A stretch of 44,483 nucleotides of DNA, from contig JADFPD010000005.1 of the NCBI GenBank assembly GCA_022562475.1, positions 1 to 44,483 of the forward strand, given 5' to 3'. This DNA is from Chloroflexota bacterium. Lineage in GTDB: Bacteria > Chloroflexota > Dehalococcoidia > Lucifugimonadales > UBA3495. Made by a program: the position numbers and the translations under genes. The notes beneath the pieces were generated by a model. That model did not search any database and was not told the origin of the DNA. It saw only the letters and a program-made list of their open reading frames with translations. Below, piece after piece: positions 1 through 44,483 of this stretch (positions are counted from its first letter, which is position 1; each line of letters begins with the position of its first letter).

Positions 1-199
1 CCAGCACCAGCGGCCCCCAGGAGCCCAGGTAGTCGATGTATTCGTTGCCGTCCACGTCCCAGACCCGCGCTCCCTGGCCGCGGGCGATGAAAGGCGGGGT
101 GCCGCCCACGGCCTTGAAGGACCGGACCGGGCTGTTAACACCCCCGGGGATGTATTTCTGGGCCTCGGCGAATAGTGCTTCCGACTTGCTAAGTTGCAT
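1..199 (-). CDS. hemL: glutamate-1-semialdehyde 2,1-aminomutase, N-terminal part
   Basis: This is the first 66 or so codons of the PLP enzyme that converts glutamate-1-semialdehyde to 5-aminolevulinate in the C5 pathway. The gene runs off the left edge, so the catalytic lysine lies outside the window. The visible N-terminus has the family opening: [20 protein letters not shown], then a [10 protein letters not shown] segment, then [16 protein letters not shown]. The ATG at 197-199 is preceded by an AGGA ribosome site. It is the most downstream visible member of the minus-strand tetrapyrrole operon, separated from hemB by the toxin/antitoxin-like insertion. Identification is secure; only the extent is limited. 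Confidence 0.95.
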
Positions 200-234
200 G
201 TTTGTTCCTGATTTAAGTTGGCTAATTGACATCC

Positions 235-529
235 CTAGAAAAGGTCGCGGACTCTGCGGTAGGTGCGTTCGGAGCGGCGGCGGATACCTCCGATGTCAAC
301 TCGGCGCATTTCGTCGTCAATCTGGTACAGGACTCGGAACCGCCCAACGCGGAGTCTGAAAATATTTCCATCTACTTGCACCGCGCCCGCTGGGCGGCGG
401 AGTTTCGGCCAAAGCCTCAATGGCACCAAGGATCCTGGGGAAATCATTCGCGGGTATTGAGTTTAGCTCTCTCTGCACCCGGCGGCTGAGCAACCGGACT
501 TCGTAAGGTGGATTATCTGCCTCGCTCAT
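235..529 (-). pseudogene. RelE/ParE-family toxin, frameshifted
   Basis: This is a short RelE/ParE-type toxin (ribosome-dependent mRNase or gyrase poison fold) in two frames. Codons 1-48 from the ATG at 529 give YEVRLLSRRVQRELNSIPA and ILGAIEALAETPPPSG. The rest of the family pattern (DGNIFRLRVGRFRVLYQIDD and the basic [15 protein letters not shown] tail) continues in the +1 frame from about 385. The two halves join into a normal toxin of about 97 residues if one base is skipped in the G/C-rich stretch near 380-386. As written, the first frame ends in an unrelated tail. The start overlaps the upstream gene by 17 nt, as in coupled TA operons. It may be a dead toxin, a programmed +1 frameshift or a sequencing error. 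Confidence 0.75.
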
Positions 530-1103
530 AGTCCTTCAGACTGATGGCTTCGTCGCCGCTTTCCTCGGCCTCCCGCACCGTGAGCACGTCTTCTAGGTCC
601 TCTGGAGATTCCATCAGCCCTTCGAACCTTGGGAATTCTACGATCAATTCCCAGCGGTCACGAAATCCGCAGAGCAGATCCTTTAGCGGTATTCCATATT
701 TTCTGATCCCGCTGTCTAGGTCCAAATCTCGAGGAGAGCCTTTGGGCGGGGTACTGGCATATTTGTCGAAGATGATGGACGGAAATATCCAAGCGCACTT
801 CGGGTCCCCTTTTTCAAATTCAACTCCGATGATAAGGAAATTTTTGCGAGGTATAACGTGGCCCATCTGAAACCAGCGCGGGTATTTGCCACCGGTGCTC
901 CCGGCAGCCTTCACCTGAATCTCAATGACGGCGCCCTCAGCCGTCCGGACGAGCGCATCAACCCCTTCGTCAACCAGAGGAACATAAGAGACTGCGCCGC
1001 GTTTCAGCAGTTCGCCGAACACGTACAATTCTCCCCGTTCCCCAGCAATCTGTTTGTCCACCGTACCGCTACTCACCGGACTTACTCTATCTCCCTCAGC
1101 CAC
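513..1103 (-). CDS. PD-(D/E)XK nuclease-like protein with antitoxin-like C-terminal tail
   Basis: Unusual protein of 196 residues. Residues 20-70 look like a PD-(D/E)XK nuclease core: GERGELYVFGELLKRG, then an acidic residue in VDEGVDALV, then the E-x-x-x-K strand EIQVKAAG. The last 40 or so residues (EGLMESPEDLEDVLTVREAE, then ISLKDYERGR) resemble the toxin-binding tail of Phd/RelB-type antitoxins. Its stop overlaps the start of the RelE/ParE-like toxin by 17 nt, the usual antitoxin-first arrangement. The GTG start at 1103 overlaps the end of hemB by 22 nt; GTG at 1076 is a possible alternative. The nuclease fold and the antitoxin role are both pattern-based inferences. It interrupts the heme operon between hemB and hemL, so it was probably inserted. 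Confidence 0.65.
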   Translation of the reverse strand: MAEGDRVSPVSSGTVDKQIAGERGELYVFGELLKRGAVSYVPLVDEGVDALVRTAEGAVIEIQVKAAGSTGGKYPRWFQMGHVIPRKNFLIIGVEFEKGDPKCAWIFPSIIFDKYASTPPKGSPRDLDLDSGIRKYGIPLKDLLCGFRDRWELIVEFPRFEGLMESPEDLEDVLTVREAEESGDEAISLKDYERGR

Positions 1104-2065
1104 CGCGCCACTTCCTTGGCGTGGTAGGTGAGGATGGTGTCGGCGCCGGCCCGTTTGATCGAGGTCAGTATCTCCATGGTCACCGTCTTCTCGTCGATCC
1201 AGCCCTGTTGGGCGGCGGCTTTCACCATGGCGAACTCGCCGCTGACGTTGTAGGCGGCCAGAGGAAGGTCGAACCGGTCCTTGGCCTGCCGTATGACGTC
1301 AAGGTAAGCCAGGGCGGGTTTCACCATCACGATGTCGGCGCCCTCCGCGATGTCGGCTTCGATCTCGCGCATGGCCATGCGGGCGTTGGCCGGGTCCATC
1401 TGGTAGCTCTTCCGGTCGCCGAATTGGGGCGTGGAACCGGCGGCCACCCGGAAGGGCCCGTAGAAACCGGACGAGTACTTGGCCGCGTAGCCCATGATGG
1501 GAGTGTCGTCGTAGCCGTGGTCGTTCAGCGCCTGGCGGATGGCCCAGACCTGGCCGTCCATCATGGCCGACGGTGCGGGAAGGTCGGCCCCGGCCTGCAC
1601 GTGGGAAACGGCGGTCTTGCCCAGAAGCTCTAGGGTCTGGTCGTTGTCGATCTTGCCGTCGGCGATGACGCCGCAGTGGCCGTGGTCGGTGTACTCGCAC
1701 ATGCAGACGTCGGTGACCACCATCATATCCGGATGGTTCTTCTTGATCATGCGCACCGCTTCTTGAACGATGCCTTCGGGGTCGTAGCCCTCGGCGCCCA
1801 GGGGGTCTTTCTCGGCGGGCAGTCCGAACAGTAACACCGAAGGGATGCCCAACTCGGCGGCCTCGCCGACCTCCTCGGACAGCACGTCCAAGGACATCTG
1901 GAACTGGCCGGGCATGGGCTCGATGGCCTCTTTGACGCCCTGCCCGTGGGCCACGAACAGAGGATAGATGAACTCTTTCACGGACAGCCGGGTCTCCCGG
2001 GCCATATTGCGGATGGGACCGCTGCCGCGCAGGCGGCGCAACCGTGAGTCAGGGAAGCTGGTCAT
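1082..2065 (-). CDS. hemB: porphobilinogen synthase (delta-aminolevulinic acid dehydratase)
   Basis: Condenses two 5-aminolevulinate molecules to porphobilinogen in the cytoplasm. The product of 327 residues has normal family length. The zinc-site cysteines lie in DVCMCEYTDHGHCG (C121, C123, C131). The two active-site lysines lie in GYAAKYSS (K196) and MVKPALAY (K249). The C-terminal ILTYHAKEVARWL is also typical. The ATG at 2065 has an AGGAGAAAAGGA ribosome site. It lies 20 nt downstream of the cobA-hemD fusion in the same operon. A loop reads APSAMMDG, a tolerated family variant. The cysteine pattern predicts a zinc-dependent type. Confidence 0.97.
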   Translation of the reverse strand: MTSFPDSRLRRLRGSGPIRNMARETRLSVKEFIYPLFVAHGQGVKEAIEPMPGQFQMSLDVLSEEVGEAAELGIPSVLLFGLPAEKDPLGAEGYDPEGIVQEAVRMIKKNHPDMMVVTDVCMCEYTDHGHCGVIADGKIDNDQTLELLGKTAVSHVQAGADLPAPSAMMDGQVWAIRQALNDHGYDDTPIMGYAAKYSSGFYGPFRVAAGSTPQFGDRKSYQMDPANARMAMREIEADIAEGADIVMVKPALAYLDVIRQAKDRFDLPLAAYNVSGEFAMVKAAAQQGWIDEKTVTMEILTSIKRAGADTILTYHAKEVARWLREIE

Positions 2066-2085
2066 GACGTCCTTTTCTCCTAAAC

Positions 2086-3612
2086 CTACTTGCGGGAAAG
2101 CTCGCCGGAGGCGAAATGTTCGGTCAGCGCGTCCACCAGGCCCTCGACCGTGTGTTCCGGCGCCTCGAGGTCCACCCGCAAGCCCAACTCGCGGGCAGTT
2201 GCAGCGGTCACCGGGCCGATACAGGCGATGAAACTGGCGTCCAGGGCCGTGCGGTCTCCGTCCAGCATGTCCACCAGATTACGCACGGTTGAGGAACTGG
2301 TAAAGGTTACGACATCGACGCCGTCAAGAAAAGCTTTCTTGGCCAGGTCGCTTACGCCTTCGACCGGCACGTTCCGGTAGGCAGCCAGGCGGTTGACATT
2401 GGCGCCCATCACCGTGAGACCCTTTTCCAGTTCATCGCGGCCGATGTCGGCAGCGGGGAGCAACACCGAAATACCTTTCCATTCCCGGCCGGATAGTTCT
2501 TTGAGGACCGTTTCGGAAACCGGACGGCTGGGCACGAAGTCGGCGGTGATGCCCCGGCGGGCCAAGGCTTGGGCGGTGGCGGGACCGATGGCTCCAACAA
2601 TCCTTCCAGCCAGGGCCCGGGCGTCCTTGCCCTGGAGTTCCAACCGCTCGAATACCGACTCGACGGCGTTGGCGCTGGCGAAGATCACCCAAACGTATTC
2701 GGTCAACTTATCTAACGTAGCGTCCAGATCGGAGAAGTCCTCCAAGGGGCCGATCTGGATGGTGGGAAGCTCCACGGCGTTGGCTCCGGCCTGTTCCAGC
2801 AGGCTGCACAACCGGGACGCCTGGGAGCGGGAACGGGTGACTAACACGCGCTTGCCGGAAAGGGGACGGTTATCGAACCAGGCCAGTTCTTCCCTGAGGT
2901 TGACCACTTCGCCGATGACCGTGACCACCGGTGGGGTCAGACCCGCTTCTCGGCCCTTTTCGAGGATGTTTGCGATGTTGCCGGTGACGGTCTGTTGGCT
3001 GCTCCAGGTGCCCCACTGCACCAGGGCCGCCGGCGTGCTGGAAGGGAGTCCCTCATTCTGCAGGGTTCCCAGGATCTTTTCCAAGGATGCCCAGCCCATG
3101 AGCACCACCAGCGTGCCGCCGTTCTTGGCCAGGATTTCCCAGGGGACAGAGGATTCGGCCTTGGACGGGTCCTCGCTCCCGCTGACCACCGTGAAGGTAG
3201 TCGAGATGCCGCGGTGGGTCAGGGGTATGCCGGCGTAGGCCGGTCCGGCGATGGCTGAGGTCACGCCCGGGACAATTTCAAATCGCAGTCCGTTGGCCTT
3301 TAGTTCCAGCGCTTCCTCGCCGCCACGGCCAAAGACAAAGGGGTCGCCGCCCTTCAGCCGCACAACGGTGAGTCCCAGGGACGCCTTGTCCACCAGGAGT
3401 TGGTTGATCTCGGGCTGGGTCATTTGCTGACGGCCCCTGGCTTTGCCCACGAAGATGCGCTCGGCGCTTTCGGGGACGGCCTGCAACAGCACGGGGTCCA
3501 CCAGGCGGTCGTAGACGACCACTTGGGCCTGCTCCAACGCCTGCATTCCCTTAACCGTGATTAGTCCGGGGTCGCCGGGTCCAGCGCCCACCAGATAGAC
3601 TTTGCCGGTCAA
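2086..3612 (-). CDS. cobA-hemD: fused uroporphyrinogen-III C-methyltransferase / uroporphyrinogen-III synthase
   Basis: Bifunctional protein of 508 residues. The N-terminal half is a SUMT methyltransferase that makes precorrin-2 from uroporphyrinogen III using SAM: GAGPGDPGLITVKG near residue 9, then VVRLKGGDPFVFGRGGEE and GVTSAIAGPAYAGIPLTHRG. From about residue 255 the protein is a HemD-type synthase that closes hydroxymethylbilane to uroporphyrinogen III: KRVLVTRSRSQASRL, FASANAVESVFERL and VVTFTSSSTVRNLVD. The start is TTG at 3612; no better ATG exists in frame. The fusion produces and immediately methylates uroporphyrinogen III, steering flux to the siroheme branch. It sits between hemC (49 nt upstream) and hemB. 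Such fusions are known in clostridia and other bacteria. Confidence 0.95.
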   Translation of the reverse strand: MTGKVYLVGAGPGDPGLITVKGMQALEQAQVVVYDRLVDPVLLQAVPESAERIFVGKARGRQQMTQPEINQLLVDKASLGLTVVRLKGGDPFVFGRGGEEALELKANGLRFEIVPGVTSAIAGPAYAGIPLTHRGISTTFTVVSGSEDPSKAESSVPWEILAKNGGTLVVLMGWASLEKILGTLQNEGLPSSTPAALVQWGTWSSQQTVTGNIANILEKGREAGLTPPVVTVIGEVVNLREELAWFDNRPLSGKRVLVTRSRSQASRLCSLLEQAGANAVELPTIQIGPLEDFSDLDATLDKLTEYVWVIFASANAVESVFERLELQGKDARALAGRIVGAIGPATAQALARRGITADFVPSRPVSETVLKELSGREWKGISVLLPAADIGRDELEKGLTVMGANVNRLAAYRNVPVEGVSDLAKKAFLDGVDVVTFTSSSTVRNLVDMLDGDRTALDASFIACIGPVTAATARELGLRVDLEAPEHTVEGLVDALTEHFASGELSRK

Positions 3613-3661
3613 TTGTTCATCTCTTGATTCTGCGAATTAGGGACCCGTCTGTTGGGCCGGA

Positions 3662-4633
3662 TTATTCCGCCTGGTTAGCCCTGGCGGCGGCCACCAGATC
3701 GGCGCCGCCCCGTTCCACCAGGGCGAGGAAGGCGTCGTTGGCCAGTTGCAGCGGGTCCCGTTTCAGGCCTTGAATCTTGGTGGTGAAGCTCTTTTCACCG
3801 TCCACGGTGCTCATGTAGATGGTCATGACCATGTTGTCTTCAACGCACCGGGCATAGGCGCCCACCGGCATGCTGCAGCCGCCGCCCAATCTCGCTAGAA
3901 AACCCCGTTCGGCGGTGGCTTCGTACCGCGTGTTCGCGTCGTCGATGGCCCTTAGCAACTCCAACATCCGGTAGTCGTCGGCCCGCACCTCCACCGCCAG
4001 GATGCCCTGTCCGGGCGGGGGCACGAACTGAGCGGTGGAAAGGTACTCGGAGACCTGGTCTTGCAGTCCCAGCCGGACCATCCCGGCGGCGGCCAGGATG
4101 ACCCCGTCGGCCTCATCGCCCTGGGCCTTTCGCAGCCGGGTCTCCACGTTGCCCCGGATGGGCACCACCTCTACCTGTGGGGCGTATTTCTTCAACTGGG
4201 CGGCGCGGCGAGGGCTGCTGGTGCCGATCTTGGCGCCCTGGGGAAGCCCATCAAGGGGGCAGCCGAACCGGTTTACCAGCACGTCCCGCGGGTCTTCTCG
4301 CGACAACAAAGCTCCCAGCACCAGACCGTCGGCCAACTGGGTGGGCATGTCCTTGAGGCTGTGCACGGCGATGTCCAGCTTGCCGTCCAGAAGCTCCTGT
4401 TCCAGTTCCTTGACGAAGATGCCGAGCCCCATGCCTGCCAGACTGGAGGTCTGGTCCTCGTCGCCCCTGGTCCGGACGGTGTCTACCTCGAAATTCAGGG
4501 CAGGGCTGTTGGCTTTCAGCCGGCCGATCACAACATGGTCTTGGATCAAGGCCAGGGCGCTGCCGCGGCTCCCTACCTTGATGGCCGGGATGCCCGAATC
4601 GGTTGAACTTTCCTCTGCGTCGCTGGGAGGCAA
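3662..4633 (-). CDS. hemC: hydroxymethylbilane synthase (porphobilinogen deaminase)
   Basis: Polymerises four porphobilinogen units to hydroxymethylbilane. Family landmarks are KVGSRGSALALIQ at the N-terminus, DIAVHSLKDMPT with the catalytic aspartate, GTSSPRRAAQLK, the VEVRADD region and GGGCSMPVGAYA carrying the dipyrromethane-cofactor cysteine. The frame stays open back to 4795, but that would overlap the upstream gene by 158 nt. The start chosen is TTG at 4633, four nt after the preceding stop, with a GGGGG ribosome site nine nt upstream. This gives 323 residues, near the normal size. It is translationally close to the precorrin-2 dehydrogenase gene and precedes cobA-hemD. Confidence 0.94.
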   Translation of the reverse strand: MPPSDAEESSTDSGIPAIKVGSRGSALALIQDHVVIGRLKANSPALNFEVDTVRTRGDEDQTSSLAGMGLGIFVKELEQELLDGKLDIAVHSLKDMPTQLADGLVLGALLSREDPRDVLVNRFGCPLDGLPQGAKIGTSSPRRAAQLKKYAPQVEVVPIRGNVETRLRKAQGDEADGVILAAAGMVRLGLQDQVSEYLSTAQFVPPPGQGILAVEVRADDYRMLELLRAIDDANTRYEATAERGFLARLGGGCSMPVGAYARCVEDNMVMTIYMSTVDGEKSFTTKIQGLKRDPLQLANDAFLALVERGGADLVAAARANQAE

Positions 4634-4637
4634 GCGG

Positions 4638-5405
4638 TTAATCCCCCGCTGTTTGGGCCATGCGGTCTTGGTTTCGTTGGGGAGCGGTGGAATCAGACGA
4701 ACCCTGGCTGCTGAGGCCCCTGATCTGGCATCCGCCGGAAACGCATTCGGCGATGTTGGAGCACTTTCCGTTGGAGTCCTTGCCCAACAGGCCATTCATC
4801 AGGAGCGCAACGGCTTCCTCCTCCCGGCCCGACTTGACCAGGCTGAGAAGATCCGGGGTCATGCAGCATTGCCACCGTTGTGGGTCGACTGCGACCCCTT
4901 TGTGCTTGATGATTTGGCGGGCTTTGGAGAGCACGCTGGTGGCCTCGGTCCAGTCCAGGTCCGGGGAGGCGGCAAGGGTCTCCCGCAGCTTGCGGGCCAA
5001 GGCCGGGCTGGCGCCGCCGGTGGAGATGGCGATGGTCACCGGACCGCGTTCCACGATGGAAGGCGCGATGAACGAGCAGCGGGGCATGTCGTCCACGGCA
5101 TTGAGCAGAATGCCCAGTCGCTCGGCCTCTTCGAAGATCTCTTGGTTGACCACCAGGTCGTTGGTCGCCGCGATGGCCAAGAACGCACCCTGCAGGTCGC
5201 CGGCCCGGTATTTGCGCGAGTCCAACTCAAGGGCGCCACGCTCCGCCAGGCTACGGATCGCCTGGGTTGCGTCGGGGCTGATCACGACGATCTTAGCGCC
5301 CGAATCGAGGAGCCTCGTGATCTTGCCCTCGGCGACCTGGCCGCCGCCGATGATCACGCACCGGCGTCCGGTCAGGTTCAGGAAAACGGGATAAAAAGTT
5401 GTCAT
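4638..5405 (-). CDS. sirC: precorrin-2 dehydrogenase (siroheme synthase N-terminal domain family)
   Basis: NAD-dependent oxidation of precorrin-2 to sirohydrochlorin; Met8p/CysG-type members also insert iron. The N-terminal Rossmann motif FLNLTGRRCVIIGGGQVAEG is clear, followed by ERGALELDSRKYRAGDLQGA, LAIAATNDLVVNQ, NAVDDMPRCSFIAPSIVERG and the STGGASPALARKLRE helix of the family. The C-terminal 90 residues contain scattered cysteines (QCCMTPD, SNGKCSNIAECVSGGC) that are not usual for the minimal enzyme. They might bind metal or assist ferrochelation; that is only a guess. The length is 255 residues. The ATG at 5405 follows the siroheme decarboxylase gene by 49 nt. The symbol marks the activity; the protein could equally be called a CysG-N/Met8 homologue. 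Confidence 0.9.
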   Translation of the reverse strand: MTTFYPVFLNLTGRRCVIIGGGQVAEGKITRLLDSGAKIVVISPDATQAIRSLAERGALELDSRKYRAGDLQGAFLAIAATNDLVVNQEIFEEAERLGILLNAVDDMPRCSFIAPSIVERGPVTIAISTGGASPALARKLRETLAASPDLDWTEATSVLSKARQIIKHKGVAVDPQRWQCCMTPDLLSLVKSGREEEAVALLMNGLLGKDSNGKCSNIAECVSGGCQIRGLSSQGSSDSTAPQRNQDRMAQTAGD

Positions 5406-5454
5406 ACGCTCTCTATATGTTTAGACATGACGGGCATGGCGCCCTGGCCTGGTT

Positions 5455-6531
5455 TTAAGCCGTTATCACAGCGTCTGGTTTCTCGGTTTCCAGGTAGTTG
5501 TCGTAGTCGGGCACGAAGTACCGGACCCGGGTCTTCTTGTATTCTCTGGTGCTGTACAACACCAGGCGTTCGCTTATCCCCGTGGCTTCGCTGATCTCAT
5601 TGTTGATCTCTTCGCAGCCTTTGGGAGTGGTCGCATGGACCATGGTGAAGTGGGTGTATGGCCAGTCGGGGAACGTCGGGCGCTCGTAACAATGGGTAAC
5701 GGCGTCGTGGGCCGCCATGATCAAACCAACTTCCTCGGCCCGCTCTTCAGGCACTTTCCAGACGATCATGGCGTTGGCCTTGAAGCCCGATCGGCGGTGG
5801 TGCAGCACCGCGCTGAAGCGCCGCATGATGCGCCGGTCTTGGAAGTCTTTGGCCAATGCAAACAGTTCATCGGTGGACATGCCCAACTGCTGGGCGATCT
5901 TGTCGTAGGGACGGGGGACCAGTTCCAAGTCCTCCTGCATTCCGCGGATCGCGTCCTTCTCGGAATCGGTGATCGGCACTGCAATGTTCCAAGATTCGGC
6001 GGCTGCTTTGTCGGCGGCTGCTTTGGTCTCGCTCGATTTAACATTGTCGGGGCTAAAATTGAATGAAGAGCCCTTCTTCTTGACCATGTCGAAGTTGACC
6101 CCAATCTTGAAGAACCGTTTGGTGGGCATTATCCGCTGTTCCAGGGCCCCGGTCTTGCGGGCCATGTATTTGGCGGTTGCTTCCAGGTCGTGTTCCGGAG
6201 GCACCGCCAAGGTGAACCACAGGTTGTAGTAGGAGCCTTCCCGGGCGTAATTGTGGCTGACGCCAGGGTGTTTATTGATCTCCATGGCGGCCTTGTGCAA
6301 CTGGTCCGGCTCGTAAGCCATGGCCACCAGGGTGGTCTTGAAACCCAGACGGCGTGTGTCGAATATGGCGCTTATCTGGCGCAGGACATTGGTCCGTTTA
6401 AGCTCAGTCAAACGGTCAAGGACTTCCTTTTCACTGATCCCAACCTCTTCGCCGAGTTGCTGGAAGGGCTGGTCGACCATGGGGAAGGGGGATTGAATCA
6501 AATTCAGTAGCTTGCGGTCGGTCATATCCAT
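5455..6531 (-). CDS. ahbAB: fused siroheme decarboxylase (AhbA/AhbB, NirD/L family)
   Basis: Decarboxylates siroheme to 12,18-didecarboxysiroheme, the entry to the alternative (Ahb) heme route or to heme d1. The 358-residue protein holds two Lrp/AsnC-like halves. Residues 1-150 have an HTH-like start (LLNLIQSPFPMVDQPFQQLG) and the motif VSHNYAREGSYYNLWFTL (91-108). Residues 185-345 have VTHCYERPTFPDWPYTHFTM (278-297). They are joined by a hydrophilic Lys/Ala/Ser linker (about 150-182). In sulfate reducers AhbA and AhbB are separate subunits; here they are one chain. A GGAGG site precedes the ATG at 6531. It is the first gene of the tetrapyrrole operon. AhbC and AhbD are not in this window, so whether heme or heme d1 is the end product is not shown. 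Confidence 0.92.
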   Translation of the reverse strand: MDMTDRKLLNLIQSPFPMVDQPFQQLGEEVGISEKEVLDRLTELKRTNVLRQISAIFDTRRLGFKTTLVAMAYEPDQLHKAAMEINKHPGVSHNYAREGSYYNLWFTLAVPPEHDLEATAKYMARKTGALEQRIMPTKRFFKIGVNFDMVKKKGSSFNFSPDNVKSSETKAAADKAAAESWNIAVPITDSEKDAIRGMQEDLELVPRPYDKIAQQLGMSTDELFALAKDFQDRRIMRRFSAVLHHRRSGFKANAMIVWKVPEERAEEVGLIMAAHDAVTHCYERPTFPDWPYTHFTMVHATTPKGCEEINNEISEATGISERLVLYSTREYKKTRVRYFVPDYDNYLETEKPDAVITA

Positions 6532-6614
6532 GCTGTCTGCGGTTCCTCCAGCGCAAAATTAGTGGCTTATGGGGTGTCGAAGGGCTACGCGCGCCCTATA
6601 TTATTCGTTTGGGG

Positions 6615-7256
6615 CTACTTTTTGGATTCGGCCAATGCTTTTTTGCCTATGTCTTCATACGAGTCGGCCAGGCCTATCAGCACCCGGTCCGCCGCTTCGA
6701 TGATCCGGCTCCACGTGCTGGGGTTTGTTGAGTCCAGGACCATCGTCCTGAAGAAAACGAAGGCTTCTAGGGTGTCTTTCAGCGTTACGCCGCGTTCGGA
6801 CATCTCGGTGCCGTACTCCCGGCCCAACAGGTGGGCCTCCTCCAGCGATTCCTGCCGGCGGCGCCGGGGCCCCGATTCCTGCAATAGCAGGGTTAGGAGG
6901 CGGCGTCCGAAGAGCCGCATCCGGACCTTGCCCCCCTCCTCGATACTCTGATACCAGGACTGCTGTAGCACATCGTTACGGCCGAGGCTTCGGCGTATCT
7001 TACGCAGGGCCGAATCTTCGATGGCGTCTCCCCGGCTTTGTTCTTGGGCCTGTTCGGGGGCATTGGCAAAGGATTCTACGTCGTCGCGGAGGAACCGGCG
7101 GTGACCGCCAGGGGTGCGGTAGACCCGCAAGTAGCCGTTGTCGGCCCACTGCCTCAGGGTTGTGTTGCTGACCTGGAGGAGCCGGCAGGCATCCCGAAGG
7201 GAGAGCCATTGGGATTTTTCGGTTATTCGGCTTTCGTTAGTCTGGATTTCTACCAT
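6615..7256 (-). CDS. MerR/excisionase-type HTH regulator with helical C-terminal domain
   Basis: Protein of 213 residues. Residues 16-65 form a MerR/BldC-like winged HTH: WLSLRDACRLLQVSNTTLRQ, WADNGYLRVYRT, PGGHRRFLRDDVESF. A short charged linker follows, then an all-helical domain of about 120 residues with LGREYGTEMSERGVTLKDTL and AFVFFRTMVLDS. That pattern resembles the N-terminal sensory helices found before RsbR- or kinase-type output modules; the ligand is unknown. It lies 83 nt upstream of the siroheme decarboxylase gene in the same direction and may regulate the tetrapyrrole operon in response to heme or redox state, but only its position supports this. The opposite side is a divergent promoter region shared with pcm. 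Confidence 0.75.
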   Translation of the reverse strand: MVEIQTNESRITEKSQWLSLRDACRLLQVSNTTLRQWADNGYLRVYRTPGGHRRFLRDDVESFANAPEQAQEQSRGDAIEDSALRKIRRSLGRNDVLQQSWYQSIEEGGKVRMRLFGRRLLTLLLQESGPRRRRQESLEEAHLLGREYGTEMSERGVTLKDTLEAFVFFRTMVLDSTNPSTWSRIIEAADRVLIGLADSYEDIGKKALAESKK

Positions 7257-7343
7257 TTTTATCGGTCCCGTGCGGTTTTCCTGCTGGTTTTAGCCCGGAA
7301 AATCTATAAAAATCTCCAAGAAACTGTGCACCCTGCTCCACAA

Positions 7344-7440
7344 CTAACTCAAGTTAGCATACGGGTTTGCCGCAGTCAACAACTCCGGCAAGAAGCCGGA
7401 GAAACGCCGCGTCTACGCCTGGGTTCCTTGTTGTTGACTG
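7344..7440. repeat. nested inverted repeats in the divergent regulator/pcm promoter region
   Basis: The 210-nt gap between the HTH regulator and pcm contains three palindromic elements. CTAACT-CA-AGTTAG lies at 7344-7357. A perfect 11-bp inverted repeat has arms CAGTCAACAAC at 7373-7383 and GTTGTTGACTG at 7430-7440. Between the arms is a hairpin, CTCCGGC-aagaa-GCCGGAG, at 7383-7401. They may be operators for the divergent regulator or a structured leader; no binding protein can be assigned from sequence. Confidence 0.5.
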
Positions 7441-7450
7441 AGTTATGTAA

Positions 7451-7459
7451 TGTTATATT
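7451..7459 (+). promoter_or_regulatory. extended -10 promoter of pcm, probable leaderless transcript
   Basis: TGTTATATT is an extended -10 element (TGn followed by TATATT). The ATG of pcm begins seven nt after it, so the transcript would start at or next to the start codon. No ribosome site is visible. A TTGACT at 7434-7439 is too close to serve as a standard -35. Confidence 0.5.
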
Positions 7460-7466
7460 TGAGTTG

Positions 7467-8135
7467 ATGCCGGAACAAGAATTGAACCAGAAGCTTCTCT
7501 CAGACAGAAAAATACTGTTCTCCAGCCTGCGGCGCAACATCAGGTCGGGACCCGTCTTGAGGGCCATGGAGCGAGTGCCCAGAGAGGCGTTCGTGCCCAC
7601 CAGTGAACGTCCCATGGCGTACTTGGATGTCCCCCTGGCCATCGGCGATGGGCAGACGATCTCCCAGCCCTTCATAGTGGCCCTGATCACCGAGGCGCTT
7701 CGCCTGCAGCCGTCGGACCGGGTGCTGGAGGTGGGCGGCGGCTCCGGCTACCAAGCCGCGGTGCTGGCCGAGTTGGTACCGGAAGGCAAAGTGGTCACCG
7801 TGGAACTGGTACCGAATCTGGCGCAGCGGGCCCGGAACACCCTGGATGACCTGGACTACAAGAATATCGTCGTTGAAGACGCCGGGGAAACTTTGGGTTG
7901 TCCCTGGCGAGGGCCCTACGACGCGATCGTGGTTTCCGCCGCGGCGCCCAACCTGCCCTCCGCATTGATTTCTCAGTTAGCGGTCGGTGGCAGGATGGTG
8001 GTCCCGGTGGGCAACCGTGACCAGCAGGAACTGGTCTGTGTCCTGCGCACCGGTGAGGGTGTCTCCCTGCGGATGCTGGGCCCTTGCCGCTTCGTTCCCT
8101 TGATCGGCCGCGAGGCCTTTCCCACCTCCTTCTAG
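7467..8135 (+). CDS. pcm: protein-L-isoaspartate O-methyltransferase
   Basis: SAM-dependent repair of isoaspartyl residues in damaged proteins. The family start region AMERVPREAFVPTSERPMAY and LAIGDGQTISQPFIVALITE is followed by the SAM-binding VLEVGGGSGYQAAVLAEL, EDAGETLG and YDAIVVSAAAPNLPSAL, with VPVGNRDQQELVCV near the end. The frame is open far upstream, but that region is antisense to the HTH regulator. The ATG at 7467 gives 222 residues, the usual size. No Shine-Dalgarno is present and a -10 element lies just upstream, so translation is probably leaderless. Confidence 0.92.
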   Translation: MPEQELNQKLLSDRKILFSSLRRNIRSGPVLRAMERVPREAFVPTSERPMAYLDVPLAIGDGQTISQPFIVALITEALRLQPSDRVLEVGGGSGYQAAVLAELVPEGKVVTVELVPNLAQRARNTLDDLDYKNIVVEDAGETLGCPWRGPYDAIVVSAAAPNLPSALISQLAVGGRMVVPVGNRDQQELVCVLRTGEGVSLRMLGPCRFVPLIGREAFPTSF

Positions 8136-8160
8136 TCAGCCGGCACAGCCGGTTCTTCCC

Positions 8161-8189
8161 TTCTCAGAACGCTCCGGCGTGTTTAATAT
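8161..8189 (+). promoter_or_regulatory. candidate promoter of the sirtuin gene
   Basis: TAATAT at 8184-8189 is preceded at a 17-nt distance by a weak TTCTCA. The ATG of the sirtuin gene follows 12 nt after the -10, leaving almost no leader, and no ribosome site is visible. This is a second leaderless-type start next to pcm. Confidence 0.4.
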
Positions 8190-8201
8190 ATCCAGTCAAT
8201 C

Positions 8202-9023
8202 ATGTTTGAGCTTACCCCCGAACTTGCCCGTTCCCTGGACGAAGCCGCCGCGCTGATTTTGCGCTCCAAGCATGTGGTGGCGCTGGCCGGCGCCGGGCTG
8301 TCCGTTGAGAGCGGCATCCCGCCCTTCCGCGGCCCAGGCGGACTCTGGACCAAGTACGGCGAGCCCACCAATCTCTCTTACCGGGAGTTTATCCGGGACC
8401 CCGGAGAGTGGTGGGAGGCGCGGTTCCGCAACGAGGACCGGCCCGGAGACCCAACCTACGAACTCAAGGTTGCCGTTGACCAAGCCCGGCCCAATCCGGG
8501 CCATCACGCCCTGGTTGAGATGGAGGCGATGGGGCTATTGAAATGCGTGGTGACCCAGAATGTGGACAATCTGCACCGGGAGGCGGGCAGCCGGTCGTTG
8601 TTGGAGATCCACGGCAACCGGACCTGGCTGCGGTGCGTTGGCTGTGGCGACCGCCAACCCAGAGAGGGTTACCACTTCGATAGTTTGCCCCCCCTTTGCG
8701 CGCAGTGCGGCGGCGTGATCAAGATGGACACCGTGATGTTCGGCGAACCCATACCCGAGGACGTGCTGCTGGCCAGCCGGGAGCAGGCTGAATCCAGCGA
8801 TTGCATGCTGCTGGTGGGGACCTCGGGAACCGTGAACCCAGCGGCGCGCCTGCCCCTGGTGGCCAAGGAATTGGGCGCCTCGCTGATCGAGATCAACCCA
8901 GATGAGACCACCCTCACCCCCTGGTGCGACATCACCCTTAGGGGACCCTCGGGAGAGCTGCTGCCGTTGCTGGTAAAACGGCTCAAGAACGGCGGGGCTG
9001 CCAAGCCTGCCGGCCGTGCCTGA
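8202..9023 (+). CDS. cobB: NAD-dependent protein deacylase, sirtuin family
   Basis: Removes acyl groups from lysines at the expense of NAD. Visible signatures are the NAD-binding ALAGAGLSVESGIPPFRG (27-44), TQNVDNLH (118-125), the catalytic histidine in LEIHGN (H137), a structural zinc site of two Cys pairs (C145/C148 and C166/C169), VMFGE (178-182) and the VGTSGTVNPAA segment. The length of 273 residues is normal. Start ATG at 8202. It is followed by mscS on the same strand with its own promoter. The symbol is used in the general bacterial sense; substrate preference (acetyl, succinyl or other) cannot be read securely. Confidence 0.93.
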   Translation: MFELTPELARSLDEAAALILRSKHVVALAGAGLSVESGIPPFRGPGGLWTKYGEPTNLSYREFIRDPGEWWEARFRNEDRPGDPTYELKVAVDQARPNPGHHALVEMEAMGLLKCVVTQNVDNLHREAGSRSLLEIHGNRTWLRCVGCGDRQPREGYHFDSLPPLCAQCGGVIKMDTVMFGEPIPEDVLLASREQAESSDCMLLVGTSGTVNPAARLPLVAKELGASLIEINPDETTLTPWCDITLRGPSGELLPLLVKRLKNGGAAKPAGRA

Positions 9024-9024
9024 A

Positions 9025-9033
9025 TGCTATAAT
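9025..9033 (+). promoter_or_regulatory. extended -10 promoter of the MscS gene
   Basis: TGCTATAAT is a consensus extended -10 element, overlapping the very end of the sirtuin gene region. It lies 85 nt upstream of the mscS ATG. No convincing -35 is seen, as expected for this promoter class. Confidence 0.55.
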
Positions 9034-9118
9034 CTTGGCGCTGGAAAGCGGGTATTACCCCTTGGGCGCTCCGCCCATTCCTACGTGCTACAAATAGCCC
9101 CTCCCCTTGGAGACCGTC

Positions 9119-10399
9119 ATGGTGGAACCCATAATGGCCCGCTTCGGACTGGGCGATCCAGAGTGGTTGGACCCCGCAACCGCCGGCGCGGTCGTTCTGA
9201 TCGCCATCGTCGTGGCGCTCATCGTACACAAGCTGGTCTTTCCGCTCATCATCCGGATCACCAAATTGACACCCTCAGACTTGGACTCGCGCCTGGTGAG
9301 GTCCGCCCGCTGGCCCGTCACCTTTGGCATCCTGGTGCTGGGGGTGTACCTGGCGTTGACCGTTCCTCTGGGTCTGACCGATTCACAGCAGGACCGGACA
9401 AACACCGTGGCCCAGGTCTTGGGTGTCGTGCTCGGGATAATTTTAGTCGCCGGCTTACTTTCCAGGACCATGGACTGGTACCTGGAGAACCTGGCGGGCA
9501 AAACCCAGCAAGTTATCGACGTGAAGCTGTTCCCGCTGATCCGCCGAGTCTCCGTGGTGATTATCTACGGCCTGGGAGCGCTGCTGGTCCTGGACCTACT
9601 CGGCATCAATATCAGCCCACTGATAGCCGGACTGGGCTTGGGCGGACTGGCGGTGGCGCTGGCGATTCAGCCCACGTTGGCCAATCTGTTCGCCGGCACC
9701 TACGTGATGACCGAGGGGGTGATCGCAACCGGTGATTACATCCAACTTGGGGACGGTATCAAGGGATACGTCGTGGAGGTGGGCTGGCGCAGCACCCGGA
9801 TCCGCGATTGGCGCAACAACCTGGTGGTGGTGCCCAACGCCAAGTTCGCCGAGACCATCATCACGAACTATCAGCAACCGACTCCCGAGGTCAGCGTGTA
9901 TCTCGAGTGCGGAACGAGCTATGACAGCGACCTCTACCGCGTGGAAGAGATCTGCCTCGAAGTGATGGACGAAATAATCGCGAATGAACCCATGGCCGTG
10001 AAAGATTACGGCAAGTATTTCGCCTTCGACAAATTTGGCGAGTCGAACGTGAATTTCTGGCTGTTTTTCCGGGCCAAGGACCGGTGGAGCAGTGTTGTCG
10101 TGCAGTCGGCGACGATGAAGTTGCTGCACAAACGCTTCAAGGAAGAGGGGATAACGATCAACTATCCGATGCGGACCCTCCAATTCCCTGAGGGCTGGAC
10201 CCCCGAGGACCTGCTGTCCCGGAACGGGCAAGCCCAGGACGGGCATAGATCGGCGCGGCGAGAACGGGTAAGAGCGGCGTCCAACAGCGGAAACCACCGG
10301 CGCCGTGGCAGACGCCGCAGGCCCACAAGAGTGATTCAAACGCCCCTGGAAGTAGAGGAAGAAGGCGAATCGAGCGGCGACGGCCCAAACATAGGCTGA
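9119..10399 (+). CDS. mscS: MscS-family small-conductance mechanosensitive channel
   Basis: Inner-membrane tension-gated channel that releases solutes on osmotic downshock. The 426-residue product has hydrophobic segments near residues 23-38, 68-86, 98-114 and 142-162. The family pore helix follows (SPLIAGLGLGGLAVALAIQP, 166-185, then TLANLFAG). The beta domain has GDYIQLGDGIKGYVVEVGWR and RDWRNNLVVVPNAKFAETII. The C-terminal 70 residues are a basic, disordered tail rich in Arg followed by acidic residues, not typical of the core family. The start chosen is ATG at 9119 with GGAG six nt upstream; a TTG at 9107 would add four residues. It stands alone between the sirtuin gene and tRNA-Ile. Confidence 0.93.
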   Translation: MVEPIMARFGLGDPEWLDPATAGAVVLIAIVVALIVHKLVFPLIIRITKLTPSDLDSRLVRSARWPVTFGILVLGVYLALTVPLGLTDSQQDRTNTVAQVLGVVLGIILVAGLLSRTMDWYLENLAGKTQQVIDVKLFPLIRRVSVVIIYGLGALLVLDLLGINISPLIAGLGLGGLAVALAIQPTLANLFAGTYVMTEGVIATGDYIQLGDGIKGYVVEVGWRSTRIRDWRNNLVVVPNAKFAETIITNYQQPTPEVSVYLECGTSYDSDLYRVEEICLEVMDEIIANEPMAVKDYGKYFAFDKFGESNVNFWLFFRAKDRWSSVVVQSATMKLLHKRFKEEGITINYPMRTLQFPEGWTPEDLLSRNGQAQDGHRSARRERVRAASNSGNHRRRGRRRRPTRVIQTPLEVEEEGESSGDGPNIG

Positions 10400-10465
10400 C
10401 GGCGTCTCGCCGTGTTTTTGTGGGGTGGATCCGGGGGTTAATCGCTCCGCCCAACCATCTCGACC

Positions 10466-10494
10466 TTGCCCGTGCCACGACCAGTCGGTATAAT
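10466..10494 (+). promoter_or_regulatory. promoter of tRNA-Ile
   Basis: TTGCCC at 10466-10471 and TATAAT at 10489-10494 are separated by exactly 17 nt. The tRNA begins 34 nt after the -10. This is a clear housekeeping-sigma promoter. Confidence 0.75.
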
Positions 10495-10527
10495 CCAATC
10501 GTGGCTGTTGGCCACTCCCCACTATGT

Positions 10528-10604
10528 GGGCCTGTAGCTCAGGTGGCTAGAGCGCGGTCCTGATAAGACCGAGGTCGTTGGTTCAAGTCCATCCAGGCCC
10601 ACCA
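10528..10604 (+). tRNA. tRNA-Ile (anticodon GAT)
   Basis: Full cloverleaf with CCA encoded. The acceptor stem GGGCCTG pairs with CAGGCCC, the D-arm contains TAGCTCAGGTGG, the anticodon stem CGGTC/GACCG holds the loop CTGATAA (anticodon GAT), and the T-arm loop is GTTCAAGTC. The length is 77 nt with CCA. A strong terminator follows ten nt later. Confidence 0.97.
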
Positions 10605-10613
10605 TTCAGAAGT

Positions 10614-10645
10614 AAAAGACCGGGAACATTTTTCCCGGTCTTTTT
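10614..10645 (+). terminator. intrinsic terminator after tRNA-Ile
   Basis: A stem formed by AAAGACCGGGAA and TTCCCGGTCTTT with a five-nt loop, followed by a run of T. The complementary strand also ends in T, so it may work in both directions. Confidence 0.9.
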
Positions 10646-10720
10646 GTTTTCCGCTCGACCGGCGAAAGATCTTCGGCTAATATAGAATGAAAGAGAAAGA
10701 TGAAGGAGGATGTGAGTTTT

Positions 10721-11221
10721 ATGCTGTTTAAATTACGCGGGAATTCTATTGAAATTACAGCGGAGGCAATAGTATCCGCCGCTGTTGGTGTGCCGCCGAT
10801 ACCGCCCAACGGGCTGAACAAATATTGCGTGGGAATGGAGGGAGGCGACTACCCGATCAAACAGTTGATCAGCTTGGCGACCGGACTCCTTAGAGTCAGT
10901 TTCACTGCACAAGATGCGCACCGAATCCTCACAAAGCTCGGCTTTGAGATTGGAGAATTCGCCACCGTTGGCAGACCTGAGCCTCAACGAGGAATGGATA
11001 AGAGTGAATATCTAACATTTCCAGTATCGATCGAAAGAGATGAAGACGGATTTACGTTAGCTAGTTGCCCTCCCCTGCCGGGCTGTCATTCCCAGGGTCA
11101 CTCCCGGCCTGAGGCAATTGTCAACATAAAAGAAGCAATCCGGGGGTATCTCGCAAGCATGCAATCGCATGATGAAGCCCTTCCTGATCAGGAGTGGGTC
11201 CTTGTCGAAGTTGGCCTTTAG
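10721..11221 (+). CDS. hicB: HicB-type antitoxin with an extra N-terminal domain
   Basis: The C-terminal 60 or so residues are a HicB antitoxin partial-RNaseH-like domain: YLTFPVSIERDEDGFTLASC, PPLPGCHSQGHS, EAIVNIKEAIRGYLASM. The preceding 90 residues are a separate small domain with ITAEAIVSAA, YPIKQLISLATGL and FTAQDAHRILTKLGFEI. I have seen this pattern in other multidomain proteins but cannot name it with confidence. The start is ATG at 10721 with AAGGAGG 11 nt upstream; ATG at 10700 would add seven residues. The stop TAG overlaps by one base the GTG start of hicA. Antitoxin-first order is the less common hic layout. The antitoxin frame is intact while the toxin gene is interrupted. Confidence 0.8.
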   Translation: MLFKLRGNSIEITAEAIVSAAVGVPPIPPNGLNKYCVGMEGGDYPIKQLISLATGLLRVSFTAQDAHRILTKLGFEIGEFATVGRPEPQRGMDKSEYLTFPVSIERDEDGFTLASCPPLPGCHSQGHSRPEAIVNIKEAIRGYLASMQSHDEALPDQEWVLVEVGL

Positions 11222-11445
11222 TGGCCCGTCTCCCCGTAGTTTCTGGGGACCAATTCGTGCAGATATTGGGTCAGGTTGGGTTCATCTGAGACTATACGCA
11301 GGGCAGCCACATGATTCTCTTAAATCCAGATGGACTGCGCGTATCAGTGCCTAGACACCGGGAGCTTGGTAGAGGTTTGCTTCGGGAGCTCATCAGGGAC
11401 GCCGGTTTGACCAGAAACGAGTTTTGGGATCTTTACCGGAAATAG
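11221..11445 (+). pseudogene. hicA: HicA-type toxin with in-frame TGA
   Basis: A 74-codon HicA mRNA interferase frame, interrupted only by TGA at codon 23 (11287-11289). Before it: ARLPVVSGDQFVQILGQVGF. After it, in the same frame: QGSHMILLNPDGLRVSVPRH, then GRGLLRELIRDAGLTRNEF. The catalytic histidine of the GSH motif lies beyond the stop, so without readthrough only a 22-residue stub is made. The GTG start overlaps the hicB stop (TAGTG). The remaining sequence is well conserved, which suggests a recent nonsense change (for example CGA to TGA) or a sequencing error. TGA is a normal stop elsewhere in the window. Confidence 0.85.
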
Positions 11446-11513
11446 CGAAGCGGAAATCGCCGGACAATGATTAGACAGAGATGGTGCGGGCGCCGCACGA
11501 ATGGAGACCACCT

Positions 11514-13334
11514 CTACCTTGGGATATTCTTCTCCACCCATTCCAGTTCTTCTTCCGCCGTGTCGAAGTAATTGAAGCGGTGGAACATCTTCGTTGGTCC
11601 TCTTGAGGCTTGAAGCTCTCTTCGCTTAGCTGTTGTGGCCGGTTGGTCGACGGCCATGGTCTCCGGGTCAATGACCACTCCGTAGGAGTTTTGGGCGGCG
11701 TCTACGCTTACGAAGCCGTCTAAGACGTCGTTAAGCACCTGGTCGGTCTCCCTTTCCAGAGGGTCGCCCCAGCCGCCGCCGCCGGCGGTTTGGACCCGGA
11801 CCAGGTCGCCTTTCTTCCATACATTGTCGTCGGAGAACGCCCGAATCTCCTTTTCCTGCGGCGTGCCGGGGTTCATGACCACCCTTGAGGTGCCGCCGCC
11901 CATGCCGCCGGCCACGCCCCAGGTGGGGAAGATGTTGTTCTCCACCCGCAGCCCGAAAGTCCCCTCGTCGGCCAGGATGCGGACGTCGCGGATTATCCCG
12001 CAGCCGCCCCGAAACTTGCCGGGTCCGCCCGAGTCTTGGGCGATGGCGTAACGCTCCATGCGCAGCGGGTACTCCATCTCCATGAATTCGCCGGGGTAGT
12101 TCTCGTTGTGGCGGCTGTAGATGGCGTCCAGACCGTCGGCAAAGGGCCGGGCGCCGTGGCCGACGGCGATGCCGTCGGTGCAGAGCAGCCAGTTGCCGCT
12201 TTCTTCTTTCATCCGCCAGTAGGCGATGACGTAGACCGCCGAGCCGGCCATGACCTGGCCGCCGGTGGCCTCGGCCAGCAACGCTCTCACCGAACTTTTC
12301 AGTTTTGTGAAGGTGTGGGCCCGGCACCCCAGGGCCGCCGGCCAGTCCGGCTGCAGGATACTGCCCTGCCGCAGCCGCACCTCGTCGATGGCCGCCAGCA
12401 GACCGTGGTTGGACAGCAGCGAGGTGTCGTATTGGTGGAAATACTGGCCGAAGTAGGCCGCCAAAACCCCGTCGCTGGCCATGAAATTTATAGAGCCGTC
12501 GGCCTGGTCGTCACTCTCAGTGGCGTCCAGGGTGATCCGGTCTTTCTGCCGGGTGAGCTTCAGGTGATAGGAGTACCAGCGGTCGCTGACCCCGGAGTTG
12601 TCCATGAAGTCTCTGACGCTACCTTCGGGGATTATTTCGCGAGACTTCTCCCGCACCATCGCTGCCGTGTCGGCCTGGTCGGCGTCCAAGGCGGCCAGGG
12701 TGGTCTCCTTGCCGAAGCGGCCGAACATCTCCAGCAGGCGCTCCTGGGCCCGGCCGGCGGCGGCCATCAAGGCCTTGGTGTCGCCTTCCAACAGGTCTGG
12801 GTACCGGGAGTTCCGGAGGATGATTCGGTAGGCCTCGTCGTTCAGCTTGCCCCGGTCCACGATCTTGATGGGCGGCACCAGCGTGCCGTCGTGGAAGATC
12901 TCGGTATTGGCCGGACCGATGCTGCCGGGGCGGGAGCCGCCCAGGTCCCAGAAATGGGCGAAGGAATGGCAATAGGCCACCGGCTCGCCCTCGAAGAACA
13001 CCGGGGCCAAGAACACCATGTCCGGGGTGTGGGTGATGCTGCCCTTGGAGATGTAGGGGTCGTTGTACCAGTACAGGTCTCCCGGCGCCATGGTCTCCAC
13101 CGGATAGAACTCCCAGACGCACCGCACGATGTCGCTGCCCATGCTGTCGCCGTAGAGTTCGTGGCCGTTCCGGTCCAGGAAACTGACTTGATAGTCCTTC
13201 TTCTCACGGATGAAAGCCGACATTGCAGTGCGCTCGATGAGCAGCTCGCACTCTAGTCTGGCGGCCCGCAAGGAGCCTCGGACCAGTTGCCGGGTCACCG
13301 GGTCGACGATCGGGGTCTTGTTGATGCCTGTCAT
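11514..13334 (-). CDS. hyuB: hydantoinase B / 5-oxoprolinase beta-type subunit
   Basis: Partner of HyuA in ATP-dependent hydrolysis of cyclic amides such as N-methylhydantoin, 5-oxoproline or related compounds; homologous to acetone carboxylase subunits. Family features are an opening DPVTRQLVRGSLRAA, IREKKDYQVSFLDRNG, WYNDPYISKGSITHTPDMVF, HFWDLGGSRPGS, GSINFMASDGVLAAYFG, GGPGKFRGGCGIIRDVR and AGGGGWGDPLERE near the C-terminus. The frame opens at 13370, but that overlaps hyuA; the ATG at 13334 has an AAGGA site 11 nt upstream and starts 14 nt after the hyuA stop, giving 606 residues. The true substrate is not readable from sequence. Confidence 0.92.
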   Translation of the reverse strand: MTGINKTPIVDPVTRQLVRGSLRAARLECELLIERTAMSAFIREKKDYQVSFLDRNGHELYGDSMGSDIVRCVWEFYPVETMAPGDLYWYNDPYISKGSITHTPDMVFLAPVFFEGEPVAYCHSFAHFWDLGGSRPGSIGPANTEIFHDGTLVPPIKIVDRGKLNDEAYRIILRNSRYPDLLEGDTKALMAAAGRAQERLLEMFGRFGKETTLAALDADQADTAAMVREKSREIIPEGSVRDFMDNSGVSDRWYSYHLKLTRQKDRITLDATESDDQADGSINFMASDGVLAAYFGQYFHQYDTSLLSNHGLLAAIDEVRLRQGSILQPDWPAALGCRAHTFTKLKSSVRALLAEATGGQVMAGSAVYVIAYWRMKEESGNWLLCTDGIAVGHGARPFADGLDAIYSRHNENYPGEFMEMEYPLRMERYAIAQDSGGPGKFRGGCGIIRDVRILADEGTFGLRVENNIFPTWGVAGGMGGGTSRVVMNPGTPQEKEIRAFSDDNVWKKGDLVRVQTAGGGGWGDPLERETDQVLNDVLDGFVSVDAAQNSYGVVIDPETMAVDQPATTAKRRELQASRGPTKMFHRFNYFDTAEEELEWVEKNIPR

Positions 13335-13348
13335 TGGGTTATCTGTCC

Positions 13349-15415
13349 TTAACTTGGCTGCATGATGCAATTGCCGTAATCGTCTATGCGGCCGGTCCAG
13401 CCTGGGTTGATCAGGACCGTGGAGTCCATGCCCTCCAAGACGGCGGGGCCGTCAATGCTGGACCCCGGCGCCAGCCGGTCGCGGACGTAGATGTTGCATG
13501 GGACGAATCCGCCGGCTTCGTCGAAGAAGACCTGTCTCTGGCTGGCGATGGCTTTTTCGGGGGTGTCCAGTCCATCGGGAAGCCGGGGCATGTCCACCGA
13601 GCCCACGTCTCCCGAGGCGGCGACCCGCAGGGTGACGATCTCCACCGGCTGGTCCAGAGCAAATCCGTAGAGTTGTTGGTGGCGGGTGTGGAACTCCTCG
13701 ATCACCCGGTCTATCGACTCGCCGGAGACCGGACTCGCGCCAAAGGCCACCGTGACCTCCGACCCTTGATGGGCATATCTGAGGTCGGCCCAGCGGGAGA
13801 AGACGTGTAGGTCTTGGGGAACGCCCTCCTCGTGGAGCCAGACCCTTCCTTCCCCTTCCATGGCGGCGTAGACACGTTCCATGCCGGCGGGTTCGTAGTC
13901 CGGCGGGGTCTGAAGCGAGGTCCGGGCATAGTCGTTCTTCAATTCGGCCACCAGCAACCCGTAGGCCGACGCTATGCCGGGGTGCAGCGGGGCCACCACC
14001 TTGTTGATGCCCAGGAGTTTCGCCACGTCGATGGCGTGCATCGGGCCGGCCCCGCCGTTGGCCACCAAGGCGAACTCCCTGGGGTCGTGGCCGCGTTCCA
14101 CGCTTACGTTGCGGATGGCGCCGACCATGTTGTTGTTGGCGATGCTCAGGATGCCGGCGGCTGCTGCATCCAGGTCCAGGTCCAACGGCGCAGCGATCTT
14201 TTCCTGGATCGACCGGGCGGCGGCTGCGGCGTCGAGGGGCAGAGTACCCCCGGCGATCTTGGTGTTGATCCGGCCCAAGACGAGATTGGCGTCGGTGACC
14301 GTCGGGGCGGCGCCGCCCTTGGCGTAACAGACCGGGCCGGGGACCGCGCCGGCGCTGGCCGGGCCCACGGTCAGGCTGCCGTAGGGCGAGACGTTGGCGA
14401 TGCTGCCCCCGCCGCAGCCGATGGTGACGATGTCCAGCATGGGGAGTTGGATCGGCCAGTCGCCCAGCCGTCCCGCCAGGTTGGTGGTGGGGCGCCCTTC
14501 CCGCAGCAAGGAAACGTCGGTGCTGGTGCCGCCCATGTCGAAGGAGATCGAGTCGGCGACCCCTGTGTTCCCCGCTATCTGCAGCGTGGCCATCACCCCG
14601 GCGGCGGGGCCGGAAAGGGCGGTGTGCACCGGCTGCCGGACGGCGATGTCCGCGCCGATCATGCCGCCGTTGGACTTCATGATGGAGAACGAAGAATCGA
14701 CGGCGCCGGCGCGCAAGGAACTCTCCAAGTTCGCGATGTAATTGCTGACCCGAGGCATGACGTAGGCGTTCAAGACCGTGGTCATGGTCCGCTCGTACTC
14801 GCGGAACACGGCCAGCACCTCCGACGATATCGAGACCTGGGCGTTGGGGAATTCCTTCAAGATAATTTCCCTGGCCCGCTTCTCGTGGTCTGGGTTGGCA
14901 TAGGAGTGCAGGAATGAAACGGCGATGGAGGTTATCTTGCCGGCCTGGAACTTCCGGGCGGCGGCGCGGACCGCCGCCTTGTCCAACGGGACTAATATCT
15001 CACCATCAAAGTCCACCCTTTCCGGGACCTCGGCGATATCCCGGGGGCGGACCGGCCGGTCGGGTTTGACCCAGGAGTTGGGGTTCACCAGCCGCGGCGT
15101 CCCGTGGCGGCCGATCTCCAGCACGAACTTGAAACCATCGGACACCACCAAGCCCACGGGCGAGCCCTTGTTCTCCAATATGGCGTTGGTGGCGATGGTT
15201 GTCCCGTGGAAGACGTGCTTGACCTGGGAAGGCGCCACCGAGTTGGCCGCCAGCACCTCCCGGAGTCCGGTCAGGAAGCCGGTGCTGGGGTCATCGGGCG
15301 TTGACGGAGTCTTGTGGACCCGTTGCTCGTTGGTGGCCAGGTTGCAGAGCACGATGTCGGTAAACGTACCGCCCACGTCCACCGCAACCGAATAGTCGTC
15401 CAAAAGGGTATTCAT
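13349..15415 (-). CDS. hyuA: hydantoinase A / 5-oxoprolinase alpha-type subunit
   Basis: ATP-binding subunit of the HyuAB cyclic-amidase complex. The 688-residue protein opens with an actin-fold phosphate loop (AVDVGGTFTDIVL, 11-23). It continues with HVFHGTTIATNAILENKGS, GPAAGVMATLQIAG, SFDMGGTSTDVSLLREGRP, VTIGCGGGSIA, GPVCYAKGG and LVANGGAGPMHAIDVAKLLG, all in the expected order. The ATG at 15415 comes four nt after the stop of the upstream unrelated gene and has only a weak GAAG site, so translational coupling is possible. hyuB follows directly. Confidence 0.94.
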   Translation of the reverse strand: MNTLLDDYSVAVDVGGTFTDIVLCNLATNEQRVHKTPSTPDDPSTGFLTGLREVLAANSVAPSQVKHVFHGTTIATNAILENKGSPVGLVVSDGFKFVLEIGRHGTPRLVNPNSWVKPDRPVRPRDIAEVPERVDFDGEILVPLDKAAVRAAARKFQAGKITSIAVSFLHSYANPDHEKRAREIILKEFPNAQVSISSEVLAVFREYERTMTTVLNAYVMPRVSNYIANLESSLRAGAVDSSFSIMKSNGGMIGADIAVRQPVHTALSGPAAGVMATLQIAGNTGVADSISFDMGGTSTDVSLLREGRPTTNLAGRLGDWPIQLPMLDIVTIGCGGGSIANVSPYGSLTVGPASAGAVPGPVCYAKGGAAPTVTDANLVLGRINTKIAGGTLPLDAAAAARSIQEKIAAPLDLDLDAAAAGILSIANNNMVGAIRNVSVERGHDPREFALVANGGAGPMHAIDVAKLLGINKVVAPLHPGIASAYGLLVAELKNDYARTSLQTPPDYEPAGMERVYAAMEGEGRVWLHEEGVPQDLHVFSRWADLRYAHQGSEVTVAFGASPVSGESIDRVIEEFHTRHQQLYGFALDQPVEIVTLRVAASGDVGSVDMPRLPDGLDTPEKAIASQRQVFFDEAGGFVPCNIYVRDRLAPGSSIDGPAVLEGMDSTVLINPGWTGRIDDYGNCIMQPS

Positions 15416-15419
15416 CGCT

Positions 15420-15992
15420 TCATGACTGTAACGCCAACTCAGTCAGAGCGGCTTGGTTGATTGCACGTGTGAAATAAATCATTTCTAAGACTATTCCGAT
15501 GGCGGAAACGAATTCATTTTGCAACATCGGAAAGAGGACACTATGTTTTGCCCATCTGTCGTATACAATTTTTTTTCGGGAATCAGCATGGGCAAGCCCA
15601 CCCCAAAGGAAAACGTCGAAGACATAGCGATATGTTATTTCAACCCTGTTTTCGGTGACCATCGTCAATCCGTCCAATTTTTCGTTGGTCTTTTTTCGCG
15701 CCTCGCTATATCTCTGCTTGAGTTCGGTGCTCACAGGGAGTTCGGAGTAAAGGTCCTCCATATTCTTGAATGAGGTAGGTTCATTATCCTGGATGAAGAA
15801 TCGCATGGTAAGAACAAACGCATCGATAGCTTCCTCATCTGGACCACGGCGTTCCACCCGAACGGGCTGTCCAAAGCCTGCTGAGATATGGATACCACTG
15901 TTTTCAATCTCACTGGTGAAGCTTAAACTTTCGAGTTTGTCTGCCTTCTCGTTAAACAGACGGAGAGTGGTCTCGGCTGGGTTCGAGTGCAT
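15420..15992 (-). CDS. hypothetical protein upstream of hyuA
   Basis: Protein of 190 residues not recognised. It is mostly charged and helical (NEKADKLESLSFTSEIENSG, SEARKKTNEKLDGL), with no signal peptide and no obvious catalytic motif; the C-terminal third is more hydrophobic (SAIGIVLEMIYFTRAINQAA). The start is ATG at 15992 with an AGGA site; the open frame continues to 16307 but that part is antisense to a pseudogene. The coding sequence is clearly more AT-rich than hyuA/hyuB, suggesting transfer from elsewhere. It ends four nt before hyuA, so the two are probably co-transcribed. Confidence 0.6.
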   Translation of the reverse strand: MHSNPAETTLRLFNEKADKLESLSFTSEIENSGIHISAGFGQPVRVERRGPDEEAIDAFVLTMRFFIQDNEPTSFKNMEDLYSELPVSTELKQRYSEARKKTNEKLDGLTMVTENRVEITYRYVFDVFLWGGLAHADSRKKIVYDRWAKHSVLFPMLQNEFVSAIGIVLEMIYFTRAINQAALTELALQS

Positions 15993-16092
15993 AAATTCTT
16001 GATCCTGTAAGCAACGCGATTGCGCCGCCGCCCATTCTAACAAAACTACCGAACCTGTCCGAACAAAACGCGTCCGTGCCGCCCGCCCGCCG

Positions 16093-16121
16093 TTGACACC
16101 CCTGCGCCTCGTGACTACATT
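16093..16121 (+). promoter_or_regulatory. promoter of the CoxM/XdhB-type pseudogene
   Basis: TTGACA (16093-16098) and TACATT (16116-16121) are separated by 17 nt. The ATG of the pseudogene lies nine nt after the -10, so transcription would begin almost at the start codon. The promoter remains intact although the gene is broken. Confidence 0.6.
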
Positions 16122-16130
16122 CCCCCCAGA

Positions 16131-16630
16131 ATGACATACCCCCCCCGGAAAAGGGAACTGAGAATCAAGCGATTCGAATATTTGGAAGCCAGGAGGGTGC
16201 GGCAGGCGATATCGATGTTGAGGTGTTACGGCAAGAATGCCCGCACCGTGGCCGGCGGCACCGATTATTTGGTGCGCTGGCGTTAGGGCGTCTGGGACCC
16301 CGAGCACGTGATCAACATCCAGCGGGTCGCTGGACTGGGCCGGACCACTAAAAGCTCACGCAACGGCCTGCGTATCGGAGATTTAGTCACAGTGAGAGCC
16401 TTGGAGCGGCACCCAACGGTCCGTCGGCGCTACACCGCTCTGGTTGCGGCCACGGCGTCCTTCGCCGGTGTCCAGGTGCGTAACCTCGCCACGGTGGGCG
16501 GCAATATCTGCAACGCTTCCCCTACCGGGGACATCATTCCGGCCTTGCTGGTCTTCGACGAACTGTGGCGCCGTCTACATTCAGGGCAACCCGCCCCAAT
16601 CCCTGGGACAGTTGGCCCGGACGGGCTTTA
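16131..16630 (+). pseudogene. FAD-binding subunit remnant of a xanthine dehydrogenase/CO dehydrogenase-type enzyme
   Basis: An N-terminal fragment of the medium (FAD) subunit of a molybdenum hydroxylase. Codons 1-51 give FEYLEARRVRQAISMLRCYG and AGGTDYLVRWR. An in-frame TAG at 16284-16286 sits where the family usually has Gln in R-Q-G. The frame then continues with GVWDPEHVINIQRVAGLGR, SFAGVQVRNLATVGGNICNA and SPTGDIIPALLVFDE, the FAD-binding motifs. After about 16560 it degenerates through a frameshift, and the C-terminal two thirds are missing. The large and 2Fe-2S subunit genes are not next to it. A decayed, deleted gene with an intact promoter. Confidence 0.85.
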
Positions 16631-16746
16631 GTTCCTGGGGGGCGGGCCGATCATCGGCGCCGCTTCCCTCTCCAGTCTGCCCTACGTCCCGCCGAGGTCC
16701 CGTAGTCCAAAAGCTGACGGCTGATAGCTGATAGCTGTCAGCCCGT

Positions 16747-16974
16747 CTAAAAACAGATGCAGGTAACGGTGTTGGTCACGCCCTAGATGGGGCGGACCTT
16801 GTGCCGCAAGATCGCTGTGATGTCTTCTTGAGTGTCCGCCTCCAGGTCCACCACGAAATCGTAGGGTCCCTGGACCTCATGGACCACAGCGCCGGAGATG
16901 GCTTTCGATTTCTGGGCCACTTCCGTGGTGCTGGTGGGGTCGGCGTTGATCAGGATATAGGCGTTGGCTGCCAT
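16747..16974 (-). pseudogene. Lrp/AsnC-type stand-alone RAM domain protein with premature TAG
   Basis: Small ligand-binding RAM (AsnC_trans_reg) protein without HTH; such stand-alone proteins bind amino acids or act as regulatory partners. The ATG at 16974 gives NAYILINADPTSTTEVAQKS, then GAVVHEVQGPYDFVVDLEAD and AILRHKVRPI before a TAG at 16783-16785. Directly in frame after the TAG come 11 more codons, GVTNTVTCICF, then a second TAG at 16747-16749. This tail matches the normal family ending (G-x-x-x-T-V-T-C), so the original protein had about 75 residues. The 63-residue product lacks the last beta strand. It may still fold, be read through, or be a sequencing error. Confidence 0.75.
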
Positions 16975-16991
16975 GGTCTAGGCCGTTAAAC

Positions 16992-17020
16992 TTGTCTGTT
17001 TAGTTAGATGTGATTATGCT
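16992..17020 (+). promoter_or_regulatory. promoter of the rhodanese gene
   Basis: TTGTCT at 16992-16997 and TATGCT at 17015-17020 with a 17-nt spacer, 112 nt upstream of the rhodanese ATG. AAAGGAAGG near 17119-17127 provides the ribosome site. Confidence 0.5.
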
Positions 17021-17132
17021 AGCGGCAAAAGCGGACCGGGGCACCTGAGGGTATCCCTGAGAGCAACAAGGACCAGGAATTCCGGCCGATTAATTTCATC
17101 AGTAAATTTTGTAGATCTAAAGGAAGGCCCCG

Positions 17133-18713
17133 ATGGTAAATACGATCTCCGCCAAAAACCTCAGTACGCTGTTGCAGGGAAAGTCCAAGTTCGCCTTGAT
17201 CGACGTGCGTGAAGCCGGTGAATACAACAGCTCGCACATCGCCGATTCAAGCCTGATCCCCCGCAAAGAACTGGAATTCAGGATGGATGTCTCGGCGCCG
17301 GCAAAGAGCGAGCACCTCGTGATCTGCGACGACGACGGACGCCGGGCGGCACTGGCCGCAGCCACGCTGGAAGGCATGGGGTTCAGCAATGTGTCGGTAC
17401 TGGACCGGGGCATCAACCAATGGGCAACTGAAGGCTTCCCCACCGAGTGGGGCAGCAATGTGATCAGCAAGGACTTCGGGGAAAGGATGGAGGTCGAACA
17501 TCATGTTCCTGAGATCGAAGCCACCGAGCTCCACGAGCGCATCGAGCGGGGCGACAAACTGGTGATCCTGGACACGCGCACCCCGGAGGAATACCGGCGG
17601 TTCTGCATCCCCGGCGGGCGGAGCATGCCGGGCGGCGAACTGGCCCTGCGGGTCACCGACATCACCAAGGACCTGGACGAGGACACGACGATCATCGTGA
17701 ACTGCGCCGGCCGGACACGCAGCGTCATCGGCACCCGGTTGCTGCAGCGCATGGGCCTCACCAATATCTTCGGTTTGAAAAACGGCACCGCGGGTTGGCT
17801 GCTGGCCGGCTATGACCTGGAGACCGGCGCCGACCGGCTGGACCTGCCGGAACCGTCGCCCGAGGGCCTGGCCGCCGCCGAAGCCTACGCCGCCCGGCTG
17901 GCCGAGGAAGACGGCGTGCGCTACCTGGACATGGATGCCGTGCAGACTATGCTCGATGAGCGGCGCCAAGATACCTGCTATTTCGTAGATGTTCGCACCG
18001 CCGAGGAGTATACCGATGGCCATATCCCCGGCTTCCGTTGGTTCCCCGGCGGACAGGTGGTCCAGCGGTCGGACGATATCCTGGTGGTGAAGAATTGCCC
18101 GGTGGTCTTCTCCTGTGACGGCCGCGCCCGCGCCACGTTCATCGCCTCCTGGTACCGGCAGTTCGGGTTCGAGGAGGTCTACGCCGTCGACGGCGGGACC
18201 GCCGCCTGGGCCGAAAGCGGACGCCGGTTGGAGACCGGCTCCGGGGACGGCGCGCCCCGCGGCCTGGAAGAGGCCCGATCCCAGGTCAAGCTGGTGCCGC
18301 CCCAGGAGTTGGACGCGGATAGACCGGCGTCGGTCATATTTGTTGAGAGCAGTTCGGATTTCTCAAATGGCCACGTCCCCGGCACCCGGTGGGTCCCCCG
18401 CGGCTCCCTGGAACTTGAGATCGCGGAGATCGCGCCCGACGAAAGCGCGGCCATCGCGGTCACCTGCAACGATGGCCAAAATGCCGCCTTGGCCGGAGCT
18501 ACCCTCAAGGGACTGGGCTACCAGAACGTGTCTGTCTTGGAGGGCGGCATGGCCGCCTGGCGGCAGGCCGGGCTGGCGGTGGAGCAGGGACTGTCGGGCG
18601 TGATGCGCCCGCCAACGGACGTCGTTGTCGCCGGGCCGGAGCGCAACTTCGCCGATATGATGAACTATCTCCGCTGGGAGACGGCCCTGGGCGAGAAATA
18701 CGCTGCGGACTGA
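17133..18713 (+). CDS. four-domain rhodanese-family sulfurtransferase
   Basis: A protein of 526 residues made of four consecutive rhodanese domains, roughly 1-105, 125-232, 262-367 and 382-485, plus a C-terminal tail. Each domain keeps a cysteine at the active-loop position: C65 (CDDDGR), C191 (CAGRTR), C328 (CDGRAR) and C445 (CNDGQN). Supporting motifs are LIDVREAGEYNSSHI, LDTRTPEEYRRFCIPGG, VDVRTAEEYTDGHIPG and the glycine-rich GGTAAW and GGMAAW loops. Thiosulfate or cysteine-derived sulfur transfer is the family role; the physiological substrate is unknown. An AAGGAAGG site precedes the ATG at 17133. Domain 2 (CAGRTRS) looks closest to an active loop, whereas the CNDGQN loop of domain 4 lacks the usual basic residue. 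Confidence 0.9.
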   Translation: MVNTISAKNLSTLLQGKSKFALIDVREAGEYNSSHIADSSLIPRKELEFRMDVSAPAKSEHLVICDDDGRRAALAAATLEGMGFSNVSVLDRGINQWATEGFPTEWGSNVISKDFGERMEVEHHVPEIEATELHERIERGDKLVILDTRTPEEYRRFCIPGGRSMPGGELALRVTDITKDLDEDTTIIVNCAGRTRSVIGTRLLQRMGLTNIFGLKNGTAGWLLAGYDLETGADRLDLPEPSPEGLAAAEAYAARLAEEDGVRYLDMDAVQTMLDERRQDTCYFVDVRTAEEYTDGHIPGFRWFPGGQVVQRSDDILVVKNCPVVFSCDGRARATFIASWYRQFGFEEVYAVDGGTAAWAESGRRLETGSGDGAPRGLEEARSQVKLVPPQELDADRPASVIFVESSSDFSNGHVPGTRWVPRGSLELEIAEIAPDESAAIAVTCNDGQNAALAGATLKGLGYQNVSVLEGGMAAWRQAGLAVEQGLSGVMRPPTDVVVAGPERNFADMMNYLRWETALGEKYAAD

Positions 18714-18779
18714 CCGCAACCGGGCAACGTCTTGGCCGATGTCCGTCCTTCCAGCGAAGACTCGAATGACGGGACCGGC

Positions 18780-18808
18780 GTAGCAGCGGGTTTTCAACCC
18801 GCCCTGCC
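18780..18808. repeat. short dispersed palindromic (REP-like) repeat
   Basis: GCGGGTT-ttc-AACCCGC hairpin at 18786-18802 with flanks GTAGCA and CCTGCC. It belongs to the same family as the copies at 18900, 30409 and 34821: a palindrome flanked by GTAGGGG/CCCCTAC-like ends. Confidence 0.6.
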
Positions 18809-18899
18809 TGTCGTAAGAGACGTTTTATCCATCACGGTCTCTGACGCCCAGCGAACCACTGAGACGCCTAGTTTCAACAGAGATATTGGCTGTAAATGT

Positions 18900-18924
18900 G
18901 GGCAGGTTAGAAACCTGCCCCTAC
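18900..18924. repeat. short dispersed palindromic (REP-like) repeat
   Basis: A perfect 9-bp hairpin, GGGCAGGTT-aga-AACCTGCCC, followed by CTAC. It is the second copy in the 256-nt gap between the rhodanese gene and the MFS gene. Apart from these two copies and a degenerate element near 18746-18776, I see nothing in that gap. Confidence 0.65.
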
Positions 18925-18969
18925 GACGCGGCGACGGATCGACGGGATGGGCCGGCCGCCGAATTCGCC

Positions 18970-20280
18970 CTAATCAGCGGCAGCCAACGCGGCGCCGGGC
19001 AGGCGCTGCTCTTTGATGGTGAATACCGTTACCGTGGTCAGTAGCAGTAGCGCGATGTTGGACCAGATGGCGATGGCGTAGGTGCCCTGGGAATCGTAGA
19101 GCAGCCCTCCCAGGTAGGCGCCGAGGCCGGACCCCAGGGGCATCACGGCAAACATCATGCCGTAGATGGTCCCCAACTTGGACAATCCAAAGCGGTCGGA
19201 GGTGTAGGCCGCGGTGATCGAGACCGTGGCGTTCCAAGAGAAGCCCACCATGAGTATCCCCACCAGCAACGCGGAGATGCCCAGGGAGGGGATGTTCAGG
19301 AAGGGGATTCCCATGGACAGCAACACCAAGACGAATCCCAAGCCCCTTAGATTGTAAGCGAAACTGAGCAGCCTCCGGCGGCCGTGCCGGTCCGACAGGT
19401 GCCCCAGCAGCAACGCCCCGATGACGGCCGACGCCCCGATCAGGCTGAAAGCTCCCGCCGCCACCAACGTGTGGTAGCCCAGGTCCTGGACGTAGGTGAC
19501 GAAGTGAGCGTTCACGAAGCTCATGGAGTAACCTCAAACGAAGTAACCCATGGTGAGCCGGCGGAACAACGGGGTACGCAGGGCTTCCCGAAATGTGGCG
19601 TCCCGGCCCAGCAATTTCTCTTGTCCCGGCCTGGCCGCGCGGCCGCTTTCGGCCCCAGCCCCACTCACTGGGGCGCCCAAAGGTTCCAGTCCCATGTCCT
19701 GCGGCCGGTTTCTGATCAGCAGGAATCCAACGGGCAACACCAGCAGCAGCAACAACAGGGCCAGGAACCAATAGGCCTCTTTCCAGTCGAACAGCACCAG
19801 GAACACGGAGGCGGCCGGAACCAGGATCATGGCTCCGAACGAACCGGCGCCGCTGACCAGTCCCAGCGTCAGCCCCCTTCTGGTGTGGAACCAGCCGCTG
19901 ACGATCTTGGTCAAGATGGGGCCGGTGCCCAGGGTGATCCCGATGCTCATGATGGCGAACAGGGCATAGAGTTGGGCCAGGTTGCTGATGAAGGGAATCA
20001 ACAGCAGGATGGCGCCCATGACCGTGACGCCGGACAGGACGGCGGTCTTGGGGCTGTACCGGTCGGCCAGATAGCCCGCTATCGGCCGCAGCAGCCCCGA
20101 GATCATGAAGGTCAGGGCGAAGGCCAGGGACAATGAGGCCCTGCTCCAACCGAACTCCTCGGTCATCGGCTTGAGGAAAACGCCGAAGGAAAACTGGCCG
20201 CCGGCCACACCGAAGGACACCATGACGCAGCCGGCCACGACGAACCAGCCGTAGTAGGTGTTTCTGGTGAATATCCTCAT
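18970..20280 (-). pseudogene. MFS transporter interrupted by in-frame TGA
   Basis: A 436-codon major facilitator superfamily gene split by a single TGA at codon 249 (19534-19536). Codons 1-248: YYGWFVVAGCVMVSFGVAGG, then helices 1-6 with the GYLADRYSPKTAV loop and GWFHTRRGLTLGLVSGAGS, ending GYFV before the stop. The frame continues GYSMSFVNAHFVTYVQDLGY, GALLLGHLSDRHGRRRLLS and helices 8-12. Homologues usually read F-x-C-G-F or similar here, so the TGA probably replaces Cys or Trp. The family imports or exports small organic acids (monocarboxylate/oxalate-like). It follows the metallo-beta-lactamase gene by 13 nt. Two separate half-proteins would be unlikely to work unless they assemble. Confidence 0.85.
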
Positions 20281-20293
20281 CTAGGCCACGATC

Positions 20294-21019
20294 TCACCGC
20301 TTTGCTTCGGGGCTGTCGAAGGACACGGGCGACGGCTGGAAGAGCCATACCTCGGTCTGAGACGGCAGGCTTTGGGATGAGAACTCGGCGGTGTGGCCGT
20401 CCAGGCGCTTGACCCTGGGCTGGGTGGCCAGCCAGCCTTCCGGAGGCTCCAACCCGGTATCGTCGGCCATCAGCCCCGGTATCTGATAGTGCATGGGAAT
20501 GACGACTTTTGGCTCCAGCCGCCGGACCAGCGAGTCCACCTCCTCGTAGTTCAGCAGGTGGTTTGAGTCGTCAACGGTCACCAGCAGCACGTCGACCTCG
20601 CCGACGGCGCGGGCCACGCCGGCCGGCCAGTCGGCCCGGTTATCGCCTAGGTGCAGGAAGCTGACGCCCCCGGTTTCCAGGCGGAACATCACATTGGGGA
20701 AATCACGCAGCCGCGACGCTCCCGAATGCAGGTCCAGCACACCCTTGACGCGCATGTCCAGGTTGGCGAACTCTCCCGGCATCCGGATCAAAGAAGCGCC
20801 CTCCGGCAGACGCTCGGCGGCGTCATGGTCGAAATGGGCGTGGGTGATCAGGCCCAGGTCGCACTCAACGTCGGGAAAGAGGCGGTTGAACCAATACCGC
20901 TCTGAGATGTTGCGGTAGGGGTCGGCCAACACCCTCAGCCCGGCCTCCGTCCGCCATTGAAAGGCGCAGTGGCCGTAATAGGTCAGAGTGAGAGGGCCGC
21001 CGGAGATGCCGGTGGGCAT
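20294..21019 (-). CDS. metallo-beta-lactamase fold hydrolase (UlaG/UPF0173-like)
   Basis: Zinc-dependent hydrolase of the metallo-beta-lactamase superfamily, 241 residues. YYGHCAFQWRTEAG opens the fold. The metal motif is THAHFDHD at 59-66; HLGDNRADW and VVIPMHYQIPG provide later ligands. This pattern is nearest the UlaG/UPF0173 group (lactonase-like or phosphodiesterase activity), substrate unknown. ATG at 21019 has a GAGGAAG site. The gene overlaps nothing and ends 13 nt before the MFS frame, so they probably form an operon in which the hydrolase acts on a transported compound. Confidence 0.88.
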   Translation of the reverse strand: MPTGISGGPLTLTYYGHCAFQWRTEAGLRVLADPYRNISERYWFNRLFPDVECDLGLITHAHFDHDAAERLPEGASLIRMPGEFANLDMRVKGVLDLHSGASRLRDFPNVMFRLETGGVSFLHLGDNRADWPAGVARAVGEVDVLLVTVDDSNHLLNYEEVDSLVRRLEPKVVIPMHYQIPGLMADDTGLEPPEGWLATQPRVKRLDGHTAEFSSQSLPSQTEVWLFQPSPVSFDSPEAKR

Positions 21020-21123
21020 AAACTTCCTCAGGGGGCCTTGCGGCGGGCGCCGATTCTTGATCGATTGTTATTCTAGCGGAGGCGGCAGGATACCGCCATC
21101 GGCTTACCGTTTTGTGGCGGGTG

Positions 21124-21152
21124 TTGGGAATATTAAATTGGTAAGATATAGC
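21124..21152 (+). promoter_or_regulatory. candidate promoter of the DUF2851 gene
   Basis: TTGGGA and TATAGC separated by 17 nt in an AT-rich stretch of the 218-nt divergent gap, 85 nt upstream of the chosen ATG. The match is weak. Confidence 0.3.
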
Positions 21153-21237
21153 ACTGAGATGATAATCAAATCGGTAATAAACACGAGGATTTATCGGCGA
21201 TGATCATCCACCGGCGCCGGTCTTGTCCGAATCGCGG

Positions 21238-22512
21238 ATGATCGCCGAAGGAAAGGGGGGAAAGATCCCGGAACGGCTGCTGGCCAAGTTCTGGAAGGAG
21301 CGGGCCGCCCGGCAGACGGGGCTGCGCACGGAGGCCGGTAAGCGGGTGAAGGTGGTCTATCCGGGCCGGTCCGGCGTCACCGCCGGTCCGGATTTTCGGG
21401 ACGCCCTGCTTGAAGTGGAAGGCCTGGGCCTGGTCCGGGGCGACGTGGAACTGCACATAAGGCAATCGGACTGGGACTCCCACGGCCACGGCGGAGACCC
21501 CAACTACAACGGGGTGGTGGTCCACGGGGCGCTGGTGGTCTACTCGGGGGAGACCCGCCTGCAGAGCGGGTCCCTGGCCCCGGTGGTTGATCTGAGGGCG
21601 CTGCTGCTGGAAGACCCGATGGGAAGCCCGCCGCAATGCCGTGTGCATGGCCCGAATGAGGGGCCCCTTCTTGAACTCTGGCAGGTCTTGTCCCGCAGCG
21701 GGTTTACCCGGCCTCAGACATTGGGCGAGGCCGAAATGGCCCTGGACCTGGCCGGAGACCTGCGTTTTCAGTCCAAGGCCCGCTGGCTCTTGCAGTGCAT
21801 CCAGAACGACGGGCCGGACCAAGCGCTGTACCTGGCTTTGATGGAGGGGTTGGGCTACAGCAGCAACCGGCGCCCCTTCATGGAACTGGCCCGTTCGGCG
21901 CCGTACCGGGCGGTGGCGGATGCGGCCGGGGAACTCCCTGGGGAGGAGAGGGTTGCCGCGATCGGCGGTTGGCTGGGTGTTTGTTCAGGCCTGAGCGGCC
22001 CCAGTAGCCCAAGGCCCACTGACCGGATGCGCCCGAAGGGCTTCGGCCGGGCCATGAACCAGAAAGAGTGGCGGTTATTCCGGGTCCGGCCCGCCAATCA
22101 CCCGCGGCGGCGCATCATGGGCGCCGCCATAATCCTGGACCGATTTCTGGAGGTTGGTCTGGCGGCGGGACTGCGTGAAGTGGTCGAAGAACTCAGCCCG
22201 GCCAAGCTGGCCGGAACGCTGTGCGCCGAGGGCCAGGCCGGCCCGGCTTACGTGGGACGCGGGCGGGCCAAGGACCTGGCGGTAAACGCGGTGATGCCCT
22301 TCATGCACGCGTGGGATGAGGCCGAAGGCCGTCAAGGAGCGCCGGGGGTCCCGGAGGCCCTTTACCAGAGATTTCCCTTGCTGGCTGACAATGAGATATA
22401 CCGGGAGATGACGGCCCAACTGCTGCCCGCGGGATGGCATAAGGCCGTGTCCAACGCCCGGCGTCAGCAGGGTTTATTGCACCTGTCCGCCCTGTTGAAA
22501 GGGGCCTATTGA
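21238..22512 (+). CDS. DUF2851 family protein
   Basis: Protein of 424 residues of the DUF2851 family, whose function is not established. Diagnostic stretches are PERLLAKFWKERAAR, GRSGVTAGPDFRDALLEVEG, RGDVELHIRQSDWDSHGHGG, NYNGVVVHGALVV and, in the C-terminal half, GAAIILDRFLEVGLAAGLRE and a YQRFPLLADNEIYREMTAQL segment. The strand with GDVELHI and DW-x-x-HGH suggests a nuclease-like core, but that is only impression. The start chosen is ATG at 21238; TTG at 21223 would add five residues, and neither has a good ribosome site. It stands alone and points toward the cupin genes on the other strand. Confidence 0.85.
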   Translation: MIAEGKGGKIPERLLAKFWKERAARQTGLRTEAGKRVKVVYPGRSGVTAGPDFRDALLEVEGLGLVRGDVELHIRQSDWDSHGHGGDPNYNGVVVHGALVVYSGETRLQSGSLAPVVDLRALLLEDPMGSPPQCRVHGPNEGPLLELWQVLSRSGFTRPQTLGEAEMALDLAGDLRFQSKARWLLQCIQNDGPDQALYLALMEGLGYSSNRRPFMELARSAPYRAVADAAGELPGEERVAAIGGWLGVCSGLSGPSSPRPTDRMRPKGFGRAMNQKEWRLFRVRPANHPRRRIMGAAIILDRFLEVGLAAGLREVVEELSPAKLAGTLCAEGQAGPAYVGRGRAKDLAVNAVMPFMHAWDEAEGRQGAPGVPEALYQRFPLLADNEIYREMTAQLLPAGWHKAVSNARRQQGLLHLSALLKGAY

Positions 22513-22581
22513 CAGGGGTCGTCAAAAAGGGGCCGGCCAACAGGGGCCCGGTGGACCGAGAGACCCCTCTTCGATCGCTCT

Positions 22582-22926
22582 TTAGGTGGGGTCGGCTAAC
22601 GGTATGGCCAGAGAGGCCCGGGGGGTGTCTCCCAGGCTGCGTGCGATGTGTCCGTGGCCGTCCAGGTCCTCGGCCACCAGGATGTCTCCCGGTTCCAACT
22701 GGACCTTGGAGCCGTCGGCGCACTCGAATTCGGCGGTGCCCGACAGGTTGACCACGTATTGCCGCCGGGGGGCGTTGTGGTAGTCGGAGAATGACGGGGA
22801 GGGCCGCAGGCCCAGGGTTATGCCGCCGGGGCCAACCCGGTTGACGATGGCAGCCATCGCTTCAGGGGTGACATCCTCGAAGTGGGACTCGCCGTCGTCT
22901 CCCGAAAAAACTCGAACGATCTTCAT
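22582..22926 (-). CDS. cupin domain protein, copy 1
   Basis: Small cupin of 114 residues. The N-terminus VRVFSGDDGESHFEDVTPEA is followed by the cupin strands: SFSDYHNAPRRQYVVNLSG, FECADGSKVQLEPGDILVAE and DLDGHGHIARSLGD. Histidines in HNAPRR and GHGH could bind a metal. The gene is the last of three tandem paralogues sharing length, N-terminus and the PRRQYV core. ATG at 22926 with AGAGGG upstream. The function is unknown; such stand-alone cupins may be enzymes or small-ligand binders. Confidence 0.85.
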   Translation of the reverse strand: MKIVRVFSGDDGESHFEDVTPEAMAAIVNRVGPGGITLGLRPSPSFSDYHNAPRRQYVVNLSGTAEFECADGSKVQLEPGDILVAEDLDGHGHIARSLGDTPRASLAIPLADPT

Positions 22927-23013
22927 ATATGGCCCTCTTTAGAAATTTATCGAATTGTTGTGCTTGGAATCAAGGTTGATTGCTGCAAGAAGCCGTAAGG
23001 CGATAAACCCGAC

Positions 23014-23355
23014 TTAGTCGGCGGCCAGAGGCACGGCCAGGATATAACGTTGGCCTTCTCCCAGCCCCCGGGCGATATGGCCGTGGCCGGTCAGGTCCTC
23101 GGCCACCAATATGTCTCCCGGGCCCAGTTGCCGTTTGCTCCCGTCGGCGGTCTCGTATTCCGCGGTGCCCAGCAGGTGCAGCACGTACTGACGCCGGGGC
23201 GCCGTGTGGAAATCGGAGAAAGACGGGGACTGACGTTCGTTCAGCTGGATATCCCCCTCACCCAGCCGGCCGGCGATGGTCACCATATCTTCCGGGGAAA
23301 CATCTTCAAAGTGGGACTCGCCGTCGTCCCCGGAGAATACTCGAACAATCTGCAT
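23014..23355 (-). CDS. cupin domain protein, copy 2
   Basis: A 113-residue paralogue of copy 1, very similar along its length: VRVFSGDDGESHFEDVSPED, SFSDFHTAPRRQYVLHLLG, YETADGSKRQLGPGDILVAE and DLTGHGHIARGLGE. It begins 87 nt upstream of copy 1 on the same strand. An AGAAGGTCGACGAT site precedes the ATG at 23355. The close similarity to copy 1 indicates a recent tandem duplication. Confidence 0.85.
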   Translation of the reverse strand: MQIVRVFSGDDGESHFEDVSPEDMVTIAGRLGEGDIQLNERQSPSFSDFHTAPRRQYVLHLLGTAEYETADGSKRQLGPGDILVAEDLTGHGHIARGLGEGQRYILAVPLAAD

Positions 23356-23442
23356 ATCGTCGACCTTCTATTCGTTCTAGCAATGGATTGCGTGCTTGGA
23401 TATATTGCTGACCACGATCAACCGCCGAAGGCGCTAAACCGA

Positions 23443-23784
23443 CTAGTCGGCAGCTAAAGGGACGGTACAGGTTATACCGGGACTCGTTCCGACGGTCTTG
23501 GTGGTGTGGCCCTGGCCGGTGGTGTCCTCAACCAACCGGGCGTCGCCCGGGCCGAAGAGGTGGGTGGAGCCATCGCCCAGGCCGATCTCGATCTGCCCGG
23601 ATATGCAGATCACATACTGGCGGCGCGGCGCTGGGTGCCAGTCGATGAAGCGGCCGGGCTCATTCTCCCGGAAGGTGATGGTGGTGGCCTTCACCGCTTC
23701 GGCCAATTCAGGGTGGGTGGCCAGGCTGGTCTCCTCGATGTGGGTCTGGCCGTCGTCGCCGGTGTACATCCGGTAGATGCCCAT
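23443..23784 (-). CDS. cupin domain protein, copy 3
   Basis: A 113-residue, more divergent paralogue: YRMYTGDDGQTHIEETSLAT, FIDWHPAPRRQYVICISGQI, GDGSTHLFGPGDARLVED and TTGQGHTTKTVGTS. The frame is open upstream to 23889, but the ATG at 23784 has a perfect GGAGG site eight nt away and matches the start of the other two copies. First gene of the tandem trio in transcription order; the spacing to copy 2 is 87 nt. The GQGH in place of GHGH may alter metal binding. Confidence 0.85.
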   Translation of the reverse strand: MGIYRMYTGDDGQTHIEETSLATHPELAEAVKATTITFRENEPGRFIDWHPAPRRQYVICISGQIEIGLGDGSTHLFGPGDARLVEDTTGQGHTTKTVGTSPGITCTVPLAAD

Positions 23785-23904
23785 TTTTCGCCTCCAGCCG
23801 GCAGAGCCGGGGGATTTACGCCGGGGTTTGCGGTCCGTGCGGAGTCCGGCGTCGGCCAACACTTTAATACCTGGTACCGGATTGGGCAACCGCCAACCGG
23901 GAAA

Positions 23905-24777
23905 TCAGTCCGGTTGGCCCAGAAATACCGGGGCATATAGCCAACCCTCAAGACGCGCCGCGGCCAACTCGTTCACTTCCGGGCCGGGGGTACCGCCGCG
24001 CTGAGTGGTCTCACCGGGCCCGTCTTGGGGCAGCCGGAACAGGGCCTGGTCACGGGACCAGAGACAGGCGGCCACCGCGGCCACCACCGAGTCCAAGCAA
24101 TCGTCGTTTCCGATGCAACAGTCATGGAAACTGGCCAAGTTGGGGAGGGCGACACCGGAGCGGGTAGCCAGGCCGTCCAGTATCCGCCTCCGCAGTTCGA
24201 ACGAGTATCGCCCTTTCTTGTACCCCTTGAAGGGCAGGCCGAAGGCCCGGAGCGCCGCTCCGGGCATGGACTCCAATAGCACGGGCCCGGTGCGCCCTTG
24301 ATCGGCGAGGGGCGGGACCCGGCAGCCGGCCCGCCATAAGCCGTCGAGCATCTGCATGCCCCGGAAAGTCATGGGCACCATGTTGGGGTTGGTCTTATGA
24401 AGGCATGAGTAGCATTCGGGGAAATAGAGGTCTCCCCGGCGCAGGGGCTCGCCGTGCTCGGCTACGAAAACGTCCCGCAGGGCCATGAAATCCGGGAGTT
24501 CCATGGCGGCGGCGGCCTGCCAAAGTAGGGGCATCGTTCTGGGACCGGGTAGCCACCGTCCGGCAAATACCTCTGGGACGGAGAAGGGAAAGTCCAGGGC
24601 GGCCACCGAATCAGGAGGCAGGGCCGCGAGCAAAACGGCCAACTCAGCCCGGGGCATCGACTCACAGGAATCGATCGTAAGGGCGCCGCCGCTCAGGACC
24701 CCCTGGGTTACCCAGGTATTCTTGTCAGCCTTGGCTCCGCTGAAATCCACGCCTAGAATCGTGGTCTCTTCGGTCAA
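23905..24777 (-). CDS. DUF429 family protein (RNase H-like fold predicted)
   Basis: Protein of 290 residues with the DUF429 pattern: TTILGVDFSGAKADKNTWVT at the start, VAALDFPFSVP, a long middle with two cysteines in FPECYSCLHKTNPNMVPMTF, ESMPGAALRAFGLP, and the C-terminal DDCLDSVVAAVAACLWSRDQ and EGWLYAPVFLGQPD. The acidic residues in GVDFSG, ALDFPFS and CLDSVVAA are consistent with a RNase H-like active site, as proposed for this family; activity is unproven. ATG at 24777. Divergent from the oxaloacetate decarboxylase-like gene. Confidence 0.8.
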   Translation of the reverse strand: MTEETTILGVDFSGAKADKNTWVTQGVLSGGALTIDSCESMPRAELAVLLAALPPDSVAALDFPFSVPEVFAGRWLPGPRTMPLLWQAAAAMELPDFMALRDVFVAEHGEPLRRGDLYFPECYSCLHKTNPNMVPMTFRGMQMLDGLWRAGCRVPPLADQGRTGPVLLESMPGAALRAFGLPFKGYKKGRYSFELRRRILDGLATRSGVALPNLASFHDCCIGNDDCLDSVVAAVAACLWSRDQALFRLPQDGPGETTQRGGTPGPEVNELAAARLEGWLYAPVFLGQPD

Positions 24778-24904
24778 GTGGCCTCCGTTGAGGTGATGGG
24801 GCTATGTTAGAATGGGCCGGAATTTCCGCCGCTCCGATTCGCGCCTGCTCACGGGTTGGGCGTGCTTGGACCAAGCGGCGACTCTGCTGCGAAACAGGTG
24901 CACC

Positions 24905-25765
24905 ATGGACTTTACCACGAGAAGAGAAAGATACCGGGGCATTTTGGCCGGCGACAAGTGCGTTTACCCCGGATCGGTGTTCGACCCCATCTCGGCGCGC
25001 ATCGCCGAGGACCTGGGCTTCGAGGTCGGCATGTTCGCTGGATCGATCGCTTCGGGCACCGTGCTGGGAGCGCCGGACCTGATCGTTCTGACGCTTACTG
25101 AATTCGCCCAGCAAATTCACCGAATCTGCCGCGCCGGGGACCTTAGTCTGATGGTGGACGCCGACCACGGGTACGGCAACGCCCTGAATGTGATGCGGAC
25201 GGTTGAGGAGTTGGAGACCGCCGGCGTTGCTGCGCTGACCATCGAGGACACAGTGCTGCCCCGGACCTTCGGCGGCGGCGCGGACGCCTTACTGCCGATC
25301 GAAGAGGGCGTGGGCAAGATGAAGGCGGCGTTGGCGGCACGCCAGGACCCCAACATGGTCGTGGCCGGACGCACGAGTTCTCTGCGGATCACCGACCTGG
25401 CCGACACCATCAAGCGGGTCAAGGCCTACGAACAGGCCGGCGTCGATGCCGTGTTCCTGGCCGGCGCCTCCACCAAAGCCGAGGTCGAGGCCGTGAGTTC
25501 GGAGATCAACATCCCGCTGCTCTTGGGCGGCACCTCCGGCGAGCTGGCCGACCGGGACTATCTGGGCTCGGTTGGAGTGCGGGTCGCCCTGCAGGGGCAC
25601 CTCCCCTTTGCGGCCGCGGTCAAGGCTGTTTATGACACCCTGAAGGCCCTGCGCGACGGGGTGCCGCCAGCCGACCTGCGTCCGCAACTGGCCACTACGG
25701 AGCAGATCGATCAGTTCACCCGCAAGGCCGACTACGCCAAATGGACTTCAGACTTCCTCGCCTGA
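24905..25765 (+). CDS. isocitrate lyase/PEP mutase superfamily protein, oxaloacetate decarboxylase-like
   Basis: A 286-residue TIM-barrel enzyme. The key stretches are YPGSVFDPISARIAEDLGFE, FAGSIASGTVLGAPDLIVLT, LMVDADHGYGNALNVMRTVE (82-101), AALTIEDTVLPRTFGGGADA and VAGRTSSLRITDLADTIKRV. The Cys-containing catalytic loop of true isocitrate lyases (KKCGH) is absent, and the DADHGYGNALNVMRTVEELE signature is closest to the oxaloacetate decarboxylase subgroup known from Pseudomonas. A carboxylate decarboxylase or C-C lyase is the most likely activity. ATG at 24905; the frame extends upstream to 24812 but without support. A terminator follows at 25806. Confidence 0.85.
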   Translation: MDFTTRRERYRGILAGDKCVYPGSVFDPISARIAEDLGFEVGMFAGSIASGTVLGAPDLIVLTLTEFAQQIHRICRAGDLSLMVDADHGYGNALNVMRTVEELETAGVAALTIEDTVLPRTFGGGADALLPIEEGVGKMKAALAARQDPNMVVAGRTSSLRITDLADTIKRVKAYEQAGVDAVFLAGASTKAEVEAVSSEINIPLLLGGTSGELADRDYLGSVGVRVALQGHLPFAAAVKAVYDTLKALRDGVPPADLRPQLATTEQIDQFTRKADYAKWTSDFLA

Positions 25766-25805
25766 AATTTCAGTGGACCCCCGGCAGGCCCCGAGCATGA
25801 CGATA

Positions 25806-25840
25806 AAGGCCGCCGCAGCGTTCAATGAGCGGCGGCTTTT
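25806..25840 (+). terminator. terminator of the oxaloacetate decarboxylase-like gene
   Basis: GCCGCCGC and GCGGCGGC form an 8-bp stem around a 12-nt loop, followed by TTTT. It lies 40 nt after the stop codon. Confidence 0.75.
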
Positions 25841-25942
25841 GCCTTGGCTTTCCGGCGGGCGGCATTTGCGATTAAGGCTAGACCCGTGGAGGATGGAAGT
25901 AGGGAAATGGTCTAGGTGAAACCGCTTCCCGGGTGAAGGCAA

Positions 25943-26377
25943 TTGAAAAAACCGCTTTTTTGGCTTCCCGGCGCGGCGTTGGTGTTGATGACGGTCCTCC
26001 TCGCTTGCACCACTCCGGATTTCCGGACCTTCAGCGACCCGGTGATGACCACCGCAGGCATGCAGGCCGAGTTGGAGCGGCTGCACCAGATCAACCTGAC
26101 CGTTGAAGAGGGTGATTTCGATTTCAGCCGCTACCCCATCTCAGTGGGCGTCGATCCGAGGAACGGGAAGATGCTGGTGGAAAAATTCATCTGCTGGGAC
26201 GCCTGTCCGGACGTGGGAATGGTGTTCTTGCTGTACGAGAGCGTGGAGACGGAGCAGGCCTGCGTTGATACCTTGATGGGCTCGCCCCTTGTCTCACCGG
26301 ACCCCATTCCGGGGCAATACTGGGGTTGCCGTCCAATCGTTGATTGGCTGAATCCTCCGGAGAGATTTCCAGGGTAG
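25943..26377 (+). CDS. small lipoprotein of unknown function
   Basis: Protein of 144 residues with a type II signal: KK, then hydrophobic LFWLPGAALVLMTVL, then a lipobox LLAC with the lipid-anchored cysteine at 22. The mature part is acidic, with the paired cysteines CWDAC and later CVDTLMG and WGCRPIVDWL. It would be anchored on the cell surface or in the periplasm. No family is recognised. The TTG start at 25943 has AAGG five nt upstream; no ATG or GTG in frame would preserve the signal peptide. It stands alone between a terminator and the VOC gene. Confidence 0.65.
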   Translation: MKKPLFWLPGAALVLMTVLLACTTPDFRTFSDPVMTTAGMQAELERLHQINLTVEEGDFDFSRYPISVGVDPRNGKMLVEKFICWDACPDVGMVFLLYESVETEQACVDTLMGSPLVSPDPIPGQYWGCRPIVDWLNPPERFPG

Positions 26378-26546
26378 TCCCACTCCGGGTTTCCGGGCCG
26401 ATTCTTCCCGGCGCCACAACTTCACCGGCGGCGGATTGTGGGGTACACTAGGGCTTCGCACCGGCCTGTCTCACGCCTGGCGACCTGATCACCGGGCCAT
26501 AGACTCGAGGAGGCCTTTGCGCAACGCTTACCTTAGGAGTACCACC

Positions 26547-26939
26547 GTGAAGATCGAATTGAATCACCTTCATTTCCGCAGCGAAGACCCCGACGCAGCC
26601 GCCAAGTGGTATTGCGATAATTTCGGCGCCGCCATCACCTCGGAGCGCCCACTTTCCACGACCAAGTCCATTCAGCTCGAGTTGAACGGGGAGCATATAA
26701 TGACGATCTCCGGCCGCGCGGAGGGTGAGGACCCCATCGCCGGGACCACCGACCCCCGCTACGGATTGGACCACTTTGGGTTCGAGACCGACGACCTTGA
26801 GGGATTGGCCGCCACGCTGAAAGGCAACGGCGTGAAATTCAACTGCGAGCCCTGGACCATGCCGTCAGGCTCCATGGTTGCCTTCGTGGTGGCGCCAGAC
26901 GAAGTGTCGGTGGAACTGATCCAGCGCCCCAAGGCTTAG
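26547..26939 (+). CDS. VOC-family (glyoxalase/dioxygenase fold) protein
   Basis: A 130-residue vicinal-oxygen-chelate protein with two betaalphabetabetabeta modules. The first has LNHLHFRSEDPDAAAKWYCD and metal-candidate His7 or His9; the second begins YGLDHFGFETDDLEGLAATL and ends with VSVELIQRPK, where Glu is the usual last metal ligand. The GTG at 26547 has an AGGAG site at 26535-26539. The upstream open frame to 26436 adds residues unlike the family. Substrate unknown; the family covers glyoxalases, extradiol dioxygenases, epimerases and resistance proteins. The 3' end faces the PIG-L gene. Confidence 0.85.
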   Translation: MKIELNHLHFRSEDPDAAAKWYCDNFGAAITSERPLSTTKSIQLELNGEHIMTISGRAEGEDPIAGTTDPRYGLDHFGFETDDLEGLAATLKGNGVKFNCEPWTMPSGSMVAFVVAPDEVSVELIQRPKA

Positions 26940-26950
26940 CCTGTCTTAGC

Positions 26951-27811
26951 CTAGTCCGGGATGACGCCGTCGAAGATGTCTTCGGGAACGGTCTCTCCGG
27001 AGGAGACTTTGGGGCGGGCGCGGATGTAGTATTCCCGGCCCAAGACCCATGCGGCGACATCCCTGGGCAGCCGGTGGTAGGGCCAGGTGGGCGCGACCTG
27101 GGTCCGGTGACACATGATGCAGGCCATCTTGGTCTCGAGTTGGTCCGACACGTCCAACTCCAGGTGTATCTCCTCCGGCGGGGTGCCTTGAACTAGTTGC
27201 TCCGGACTGGGCAGGGGGAAATCTTCCCCGGCCGCGCGTAGCCGGGTGGCCCATTCCAGCCGAAATCCCTGGGGACGGGCGCTGTAGAAGAGGCGCTCGG
27301 GCGCGTGCGGCCTCAGCCCGTTGGTCAATTGCCCGGGGAAAGCGGCCGGGTCCGAGGCCAGATCAAAGGCCTCGGTCGTGTGATTGGACACCGCTATATG
27401 GTCAGGATGGCCGTAGAGTCCGCCCGGTTCGAAGGTGAGCACCACCTGGGGCTTGAACTCCCTGATCTCCCGCACGAACCGCTCCACTATCACTTCGTCT
27501 GGGGCGTTGATGTAGGCGCGTGGGTGGTCGTTCGACTCCCAGCCCGCCATGCCGGAGTCCCGGTAATCCAACAGGACGTGGCTCTCCAGCCGCAGGGCCC
27601 GGACGGCGCATGCCAGTTCGATGCGCCGGATCTCACCCAGGGTCTCCCTGGTGGCGGACCCTTCTTGCCGGATCTCCCCTTCTTCGCCCAAGGTGGTGGT
27701 CACCAACCGTACCCGCCGGCCCTCCGCCACGTTACGGGCCAGCAAGCCCCCAACGGGAAATGCCTCATCGTCGGGATGGGCCAAGCAGACCAAAAGCCGA
27801 AGTCCGGACAT
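26951..27811 (-). CDS. PIG-L (LmbE-type) N-deacetylase
   Basis: Zinc-dependent de-N-acetylase family protein of 286 residues. Metal motif AHPDDE at 11-16, second motif GHPDH at 134-138, with LVTTTLGEEGEIRQEG and VVLTFEPGGLYGHPDHIAVS between. This group includes MshB/Mca, BshB and GlcNAc-PI deacetylases; the last 90 residues are not diagnostic for any. A role in low-molecular-weight thiol or glycoconjugate metabolism, or conjugate cleavage in detoxification, is possible. ATG at 27811. Downstream and convergent with the VOC gene, 11 nt apart. Confidence 0.88.
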   Translation of the reverse strand: MSGLRLLVCLAHPDDEAFPVGGLLARNVAEGRRVRLVTTTLGEEGEIRQEGSATRETLGEIRRIELACAVRALRLESHVLLDYRDSGMAGWESNDHPRAYINAPDEVIVERFVREIREFKPQVVLTFEPGGLYGHPDHIAVSNHTTEAFDLASDPAAFPGQLTNGLRPHAPERLFYSARPQGFRLEWATRLRAAGEDFPLPSPEQLVQGTPPEEIHLELDVSDQLETKMACIMCHRTQVAPTWPYHRLPRDVAAWVLGREYYIRARPKVSSGETVPEDIFDGVIPD

Positions 27812-28016
27812 TGCTTTCTTCCTCGTTGTTTTGATGATGGCAGGACCCGCAGGACAGTTAGGGGGAGTTCAACCCAGTAAACCCGGCTGCGCCGGCCGGC
27901 GGCTAGAAGTGTACTTTTGGCATCCTGGCCCAGTCAATGGCGGCTGGGGTTGAATACCTATCAGGGTCTCGTCTGTTCAGCCCGAATCTCTACCCGGATT
28001 TGGACCGGCCGGCCGT

Positions 28017-28045
28017 TTGACAGCCCAGGGGGGTGCAACTACAAT
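28017..28045 (+). promoter_or_regulatory. promoter of the LigB-like gene
   Basis: TTGACA (28017-28022), a 17-nt spacer and TACAAT (28040-28045). This is a near-consensus housekeeping promoter 69 nt upstream of the chosen ATG. The rest of the 300-nt gap (27812-28114) shows no gene. Confidence 0.75.
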
Positions 28046-28114
28046 CCGGCTCGTGGCGTGCTCTCCGGCTAGGTGGGAATCGCGCCATTATTCGAGTCGA
28101 ATCCGGAGGCCGAG

Positions 28115-29086
28115 ATGGCTGAGTTGTTAGGGTTGGGTTGCTCCCACGGACCCATCATCCTCACCCCGCCGGAGGTCTGGCACAAGAGCCGGGAGCGCAT
28201 ATTTGGCCGGAACCCAAATTTCCAAGCGCCGCCCCAACTGATCGAGGAACTGGGAGACGACAACGGCCTTACTCAGGACCGCCTGGACCAGAAGAAGGTG
28301 GTCGCAGCCTTTAAGACGCTACGGGACCGGCTTCACGAGTGGGACCCGGACGTCCTGATGATTATCGGCGACGACCAGGCCGAGAATTTCCAGCAGGACA
28401 ACCTGCCCCCATTTTGTCTCTACACCGGAGCCGAGGTGGACGGTTATCCCTTCCGCAACGTGGGCGGAAAGAACAATATTTGGGAGGCCGCCGCCGAGAC
28501 GAAGTTCACCTTTCGTTGCCCCAAGGACTTCTCCAGGGACATGCGGAATTCCCTGATCCGCGACGGCATCGACATGGCCTCGTCCAGCTCATTGAAGGGC
28601 TGGGACTGGGGTCTGGCCCACGCAATCATCAACCCCCTGGTCTACCTGGACCCGGAGGGCAAGTTCCCCCTGCTGCCCCTGTTCGTGAACTGCTACGGAG
28701 AGGAGGCCGGCCTGGACTATCCGCCCCGGCCCACGGCCAAGCGTTGTTACGAAGTTGGGCGGTCGATACGCCGGTTCTTGGACACCAGGGACGAGCGGGT
28801 CGCCGTGGTGGCCTCGTCAAGCTGGTCTCACAGCTTCCTGGCCCACAAGTACGATTGCTCGGCCATCGACCTTGAGACTGACCGGCGCTATCTGGAGTTG
28901 GTCCGGCAAGGCCGGGGCAGCGAGTTGGCCGGGCTAACCCCTGAGGAGCTACAGGACTCGGGCGACCATGAGATCTTGAACTGGATCATCGCCCTGGGCA
29001 TCCTGGGAGACGTTCCGGCGGAGATAGTGGACGTGAGGGAATCGCACACCCAATTGGCCTTCCGGGTGGCGGCGATCTGGGGATAG
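28115..29086 (+). CDS. LigB-family class III extradiol dioxygenase-like protein
   Basis: Protein of 323 residues with the LigB fold of non-heme Fe(II) ring-cleavage dioxygenases. It opens LLGLGCSHGPIILTPPEVW with the candidate metal histidine in CSHGP. DVLMIIGDDQAENFQQDNLP, KGWDWGLAHAIINPLVYL, LLPLFVNCYGEEAGLDYPP and VAVVASSSWSHSFLAHKYD follow in family order. The frame begins upstream at GTG 28073, but ATG at 28115 has GGAGG five nt before it. It may cleave catecholic compounds made by the monooxygenases encoded nearby, although the true substrate and the exact ligands are uncertain. Transcribed from a strong promoter. Confidence 0.82.
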   Translation: MAELLGLGCSHGPIILTPPEVWHKSRERIFGRNPNFQAPPQLIEELGDDNGLTQDRLDQKKVVAAFKTLRDRLHEWDPDVLMIIGDDQAENFQQDNLPPFCLYTGAEVDGYPFRNVGGKNNIWEAAAETKFTFRCPKDFSRDMRNSLIRDGIDMASSSSLKGWDWGLAHAIINPLVYLDPEGKFPLLPLFVNCYGEEAGLDYPPRPTAKRCYEVGRSIRRFLDTRDERVAVVASSSWSHSFLAHKYDCSAIDLETDRRYLELVRQGRGSELAGLTPEELQDSGDHEILNWIIALGILGDVPAEIVDVRESHTQLAFRVAAIWG

Positions 29087-29138
29087 ACCAGGCATCCCAA
29101 GAGATTTAAGGCCGATATTTAGGAATAGACATTACGAT

Positions 29139-29169
29139 CATTCGCTCGTCCCGAGCCCGCCGAAGGACC
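29139..29169. repeat. dispersed repeat (CTCGTCC-GAG-CGAAGGAC family)
   Basis: ATTCGCTCGTCCCGAGCC then CGCCGAAGGAC is an inverted, diverged copy of the element at 30619-30651 (CCTTCGACAAGCTCAGGACG and flanks). Such elements are common intergenic repeats in several bacterial groups. The remaining 214-nt gap between LigB and LLM genes shows nothing else. Confidence 0.5.
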
Positions 29170-29300
29170 TTGGCTGCGGCGCGGCCATGGTTCGGCGTCC
29201 TTTGGCGGAGGAGACCACGAGCGGGTGCCGACAAGATAAGAACTAGTAAGTCCGGTCCGGCGTCCCACCGGCCCCGGACAACCCAACCGCAGGAGGAAAG

Positions 29301-30383
29301 ATGCACTACGGCATTATCATGGAATGCGACTACCGCTACGGCAATTCCCAGGAAGAGGCCTTCGACGAGGCGTTCGCCACGTCGGACGCCGCGGAAGAGG
29401 GCGGCCTGGACGGGGTCTGGCTGGCGGAGCGTCACTTCGCGGCGCCCCGCGGTCCTTTGGATGCGGCAGGAGCGGGGATACCTTCCATCGTCTCAGCGCC
29501 CTTGATTATCTCCACTGCCATCGTCGCCCGGACCGAGCGTCTGCGGGTCGGCGTGGCGGTGAACGTGCTGCCCCTGAATCACCCGGTGCGGATGGCCGAG
29601 GAGATCGCGACCCTGGACCAGATCAGCCATGGACGGGTCGATTTTGGCGTTGGCCGGAGCGGTTTCATGAGGTCCTACGAGGGCTATGACATCCCCTACG
29701 CAGAAAGCAGGGAGCGCTTTCAGGAGAACCTGGAAATCATCCTGGCTGCGTGGACCAACGAGCGGTTCTCCTACCAGGGCAAGCACTACACGTTCAACGA
29801 TGTATGCGTGATCCCCAAGCCCTATCAGCAACCCCATCCGCCGCTGCGAATGGCGGCCACCACCAAGGAGACGTTTCCCCAGGTGGGGAAATTGGGGTAT
29901 CCGATCTTCGTGGGACTGCGGGGGCTGGACCGGCCCGACCTGGTCCGGCTTCTCGACGACTACCGCAAGGCTTGGAAGGATGCCGGCCACGCCGGAGACG
30001 GAGACGTTTACCTGCGCATACCGATCTACGTCGGCGCATCGCAGGACGAGGCTTACGCCGATGCCGAAGAGAGCACCATGACGTCTTACCGGCGCATGGC
30101 CAAGAATTTCGCCGCATCGGCCTCCGCCGCGGGCGCCACCATCGATGAAGACCGTGCCAAGCGCGGCGAGGCGTTGGCGGCGGTGACCTACGAACAGTTG
30201 ATCAGTGACCGGTTGGCCTACGGCAACCCAGAGGGCGTGATCAACCAGTTGAAGACCATCTCCCAGGAACTGGGGCTTTCAGGCATCGTCGCCGAGACCA
30301 ACGTCGGCGGCCTGATACCCCGCGAAAAAGTGTCGAAGTCCATCGACCTATTCTGCAAAGAGGTCGTTCCGGCGCTGCGGTAG
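29301..30383 (+). CDS. LLM class (luciferase-like) flavin-dependent oxidoreductase, copy 1
   Basis: A 360-residue TIM-barrel flavoprotein of the bacterial luciferase superfamily using FMN or F420. Landmarks are GGLDGVWLAERHFAAPRG, IVARTERLRVGVAVNVLPLN, HPVRMAEEIATLDQISHGRV, DFGVGRSGFMRSYEGYDIPY, YQGKHYTFNDVCVIPKPYQQ and HPPLRMAA. Members of this kind are usually monooxygenases or F420-dependent reductases; the neighbourhood of LigB and HpaB homologues suggests oxidative catabolism. An AGGAGG site lies directly before the ATG at 29301. A hairpin with a T-run follows the gene. Confidence 0.92.
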   Translation: MHYGIIMECDYRYGNSQEEAFDEAFATSDAAEEGGLDGVWLAERHFAAPRGPLDAAGAGIPSIVSAPLIISTAIVARTERLRVGVAVNVLPLNHPVRMAEEIATLDQISHGRVDFGVGRSGFMRSYEGYDIPYAESRERFQENLEIILAAWTNERFSYQGKHYTFNDVCVIPKPYQQPHPPLRMAATTKETFPQVGKLGYPIFVGLRGLDRPDLVRLLDDYRKAWKDAGHAGDGDVYLRIPIYVGASQDEAYADAEESTMTSYRRMAKNFAASASAAGATIDEDRAKRGEALAAVTYEQLISDRLAYGNPEGVINQLKTISQELGLSGIVAETNVGGLIPREKVSKSIDLFCKEVVPALR

Positions 30384-30408
30384 GACGGACGTATTACCAA
30401 CGGTCGTA

Positions 30409-30440
30409 GGGGTGGGTCTCTGACCCGCCCTTTTCTCTTT
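30409..30440 (+). terminator. REP-like palindrome acting as terminator after LLM copy 1
   Basis: GGGTGGGTC-tct-GACCCGCCC (one G-T pair) followed by TTTTCTCTTT, 26 nt after the LLM stop. It belongs to the same palindrome family as 18780 and 18900, preceded by GTAG. Confidence 0.65.
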
Positions 30441-30618
30441 GGGGCAATTAATACCGGTGGTTTGTCGGTGTTTTGGCATAAGACGGTTACACCAGGGCAA
30501 TCCGCTTTCCAAACTCCGCTCATGGTGAGCTCCGACCGATTGTCGAGAGTCTCGATGTAATCGGACCTGTCGAACCACCGTTTGGTGCAGGTATGTTTTC
30601 GTCCACGAGCATGACTTA

Positions 30619-30651
30619 TGCGCATCCTTCGACAAGCTCAGGACGAGCGAA
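30619..30651. repeat. dispersed repeat (CCTTCGACAAGCTCAGGACG family)
   Basis: CCTTCGACAAGCTCAGGACG with flanking CGAAT, the better-preserved copy of the element seen inverted at 29139. It lies in the 327-nt gap between LLM copy 1 and the HAD gene, together with the palindrome at 30662. Confidence 0.55.
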
Positions 30652-30661
30652 TCCCCCCTCC

Positions 30662-30690
30662 GTCTTTCCGGCAAAAGCCGGAATCCATGG
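30662..30690. repeat. dispersed palindromic repeat (TTCCGGC-n4-GCCGGAA)
   Basis: A perfect 7-bp stem, TTCCGGC-aaaa-GCCGGAA, with flanks GTCT and TCCATGG. This matches a widespread intergenic element type; diverged copies occur near 18746 and 40026. Confidence 0.55.
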
Positions 30691-30710
30691 GACGAGCCGG
30701 GTTTCTGCGC

Positions 30711-31493
30711 CTAGGCCGTCAGCCTCGGCAACACATACTCATTGATCGCGACGGCCAGCCCGTCTTCCGAGACCGGCGGGGCCACGTAATCCGCGGCGGC
30801 CCTGACCTCCGGCGGCGCGTCGCCCATGGCTACGCTGGACCCGCACGCCTCCAACATGGGCAAGTCGTTGTAGCTGTCGCCCACGGCCACCATGTTGGCT
30901 GGGTCCACGCCCAATGTCCTGCCCACGCGTAAGACCCCGGCGGCCTTGTCCACTCCGGCCAAGGTGAAGTCCACGGCCCAAAGCCCGTTGTAGGGCAAGA
31001 CCGCCTTGATCACATGCATCTCTTTGTTGCCGCGGAACTCCTCGGCCAGAGCGTCGGCGGTAGCCTCGTCCAGGTCCAGGGCCGACACCCGGATAAGGTC
31101 CCAGTTGGGAACGTCGTCGAAGGTGCTCGCGGTGCCGCCGGCGTGGGTGGCGACGAAGGCCGAGCCCATCTCCCGGAGTCTGGTGACCACCGCTTCGGCG
31201 TTGGCCGGGCCCAAGGGCGCGGACCAAGTCGACACCCCTCGCACCGGGTCCAGGATATTGGCGCCGCCGTCGGAGACTTGGGGCGTGGTCAGCCCCAACT
31301 CCTTGGCATACCGCAATACGTCGGCCGGCTCCCGTCCGGTGGCGATGAACACGGGTATGTGTCCGGCCAGCCGCGTAACGGCTTCGTGGACCGCGGGGGA
31401 GATCTTTTCGTCGGGGCCGATGATGGTGCCGTCCAGGTCCAGGGCCGCTGCCAGGATCGTCGAGCGGCCGTCATTCGATGAGCTTTCAGCCAT
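30711..31493 (-). CDS. HAD-superfamily Cof-type phosphatase
   Basis: A 260-residue haloacid-dehalogenase-fold hydrolase of the Cof/SPP type. Motif I ALDLDGTII (18-25) has the nucleophile D19 and D21; motif II is in FIATGR; motif IV is GDSYNDLPMLEA near residue 205, followed by VAMGDAPPEVRAAADYV. The cap in between is of the C2 type. It may dephosphorylate a phosphosugar (phosphoglycolate, mannosyl-3-phosphoglycerate or similar); the substrate cannot be chosen. ATG at 31493. No operon partner; divergent from the lipoprotein gene. Confidence 0.88.
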   Translation of the reverse strand: MAESSSNDGRSTILAAALDLDGTIIGPDEKISPAVHEAVTRLAGHIPVFIATGREPADVLRYAKELGLTTPQVSDGGANILDPVRGVSTWSAPLGPANAEAVVTRLREMGSAFVATHAGGTASTFDDVPNWDLIRVSALDLDEATADALAEEFRGNKEMHVIKAVLPYNGLWAVDFTLAGVDKAAGVLRVGRTLGVDPANMVAVGDSYNDLPMLEACGSSVAMGDAPPEVRAAADYVAPPVSEDGLAVAINEYVLPRLTA

Positions 31494-31647
31494 TTCATCC
31501 TTTGGGTGGCGGCGTTGGCTGCTGTAATTCTATATGACTTGAGTACACTCCAAGAAGACCGAATGAGATGTTGTAATTTTTTCCATACAAGTTAAATCAA
31601 TCCTGGTAACTTACTCGCGTGGAATAATTTAATTCGTAAAGGGCCGG

Positions 31648-32547
31648 ATGCTTAAGAGATTCGTTGGGACCATTCTGATCGCCGTGGCCGTCTTGGTTGC
31701 AGCAACTGCTTGCGGCGAGACTGCCGAGACAATTGCACCGACTCCAGTGGTACAAGAGATTGTCGAATCTGCGTTGTTGCCAACCGTAAATGCCAAGGGC
31801 GCAACGGCCGTGGTTACTCCTCGGGCAATCACCCCCACGGCCGGAATCACGGCTGAGGCTTCGGAAGCCACCCGCACGGCCGCAATCGATGCTCAACGGG
31901 CCAAGGGTTGGCCTACTCCTGAGGGTAATTCGCGTGAGGCGACGAACACGCCGGCCCCTACACCCATAGATAAATCGAACTGGACCATCATCGAGCCTGG
32001 AAAGTGTGATGACGGTTCGACGATGCAGGTAGGTGAGATAGATGAGCTCAGGAAGACTTTATTCGCATTCATATTATTTAGCTGGGCACGCGACGAAGCT
32101 GAATTAGTGAAGATTGCCGACTTAGTCATCCACGGAGTGCCCTTCGGCAGCATAGAGATGGAGCCTTCACGGCACAGGGGAAGTTTCAACAGGTTCTACC
32201 AGGATGTGCGGATACTGGAGGTTCTCAGTGGAGAGACGTCGAGCGACACCGTCCGAGTGCTTCAGATCGCCTTTGACTACGCCACTAGTCCTGAGAATCT
32301 AGAGAAATATGAAATTACCCTAGGAACGGGAGACGATTATGGATATCCAGGGCCGCTAGGGCAGTGTCCGCAGATCCTCTTCCTCAACACGTCCTCGGGC
32401 GATGTTTTCTCATCGGTCGGAATTACTCAGGGTGTATTTACGTTGGGTCCCGATAGCCGCGTCGTTTACGCACCGGAATTTGAGTCCTTCGTAGGATTGG
32501 ATGTGGCCCAAGTGAAATCGCGGGTCGAAATGCTCGGTCAACGTTAG
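31648..32547 (+). CDS. lipoprotein with Thr/Pro/Ala-rich linker, unknown function
   Basis: Protein of 299 residues with a clear lipobox: FVGTILIAVAVLVAATAC with the anchored cysteine at 22. A low-complexity linker of about 80 residues rich in T, A, P (APTPVVQ, TPRAITPTAGITAE, TNTPAPTPIDK) separates it from a globular domain of about 190 residues (TIIEPGKCDDGSTM, DLVIHGVPFGSIEMEP, DVRILEVLSGETSSDTVRVL, GPDSRVVYAPEFESFVGLDV). That domain recalls surface-exposed beta proteins of the transglycosylase/protease-inhibitor kind but is not recognised. The coding sequence is more AT-rich than its neighbours. ATG at 31648. A shared hairpin with the VOC gene lies downstream. Confidence 0.7.
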   Translation: MLKRFVGTILIAVAVLVAATACGETAETIAPTPVVQEIVESALLPTVNAKGATAVVTPRAITPTAGITAEASEATRTAAIDAQRAKGWPTPEGNSREATNTPAPTPIDKSNWTIIEPGKCDDGSTMQVGEIDELRKTLFAFILFSWARDEAELVKIADLVIHGVPFGSIEMEPSRHRGSFNRFYQDVRILEVLSGETSSDTVRVLQIAFDYATSPENLEKYEITLGTGDDYGYPGPLGQCPQILFLNTSSGDVFSSVGITQGVFTLGPDSRVVYAPEFESFVGLDVAQVKSRVEMLGQR

Positions 32548-32569
32548 GCCCGGATTATCTGTTTGAGAC

Positions 32570-32603
32570 TAAAAAGAGGCCCCCGAAAAATCGGGGGCCT
32601 CTT
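32570..32603 (-). terminator. terminator, mainly for the VOC gene on the minus strand
   Basis: AGAGGCCCCCGA and TCGGGGGCCTCT form a 12-bp stem with a four-nt loop. On the minus strand it is followed by a run of five T, so it ends the VOC gene transcript. On the plus strand the T-run is poor, but it may also serve the lipoprotein gene. Confidence 0.8.
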
Positions 32604-32629
32604 GGTTCACCTGTGGCTGGGAAGACGGT

Positions 32630-33085
32630 CTAGTCGAAGACCAACTCCTTGTTCTTGCGGTCAGGGTTGCGCATCTCGGCCAGGCCATCTACGGCAGTGT
32701 CCTGGGAGTTGCAGAACAACTCGATTCCGTTGCCGTCGGGGTCTTTGATGTAGATGCTCTTGGTCATGCTATGGTCGGTGGTGCGCAGGTCCGATTTCTC
32801 GAAATACTGCTGCAACTTGTTGTAATAGTCAGTCAACTCGGCGAAGTCTTCCACTTGGATGGCCATGTGGTTCAGGCCCAAGCCGCCGTCGGTTACCTCG
32901 GCTGCGCCCTCAGGCGCCTGGAAGAGGGCCAAGTCGTGATGGATCGAGCCGCAGGTCAGGAATGTCCCCATACCGGGGCGCTCCAGCGAGATCTCGAAGC
33001 CCAATACTTCGGTGTAGAACTTGGTTGAGGCTTCCACGTCTTTCACATTGATCACCAGGTGGCCGATCCTCTTGGGTTTTGCCAT
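32630..33085 (-). CDS. VOC-family protein, catechol dioxygenase/glyoxalase-like
   Basis: A 151-residue vicinal-oxygen-chelate protein. Its three metal ligands are visible: H9 (RIGHLVINVKD), H73 (GLNHMAIQVED) and E122 (DPDGNGIELF). The last motif is of the type seen in extradiol dioxygenase-like and fosfomycin-like VOC proteins. ATG at 33085 follows an AGGAGG site. A terminator lies just downstream. The gene is downstream of the HpaB gene on the same strand, with a 166-nt gap, so it may or may not be cotranscribed. Ring-cleavage of an aromatic intermediate would fit HpaB, but the substrate is not shown. Confidence 0.87.
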   Translation of the reverse strand: MAKPKRIGHLVINVKDVEASTKFYTEVLGFEISLERPGMGTFLTCGSIHHDLALFQAPEGAAEVTDGGLGLNHMAIQVEDFAELTDYYNKLQQYFEKSDLRTTDHSMTKSIYIKDPDGNGIELFCNSQDTAVDGLAEMRNPDRKNKELVFD

Positions 33086-33251
33086 ATCAGTCCTCCTAAT
33101 CCTTCCCCTGATCTTGGGGCGCTATAGATGGGGTCCCACGCTGGATATCGTTGATCGGTATCTCGAATACTATACCTTTTCAACGGCCGATTTCCAAGGG
33201 GTAACGAAGCAGCAAGCTTCCATATGGAATCAAGAATGGATTCTGGCTAGC

Positions 33252-34706
33252 TCACCCCTCGCGCTCCAGGAACCGCTGCACCCGGTCCATGGCGCTTGTT
33301 TTGTCATAGTTCTGGTAGAGGAGCATGGCGTTTTGCACCGGGTCTCCGCCGAAGAACCGCTCGTAGAGCACCTGTCTGCCGCCAAAGGCGCTGCAGGCCA
33401 CGTCCCAGGCCAGGTGGAACAGGCGCACCCGGTCCTTGGCGCCGGTGGCGTCGGTGGCCAGGTAGCGCTCCAACTCAGGGGCAACCGGGGTATCGAAGTC
33501 GGCTTCAACCGGCAGGGCCATCAGGTTGCTGGAGCCCAGTAGCTGCACGATCTCGGCGAGCCTGGCGTAGATGGTCCTTGAGTACAGGTTACGCCCCGCG
33601 GTCAGCGGACCCTGGGCCGGACACATCACGCCCCATTGGTTCAGCTTGGCGTCGGCCTCCGCAGCCCGCACGCAGGCCTTCAGCGTTTCCAGGTAGACCA
33701 CGATCTCGCCGATTCGCTCCTGAACGTGGGGTATCTGAGTCGAACCCAGGGTTTCCGCCATCAATGACGTAAGCCCGAGCAAAAACTCGGTCTTGACAGC
33801 GGTGCGGTTGACCACCTGCTGCCCGGTGTGGGCGGTGGACTGGGTCGCCGCCGCGTAGTTGTTGCACATGTCCACGTCGCCCAGCAGGAACACCCGCTCC
33901 CAGGGCACCAGGACGTTGTCGAAGAAGACCAGGGCGTCCATCTCCTCGAACCTGGCTCCCAGGGGGTGGTCGAAACTGGAGCGGCCCAGGTCCAGGCTCT
34001 CGCGGCAGATGAATTTCATGCCGGGGGTGGCGCAGGGCAGGGCGAAGGAGAAAGCCTGCCGCCAAGCCTCTTTGCCCAGGATGTGGGTGCGGGTTGGGTA
34101 GACGGCGATCTCGTCGGAGATGGGTCCCAGGGTGGCCAAGATCCGGCTCCCGTGGACCACTATGCCGGCATCGGTCTCCTTCACCACCGTCAGGGCCACC
34201 TGCTCTTCGATATTGTCGGCGGCCGCCGTATTGCGGCTGCGTTGCAGGTTCACCAGGGTGTGGGTCAGGGTCAGGTCGTTCTCGCGGATGTACTCGTGGT
34301 ACCGCAGAACATTGTCTTTGAACTCGGGACGGTTGTCCGAGAAGTAGTCCGACGACCCGGCCCATCCCGACACCGCCGAGTTTAGAAAGTCGGGAGTGCG
34401 GGCCATCATGCCGCAGCTCTCCCACGCCCAATTGGTCATCATCTCGCGCCGCCTGATGAGATCGTCGATGGTCTTGGGGATGATGAAAGACAGGCCCACC
34501 GGCTCGCCTGAGGACGGCGATTCAAAGGTCATGGCGTCTTTGGTCGCCGGGTCGTGCTGCATGTCATAGAGGGAGGCCAAGGAGCGCACGCCATTCTTTA
34601 GCGCGGGGTGGGTTGTGACGTCGTCCACCTTCTCACCGCCGATCCAGACCTCGGCAGGGTTGTTCGCCAGGCCGTCGATGTATTGTTGCCCCGTTCGAGC
34701 GGGCAT
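33252..34706 (-). CDS. 4-hydroxyphenylacetate 3-monooxygenase (HpaB) family oxygenase
   Basis: Two-component flavin-dependent aromatic hydroxylase of the HpaB/HadA group, 484 residues. It begins TGQQYIDGLANNPAEVWIGG, then FIIPKTIDDLIRRREMM, MMARTPDFLNSAVSGWAGSS, YIRENDLTLTHTLVNLQRSR, TDAGIVVHGSRILATLGPIS, the flavin-proximal LDHPLG-type SSFDHPLGARFEEMDALVFF, VPWERVFLLGDVDMCNNYA and a C-terminal FGGRQVLYERFFGGDPVQN. It needs a separate flavin reductase (HpaC), not present in the window. Substrates of this group include phenols and halophenols; the exact one is not readable. ATG at 34706. A compact palindrome lies upstream. Confidence 0.9.
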   Translation of the reverse strand: MPARTGQQYIDGLANNPAEVWIGGEKVDDVTTHPALKNGVRSLASLYDMQHDPATKDAMTFESPSSGEPVGLSFIIPKTIDDLIRRREMMTNWAWESCGMMARTPDFLNSAVSGWAGSSDYFSDNRPEFKDNVLRYHEYIRENDLTLTHTLVNLQRSRNTAAADNIEEQVALTVVKETDAGIVVHGSRILATLGPISDEIAVYPTRTHILGKEAWRQAFSFALPCATPGMKFICRESLDLGRSSFDHPLGARFEEMDALVFFDNVLVPWERVFLLGDVDMCNNYAAATQSTAHTGQQVVNRTAVKTEFLLGLTSLMAETLGSTQIPHVQERIGEIVVYLETLKACVRAAEADAKLNQWGVMCPAQGPLTAGRNLYSRTIYARLAEIVQLLGSSNLMALPVEADFDTPVAPELERYLATDATGAKDRVRLFHLAWDVACSAFGGRQVLYERFFGGDPVQNAMLLYQNYDKTSAMDRVQRFLEREG

Positions 34707-34820
34707 GAATCAGCCTTCCCGTGGGGCCTTATACGGGGCCCTCGCCGGATTGGGGCGAGTGTAGCAGTGGCCCAAAGGGGTGTCAAAAGCGGATGAATCT
34801 TGCCCTGCGGATTGTACCTA

Positions 34821-34842
34821 GGGGCACGGCATGCCGTGCCCC
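34821..34842. repeat. perfect 22-bp palindrome (REP-like)
   Basis: GGGGCACGGCA followed directly by its exact complement TGCCGTGCCCC, between GTACCTA and TGCTCC. It is the most perfect member of the GTAGGGG-type palindromes, in the 155-nt gap between HpaB and the small membrane protein. Confidence 0.65.
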
Positions 34843-34861
34843 TGCTCCGGACCATAGCGAC

Positions 34862-35080
34862 TCAACTAAGAAGCGCTCCGGCGATGTAGTACCCTGTGAC
34901 AGCCAGGGTCGCGCTGGCCGTTACACCCAACATCCCCAGCCAGCGTTCTCCCTTGGCCACGGCAACCATGCCCATCAGGATGCCCAGCGGGCCGAATACC
35001 ACGGGCGCCACGGCCAATGACGCCAAGGCCAAGACCATGCTTCCGGCGGCGAACCAACGGCCTGACTTGCTTTTACGCAC
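34862..35080 (-). CDS. small two-helix membrane protein
   Basis: A 72-residue hydrophobic protein. A short basic N-terminus (RKSKSGRW) leads into a helix of about 20 residues (AAGSMVLALASLAVAPVVFG), a short loop and a second helix (MLGVTASATLAVTGYYIAG) after a charged AKGERW. It would sit in the cytoplasmic membrane. The start is GTG at 35080 with AGGA five nt upstream; an earlier TTG at 35143 or ATG at 35113 would add 11-21 residues but overlap promoter-like sequence. No known family identified. It borders the AT-rich island. Confidence 0.55.
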   Translation of the reverse strand: MRKSKSGRWFAAGSMVLALASLAVAPVVFGPLGILMGMVAVAKGERWLGMLGVTASATLAVTGYYIAGALLS

Positions 35081-35165
35081 GGTGATCCTTCTTAAGGCGC
35101 CCATCGCAATGACCATAGTCTTACCATAACGATAAGTGGTCAAGACACTGCGAATTAGCCTAATT

Positions 35166-35184
35166 ACTCTCTGTAACAGAGAGT
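35166..35184. repeat. 8-bp perfect inverted repeat, operator or hairpin
   Basis: ACTCTCTG-taa-CAGAGAGT in the AT-rich 287-nt gap (35081-35367). A second imperfect palindrome (GTAAACG ... CGTTTAC, 35233-35261) lies 50 nt further. Both precede the alcohol-dehydrogenase-like promoter copy and may be operator sites. Confidence 0.4.
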
Positions 35185-35260
35185 ATATCGCTATAAACGG
35201 TTAGTAAAAATACCTGTATCGGTAACCAAATAGTAAACGTGGGCGGACGAGTACCGTTTA

Positions 35261-35477
35261 CCAAGGGGTTGTGGTATGTTACCGGCGTCTTTTCAGCCTG
35301 GTGACAATCGTATTGACGGCTTACATCCAATCGTTAGGACCGCGTAATCCATCATTAGGAGGAACATATGAAAGGCCGAGTAGTAGTCTGCAAGGAATAC
35401 GGCAAGCCCTTTGTGATCGAAGAGTATGAGGTGCCGGAGCCCGCTCCCGGCGCGGTCATACTCCGCATGACCCAAGC
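35261..35477 (+). repeat. left copy of the duplicated alcohol dehydrogenase promoter/start region
   Basis: This copy has two blocks shared with 37329-37551. Block one, 35261-35299, is 39 bp with one mismatch and carries the promoter-like TTGTGGTATGTTACC. Block two, 35356-35477, is 122 bp with a single mismatch (position 35366, a versus g) and covers the ribosome site and the first 37 codons. The stretch between the blocks is diverged and six nt shorter (56 versus 62). Confidence 0.9.
35368..35477 (+). pseudogene. truncated alcohol dehydrogenase start (left copy)
   Basis: ATG at 35368 with a TAGGAGG site opens a frame coding for the first 37 residues of the zinc alcohol dehydrogenase (KGRVVVCKEYGKPFVIEEYE, then VPEPAPGAVILRMTQA). 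Identity ends abruptly after the GC of codon 37; the sequence continues into a universal stress protein remnant. The fragment therefore lacks the metal sites, Rossmann fold and all catalytic residues. Confidence 0.9.
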
Positions 35478-35639
35478 AATCCGGCAACGGTCATGGTTGA
35501 GATAACTCACGAATATCCTGATGCTCTGGTGGCCATGACCACTCATGGCCGCTCCGGGGTGGACCGGCGGTGTAGCGAACGACCCTGTCGACCACGCCGC
35601 CAATCAGCCACCGGTCCGGTGATGGTTCTTCGGGGCTGA
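35478..35639 (+). pseudogene. UspA-family universal stress protein, C-terminal remnant
   Basis: The frame beginning right at the end of the alcohol dehydrogenase copy gives NPATVMVEITHEYPDALVAM and TTHGRSGVDR, which is the nucleotide-binding end of UspA-type proteins (A-M-T-T-H-G-R-S-G). A frameshift after about 35566 places the following VANDPVDHAAN in another frame, and the original frame resumes to end MVLRG-stop at 35637. No start codon or N-terminal half remains. A terminator hairpin follows, as expected for the end of a former gene. Confidence 0.7.
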
Positions 35640-35664
35640 CCGGCTACGCCACCCCATGAATGGG

Positions 35665-35695
35665 AAAAGGCAGAGTCATAAAAACCCTGCCTTTT
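35665..35695 (+). terminator. terminator after the UspA remnant
   Basis: AAAAGGCAG and CTGCCTTTT form a 9-bp stem with a 13-nt loop, ending in T. The remaining sequence to 35827 shows nothing recognisable. Confidence 0.65.
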
Positions 35696-35827
35696 GCTGA
35701 AGCCATCTTCACTGGAGCCATCTTCAATTGTAACTGGGTATTGCCGAACAAAGGTAAATGACGCTTTTGCGCTCTTTTGTACTACGCAAAGGAGTCCCGA
35801 AATCCGGCTGCTATTCGGACCACGGGT

Positions 35828-36259
35828 TTAGATTAAATAATATTTGTATGTACATGCCCAATTCCAGGTAGAAGTTGGGCTCGAAGCTTCAAAGCAGTTT
35901 TTAATGCGGTACAAACCGTCCAATGCGTCTTCATAAATGATAGTCTCGGGGCACTGGTATGTAGCACAAGTTCGTGAAACGAAATCGACCTCGATGTACG
36001 CTTCAATCTCTTCGGCCCAATATTGAAGCTCGCCTTCAACATAGATGTAATTCACGGCTGATGAGCATAAAACGTTTACTCCCCAGTCAAGATCGTCGCC
36101 AACCGGGATGAACCGGGAAAGTGGATTGCAAGATTCGTGACCGTCTGTCCCGTTGTCGTGACCGTCTGCACTGATCACCGAAGCACTGAGACCGACGATT
36201 ACCGCAAACAGGACCATTATTCCCAAGAACCATTTCCGTGGAAAAATACTATTTATCAT
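35828..36259 (-). CDS. secreted cysteine-containing protein, unknown
   Basis: Protein of 143 residues. The N-terminus has a signal peptide: a basic PRK, hydrophobic WFLGIMVLFAVIVGLSASVI and a likely cleavage after SADG. The mature part is acidic, with six cysteines (SCNPLSRF, VLCSSAVNYIYVEGE, TCATYQC, KNCFEA, WACTYKYYL) that could form three disulfides. No family recognised. It lies in the AT-rich island bordered by the alcohol dehydrogenase repeats, and its composition differs strongly from the GC-rich flanks. ATG at 36259; the upstream region is AT-rich. Confidence 0.55.
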   Translation of the reverse strand: MINSIFPRKWFLGIMVLFAVIVGLSASVISADGHDNGTDGHESCNPLSRFIPVGDDLDWGVNVLCSSAVNYIYVEGELQYWAEEIEAYIEVDFVSRTCATYQCPETIIYEDALDGLYRIKNCFEASSPTSTWNWACTYKYYLI

Positions 36260-36327
36260 TTTATTTGGTCCCCCAAAGTTAGTTAGTTTCGCATTAGCGA
36301 CTAGAGTTGCAATTAGATTGACGCCTA

Positions 36328-36765
36328 TTATTCACCTCCGTTCTCTTCTTGGTGTTTCAGAATGCCTGGGATCGGATCACCCATACCGTCCCAATTCTTT
36401 AGCGGCGCTTCTCCTTTGAGGAACCGCTCAATCTCTATTTCCGACTCTCGCTGGTGCTGGAGTTCCTTTTCGCGCCATTCGTCTAATTTTCCTGCGAGTT
36501 CCGCCTCCCAATCACTTATCCGAATCCCAGGAGGACACGTCATAGTCCTACCGTCACTAAATCGGATGGCGAGACGGCCGGGCGTTTTTCTCCGGCCCCC
36601 TTGTTCGATGTAATCCTCTAGTTTCAGTGAAATCAGGATTATCCAATTGCCTGCTAATCTCCGAAAGATGTAATCCCCGCTCTCAATCGCATTCTTTAAT
36701 TCGGTAGGCCATTTTGAGGGATCGACCAATCGCTCGATTTTTTGATATGTACCTGTGTTTTCCAT
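36328..36765 (-). CDS. hypothetical protein of the AT-rich island
   Basis: A 145-residue soluble, charged protein with no recognised family. It has a central beta-like segment (DYIFRRLAGNWIILISLKLE), a conserved-looking GGRRKTPGRLAIRFSDGRTM, and a C-terminal coiled-coil-like region rich in E, K, R, Q (AELAGKLDEWREKELQHQRE, SEIEIERFLKGEAPL). ATG at 36765. Its AT-rich composition is unlike the neighbours outside the island. It could be an immunity- or stress-type protein of a mobile segment, but there is no direct evidence. Confidence 0.5.
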   Translation of the reverse strand: MENTGTYQKIERLVDPSKWPTELKNAIESGDYIFRRLAGNWIILISLKLEDYIEQGGRRKTPGRLAIRFSDGRTMTCPPGIRISDWEAELAGKLDEWREKELQHQRESEIEIERFLKGEAPLKNWDGMGDPIPGILKHQEENGGE

Positions 36766-37328
36766 CAGCCATTAACCTTGCACGTACGGATTAAGTCGGT
36801 TGTTGCTACAACGCCACTAGAATCTGACATCAATAGCGACTAACGTGCATTGTAAACCGATTGGCTTATCCGAATTTCGACGACATAGCTCGCTTTTTAG
36901 TGAATAATTACTATGTTGGATAGCTATCATCAGCTTCATCTGTGTACGATACACAGTCGATTAAAGTCAATAATGTCGTAGTTTCGAAATTATTACTTGG
37001 ATATATCATTGAGATTATTCACTATTATAGGATTTATCGCAAGTTCGAGCATTATAACTAATTCCGCTAATATTACTGAATCGATATGGCATAACGTATT
37101 CGTATTGGTCTTGTAAAGACCTTCCAAAAACTTGGACCGATCCAAGCAACAGGCATCTAAATATAAACAACCGAACGTCCACGGTGAGACGGGAAACATC
37201 GTCGGTTAGGGTGTAACTTTTTGCCGGGGAGGGCGTCTCGATCGCCCCCATGTGGCTGAACGATATTGGGAGCAAAGCAATTACGCATGTAACGTCGCGG
37301 TCGTGCCTCACCCGACAGATACCCATTC
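36766..37328. other. AT-rich stretch without a supportable gene
   Basis: About 560 nt of low GC content between the hypothetical protein and the right alcohol dehydrogenase copy. A 68-codon minus-strand frame (36993-37199) has no good ribosome site and no recognisable feature. A 7-bp inverted pair (TGCACGT at 36779, ACGTGCA at 36843) is not significant. I see no tRNA, integrase or terminal repeat. Confidence 0.5.
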
Positions 37329-37551
37329 CCAAAGGGTTGTGGTATGTTACCGGCGTCTTTTCAGCCTCTTGATGGCCGTTTTCAGGGTTCTCTCCCGACC
37401 GGGTTATCAGGGGGTATGAGGTCCAGCGATAGGAGGAACGTATGAAAGGCCGAGTAGTAGTCTGCAAGGAATACGGCAAGCCCTTTGTGATCGAAGAGTA
37501 TGAGGTGCCGGAGCCCGCTCCCGGCGCGGTCATACTCCGCATGACCCAAGC
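37329..37551 (+). repeat. right copy of the duplicated alcohol dehydrogenase promoter/start region
   Basis: Counterpart of 35261-35477. 37329-37367 matches with one mismatch, and 37430-37551 matches 121 of 122 bases. The promoter-like core is TGGTATGTT (extended -10). The spacer of 62 nt between the blocks is diverged from that of the left copy. This copy leads into the complete gene. Confidence 0.9.
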
Positions 37552-38548
37552 CGGTATCTGCGGTTCCGACCTTCACACCTGGCGGGGCGACCAGAACCAA
37601 CAGGACCTGCCCATTCCGCCCACGGGCCGCGCCATGGGACACGAGGGCACCGGAGTCGTGGAGGTGCTGGGAGATGGGATCGAGACCGATACCGCCGGAG
37701 ATCCCATCAAGAAGGGAGACCGGGTGGTCTACGCGGCCGTCTTCCCCTGTTACCACTGCCGCCAGTGCCTGAAGGGCAACACGAACTGGTGCATGAACCG
37801 CAACTATCCCGCCGCCGGGATCTGGCCTTATTTCGTGGCCACCTATTCCGACTATCTCTACCTGCCGGCCCGCCACCCCTTCTTCAAGGTCCCGGACGAG
37901 CTGGACGACAACATTTTGGGGCCGGTGAACTGCGCCATGGGCACGGTCACCACCGGCCTGATCCGCGCCCAAGCCGGCGAGGGCGATTACGTGGTGATCC
38001 AGGGCGCCGGCGGTCTGGGCATCCACGCCACCGCCATGGCCAAGGAGATGGGCGCCGACCGGGTGATCGTCATGGACCGCCTGGAGAACCGCCTGCAATT
38101 GGCCGAGGAATTCGGCGCCGACCACACCATCAATATCGAAGAATTCAACACCCCGGAGACCAGGCTGGCCCGGGTCAGGGAACTGACCGACGGCCGCGGC
38201 GCCGACGTGGTGATGGAACTGGTGGGCCGGGCCGAACTGCTGGCGGAAGGCATCGACATGCTGAGCAACGGCGGCACCTTCGTCGAGATCGGCGACATAG
38301 TCCGGGGCCGGGAGGTGTCCATCGACCCCTCCAAGCTGCTCACAGGCAAGAGCATCGTCGGTTCACTGATGTATAAGCCGGAGTTGCTGCCCAGGCTGCT
38401 GAACTTCCTGGTCCGCAAACAAGACGTCCTGCCCTTCGACAAGATCGTCTCCCACACCTTCCCTCTGGCCGAGGTCAACGATGCCTTCGCCCAGGCGGAA
38501 TGGGACCAGACCCAGACCCCGATTACCAGGGCTATGCTGGTGCCCTAG
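37442..38548 (+). CDS. zinc-binding alcohol dehydrogenase (medium-chain dehydrogenase family)
   Basis: A 368-residue MDR enzyme for NAD(P)-linked oxidation of an alcohol or polyol. Catalytic zinc ligands are C40 (GICGSDLH) and H67-E68 (AMGHEGTG). The structural zinc lobe has C103, C106, C109 and C117 (FPCYHCRQCLKG, NWC). The Rossmann motif is VVIQGAGGLGIHATAMAKEM, followed by the acidic D in VIVMDRLENR, which favours NAD. The ATG at 37442 has a GGAGG site. The gene's first 37 codons are repeated at 35368. It is followed by the second LLM gene on the same strand. Confidence 0.92.
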   Translation: MKGRVVVCKEYGKPFVIEEYEVPEPAPGAVILRMTQAGICGSDLHTWRGDQNQQDLPIPPTGRAMGHEGTGVVEVLGDGIETDTAGDPIKKGDRVVYAAVFPCYHCRQCLKGNTNWCMNRNYPAAGIWPYFVATYSDYLYLPARHPFFKVPDELDDNILGPVNCAMGTVTTGLIRAQAGEGDYVVIQGAGGLGIHATAMAKEMGADRVIVMDRLENRLQLAEEFGADHTINIEEFNTPETRLARVRELTDGRGADVVMELVGRAELLAEGIDMLSNGGTFVEIGDIVRGREVSIDPSKLLTGKSIVGSLMYKPELLPRLLNFLVRKQDVLPFDKIVSHTFPLAEVNDAFAQAEWDQTQTPITRAMLVP

Positions 38549-38619
38549 AAGCCGCCTCGCAGAGTGGTCCGACGATCTTCCGTGGAAGGATGTCGAAGGA
38601 CTAAAGGGTCGCCACCGGA

Positions 38620-38748
38620 CTATTTGAAACGGGTCACTTCGAGCGTAACTGCCGGGGCATCCGCATCGGCGCCCTCCACGCCGTGAGCACGGCCGGCTTG
38701 GGGCGGGAAGAGGATGGCAATTCTTCGGCTTCGCCCTGGACGGGCGGT
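38620..38748 (-). other. short open segment, possible gene remnant
   Basis: The 340-nt gap between the alcohol dehydrogenase and LLM copy 2 contains no complete gene. A 42-codon open stretch on the minus strand ends GVEGADADAPAVTLEVTRFK, which looks like the end of a real protein, but it has no start codon and no recognised family. Low confidence. Confidence 0.2.
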
Positions 38749-38888
38749 CTAGGCGGGCCTAGGCGTTCGACTTAATGGCGTCCCCCAGTCCTTGTGGTAA
38801 CATGCGTCCAACCTGAAACTCCGCGCCTGAGACCAACCGCTGGTCTTGTGTGCTATCGTTGCGGCTGAATCATTGGGAGGGAGCGAAC

Positions 38889-39959
38889 ATGAAATTCGGC
38901 ATGATGTATGAGATACAGATACCCGAGCCCCACTATCCGGGTATCGAGCGCGACCGCTACCACCAACTCATGGCCCAGGTGGAGTTGGGCGACCAGGTGG
39001 GGTTCGACTATTTCTGGACCGTTGAACACCATTTCCTGAACGAATTTTCCCATTGCTCCGCGCCCGAGGTCTTGTACGGGGCCATCTCCCAGCGCACTAA
39101 ACGCATCCGCATCGGCCACGCCGTGGCTTTGTTGCCGGAACAATACAACCACCCGATACGGGTCGCGGAACGGGCGGCGGTGCTGGACATAATCAGCGAT
39201 GGGCGCGTGGACCTGGGCACCGGCCGGTCGACGACCCTAACGGAGATGGACGGCTTCGAGGTAGACCCGGAACAGACCAAGGCCCAGTGGCGAGAAGCCA
39301 TCGGGATGATTCCCAAGATGTGGACCGAGGACCCCTTCTCCCACCAGGGCGAGTTTTTCAACATACCGCCCCGCTCAGTGATCCCCAAGCCGGTGCAAAA
39401 ACCCCACCCGCCCCTGTGGGTGGCCTGCAGCCAGCCAGACTCCTTCTCGGCCGCCGGCGAGATGGGCTTGGGTGTGCTCTGCTTCAACCTGGGAGGGTAC
39501 GACCAGCTTGACGAACGGGTCGCCGCTTACCGGAAGGCGTTGAAGAACGCCAACCCCGTGGGGTCTTTCGTGAACGACCAGATCGCCGCGCTGGTTATCG
39601 TCTACTGCGCGGAGGACGACGAAGAGGCCAAGCGTATCGGCGGCCCCGAGGGTGAGTGGTTCGTCCAGAACGCCGAGCGTTTGTATAACCCTTGGAAGGG
39701 GCGCGAGGTGCCGGAATCCTACAGATACGCGGTGGACGCCATCCAGACGGAACGGACCGGCAAGGTGGCCCAGGACCATATGGACTCGGGCGCGTTCGCC
39801 ATGGGCAACCCCGAAACCGTCATCGAGGTCATGAAGAAATACCAGGACGCCGGCGTGGACCAGGTGCTGTGCTTCCTGCAGCCGGGCCGGTTGGAGCACA
39901 CCCGCATCATGGACTGCATCAAGCTCATGGGACGCCACGTGATCCCCCACTTTCTCTAG
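38889..39959 (+). CDS. LLM class flavin-dependent oxidoreductase, copy 2
   Basis: A 356-residue luciferase-superfamily flavoprotein. Landmarks are FDYFWTVEHHFLNEFSHCSA, KRIRIGHAVALLPEQYNHPI, RVAERAAVLDIISDGRVDLG, TGRSTTLTEMDGFEVDPEQT, HQGEFFNIPPRSVIPKPVQK and PHPPLWVACSQPDSF. It is only distantly similar to copy 1 at 29301. The start is ATG at 38889 with a GGGAGGGAG site; the frame opens upstream at 38850 but lacks support. The long insert at 230-290 (EDDEEAKRIGGPEGEWFVQN) is unlike copy 1, so a different substrate is likely. The gene follows the alcohol dehydrogenase and precedes a repeat-rich gap. Confidence 0.92.
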   Translation: MKFGMMYEIQIPEPHYPGIERDRYHQLMAQVELGDQVGFDYFWTVEHHFLNEFSHCSAPEVLYGAISQRTKRIRIGHAVALLPEQYNHPIRVAERAAVLDIISDGRVDLGTGRSTTLTEMDGFEVDPEQTKAQWREAIGMIPKMWTEDPFSHQGEFFNIPPRSVIPKPVQKPHPPLWVACSQPDSFSAAGEMGLGVLCFNLGGYDQLDERVAAYRKALKNANPVGSFVNDQIAALVIVYCAEDDEEAKRIGGPEGEWFVQNAERLYNPWKGREVPESYRYAVDAIQTERTGKVAQDHMDSGAFAMGNPETVIEVMKKYQDAGVDQVLCFLQPGRLEHTRIMDCIKLMGRHVIPHFL

Positions 39960-40025
39960 GCGGGCGGGCGGCAGCGCCGCAGGCAAAAGCGGCTTTGCCG
40001 CGGGGTTTACTCAATGAGTCCCCAT

Positions 40026-40054
40026 CGTCATTCCGGCGAGAGCTGAAATGACGG
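40026..40054. repeat. diverged palindromic repeat (TTCCGGC-n4 type)
   Basis: CGTCATTCCGGC-gaga-GCTGAAATGACG is an imperfect palindrome of the type at 30662. It lies in a 383-nt gap (39960-40342) that otherwise holds the repeat at 40116 and a terminator. Confidence 0.4.
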
Positions 40055-40115
40055 TGGCGACGCTGCGGACGGTCATCGGCAGCAGTGCGATTCCGGGTTG
40101 CAACGCTTTGCCTAG

Positions 40116-40193
40116 ATGTCACCCTGAGCGCAACGAAGGGTCTGCCAAGGTCTTGATCGGCAGATTCGTCGTCGCTTCACCCCTCAAAATGAC
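40116..40193. repeat. dispersed repeat (CACCCTGAGCG-CGAAGGGTCT type)
   Basis: TCACCCTGAGCG then CAACGAAGGGTCT, continuing to TCGTCGCTTCACCCCTCAAA and ATGACA. This is a degenerate copy of a composite intergenic repeat type found in many bacterial genomes. No coding potential is seen. Confidence 0.4.
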
Positions 40194-40286
40194 AATTTTG
40201 CGGCGAGAGCCGATGGAACTAAATGGATCGCCGGAATTGCCCCGCCGGTTGTTCTCAAGAATCTAGTGTGGGCGGAAGGCAAATAA

Positions 40287-40322
40287 AAAGGCCCATTCTC
40301 CCATAACGGAGAATGGGCCTTT
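40287..40322 (-). terminator. terminator of the desulforedoxin-like operon
   Basis: AAAGGCCCATTCTCC and GGAGAATGGGCCTTT form a 15-bp stem with a six-nt loop. On the minus strand it is followed by TTTTTATTT, which suits the small genes just upstream on that strand. Confidence 0.85.
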
Positions 40323-40342
40323 CACCGTCGCAGGTTAGATAT

Positions 40343-40486
40343 CTAGTCTGATGACGGCAGCTTGCGGGGCTCTTGGATCTCCATGGTTTTTTCGCAGCAA
40401 TCTATCTCGCCGTCGCCGCTCTTGGTGCAGAGCACGCTGCTGCCGCACTCTTCACAGGTGTAACGTTTGCCTAGTTGGTTGGCCAT
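40343..40486 (-). CDS. desulforedoxin-like mini-protein 1
   Basis: A 47-residue protein: MANQLGKRYTCEECGSSVLC, then TKSGDGEIDCCEKTMEIQEP and RKLPSSD. The Cys pattern C-x2-C, a gap of about 15 residues, then C-C matches the desulforedoxin domain that binds one iron in an FeCys4 site. An extra Cys occurs at 20. ATG at 40486 has a GGAGG site. It is the second of two tandem paralogues; both follow the DUF6941-like gene on the minus strand, and a strong terminator lies downstream. Possible role: a small electron carrier or an oxygen/superoxide defence component. Metal binding is inferred from the pattern only. Confidence 0.75.
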   Translation of the reverse strand: MANQLGKRYTCEECGSSVLCTKSGDGEIDCCEKTMEIQEPRKLPSSD

Positions 40487-40540
40487 TTGGCGGTCCTCCG
40501 TGGGAATTTTTGCGGGGTTTCGCCGTTCTACTTGGTCGTT

Positions 40541-40657
40541 CTACTTGAGTTCCATGGGTGTTTGGCAACAGATGATGGAGCCATCGCCGCCCTTGGTTAC
40601 GATGAACTCGGAACCGCACTTGCTGCATACGTAGCGTTTGCCGGTCTGATTAGCCAA
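40541..40657 (-). CDS. desulforedoxin-like mini-protein 2
   Basis: A 38-residue paralogue: LANQTGKRYVCSKCGSEFIV, then TKGGDGSIICCQTPMELK. It has the desulforedoxin pattern C-x2-C ... C-C and the G-G-D-G turn. The start is TTG at 40657 with GGGAG eight nt upstream; the matching N-terminus of the first copy (ANQ-x-GKRY) supports this start. This copy is closer to the canonical 36-residue desulforedoxin than its partner. The gap between the two is 54 nt. Confidence 0.75.
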   Translation of the reverse strand: MANQTGKRYVCSKCGSEFIVTKGGDGSIICCQTPMELK

Positions 40658-40766
40658 CTGCTCAGCTCCCTAGCCGGAATATTTTTCTGGATTGCCCCCA
40701 GGCTCGTTTCAATTATAGACAAGCCACTTGGTGGATTCAACTTGGGCGGTCCGGGCCGGGGCCGGG

Positions 40767-41213
40767 TTAGGGCTCCGGATTTGGCTTTGCCGGTTCGACG
40801 GCGAAGCGCACCAGGAAAGTGGCTTCGCCCAGAGGGATGCCGTCGAATAAGATGGCGGCCGAGTGTATGCCCGGTTTCTGCACCGGGATGCGGAAACTCT
40901 TGATCCAGCGCTGGAACAAGATGCCCTCATCCCACTCCACCTTTTGGGCTGGAGGCGTCTCCAAAGGTATGCCTGGCGTCTTTAGCGTGACAAAAAGGTA
41001 GTGGTCGCCGGGCTCGACCCCGCCGATGCAGAAGGCCAGGTTGAAATCGACGGTGGCCAGGACCGGGTCGTCAGGATCCGCTGTGCCGTCGGGCTCGGGT
41101 AATTCAAAGAGATCGACGATGCCGTTCAGGCTGAGATCGCCGTCTTCTGTCTCTGTCGTGTCCTTGCAGAACAGGGCGTATTTCAAAAAGGGGCCGCTGG
41201 CTTCACCGGCCAA
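40767..41213 (-). CDS. DUF6941-like protein
   Basis: A 148-residue protein with a family-like opening FLKYALFCKDTTETEDGDLS and LNGIVDLFELPEPDG, then VLATVDFNLAFCIGGVEPGD, HYLFVTLKTPGIPLE, WIKSFRIPVQKPGIHSAAIL and FDGIPLGEATFLVRF. This beta-rich pattern resembles DUF6941 proteins of unknown function. The start is TTG at 41213 with GGGAGG seven nt upstream; the frame is open further to 41282, but those residues are unlike the family. It is the first gene of a small minus-strand operon with the two desulforedoxin-like genes, 109 nt apart. Confidence 0.6.
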   Translation of the reverse strand: MAGEASGPFLKYALFCKDTTETEDGDLSLNGIVDLFELPEPDGTADPDDPVLATVDFNLAFCIGGVEPGDHYLFVTLKTPGIPLETPPAQKVEWDEGILFQRWIKSFRIPVQKPGIHSAAILFDGIPLGEATFLVRFAVEPAKPNPEP

Positions 41214-41371
41214 ATTGGGGCCTCCCGTCACCGATGGACATCCGTGAATCTGACGGCCAATTCTAGCATGCCGCCTGATCACGGAAAACGCCGGTCTAAA
41301 GCAGTTTTAGCTAGCCCATTGCCAACCGCGTCTAATATTGAGAAACTAGGCGCGTAATATTCAGACCGGGG

Positions 41372-42025
41372 GTGGCAGTTGTGGCATCCACTCAACAGAC
41401 CCAGATAACCCAGGAAAAATTCGGACAGGGTATGACCACTCAGCAGTACATCGACCAGATCAAGGTCAACAAAGACCCGTTCGTGGCGATCTATGAGACG
41501 GTCCAGATACCCGCTGATTCCCTGAGCCTGTTCGACGGACTGAGCGAGCCATTGAATCTGGCCGTTTTCACCGCCGATTGGTGCGGCGACGCCATGAGCA
41601 CCACTCCGGTGATCCTAAAGCTGGCCGACAGCACCCCCAACATCTCCGTTCAGGTCTTCAACCGGGACGACGAACTGGAATTGAGCAACAGCCTTTTGCC
41701 CGAGAACCGTGCCGGCACCGTTCCCATATTCGTGGTCATGGACCAGGATATGAACCAGGTCGCCCGTTTCATCGAGACCGCCAACACGCTGGTGCCGGAC
41801 ATCGACGCCATGGACGCCGCCATCGACCAGGAGACGGCCGGAATGGACGAGGCCGAGGCGCGACAGGCCAAGCGGGGCCGGCGCACGTCCTACCGGGTGG
41901 AGCGCGCCCAAGCGTGGGGAGAAGTCATCCTGAAAGAGTTCGGCGGCCTGGTGGCCGAAGCTCTGGCGGGCAGCCCCGGGGACCGCCCCTTGGAGGGCGG
42001 CACCAAATGGCCGCCTGAAGACTGA
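41372..42025 (+). CDS. thioredoxin-fold protein (Thioredoxin_9-like), single active-site Cys
   Basis: A 217-residue protein with the pattern of the Thioredoxin_9 group: a long N-terminal helix region (TTQQYIDQIKVNKDPFVAIY), then LNLAVFTADWCGDAMSTTPV where WCGDA replaces the usual CGPC (only one active-site Cys), VQVFNRDDELELSNSLL, AGTVPIFVVMDQDMNQVARF. The C-terminal 60 residues are charged. Redox chemistry would need a single-cysteine mechanism. The start is GTG at 41372 (GTG at 41381 is an alternative). It is followed 48 nt later by the acidic-tailed gene on the same strand. Confidence 0.8.
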   Translation: MAVVASTQQTQITQEKFGQGMTTQQYIDQIKVNKDPFVAIYETVQIPADSLSLFDGLSEPLNLAVFTADWCGDAMSTTPVILKLADSTPNISVQVFNRDDELELSNSLLPENRAGTVPIFVVMDQDMNQVARFIETANTLVPDIDAMDAAIDQETAGMDEAEARQAKRGRRTSYRVERAQAWGEVILKEFGGLVAEALAGSPGDRPLEGGTKWPPED

Positions 42026-42073
42026 TCTAGACGAATAAGCATAACTCTGGATAATCGTTCCGAGAGGACGGTG

Positions 42074-42388
42074 ATGGCTGAAGAACTGATCAGCATGGAA
42101 GACATGGCGACGATCTTCGAGGTTACCGACGCCTTGGGGATACACCGGGAATCGGTGCGGGTCGAACTCACCAAAGAAGACCCGGGTTCCATCCAGAAGG
42201 TTGCTGACGGCATGGTGGAGATCACGTTGCCGGTCAACGAAAGCGCCGAAATCTTCTGCCGCAAGTTACGCATCGACCTGGAAGCCATGGGTTTCGAGCT
42301 GTCGGATAGTGTGCTCGGCTACGATGACGACGAAGATGATGATGAGGAAGACCGGCCGGCGCCCAGCCAAAGACCTCGATTGAGCTAG
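42074..42388 (+). CDS. hypothetical protein with acidic C-terminal tail
   Basis: A 104-residue protein. The first 80 residues look globular (SMEDMATIFEVTDALGIHRE, SVRVELTKEDPGS, GMVEITLPVNESAEIFCRKL), while the last 25 contain DDDEDDDEED then a Pro/Arg-rich end. There is no recognised family. ATG at 42074 with GAGGA upstream; the GTG at 42071 is also in frame. It is the second gene of a plus-strand pair with the thioredoxin-like gene. Confidence 0.6.
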   Translation: MAEELISMEDMATIFEVTDALGIHRESVRVELTKEDPGSIQKVADGMVEITLPVNESAEIFCRKLRIDLEAMGFELSDSVLGYDDDEDDDEEDRPAPSQRPRLS

Positions 42389-42400
42389 TCCGCTGGGAGC

Positions 42401-42925
42401 TTAATATCCAGGCTCCCGCCACTCGAAGGCCAGGTTGGCGTAGCGCACGAAAACCGCTCCCCCGGGGGCGGCCAAGGGTCCGTTGGCGGCCAACAGTGCG
42501 ATGGTATGCTGCTCGCCCGGCTGGGCTTCATCCGAGAGCACGACCCGTTGGGGCACGTTGAACCCCTGGACGGCGCCCCGGTGCCGGTCGCACTCCCCGT
42601 CGATCCACAACTCCCCGTAATCGTCGATGCAGGTCTCGAACTGGACCCTGACACCGGTGGTAGGGTGGCCGTCCACGGTCTCCGGAAAGGTCAAGTTGAT
42701 CCGGTACCAGACGAACGAGAACCCATGGGAGACCCACTTGGCCAGGTCCGTGCACACCTCCCATCCGGAGTCGTCGTAATCAGCAAGCCGGGCCGGAGAG
42801 CCTTCGAGCTGGGAGACCAAGCCCTCGTTGGGCTCGCCGGGCACCAGCCCTTGGGCGAACTTCCACCGGCCTTTCACCGCCGCCAGGCCGCTGCTGGTGT
42901 TGAGGTCTATCACTGCTCTCGGCAT
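42401..42925 (-). CDS. jelly-roll sugar-binding-like domain protein
   Basis: A 174-residue single-domain protein resembling the sugar-binding (galactose-binding-like) domain at the start of family 2 glycoside hydrolases: LADYDDSGWEVCTDLAKWVS, FVWYRINLTFPETVDG, RVQFETCIDDYGELWIDGEC and PGEQHTIALLAANGP. No catalytic domain is attached, so it may be a stand-alone carbohydrate or ligand binder. ATG at 42925. The stop at 42401 is convergent with the acidic-tailed gene. Located between that gene and the npdG remnant. Confidence 0.7.
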   Translation of the reverse strand: MPRAVIDLNTSSGLAAVKGRWKFAQGLVPGEPNEGLVSQLEGSPARLADYDDSGWEVCTDLAKWVSHGFSFVWYRINLTFPETVDGHPTTGVRVQFETCIDDYGELWIDGECDRHRGAVQGFNVPQRVVLSDEAQPGEQHTIALLAANGPLAAPGGAVFVRYANLAFEWREPGY

Positions 42926-42958
42926 GTCCCCGCTCCCTTTTTCTCTTTTAGTCGACGG

Positions 42959-43003
42959 CTAGATGCCCACGATCTTGATGCCGGAGTGGGCGTTGTAGAC
43001 CCG
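42959..43003 (-). pseudogene. duplicated 3' tail of npdG
   Basis: Directly downstream of the npdG stop, 45 nt in frame code for RVYNAHSGIKIVGI-stop, a paralogous copy of the npdG ending RIYKIHAGIKIMGI-stop. Ten of 14 residues match and DNA similarity is partial, so the two tails are diverged. It is what remains of a tandem second npdG copy after deletion of all but its last 14 codons. Confidence 0.75.
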
Positions 43004-43004
43004 C

Positions 43005-43652
43005 CTAGATCCCCATTATTTTTATGCCGGCATGAATCTTGTAGATTCGGTTGATGTTCACCAGCAAGGGCGTTATCTGTTCCACGTATTTGGCGTTGGC
43101 CAGACTGCCGCCGTCCACGCCGCGCAGGTCTTTGATCTTGTCGGCCAGGCCCATCACCAGTTTCTTGGCTTCCGCGTGGTCCGAGCAGACCACCACGTCC
43201 CCTTCCATGGTCACGTTGGGGTCCAGCAGTTCCTCGGCGCTGGCATTCTGGAAGGCGGCCACCACTTGGGAATCGGGCAGTATATCCTGGGCCTCTTGGG
43301 CTGCGGAACCGGCTTCGACTTCCACCGCGCTGGCGCCCTTGCCACGCTCGAACTTCATGGGTGCGATGACACAGACCACGATCTTGCCCTTGAGCGCCGC
43401 GCCCAGGTCCTCCAACACCGGCCGTTGACCCTCGTAGGGAAAGGCCAGGAAGACCACGTCCGCGGCTGCGGCCGCGCTGGAGTTATCCATGCCTCCGATG
43501 ACCAAACCCGGCGCCGATTGGGCCAACTCCTCGGCGGCCGCCGTGCCCCGCGCGGCGTCCCGTGACCCAATGATGGGCGTTTCTCCGGCCATGGCCAGGC
43601 GCAGGGCCAGCCCTTTGCCCTCCGGCCCAGTTCCTCCCAAGATCGCCAGCAT
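43005..43652 (-). CDS. npdG: NADPH-dependent F420 reductase homologue
   Basis: A 215-residue oxidoreductase that transfers hydride between NADP(H) and coenzyme F420. The Rossmann start is MLAILGGTGPEGKGLALRLA, followed by IIGSRDAARGTAAAEELAQS, AADVVFLAFPYEGQRPVLED, VVCVIAPMKFERG and VVVCSDHAEAKKLVMGLADK. The frame opens at 43685, but ATG at 43652 has an AAAGGGAGGG site and matches the family start. The presence of this protein makes F420 use plausible for the LLM proteins in the window. A diverged duplicate of its 3' end follows the stop. Confidence 0.9.
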   Translation of the reverse strand: MLAILGGTGPEGKGLALRLAMAGETPIIGSRDAARGTAAAEELAQSAPGLVIGGMDNSSAAAAADVVFLAFPYEGQRPVLEDLGAALKGKIVVCVIAPMKFERGKGASAVEVEAGSAAQEAQDILPDSQVVAAFQNASAEELLDPNVTMEGDVVVCSDHAEAKKLVMGLADKIKDLRGVDGGSLANAKYVEQITPLLVNINRIYKIHAGIKIMGI

Positions 43653-43884
43653 GGACCCTCCCTTTGGATACTTCAGATTAATCACGCGACCATAGATTTA
43701 GCCGGTCAACGTGCTCCAGTCGCGCAGGTCCGTCGGTAACATCTCGTTGTTACCGCGCCGCAATACTATATCCACAACAAGATAATCAGGGAAGTACTGA
43801 CGCGTAGGTTGCGATGGGGCAATCAGGATTCAGAAGGACCGGTAGTACACCCGCCTTTTCACTGGCAGTCTCTTCCTGTCATGA

Positions 43885-44241
43885 TTATTGATTCCAGGTG
43901 TACACCACGCCGCTGTCTGGAAAAACCCATACCGGGCTGCCATCGTTGTCGGTGCTTCTAACGTTCATCTCTATATACCCCTCGTGCTGTTCGATTTGCG
44001 GGTCGAAGGGTCTCTGGGAATGCAGGTAGTGCTCGATGCACCCGCCGCGGAGGGTATGAGGGTAACAGAAGATAAATTGGGGGTCCAAAGAGGGATCGAC
44101 CAAGTGTATGGGATAGGCCTCGGCGGCCTTTGAGATCAAGCTCGGAACAGGAATGGTGGAAGGTTCGGCCGAAGGTCTCTTGAGATTCTCCGACCGTGTG
44201 GACACTCGCCGATGCGGTCCGCCCGGTGTACTCGCCGTCAT
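43885..44241 (-). CDS. hypothetical protein, start uncertain
   Basis: An open frame of 118 codons. The first 45 or so are antisense to the DUF4143 remnant, so they are unlikely to be original coding sequence. The last 70 (HLVDPSLDPQFIFCYPHTLR, GGCIEHYLHSQRPFDPQIEQ, MNVRSTDNDGSPVWVFPDSG) look protein-like, with three cysteines and a Trp-rich end, but there is no good start codon or ribosome site in that part. It may be the 3' end of a decayed gene or a coincidental frame. Confidence 0.3.
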   Translation of the reverse strand: MTASTPGGPHRRVSTRSENLKRPSAEPSTIPVPSLISKAAEAYPIHLVDPSLDPQFIFCYPHTLRGGCIEHYLHSQRPFDPQIEQHEGYIEMNVRSTDNDGSPVWVFPDSGVVYTWNQ

Positions 44242-44314
44242 TGTCGGAAGCGGTTACGGCTACGTCCGCAAGGACGGCGTGGCCGTGGTTCCCATCGGCT
44301 CGCTCGGTCCGTAG
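44117..44314 (+). pseudogene. DUF4143 AAA+ ATPase, C-terminal remnant
   Basis: An in-frame open segment after a TAG at 44114 codes for AFEIKLGTGMVEGSAEGLLR, FSDRVDTRRCGPPG, VLAVIVGSGYGYVRKDGVAV and VPIGSLGP-stop. This is the characteristic end of COG1373/DUF4143 ATPases (E-I-K-L-G ... L-L-R-F-x-D-x-V-D-T ... G-S-G-Y ... VVPIG). The entire ATPase and DUF4143 body is absent upstream. The remaining 169 nt to the window end show nothing supportable. Confidence 0.75.
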
Positions 44315-44483
44315 TCAAAGCTTTTCGGATATGCGACGGCACGCGAGTTTCACTATCTTGCGGATCATCAGCGCTGCTATCGCGAAAGCCGCCTAGCGCC
44401 ACGACCCATCTTCTTTCTTCACATCTTCACATCTAAAATGGATTTGCTATGAGCCTATCAGCCGGATCCGCCGTACTCGACAT

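Follow-up and report, generated by a model that had tools for sequence, protein, structure and literature searches.

A conserved N-terminal domain fused to HicB in Chloroflexota resembles the head of ScoMcrA and recurs in VapB-like and restriction-type proteins

A HicB antitoxin encoded in a metagenome-assembled Chloroflexota genome (166 contigs; completeness 78%, contamination 5%) carries, ahead of its HicB part, an additional N-terminal domain. The fusion is real and conserved, and the domain also heads or accompanies proteins of several other kinds. We propose a regulatory role for it, whereas the broken hicA toxin gene beside it looks ordinary. The locus lies in a stretch of 44,483 nucleotides, hereafter the window. 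HicB antitoxins normally repress their operon through a C-terminal HTH or RHH and mask the histidine of HicA, as the available portion of PMC11594946 describes. For small HicB proteins that have no recognizable DNA-binding domain, operon control is treated as an open question in the accessible part of PMC10865869.

The window encodes a fused HicB ahead of an interrupted hicA frame

The features of the locus are as follows.

10528..10604, plus strand: tRNA-Ile(GAT) gene, just upstream
10614..10644, plus strand: terminator-like hairpin in the interval between the tRNA gene and hicB
10684..10713, plus strand: leader segment with weak 3-base periodicity (13/27 matches, not significant on its own)
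10703..10709, plus strand: ribosome-binding-site-like AAGGAGG, found by eye
10721..11221, plus strand: hicB fusion gene, ATG start, TAG stop included, 166 aa
10721..10960, plus strand: N-terminal domain, residues 1-80, SCO5918-like and ScoMcrA-head-like, order bb-a-bb-aa-b (AlphaFold2 model, Foldseek, VIA-align, and dN/dS)
10961..11008, plus strand: variable linker, residues 81-96 (pLDDT <50 over residues 83-96; median dN/dS 0.79)
11009..11218, plus strand: HicB domain (partial RNase H fold), residues 97-166 (PF15919; fold search led by PDB HicB chains)
11221..11445, plus strand: hicA frame, interrupted (PF07927 matched over the whole model)
11287..11289, plus strand: in-frame TGA, hicA codon 23 (W, R, or L at the same place in relatives)
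11302..11310, plus strand: GSH motif of HicA, codons 28-30, 3' of the stop (role of the histidine per the available portion of PMC11594946)

The start codon at 10721 was preferred over an in-frame ATG at 10700 because of the AAGGAGG at 10703-10709. HicB_lk_antitox (PF15919) is the only Pfam match in the protein (residues 100-157, E 2.6e-8, 34.5 bits where the cut-off is 27), and PDB HicB chains top the Foldseek search with the window HicB. The protein ends with its HicB domain, and Pfam matched no C-terminal HTH or RHH. The hicA frame (74 codons, from GTG at 11221 to TAG at 11445) starts on the last base of the hicB stop codon, so that the genes overlap by one base, and holds a single in-frame stop, five codons before GSH. 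With X at that stop, its translation matches the full length of the HicA_toxin model (PF07927) at E 6.7e-14 and 52 bits, and a whole-genome HMM search reported the same hicA place with one TGA inside. The original prediction, a HicB fusion followed by a TGA-stopped hicA at 10721-11445, is upheld by ORF reading and Pfam in its ORF, HicB match, and HicA match; frame reading and the HMM likewise bear out its description of hicA as perfect over 74 codons save for TGA codon 23, before GSH. Of the features that define HicAB, the window has the partial RNase H domain in HicB and the overlapping hicA and hicB genes, and it lacks an intact HicA with the active-site histidine.

The N-terminal domain is under purifying selection and resembles the ScoMcrA head

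Pfam gave no match to the first 91 residues of the window HicB and, for the other 17 sequences of the domain alignment, nothing beyond scattered single matches. NCBIfam returned only SCO5918_fam (NF038312) for the window HicB, at a sub-threshold score (E 4e-4, 20 bits where 60 are required); the same model matches 17/18 domain sequences (best E 7.8e-13). The named family differs in being, on the plasmids examined, a stand-alone Streptomyces hypothetical family.

An AlphaFold2 model of the 91 residues, built from three sequences (window, L002, and L003), reached pLDDT 82 and pTM 0.73 with the order bb-a-bb-aa-b. Among the PDB entries returned by the fold searches, Foldseek gave a sole notable match, residues 4-95 of ScoMcrA (5zmm; prob 0.99, E 0.059), and VIA-align superposed the model on this head over 63 residues at 2.8 A and 27% identity with Z 6.9, the next entry reaching Z 2.1. 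A sequence profile of the domain matched no chain among the PDB sequences. Homology to the ScoMcrA head is likely yet unproved, since a Z <8 may mean a common arrangement and no more and the profile had no PDB match. In ScoMcrA, the head precedes SBD-SRA-HNH; according to the available part of PMC6224610, it is a domain of unknown function, and it is the SBD that binds PT-DNA. The name "head" is also used in the accessible text of PMC7461809. Sequence matches to designed toroids in the PDB were discarded as repeat artifacts, each single stretch having E >25.

Median pairwise dN/dS, taken over pairs with dS <1.5 that are not independent of one another, was 0.18 for the domain (26 pairs) versus 0.79 for the linker (34 pairs), 0.09 for HicB (21 pairs), and 0.084 for HicA (23 pairs). 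Purifying selection acts on the N-terminal domain, and the reservation that this segment might be poorly conserved does not apply. A 90-residue N-terminal domain outside HicB had been claimed at the outset; a separate conserved domain without a Pfam family is what we find, its folded part being nearer 80 residues in the model.

Fused and bare forms of HicBA are intermixed

Querying with the fused protein, and with a profile built from its front part, recovered the architecture at 12 distinct loci, the window counted (the others being L002, L003, L009, L010, L061, L064, L065, L068, L069, L070, and L071; L003 equals L062 and was counted once). The named genomes among the relatives that carry the whole fusion are Chloroflexota MAGs. 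In 11/11 relatives hicA is open and lies directly behind the fused hicB, the intact arrangement that would lend the fusion support; the window alone is interrupted. No second copy of the N-terminal domain was found in the home genome.

The closest described layouts are found in the available part of PMC10865869 (Gerdes 2024). Class 2 hicBA has the same order hicB-hicA, overlapping genes, and a HicB core without HTH or RHH, and bare relatives of the window module belong to this kind. Class 2 HicB proteins are described there as 63-103 codons long with no extra domain, whereas fused HicB proteins range from 166 to 192 residues and carry the N-terminal domain. Classes 5 and 6 share both the hicBA order and the addition of an N-terminal domain, in their case Phd/YefM, which is thought to bind the operator (PMC10865869, same portion). 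In contrast, none of the 18 domain sequences studied here, the window included, gave a Phd/YefM Pfam match, and the model resembles the ScoMcrA head. A search of the literature outside subscription papers found no description of a HicB fusion with such an N-terminal domain.

On a tree built from concatenated HicB and HicA residues of 24 loci, fused and bare forms are mixed, with at least 4 changes forced by the starred branches; most inner branches are weak, the window branch is long, and bare L031 and L037, in which HicA or HicB was not picked up, were left out. Because the two forms intermix, we conclude that the domain was gained or lost repeatedly. The HicB at 2724-3221 of L004 starts with another N-terminal segment, which by eye looks winged-helix-like and has a weak Penicillinase_R match (E 0.19); an intact hicA comes next.

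The domain recurs in other antitoxin-like and restriction-type proteins

A search of the class gave 16 matches to the domain in 15/393 genomes, three of them fused HicB. Four are VapB-like proteins directly before PIN genes (L044, L050, L051, and L052), a setting like that of VapBC with a toxin other than HicA; PIN was identified by Pfam in L050, L051, and L044 (with X at its stop) and by likeness in L052, and the VapB tails were assigned by eye and position. Domain genes also stand beside a type II-like methyltransferase (L045) and beside DUF7662 (L054). L048 and L053 carry the domain after zinc-ribbon-like N termini (weak), and L055 and L056 are fragments or doubtful matches. At L046, L047, and L049, the domain makes up a small gene of its own immediately ahead of ftsA-like genes (Pfam was run on L049 only), a setting that suggests a regulator role outside toxin-antitoxin systems.

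The phylum search, which overlaps the class search, gave 22 matches in 20/400 genomes. It added eight fused loci (one being L003 again), the stand-alone domain genes L072, L073, and L079, an McrB-like protein combining the domain with EVE and AAA_5 (L074), the DUF6884-type proteins L075-L077 (Pfam was run on L075 only, which has DUF6884/DpdC-like parts), and one doubtful match (L078). Later searches of 41, 84, and 110 genomes yielded three more loci (L098, L099, and L100). In L098 and L099, the domain is joined to a DUF5678-like tail (weak matches in L099, none in L098), and L099 precedes an aspartyl-protease-like gene; the arrangement is possibly a third antitoxin-kind gene pair. On Nocardioides and Pimelobacter plasmids, the domain stands ahead of a UPF0102-like nuclease part. 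Defense proteins had been named as a place where the domain might turn up, and it is present in restriction-kind proteins (EVE-AAA McrB-like, DUF6884-type, and UPF0102-like nuclease).

Such company, together with a top fold match to the head of a type IV enzyme, could mean that the domain senses DNA that is foreign or modified; its phage or modified-DNA ligand, once bound, would free HicA and make the module a phage-defense trigger. The EVE-AAA_5 protein, the DUF6884/DpdC-like parts, the plasmid nucleases, and the methyltransferase neighbor all point this way. We regard this role as rather unlikely, since no function is assigned to the ScoMcrA head, the domain occurs in no phage record and three viral scans were empty, and the listing of tRNA genes and long ORFs beside the window locus showed a tRNA gene and ORFs of an ordinary kind, with no sign of a defense island.

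Triplet repeats precede many domain genes

Degenerate triplet repeats were noticed by eye in leaders, for example AGTAGTAGTAGTAGTAGT (L054), before any test was made. Over the 80 bases leading up to the start codon, we scored 3-base periodicity against dinucleotide shuffles, with z >1.9 counted as positive; lag 3 and the 80-base and 30-base spans were chosen after sight of the sequences. In the first set, 13/25 domain genes were positive versus 1/18 bare hicB genes and 6/95 flanking ORFs (≥180 codons, ATG start; domain-bearing genes were not purged from these, which works, if anything, against the difference). One of three loci fetched afterwards was positive, for 14/28 overall. When related leaders were grouped by hand into clusters, 8/18 were positive (p 1.5e-4 versus flanking ORFs and 0.009 versus bare hicB). 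In the first set, fused hicB alone gave p 0.11 against bare hicB, and the other domain genes gave p 0.005.

The 28 genes leave out L006, L007, L057, L059, and L074-L077 (actinobacterial plasmid genes with large fusions or a SCO5918 gene, together with genes for multidomain DUF6884 or EVE-AAA proteins), and none of these eight exceeded z 1.9. Also left out were L046 and L047 (start codon unsure) and L055, L056, and L078 (doubtful); L058 was kept. Lags 3, 6, and 9 were raised and lags 2, 5, and 8 were not; lag 4 was slightly raised. In positive loci, most periodic stretches fall in the interval from -57 to -1 relative to the start codon, and they often touch the ribosome site. The window's own leader scored z 1.3, which is not significant. 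We count the upstream periodicity as a lead that fits an autoregulator, because the idea came from the same data.

In the non-HicB set, TAG triplets on the coding strand number 25 versus 12.0 expected and CTA triplets 10 versus 5.6; since CTA is raised on the same strand too, the triplets have no clear strand bias, and these data cannot tell a DNA target from an RNA target. TRAP binds leader RNA and blocks translation. A domain acting in this manner would bind its own 5' leader RNA at the triplet repeats and block translation, not transcription, as would suit repeats so close to the start codon and ribosome site and the excess of coding-strand TAG. The raised CTA and the frequent overlap of the repeats with -10-like boxes (by eye) argue the other way, and we hold this mode to be quite improbable.

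No palindromic operator shared among the upstream regions was found. Four loci (L003, L061, L064, and L065) have in common GATATC/TATCGATA repeats, placed immediately ahead of the fused hicB, that are absent from other loci and possibly form a separate operator. GATA/TATC counts (34 versus 7.2 expected in the 12 fused loci and 17 versus 11.2 in the 18 bare ones) were dropped as a general signal, being driven mostly by these four.

An autoregulatory role is proposed for the domain

From the triplet repeats upstream of domain genes (14/28 versus 1/18 bare hicB and 6/95 flanking ORFs), we infer an autoregulatory nucleic-acid-binding domain. We lean, without great confidence, towards the following reading: in this hicBA operon, the N-terminal domain of about 80 residues replaces the usual C-terminal HTH or RHH. 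It would bind nucleic acid in the promoter or leader of its own gene, at triplet repeats mostly ≤57 bases from the start codon, and would thereby repress the hicBA operon, and the HicB domain would mask the HicA active site, as in known HicAB. Antitoxins of the VapB type generally bind DNA through their N-terminal part. The open hicA behind the fusion in 11/11 relatives, the purifying selection on the domain, and the mixing of fused and bare forms on the tree count in favor of this reading. Two further observations favor the autoregulator: the domain heads short proteins before PIN toxins, in the place of the DNA-binding part of VapB (compared with the available part of PMC2701414), and in the L004 HicB its place is filled by the winged-helix-like segment (by eye).

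Several observations count against it. Half of the loci have no periodicity, the window among them, and 2/3 of the later loci failed; lag 4 is mildly raised and the upstream regions share no palindrome; the window's domain carries a net charge of 0; and, at the level of the proposed fold relative, PT-DNA is bound by the SBD of ScoMcrA and not by its head (PMC6224610, available part), nor did the profile match in the PDB. The near-neutral charge, and the fact that bare HicB relatives manage without the domain, would suit a domain that merely joins subunits or stabilizes the antitoxin, with no nucleic-acid role. That role is unlikely in our judgment, given that the domain also occurs alongside nucleases, a methylase, and EVE-AAA proteins, and given the 3-base periodicity ahead of its genes.

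Beyond the operon, we tentatively suggest, with more doubt than for autoregulation, that one small uncatalogued nucleic-acid-reading domain is common to type IV-like restriction proteins and to antitoxins from two or more toxin families (HicB and VapB-like), reading triplet-repeat DNA or RNA before its own genes. If true, this would add a new kind of operator-binding domain to those of antitoxins and give a function to the orphan ScoMcrA head, tying antitoxin control to a domain that the accessible part of PMC6224610 lists as of unknown function. A removable domain that is also present in VapB-like antitoxins and restriction-type proteins, and that comes with a candidate target, makes the question of operon control testable.

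The TGA in hicA is most likely ordinary inactivation or a consensus error

At the position of the stop, W occurs in 5 of the 11 fused relatives, R in another 5, L in 1, and Cys in none. The window hicA is otherwise undamaged and has 37-48/67 residues in common with each relative. Four hicA matches exceed the cut-off in the home genome, and two of these hold one TGA each; the two hicA copies are unlike, and their TGAs do not lie at the same place; the second (L081, contig 93) lies behind an intact bare hicB. In the class list, counted by hand and biased to intact genes, a stop lies inside 4 of the best-scoring 150 hicA matches, versus 2/4 at home (p 0.007).

The original prediction had set the broken toxin next to the fusion; that the breakage belongs to the fusion is not borne out: fused relatives keep hicA, and an unfused hicBA of the same genome also holds a TGA. 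For these two reasons, the breakage resembles separate toxin decay or a consensus error, and one or the other is the most likely account of the TGA. Either the lineage is losing toxins or the assembly contains errors. If the TGA is real, HicA in this genome would be cut to 22 residues, or would restart at 11311 and lack the GSH histidine, and the module, its HicA cut short, would therefore be an orphan antitoxin.

Loss of the toxin while the antitoxin is retained is an ordinary fate of toxin-antitoxin pairs, and this, with the two TGAs standing at different places in unlike copies, speaks against a metagenomic consensus error or minority allele that would leave hicA intact in cells. We still consider such an error possible, if doubtful, given the state of the assembly, the frame's freedom from other lesions and its closeness to each relative, and the greater frequency of broken toxins here (2/4 hicA and the split RelE described below) than in the class list.

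Readthrough of the TGA, whether through a recoded tRNA or by insertion of selenocysteine, appears very improbable. Tryptophan or arginine at the place in most fused relatives, a tRNA-Sec in the genome, and a hairpin 3' of the TGA would favor it; against these, 13/200 shuffles fold as well as the hairpin, and no leader or recoding RNA exceeded threshold in a search that may not cover bacterial SECIS. TGA also terminates 11/24 long ORFs of the window, and on this stop usage, with the W, R, or L of the relatives, we reject its reading as tryptophan or selenocysteine.

Other interrupted toxins occur in the window and at a VapBC-like locus

A RelE/ParE-like toxin on the minus strand of the window (235-529) is split over two frames, 317-529 and 235-447, so that the broken RelE-like toxin claimed earlier is real as sequence. 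A regex search for a RelE toxin returned nothing; an HMM search located it, with a score below its cut-off, and PF05016 matches the second piece with E 1.8e-4. The gene before it (513-1103, minus strand) encodes a protein of 196 aa with a weak PD-(D/E)XK match (PF11645, E 0.016) and, by eye, a RelB-like tail, and is perhaps another unusual antitoxin fusion. In L044, the PIN toxin at 1860-2291, beside the domain-bearing VapB-like antitoxin, is interrupted by a TAA.
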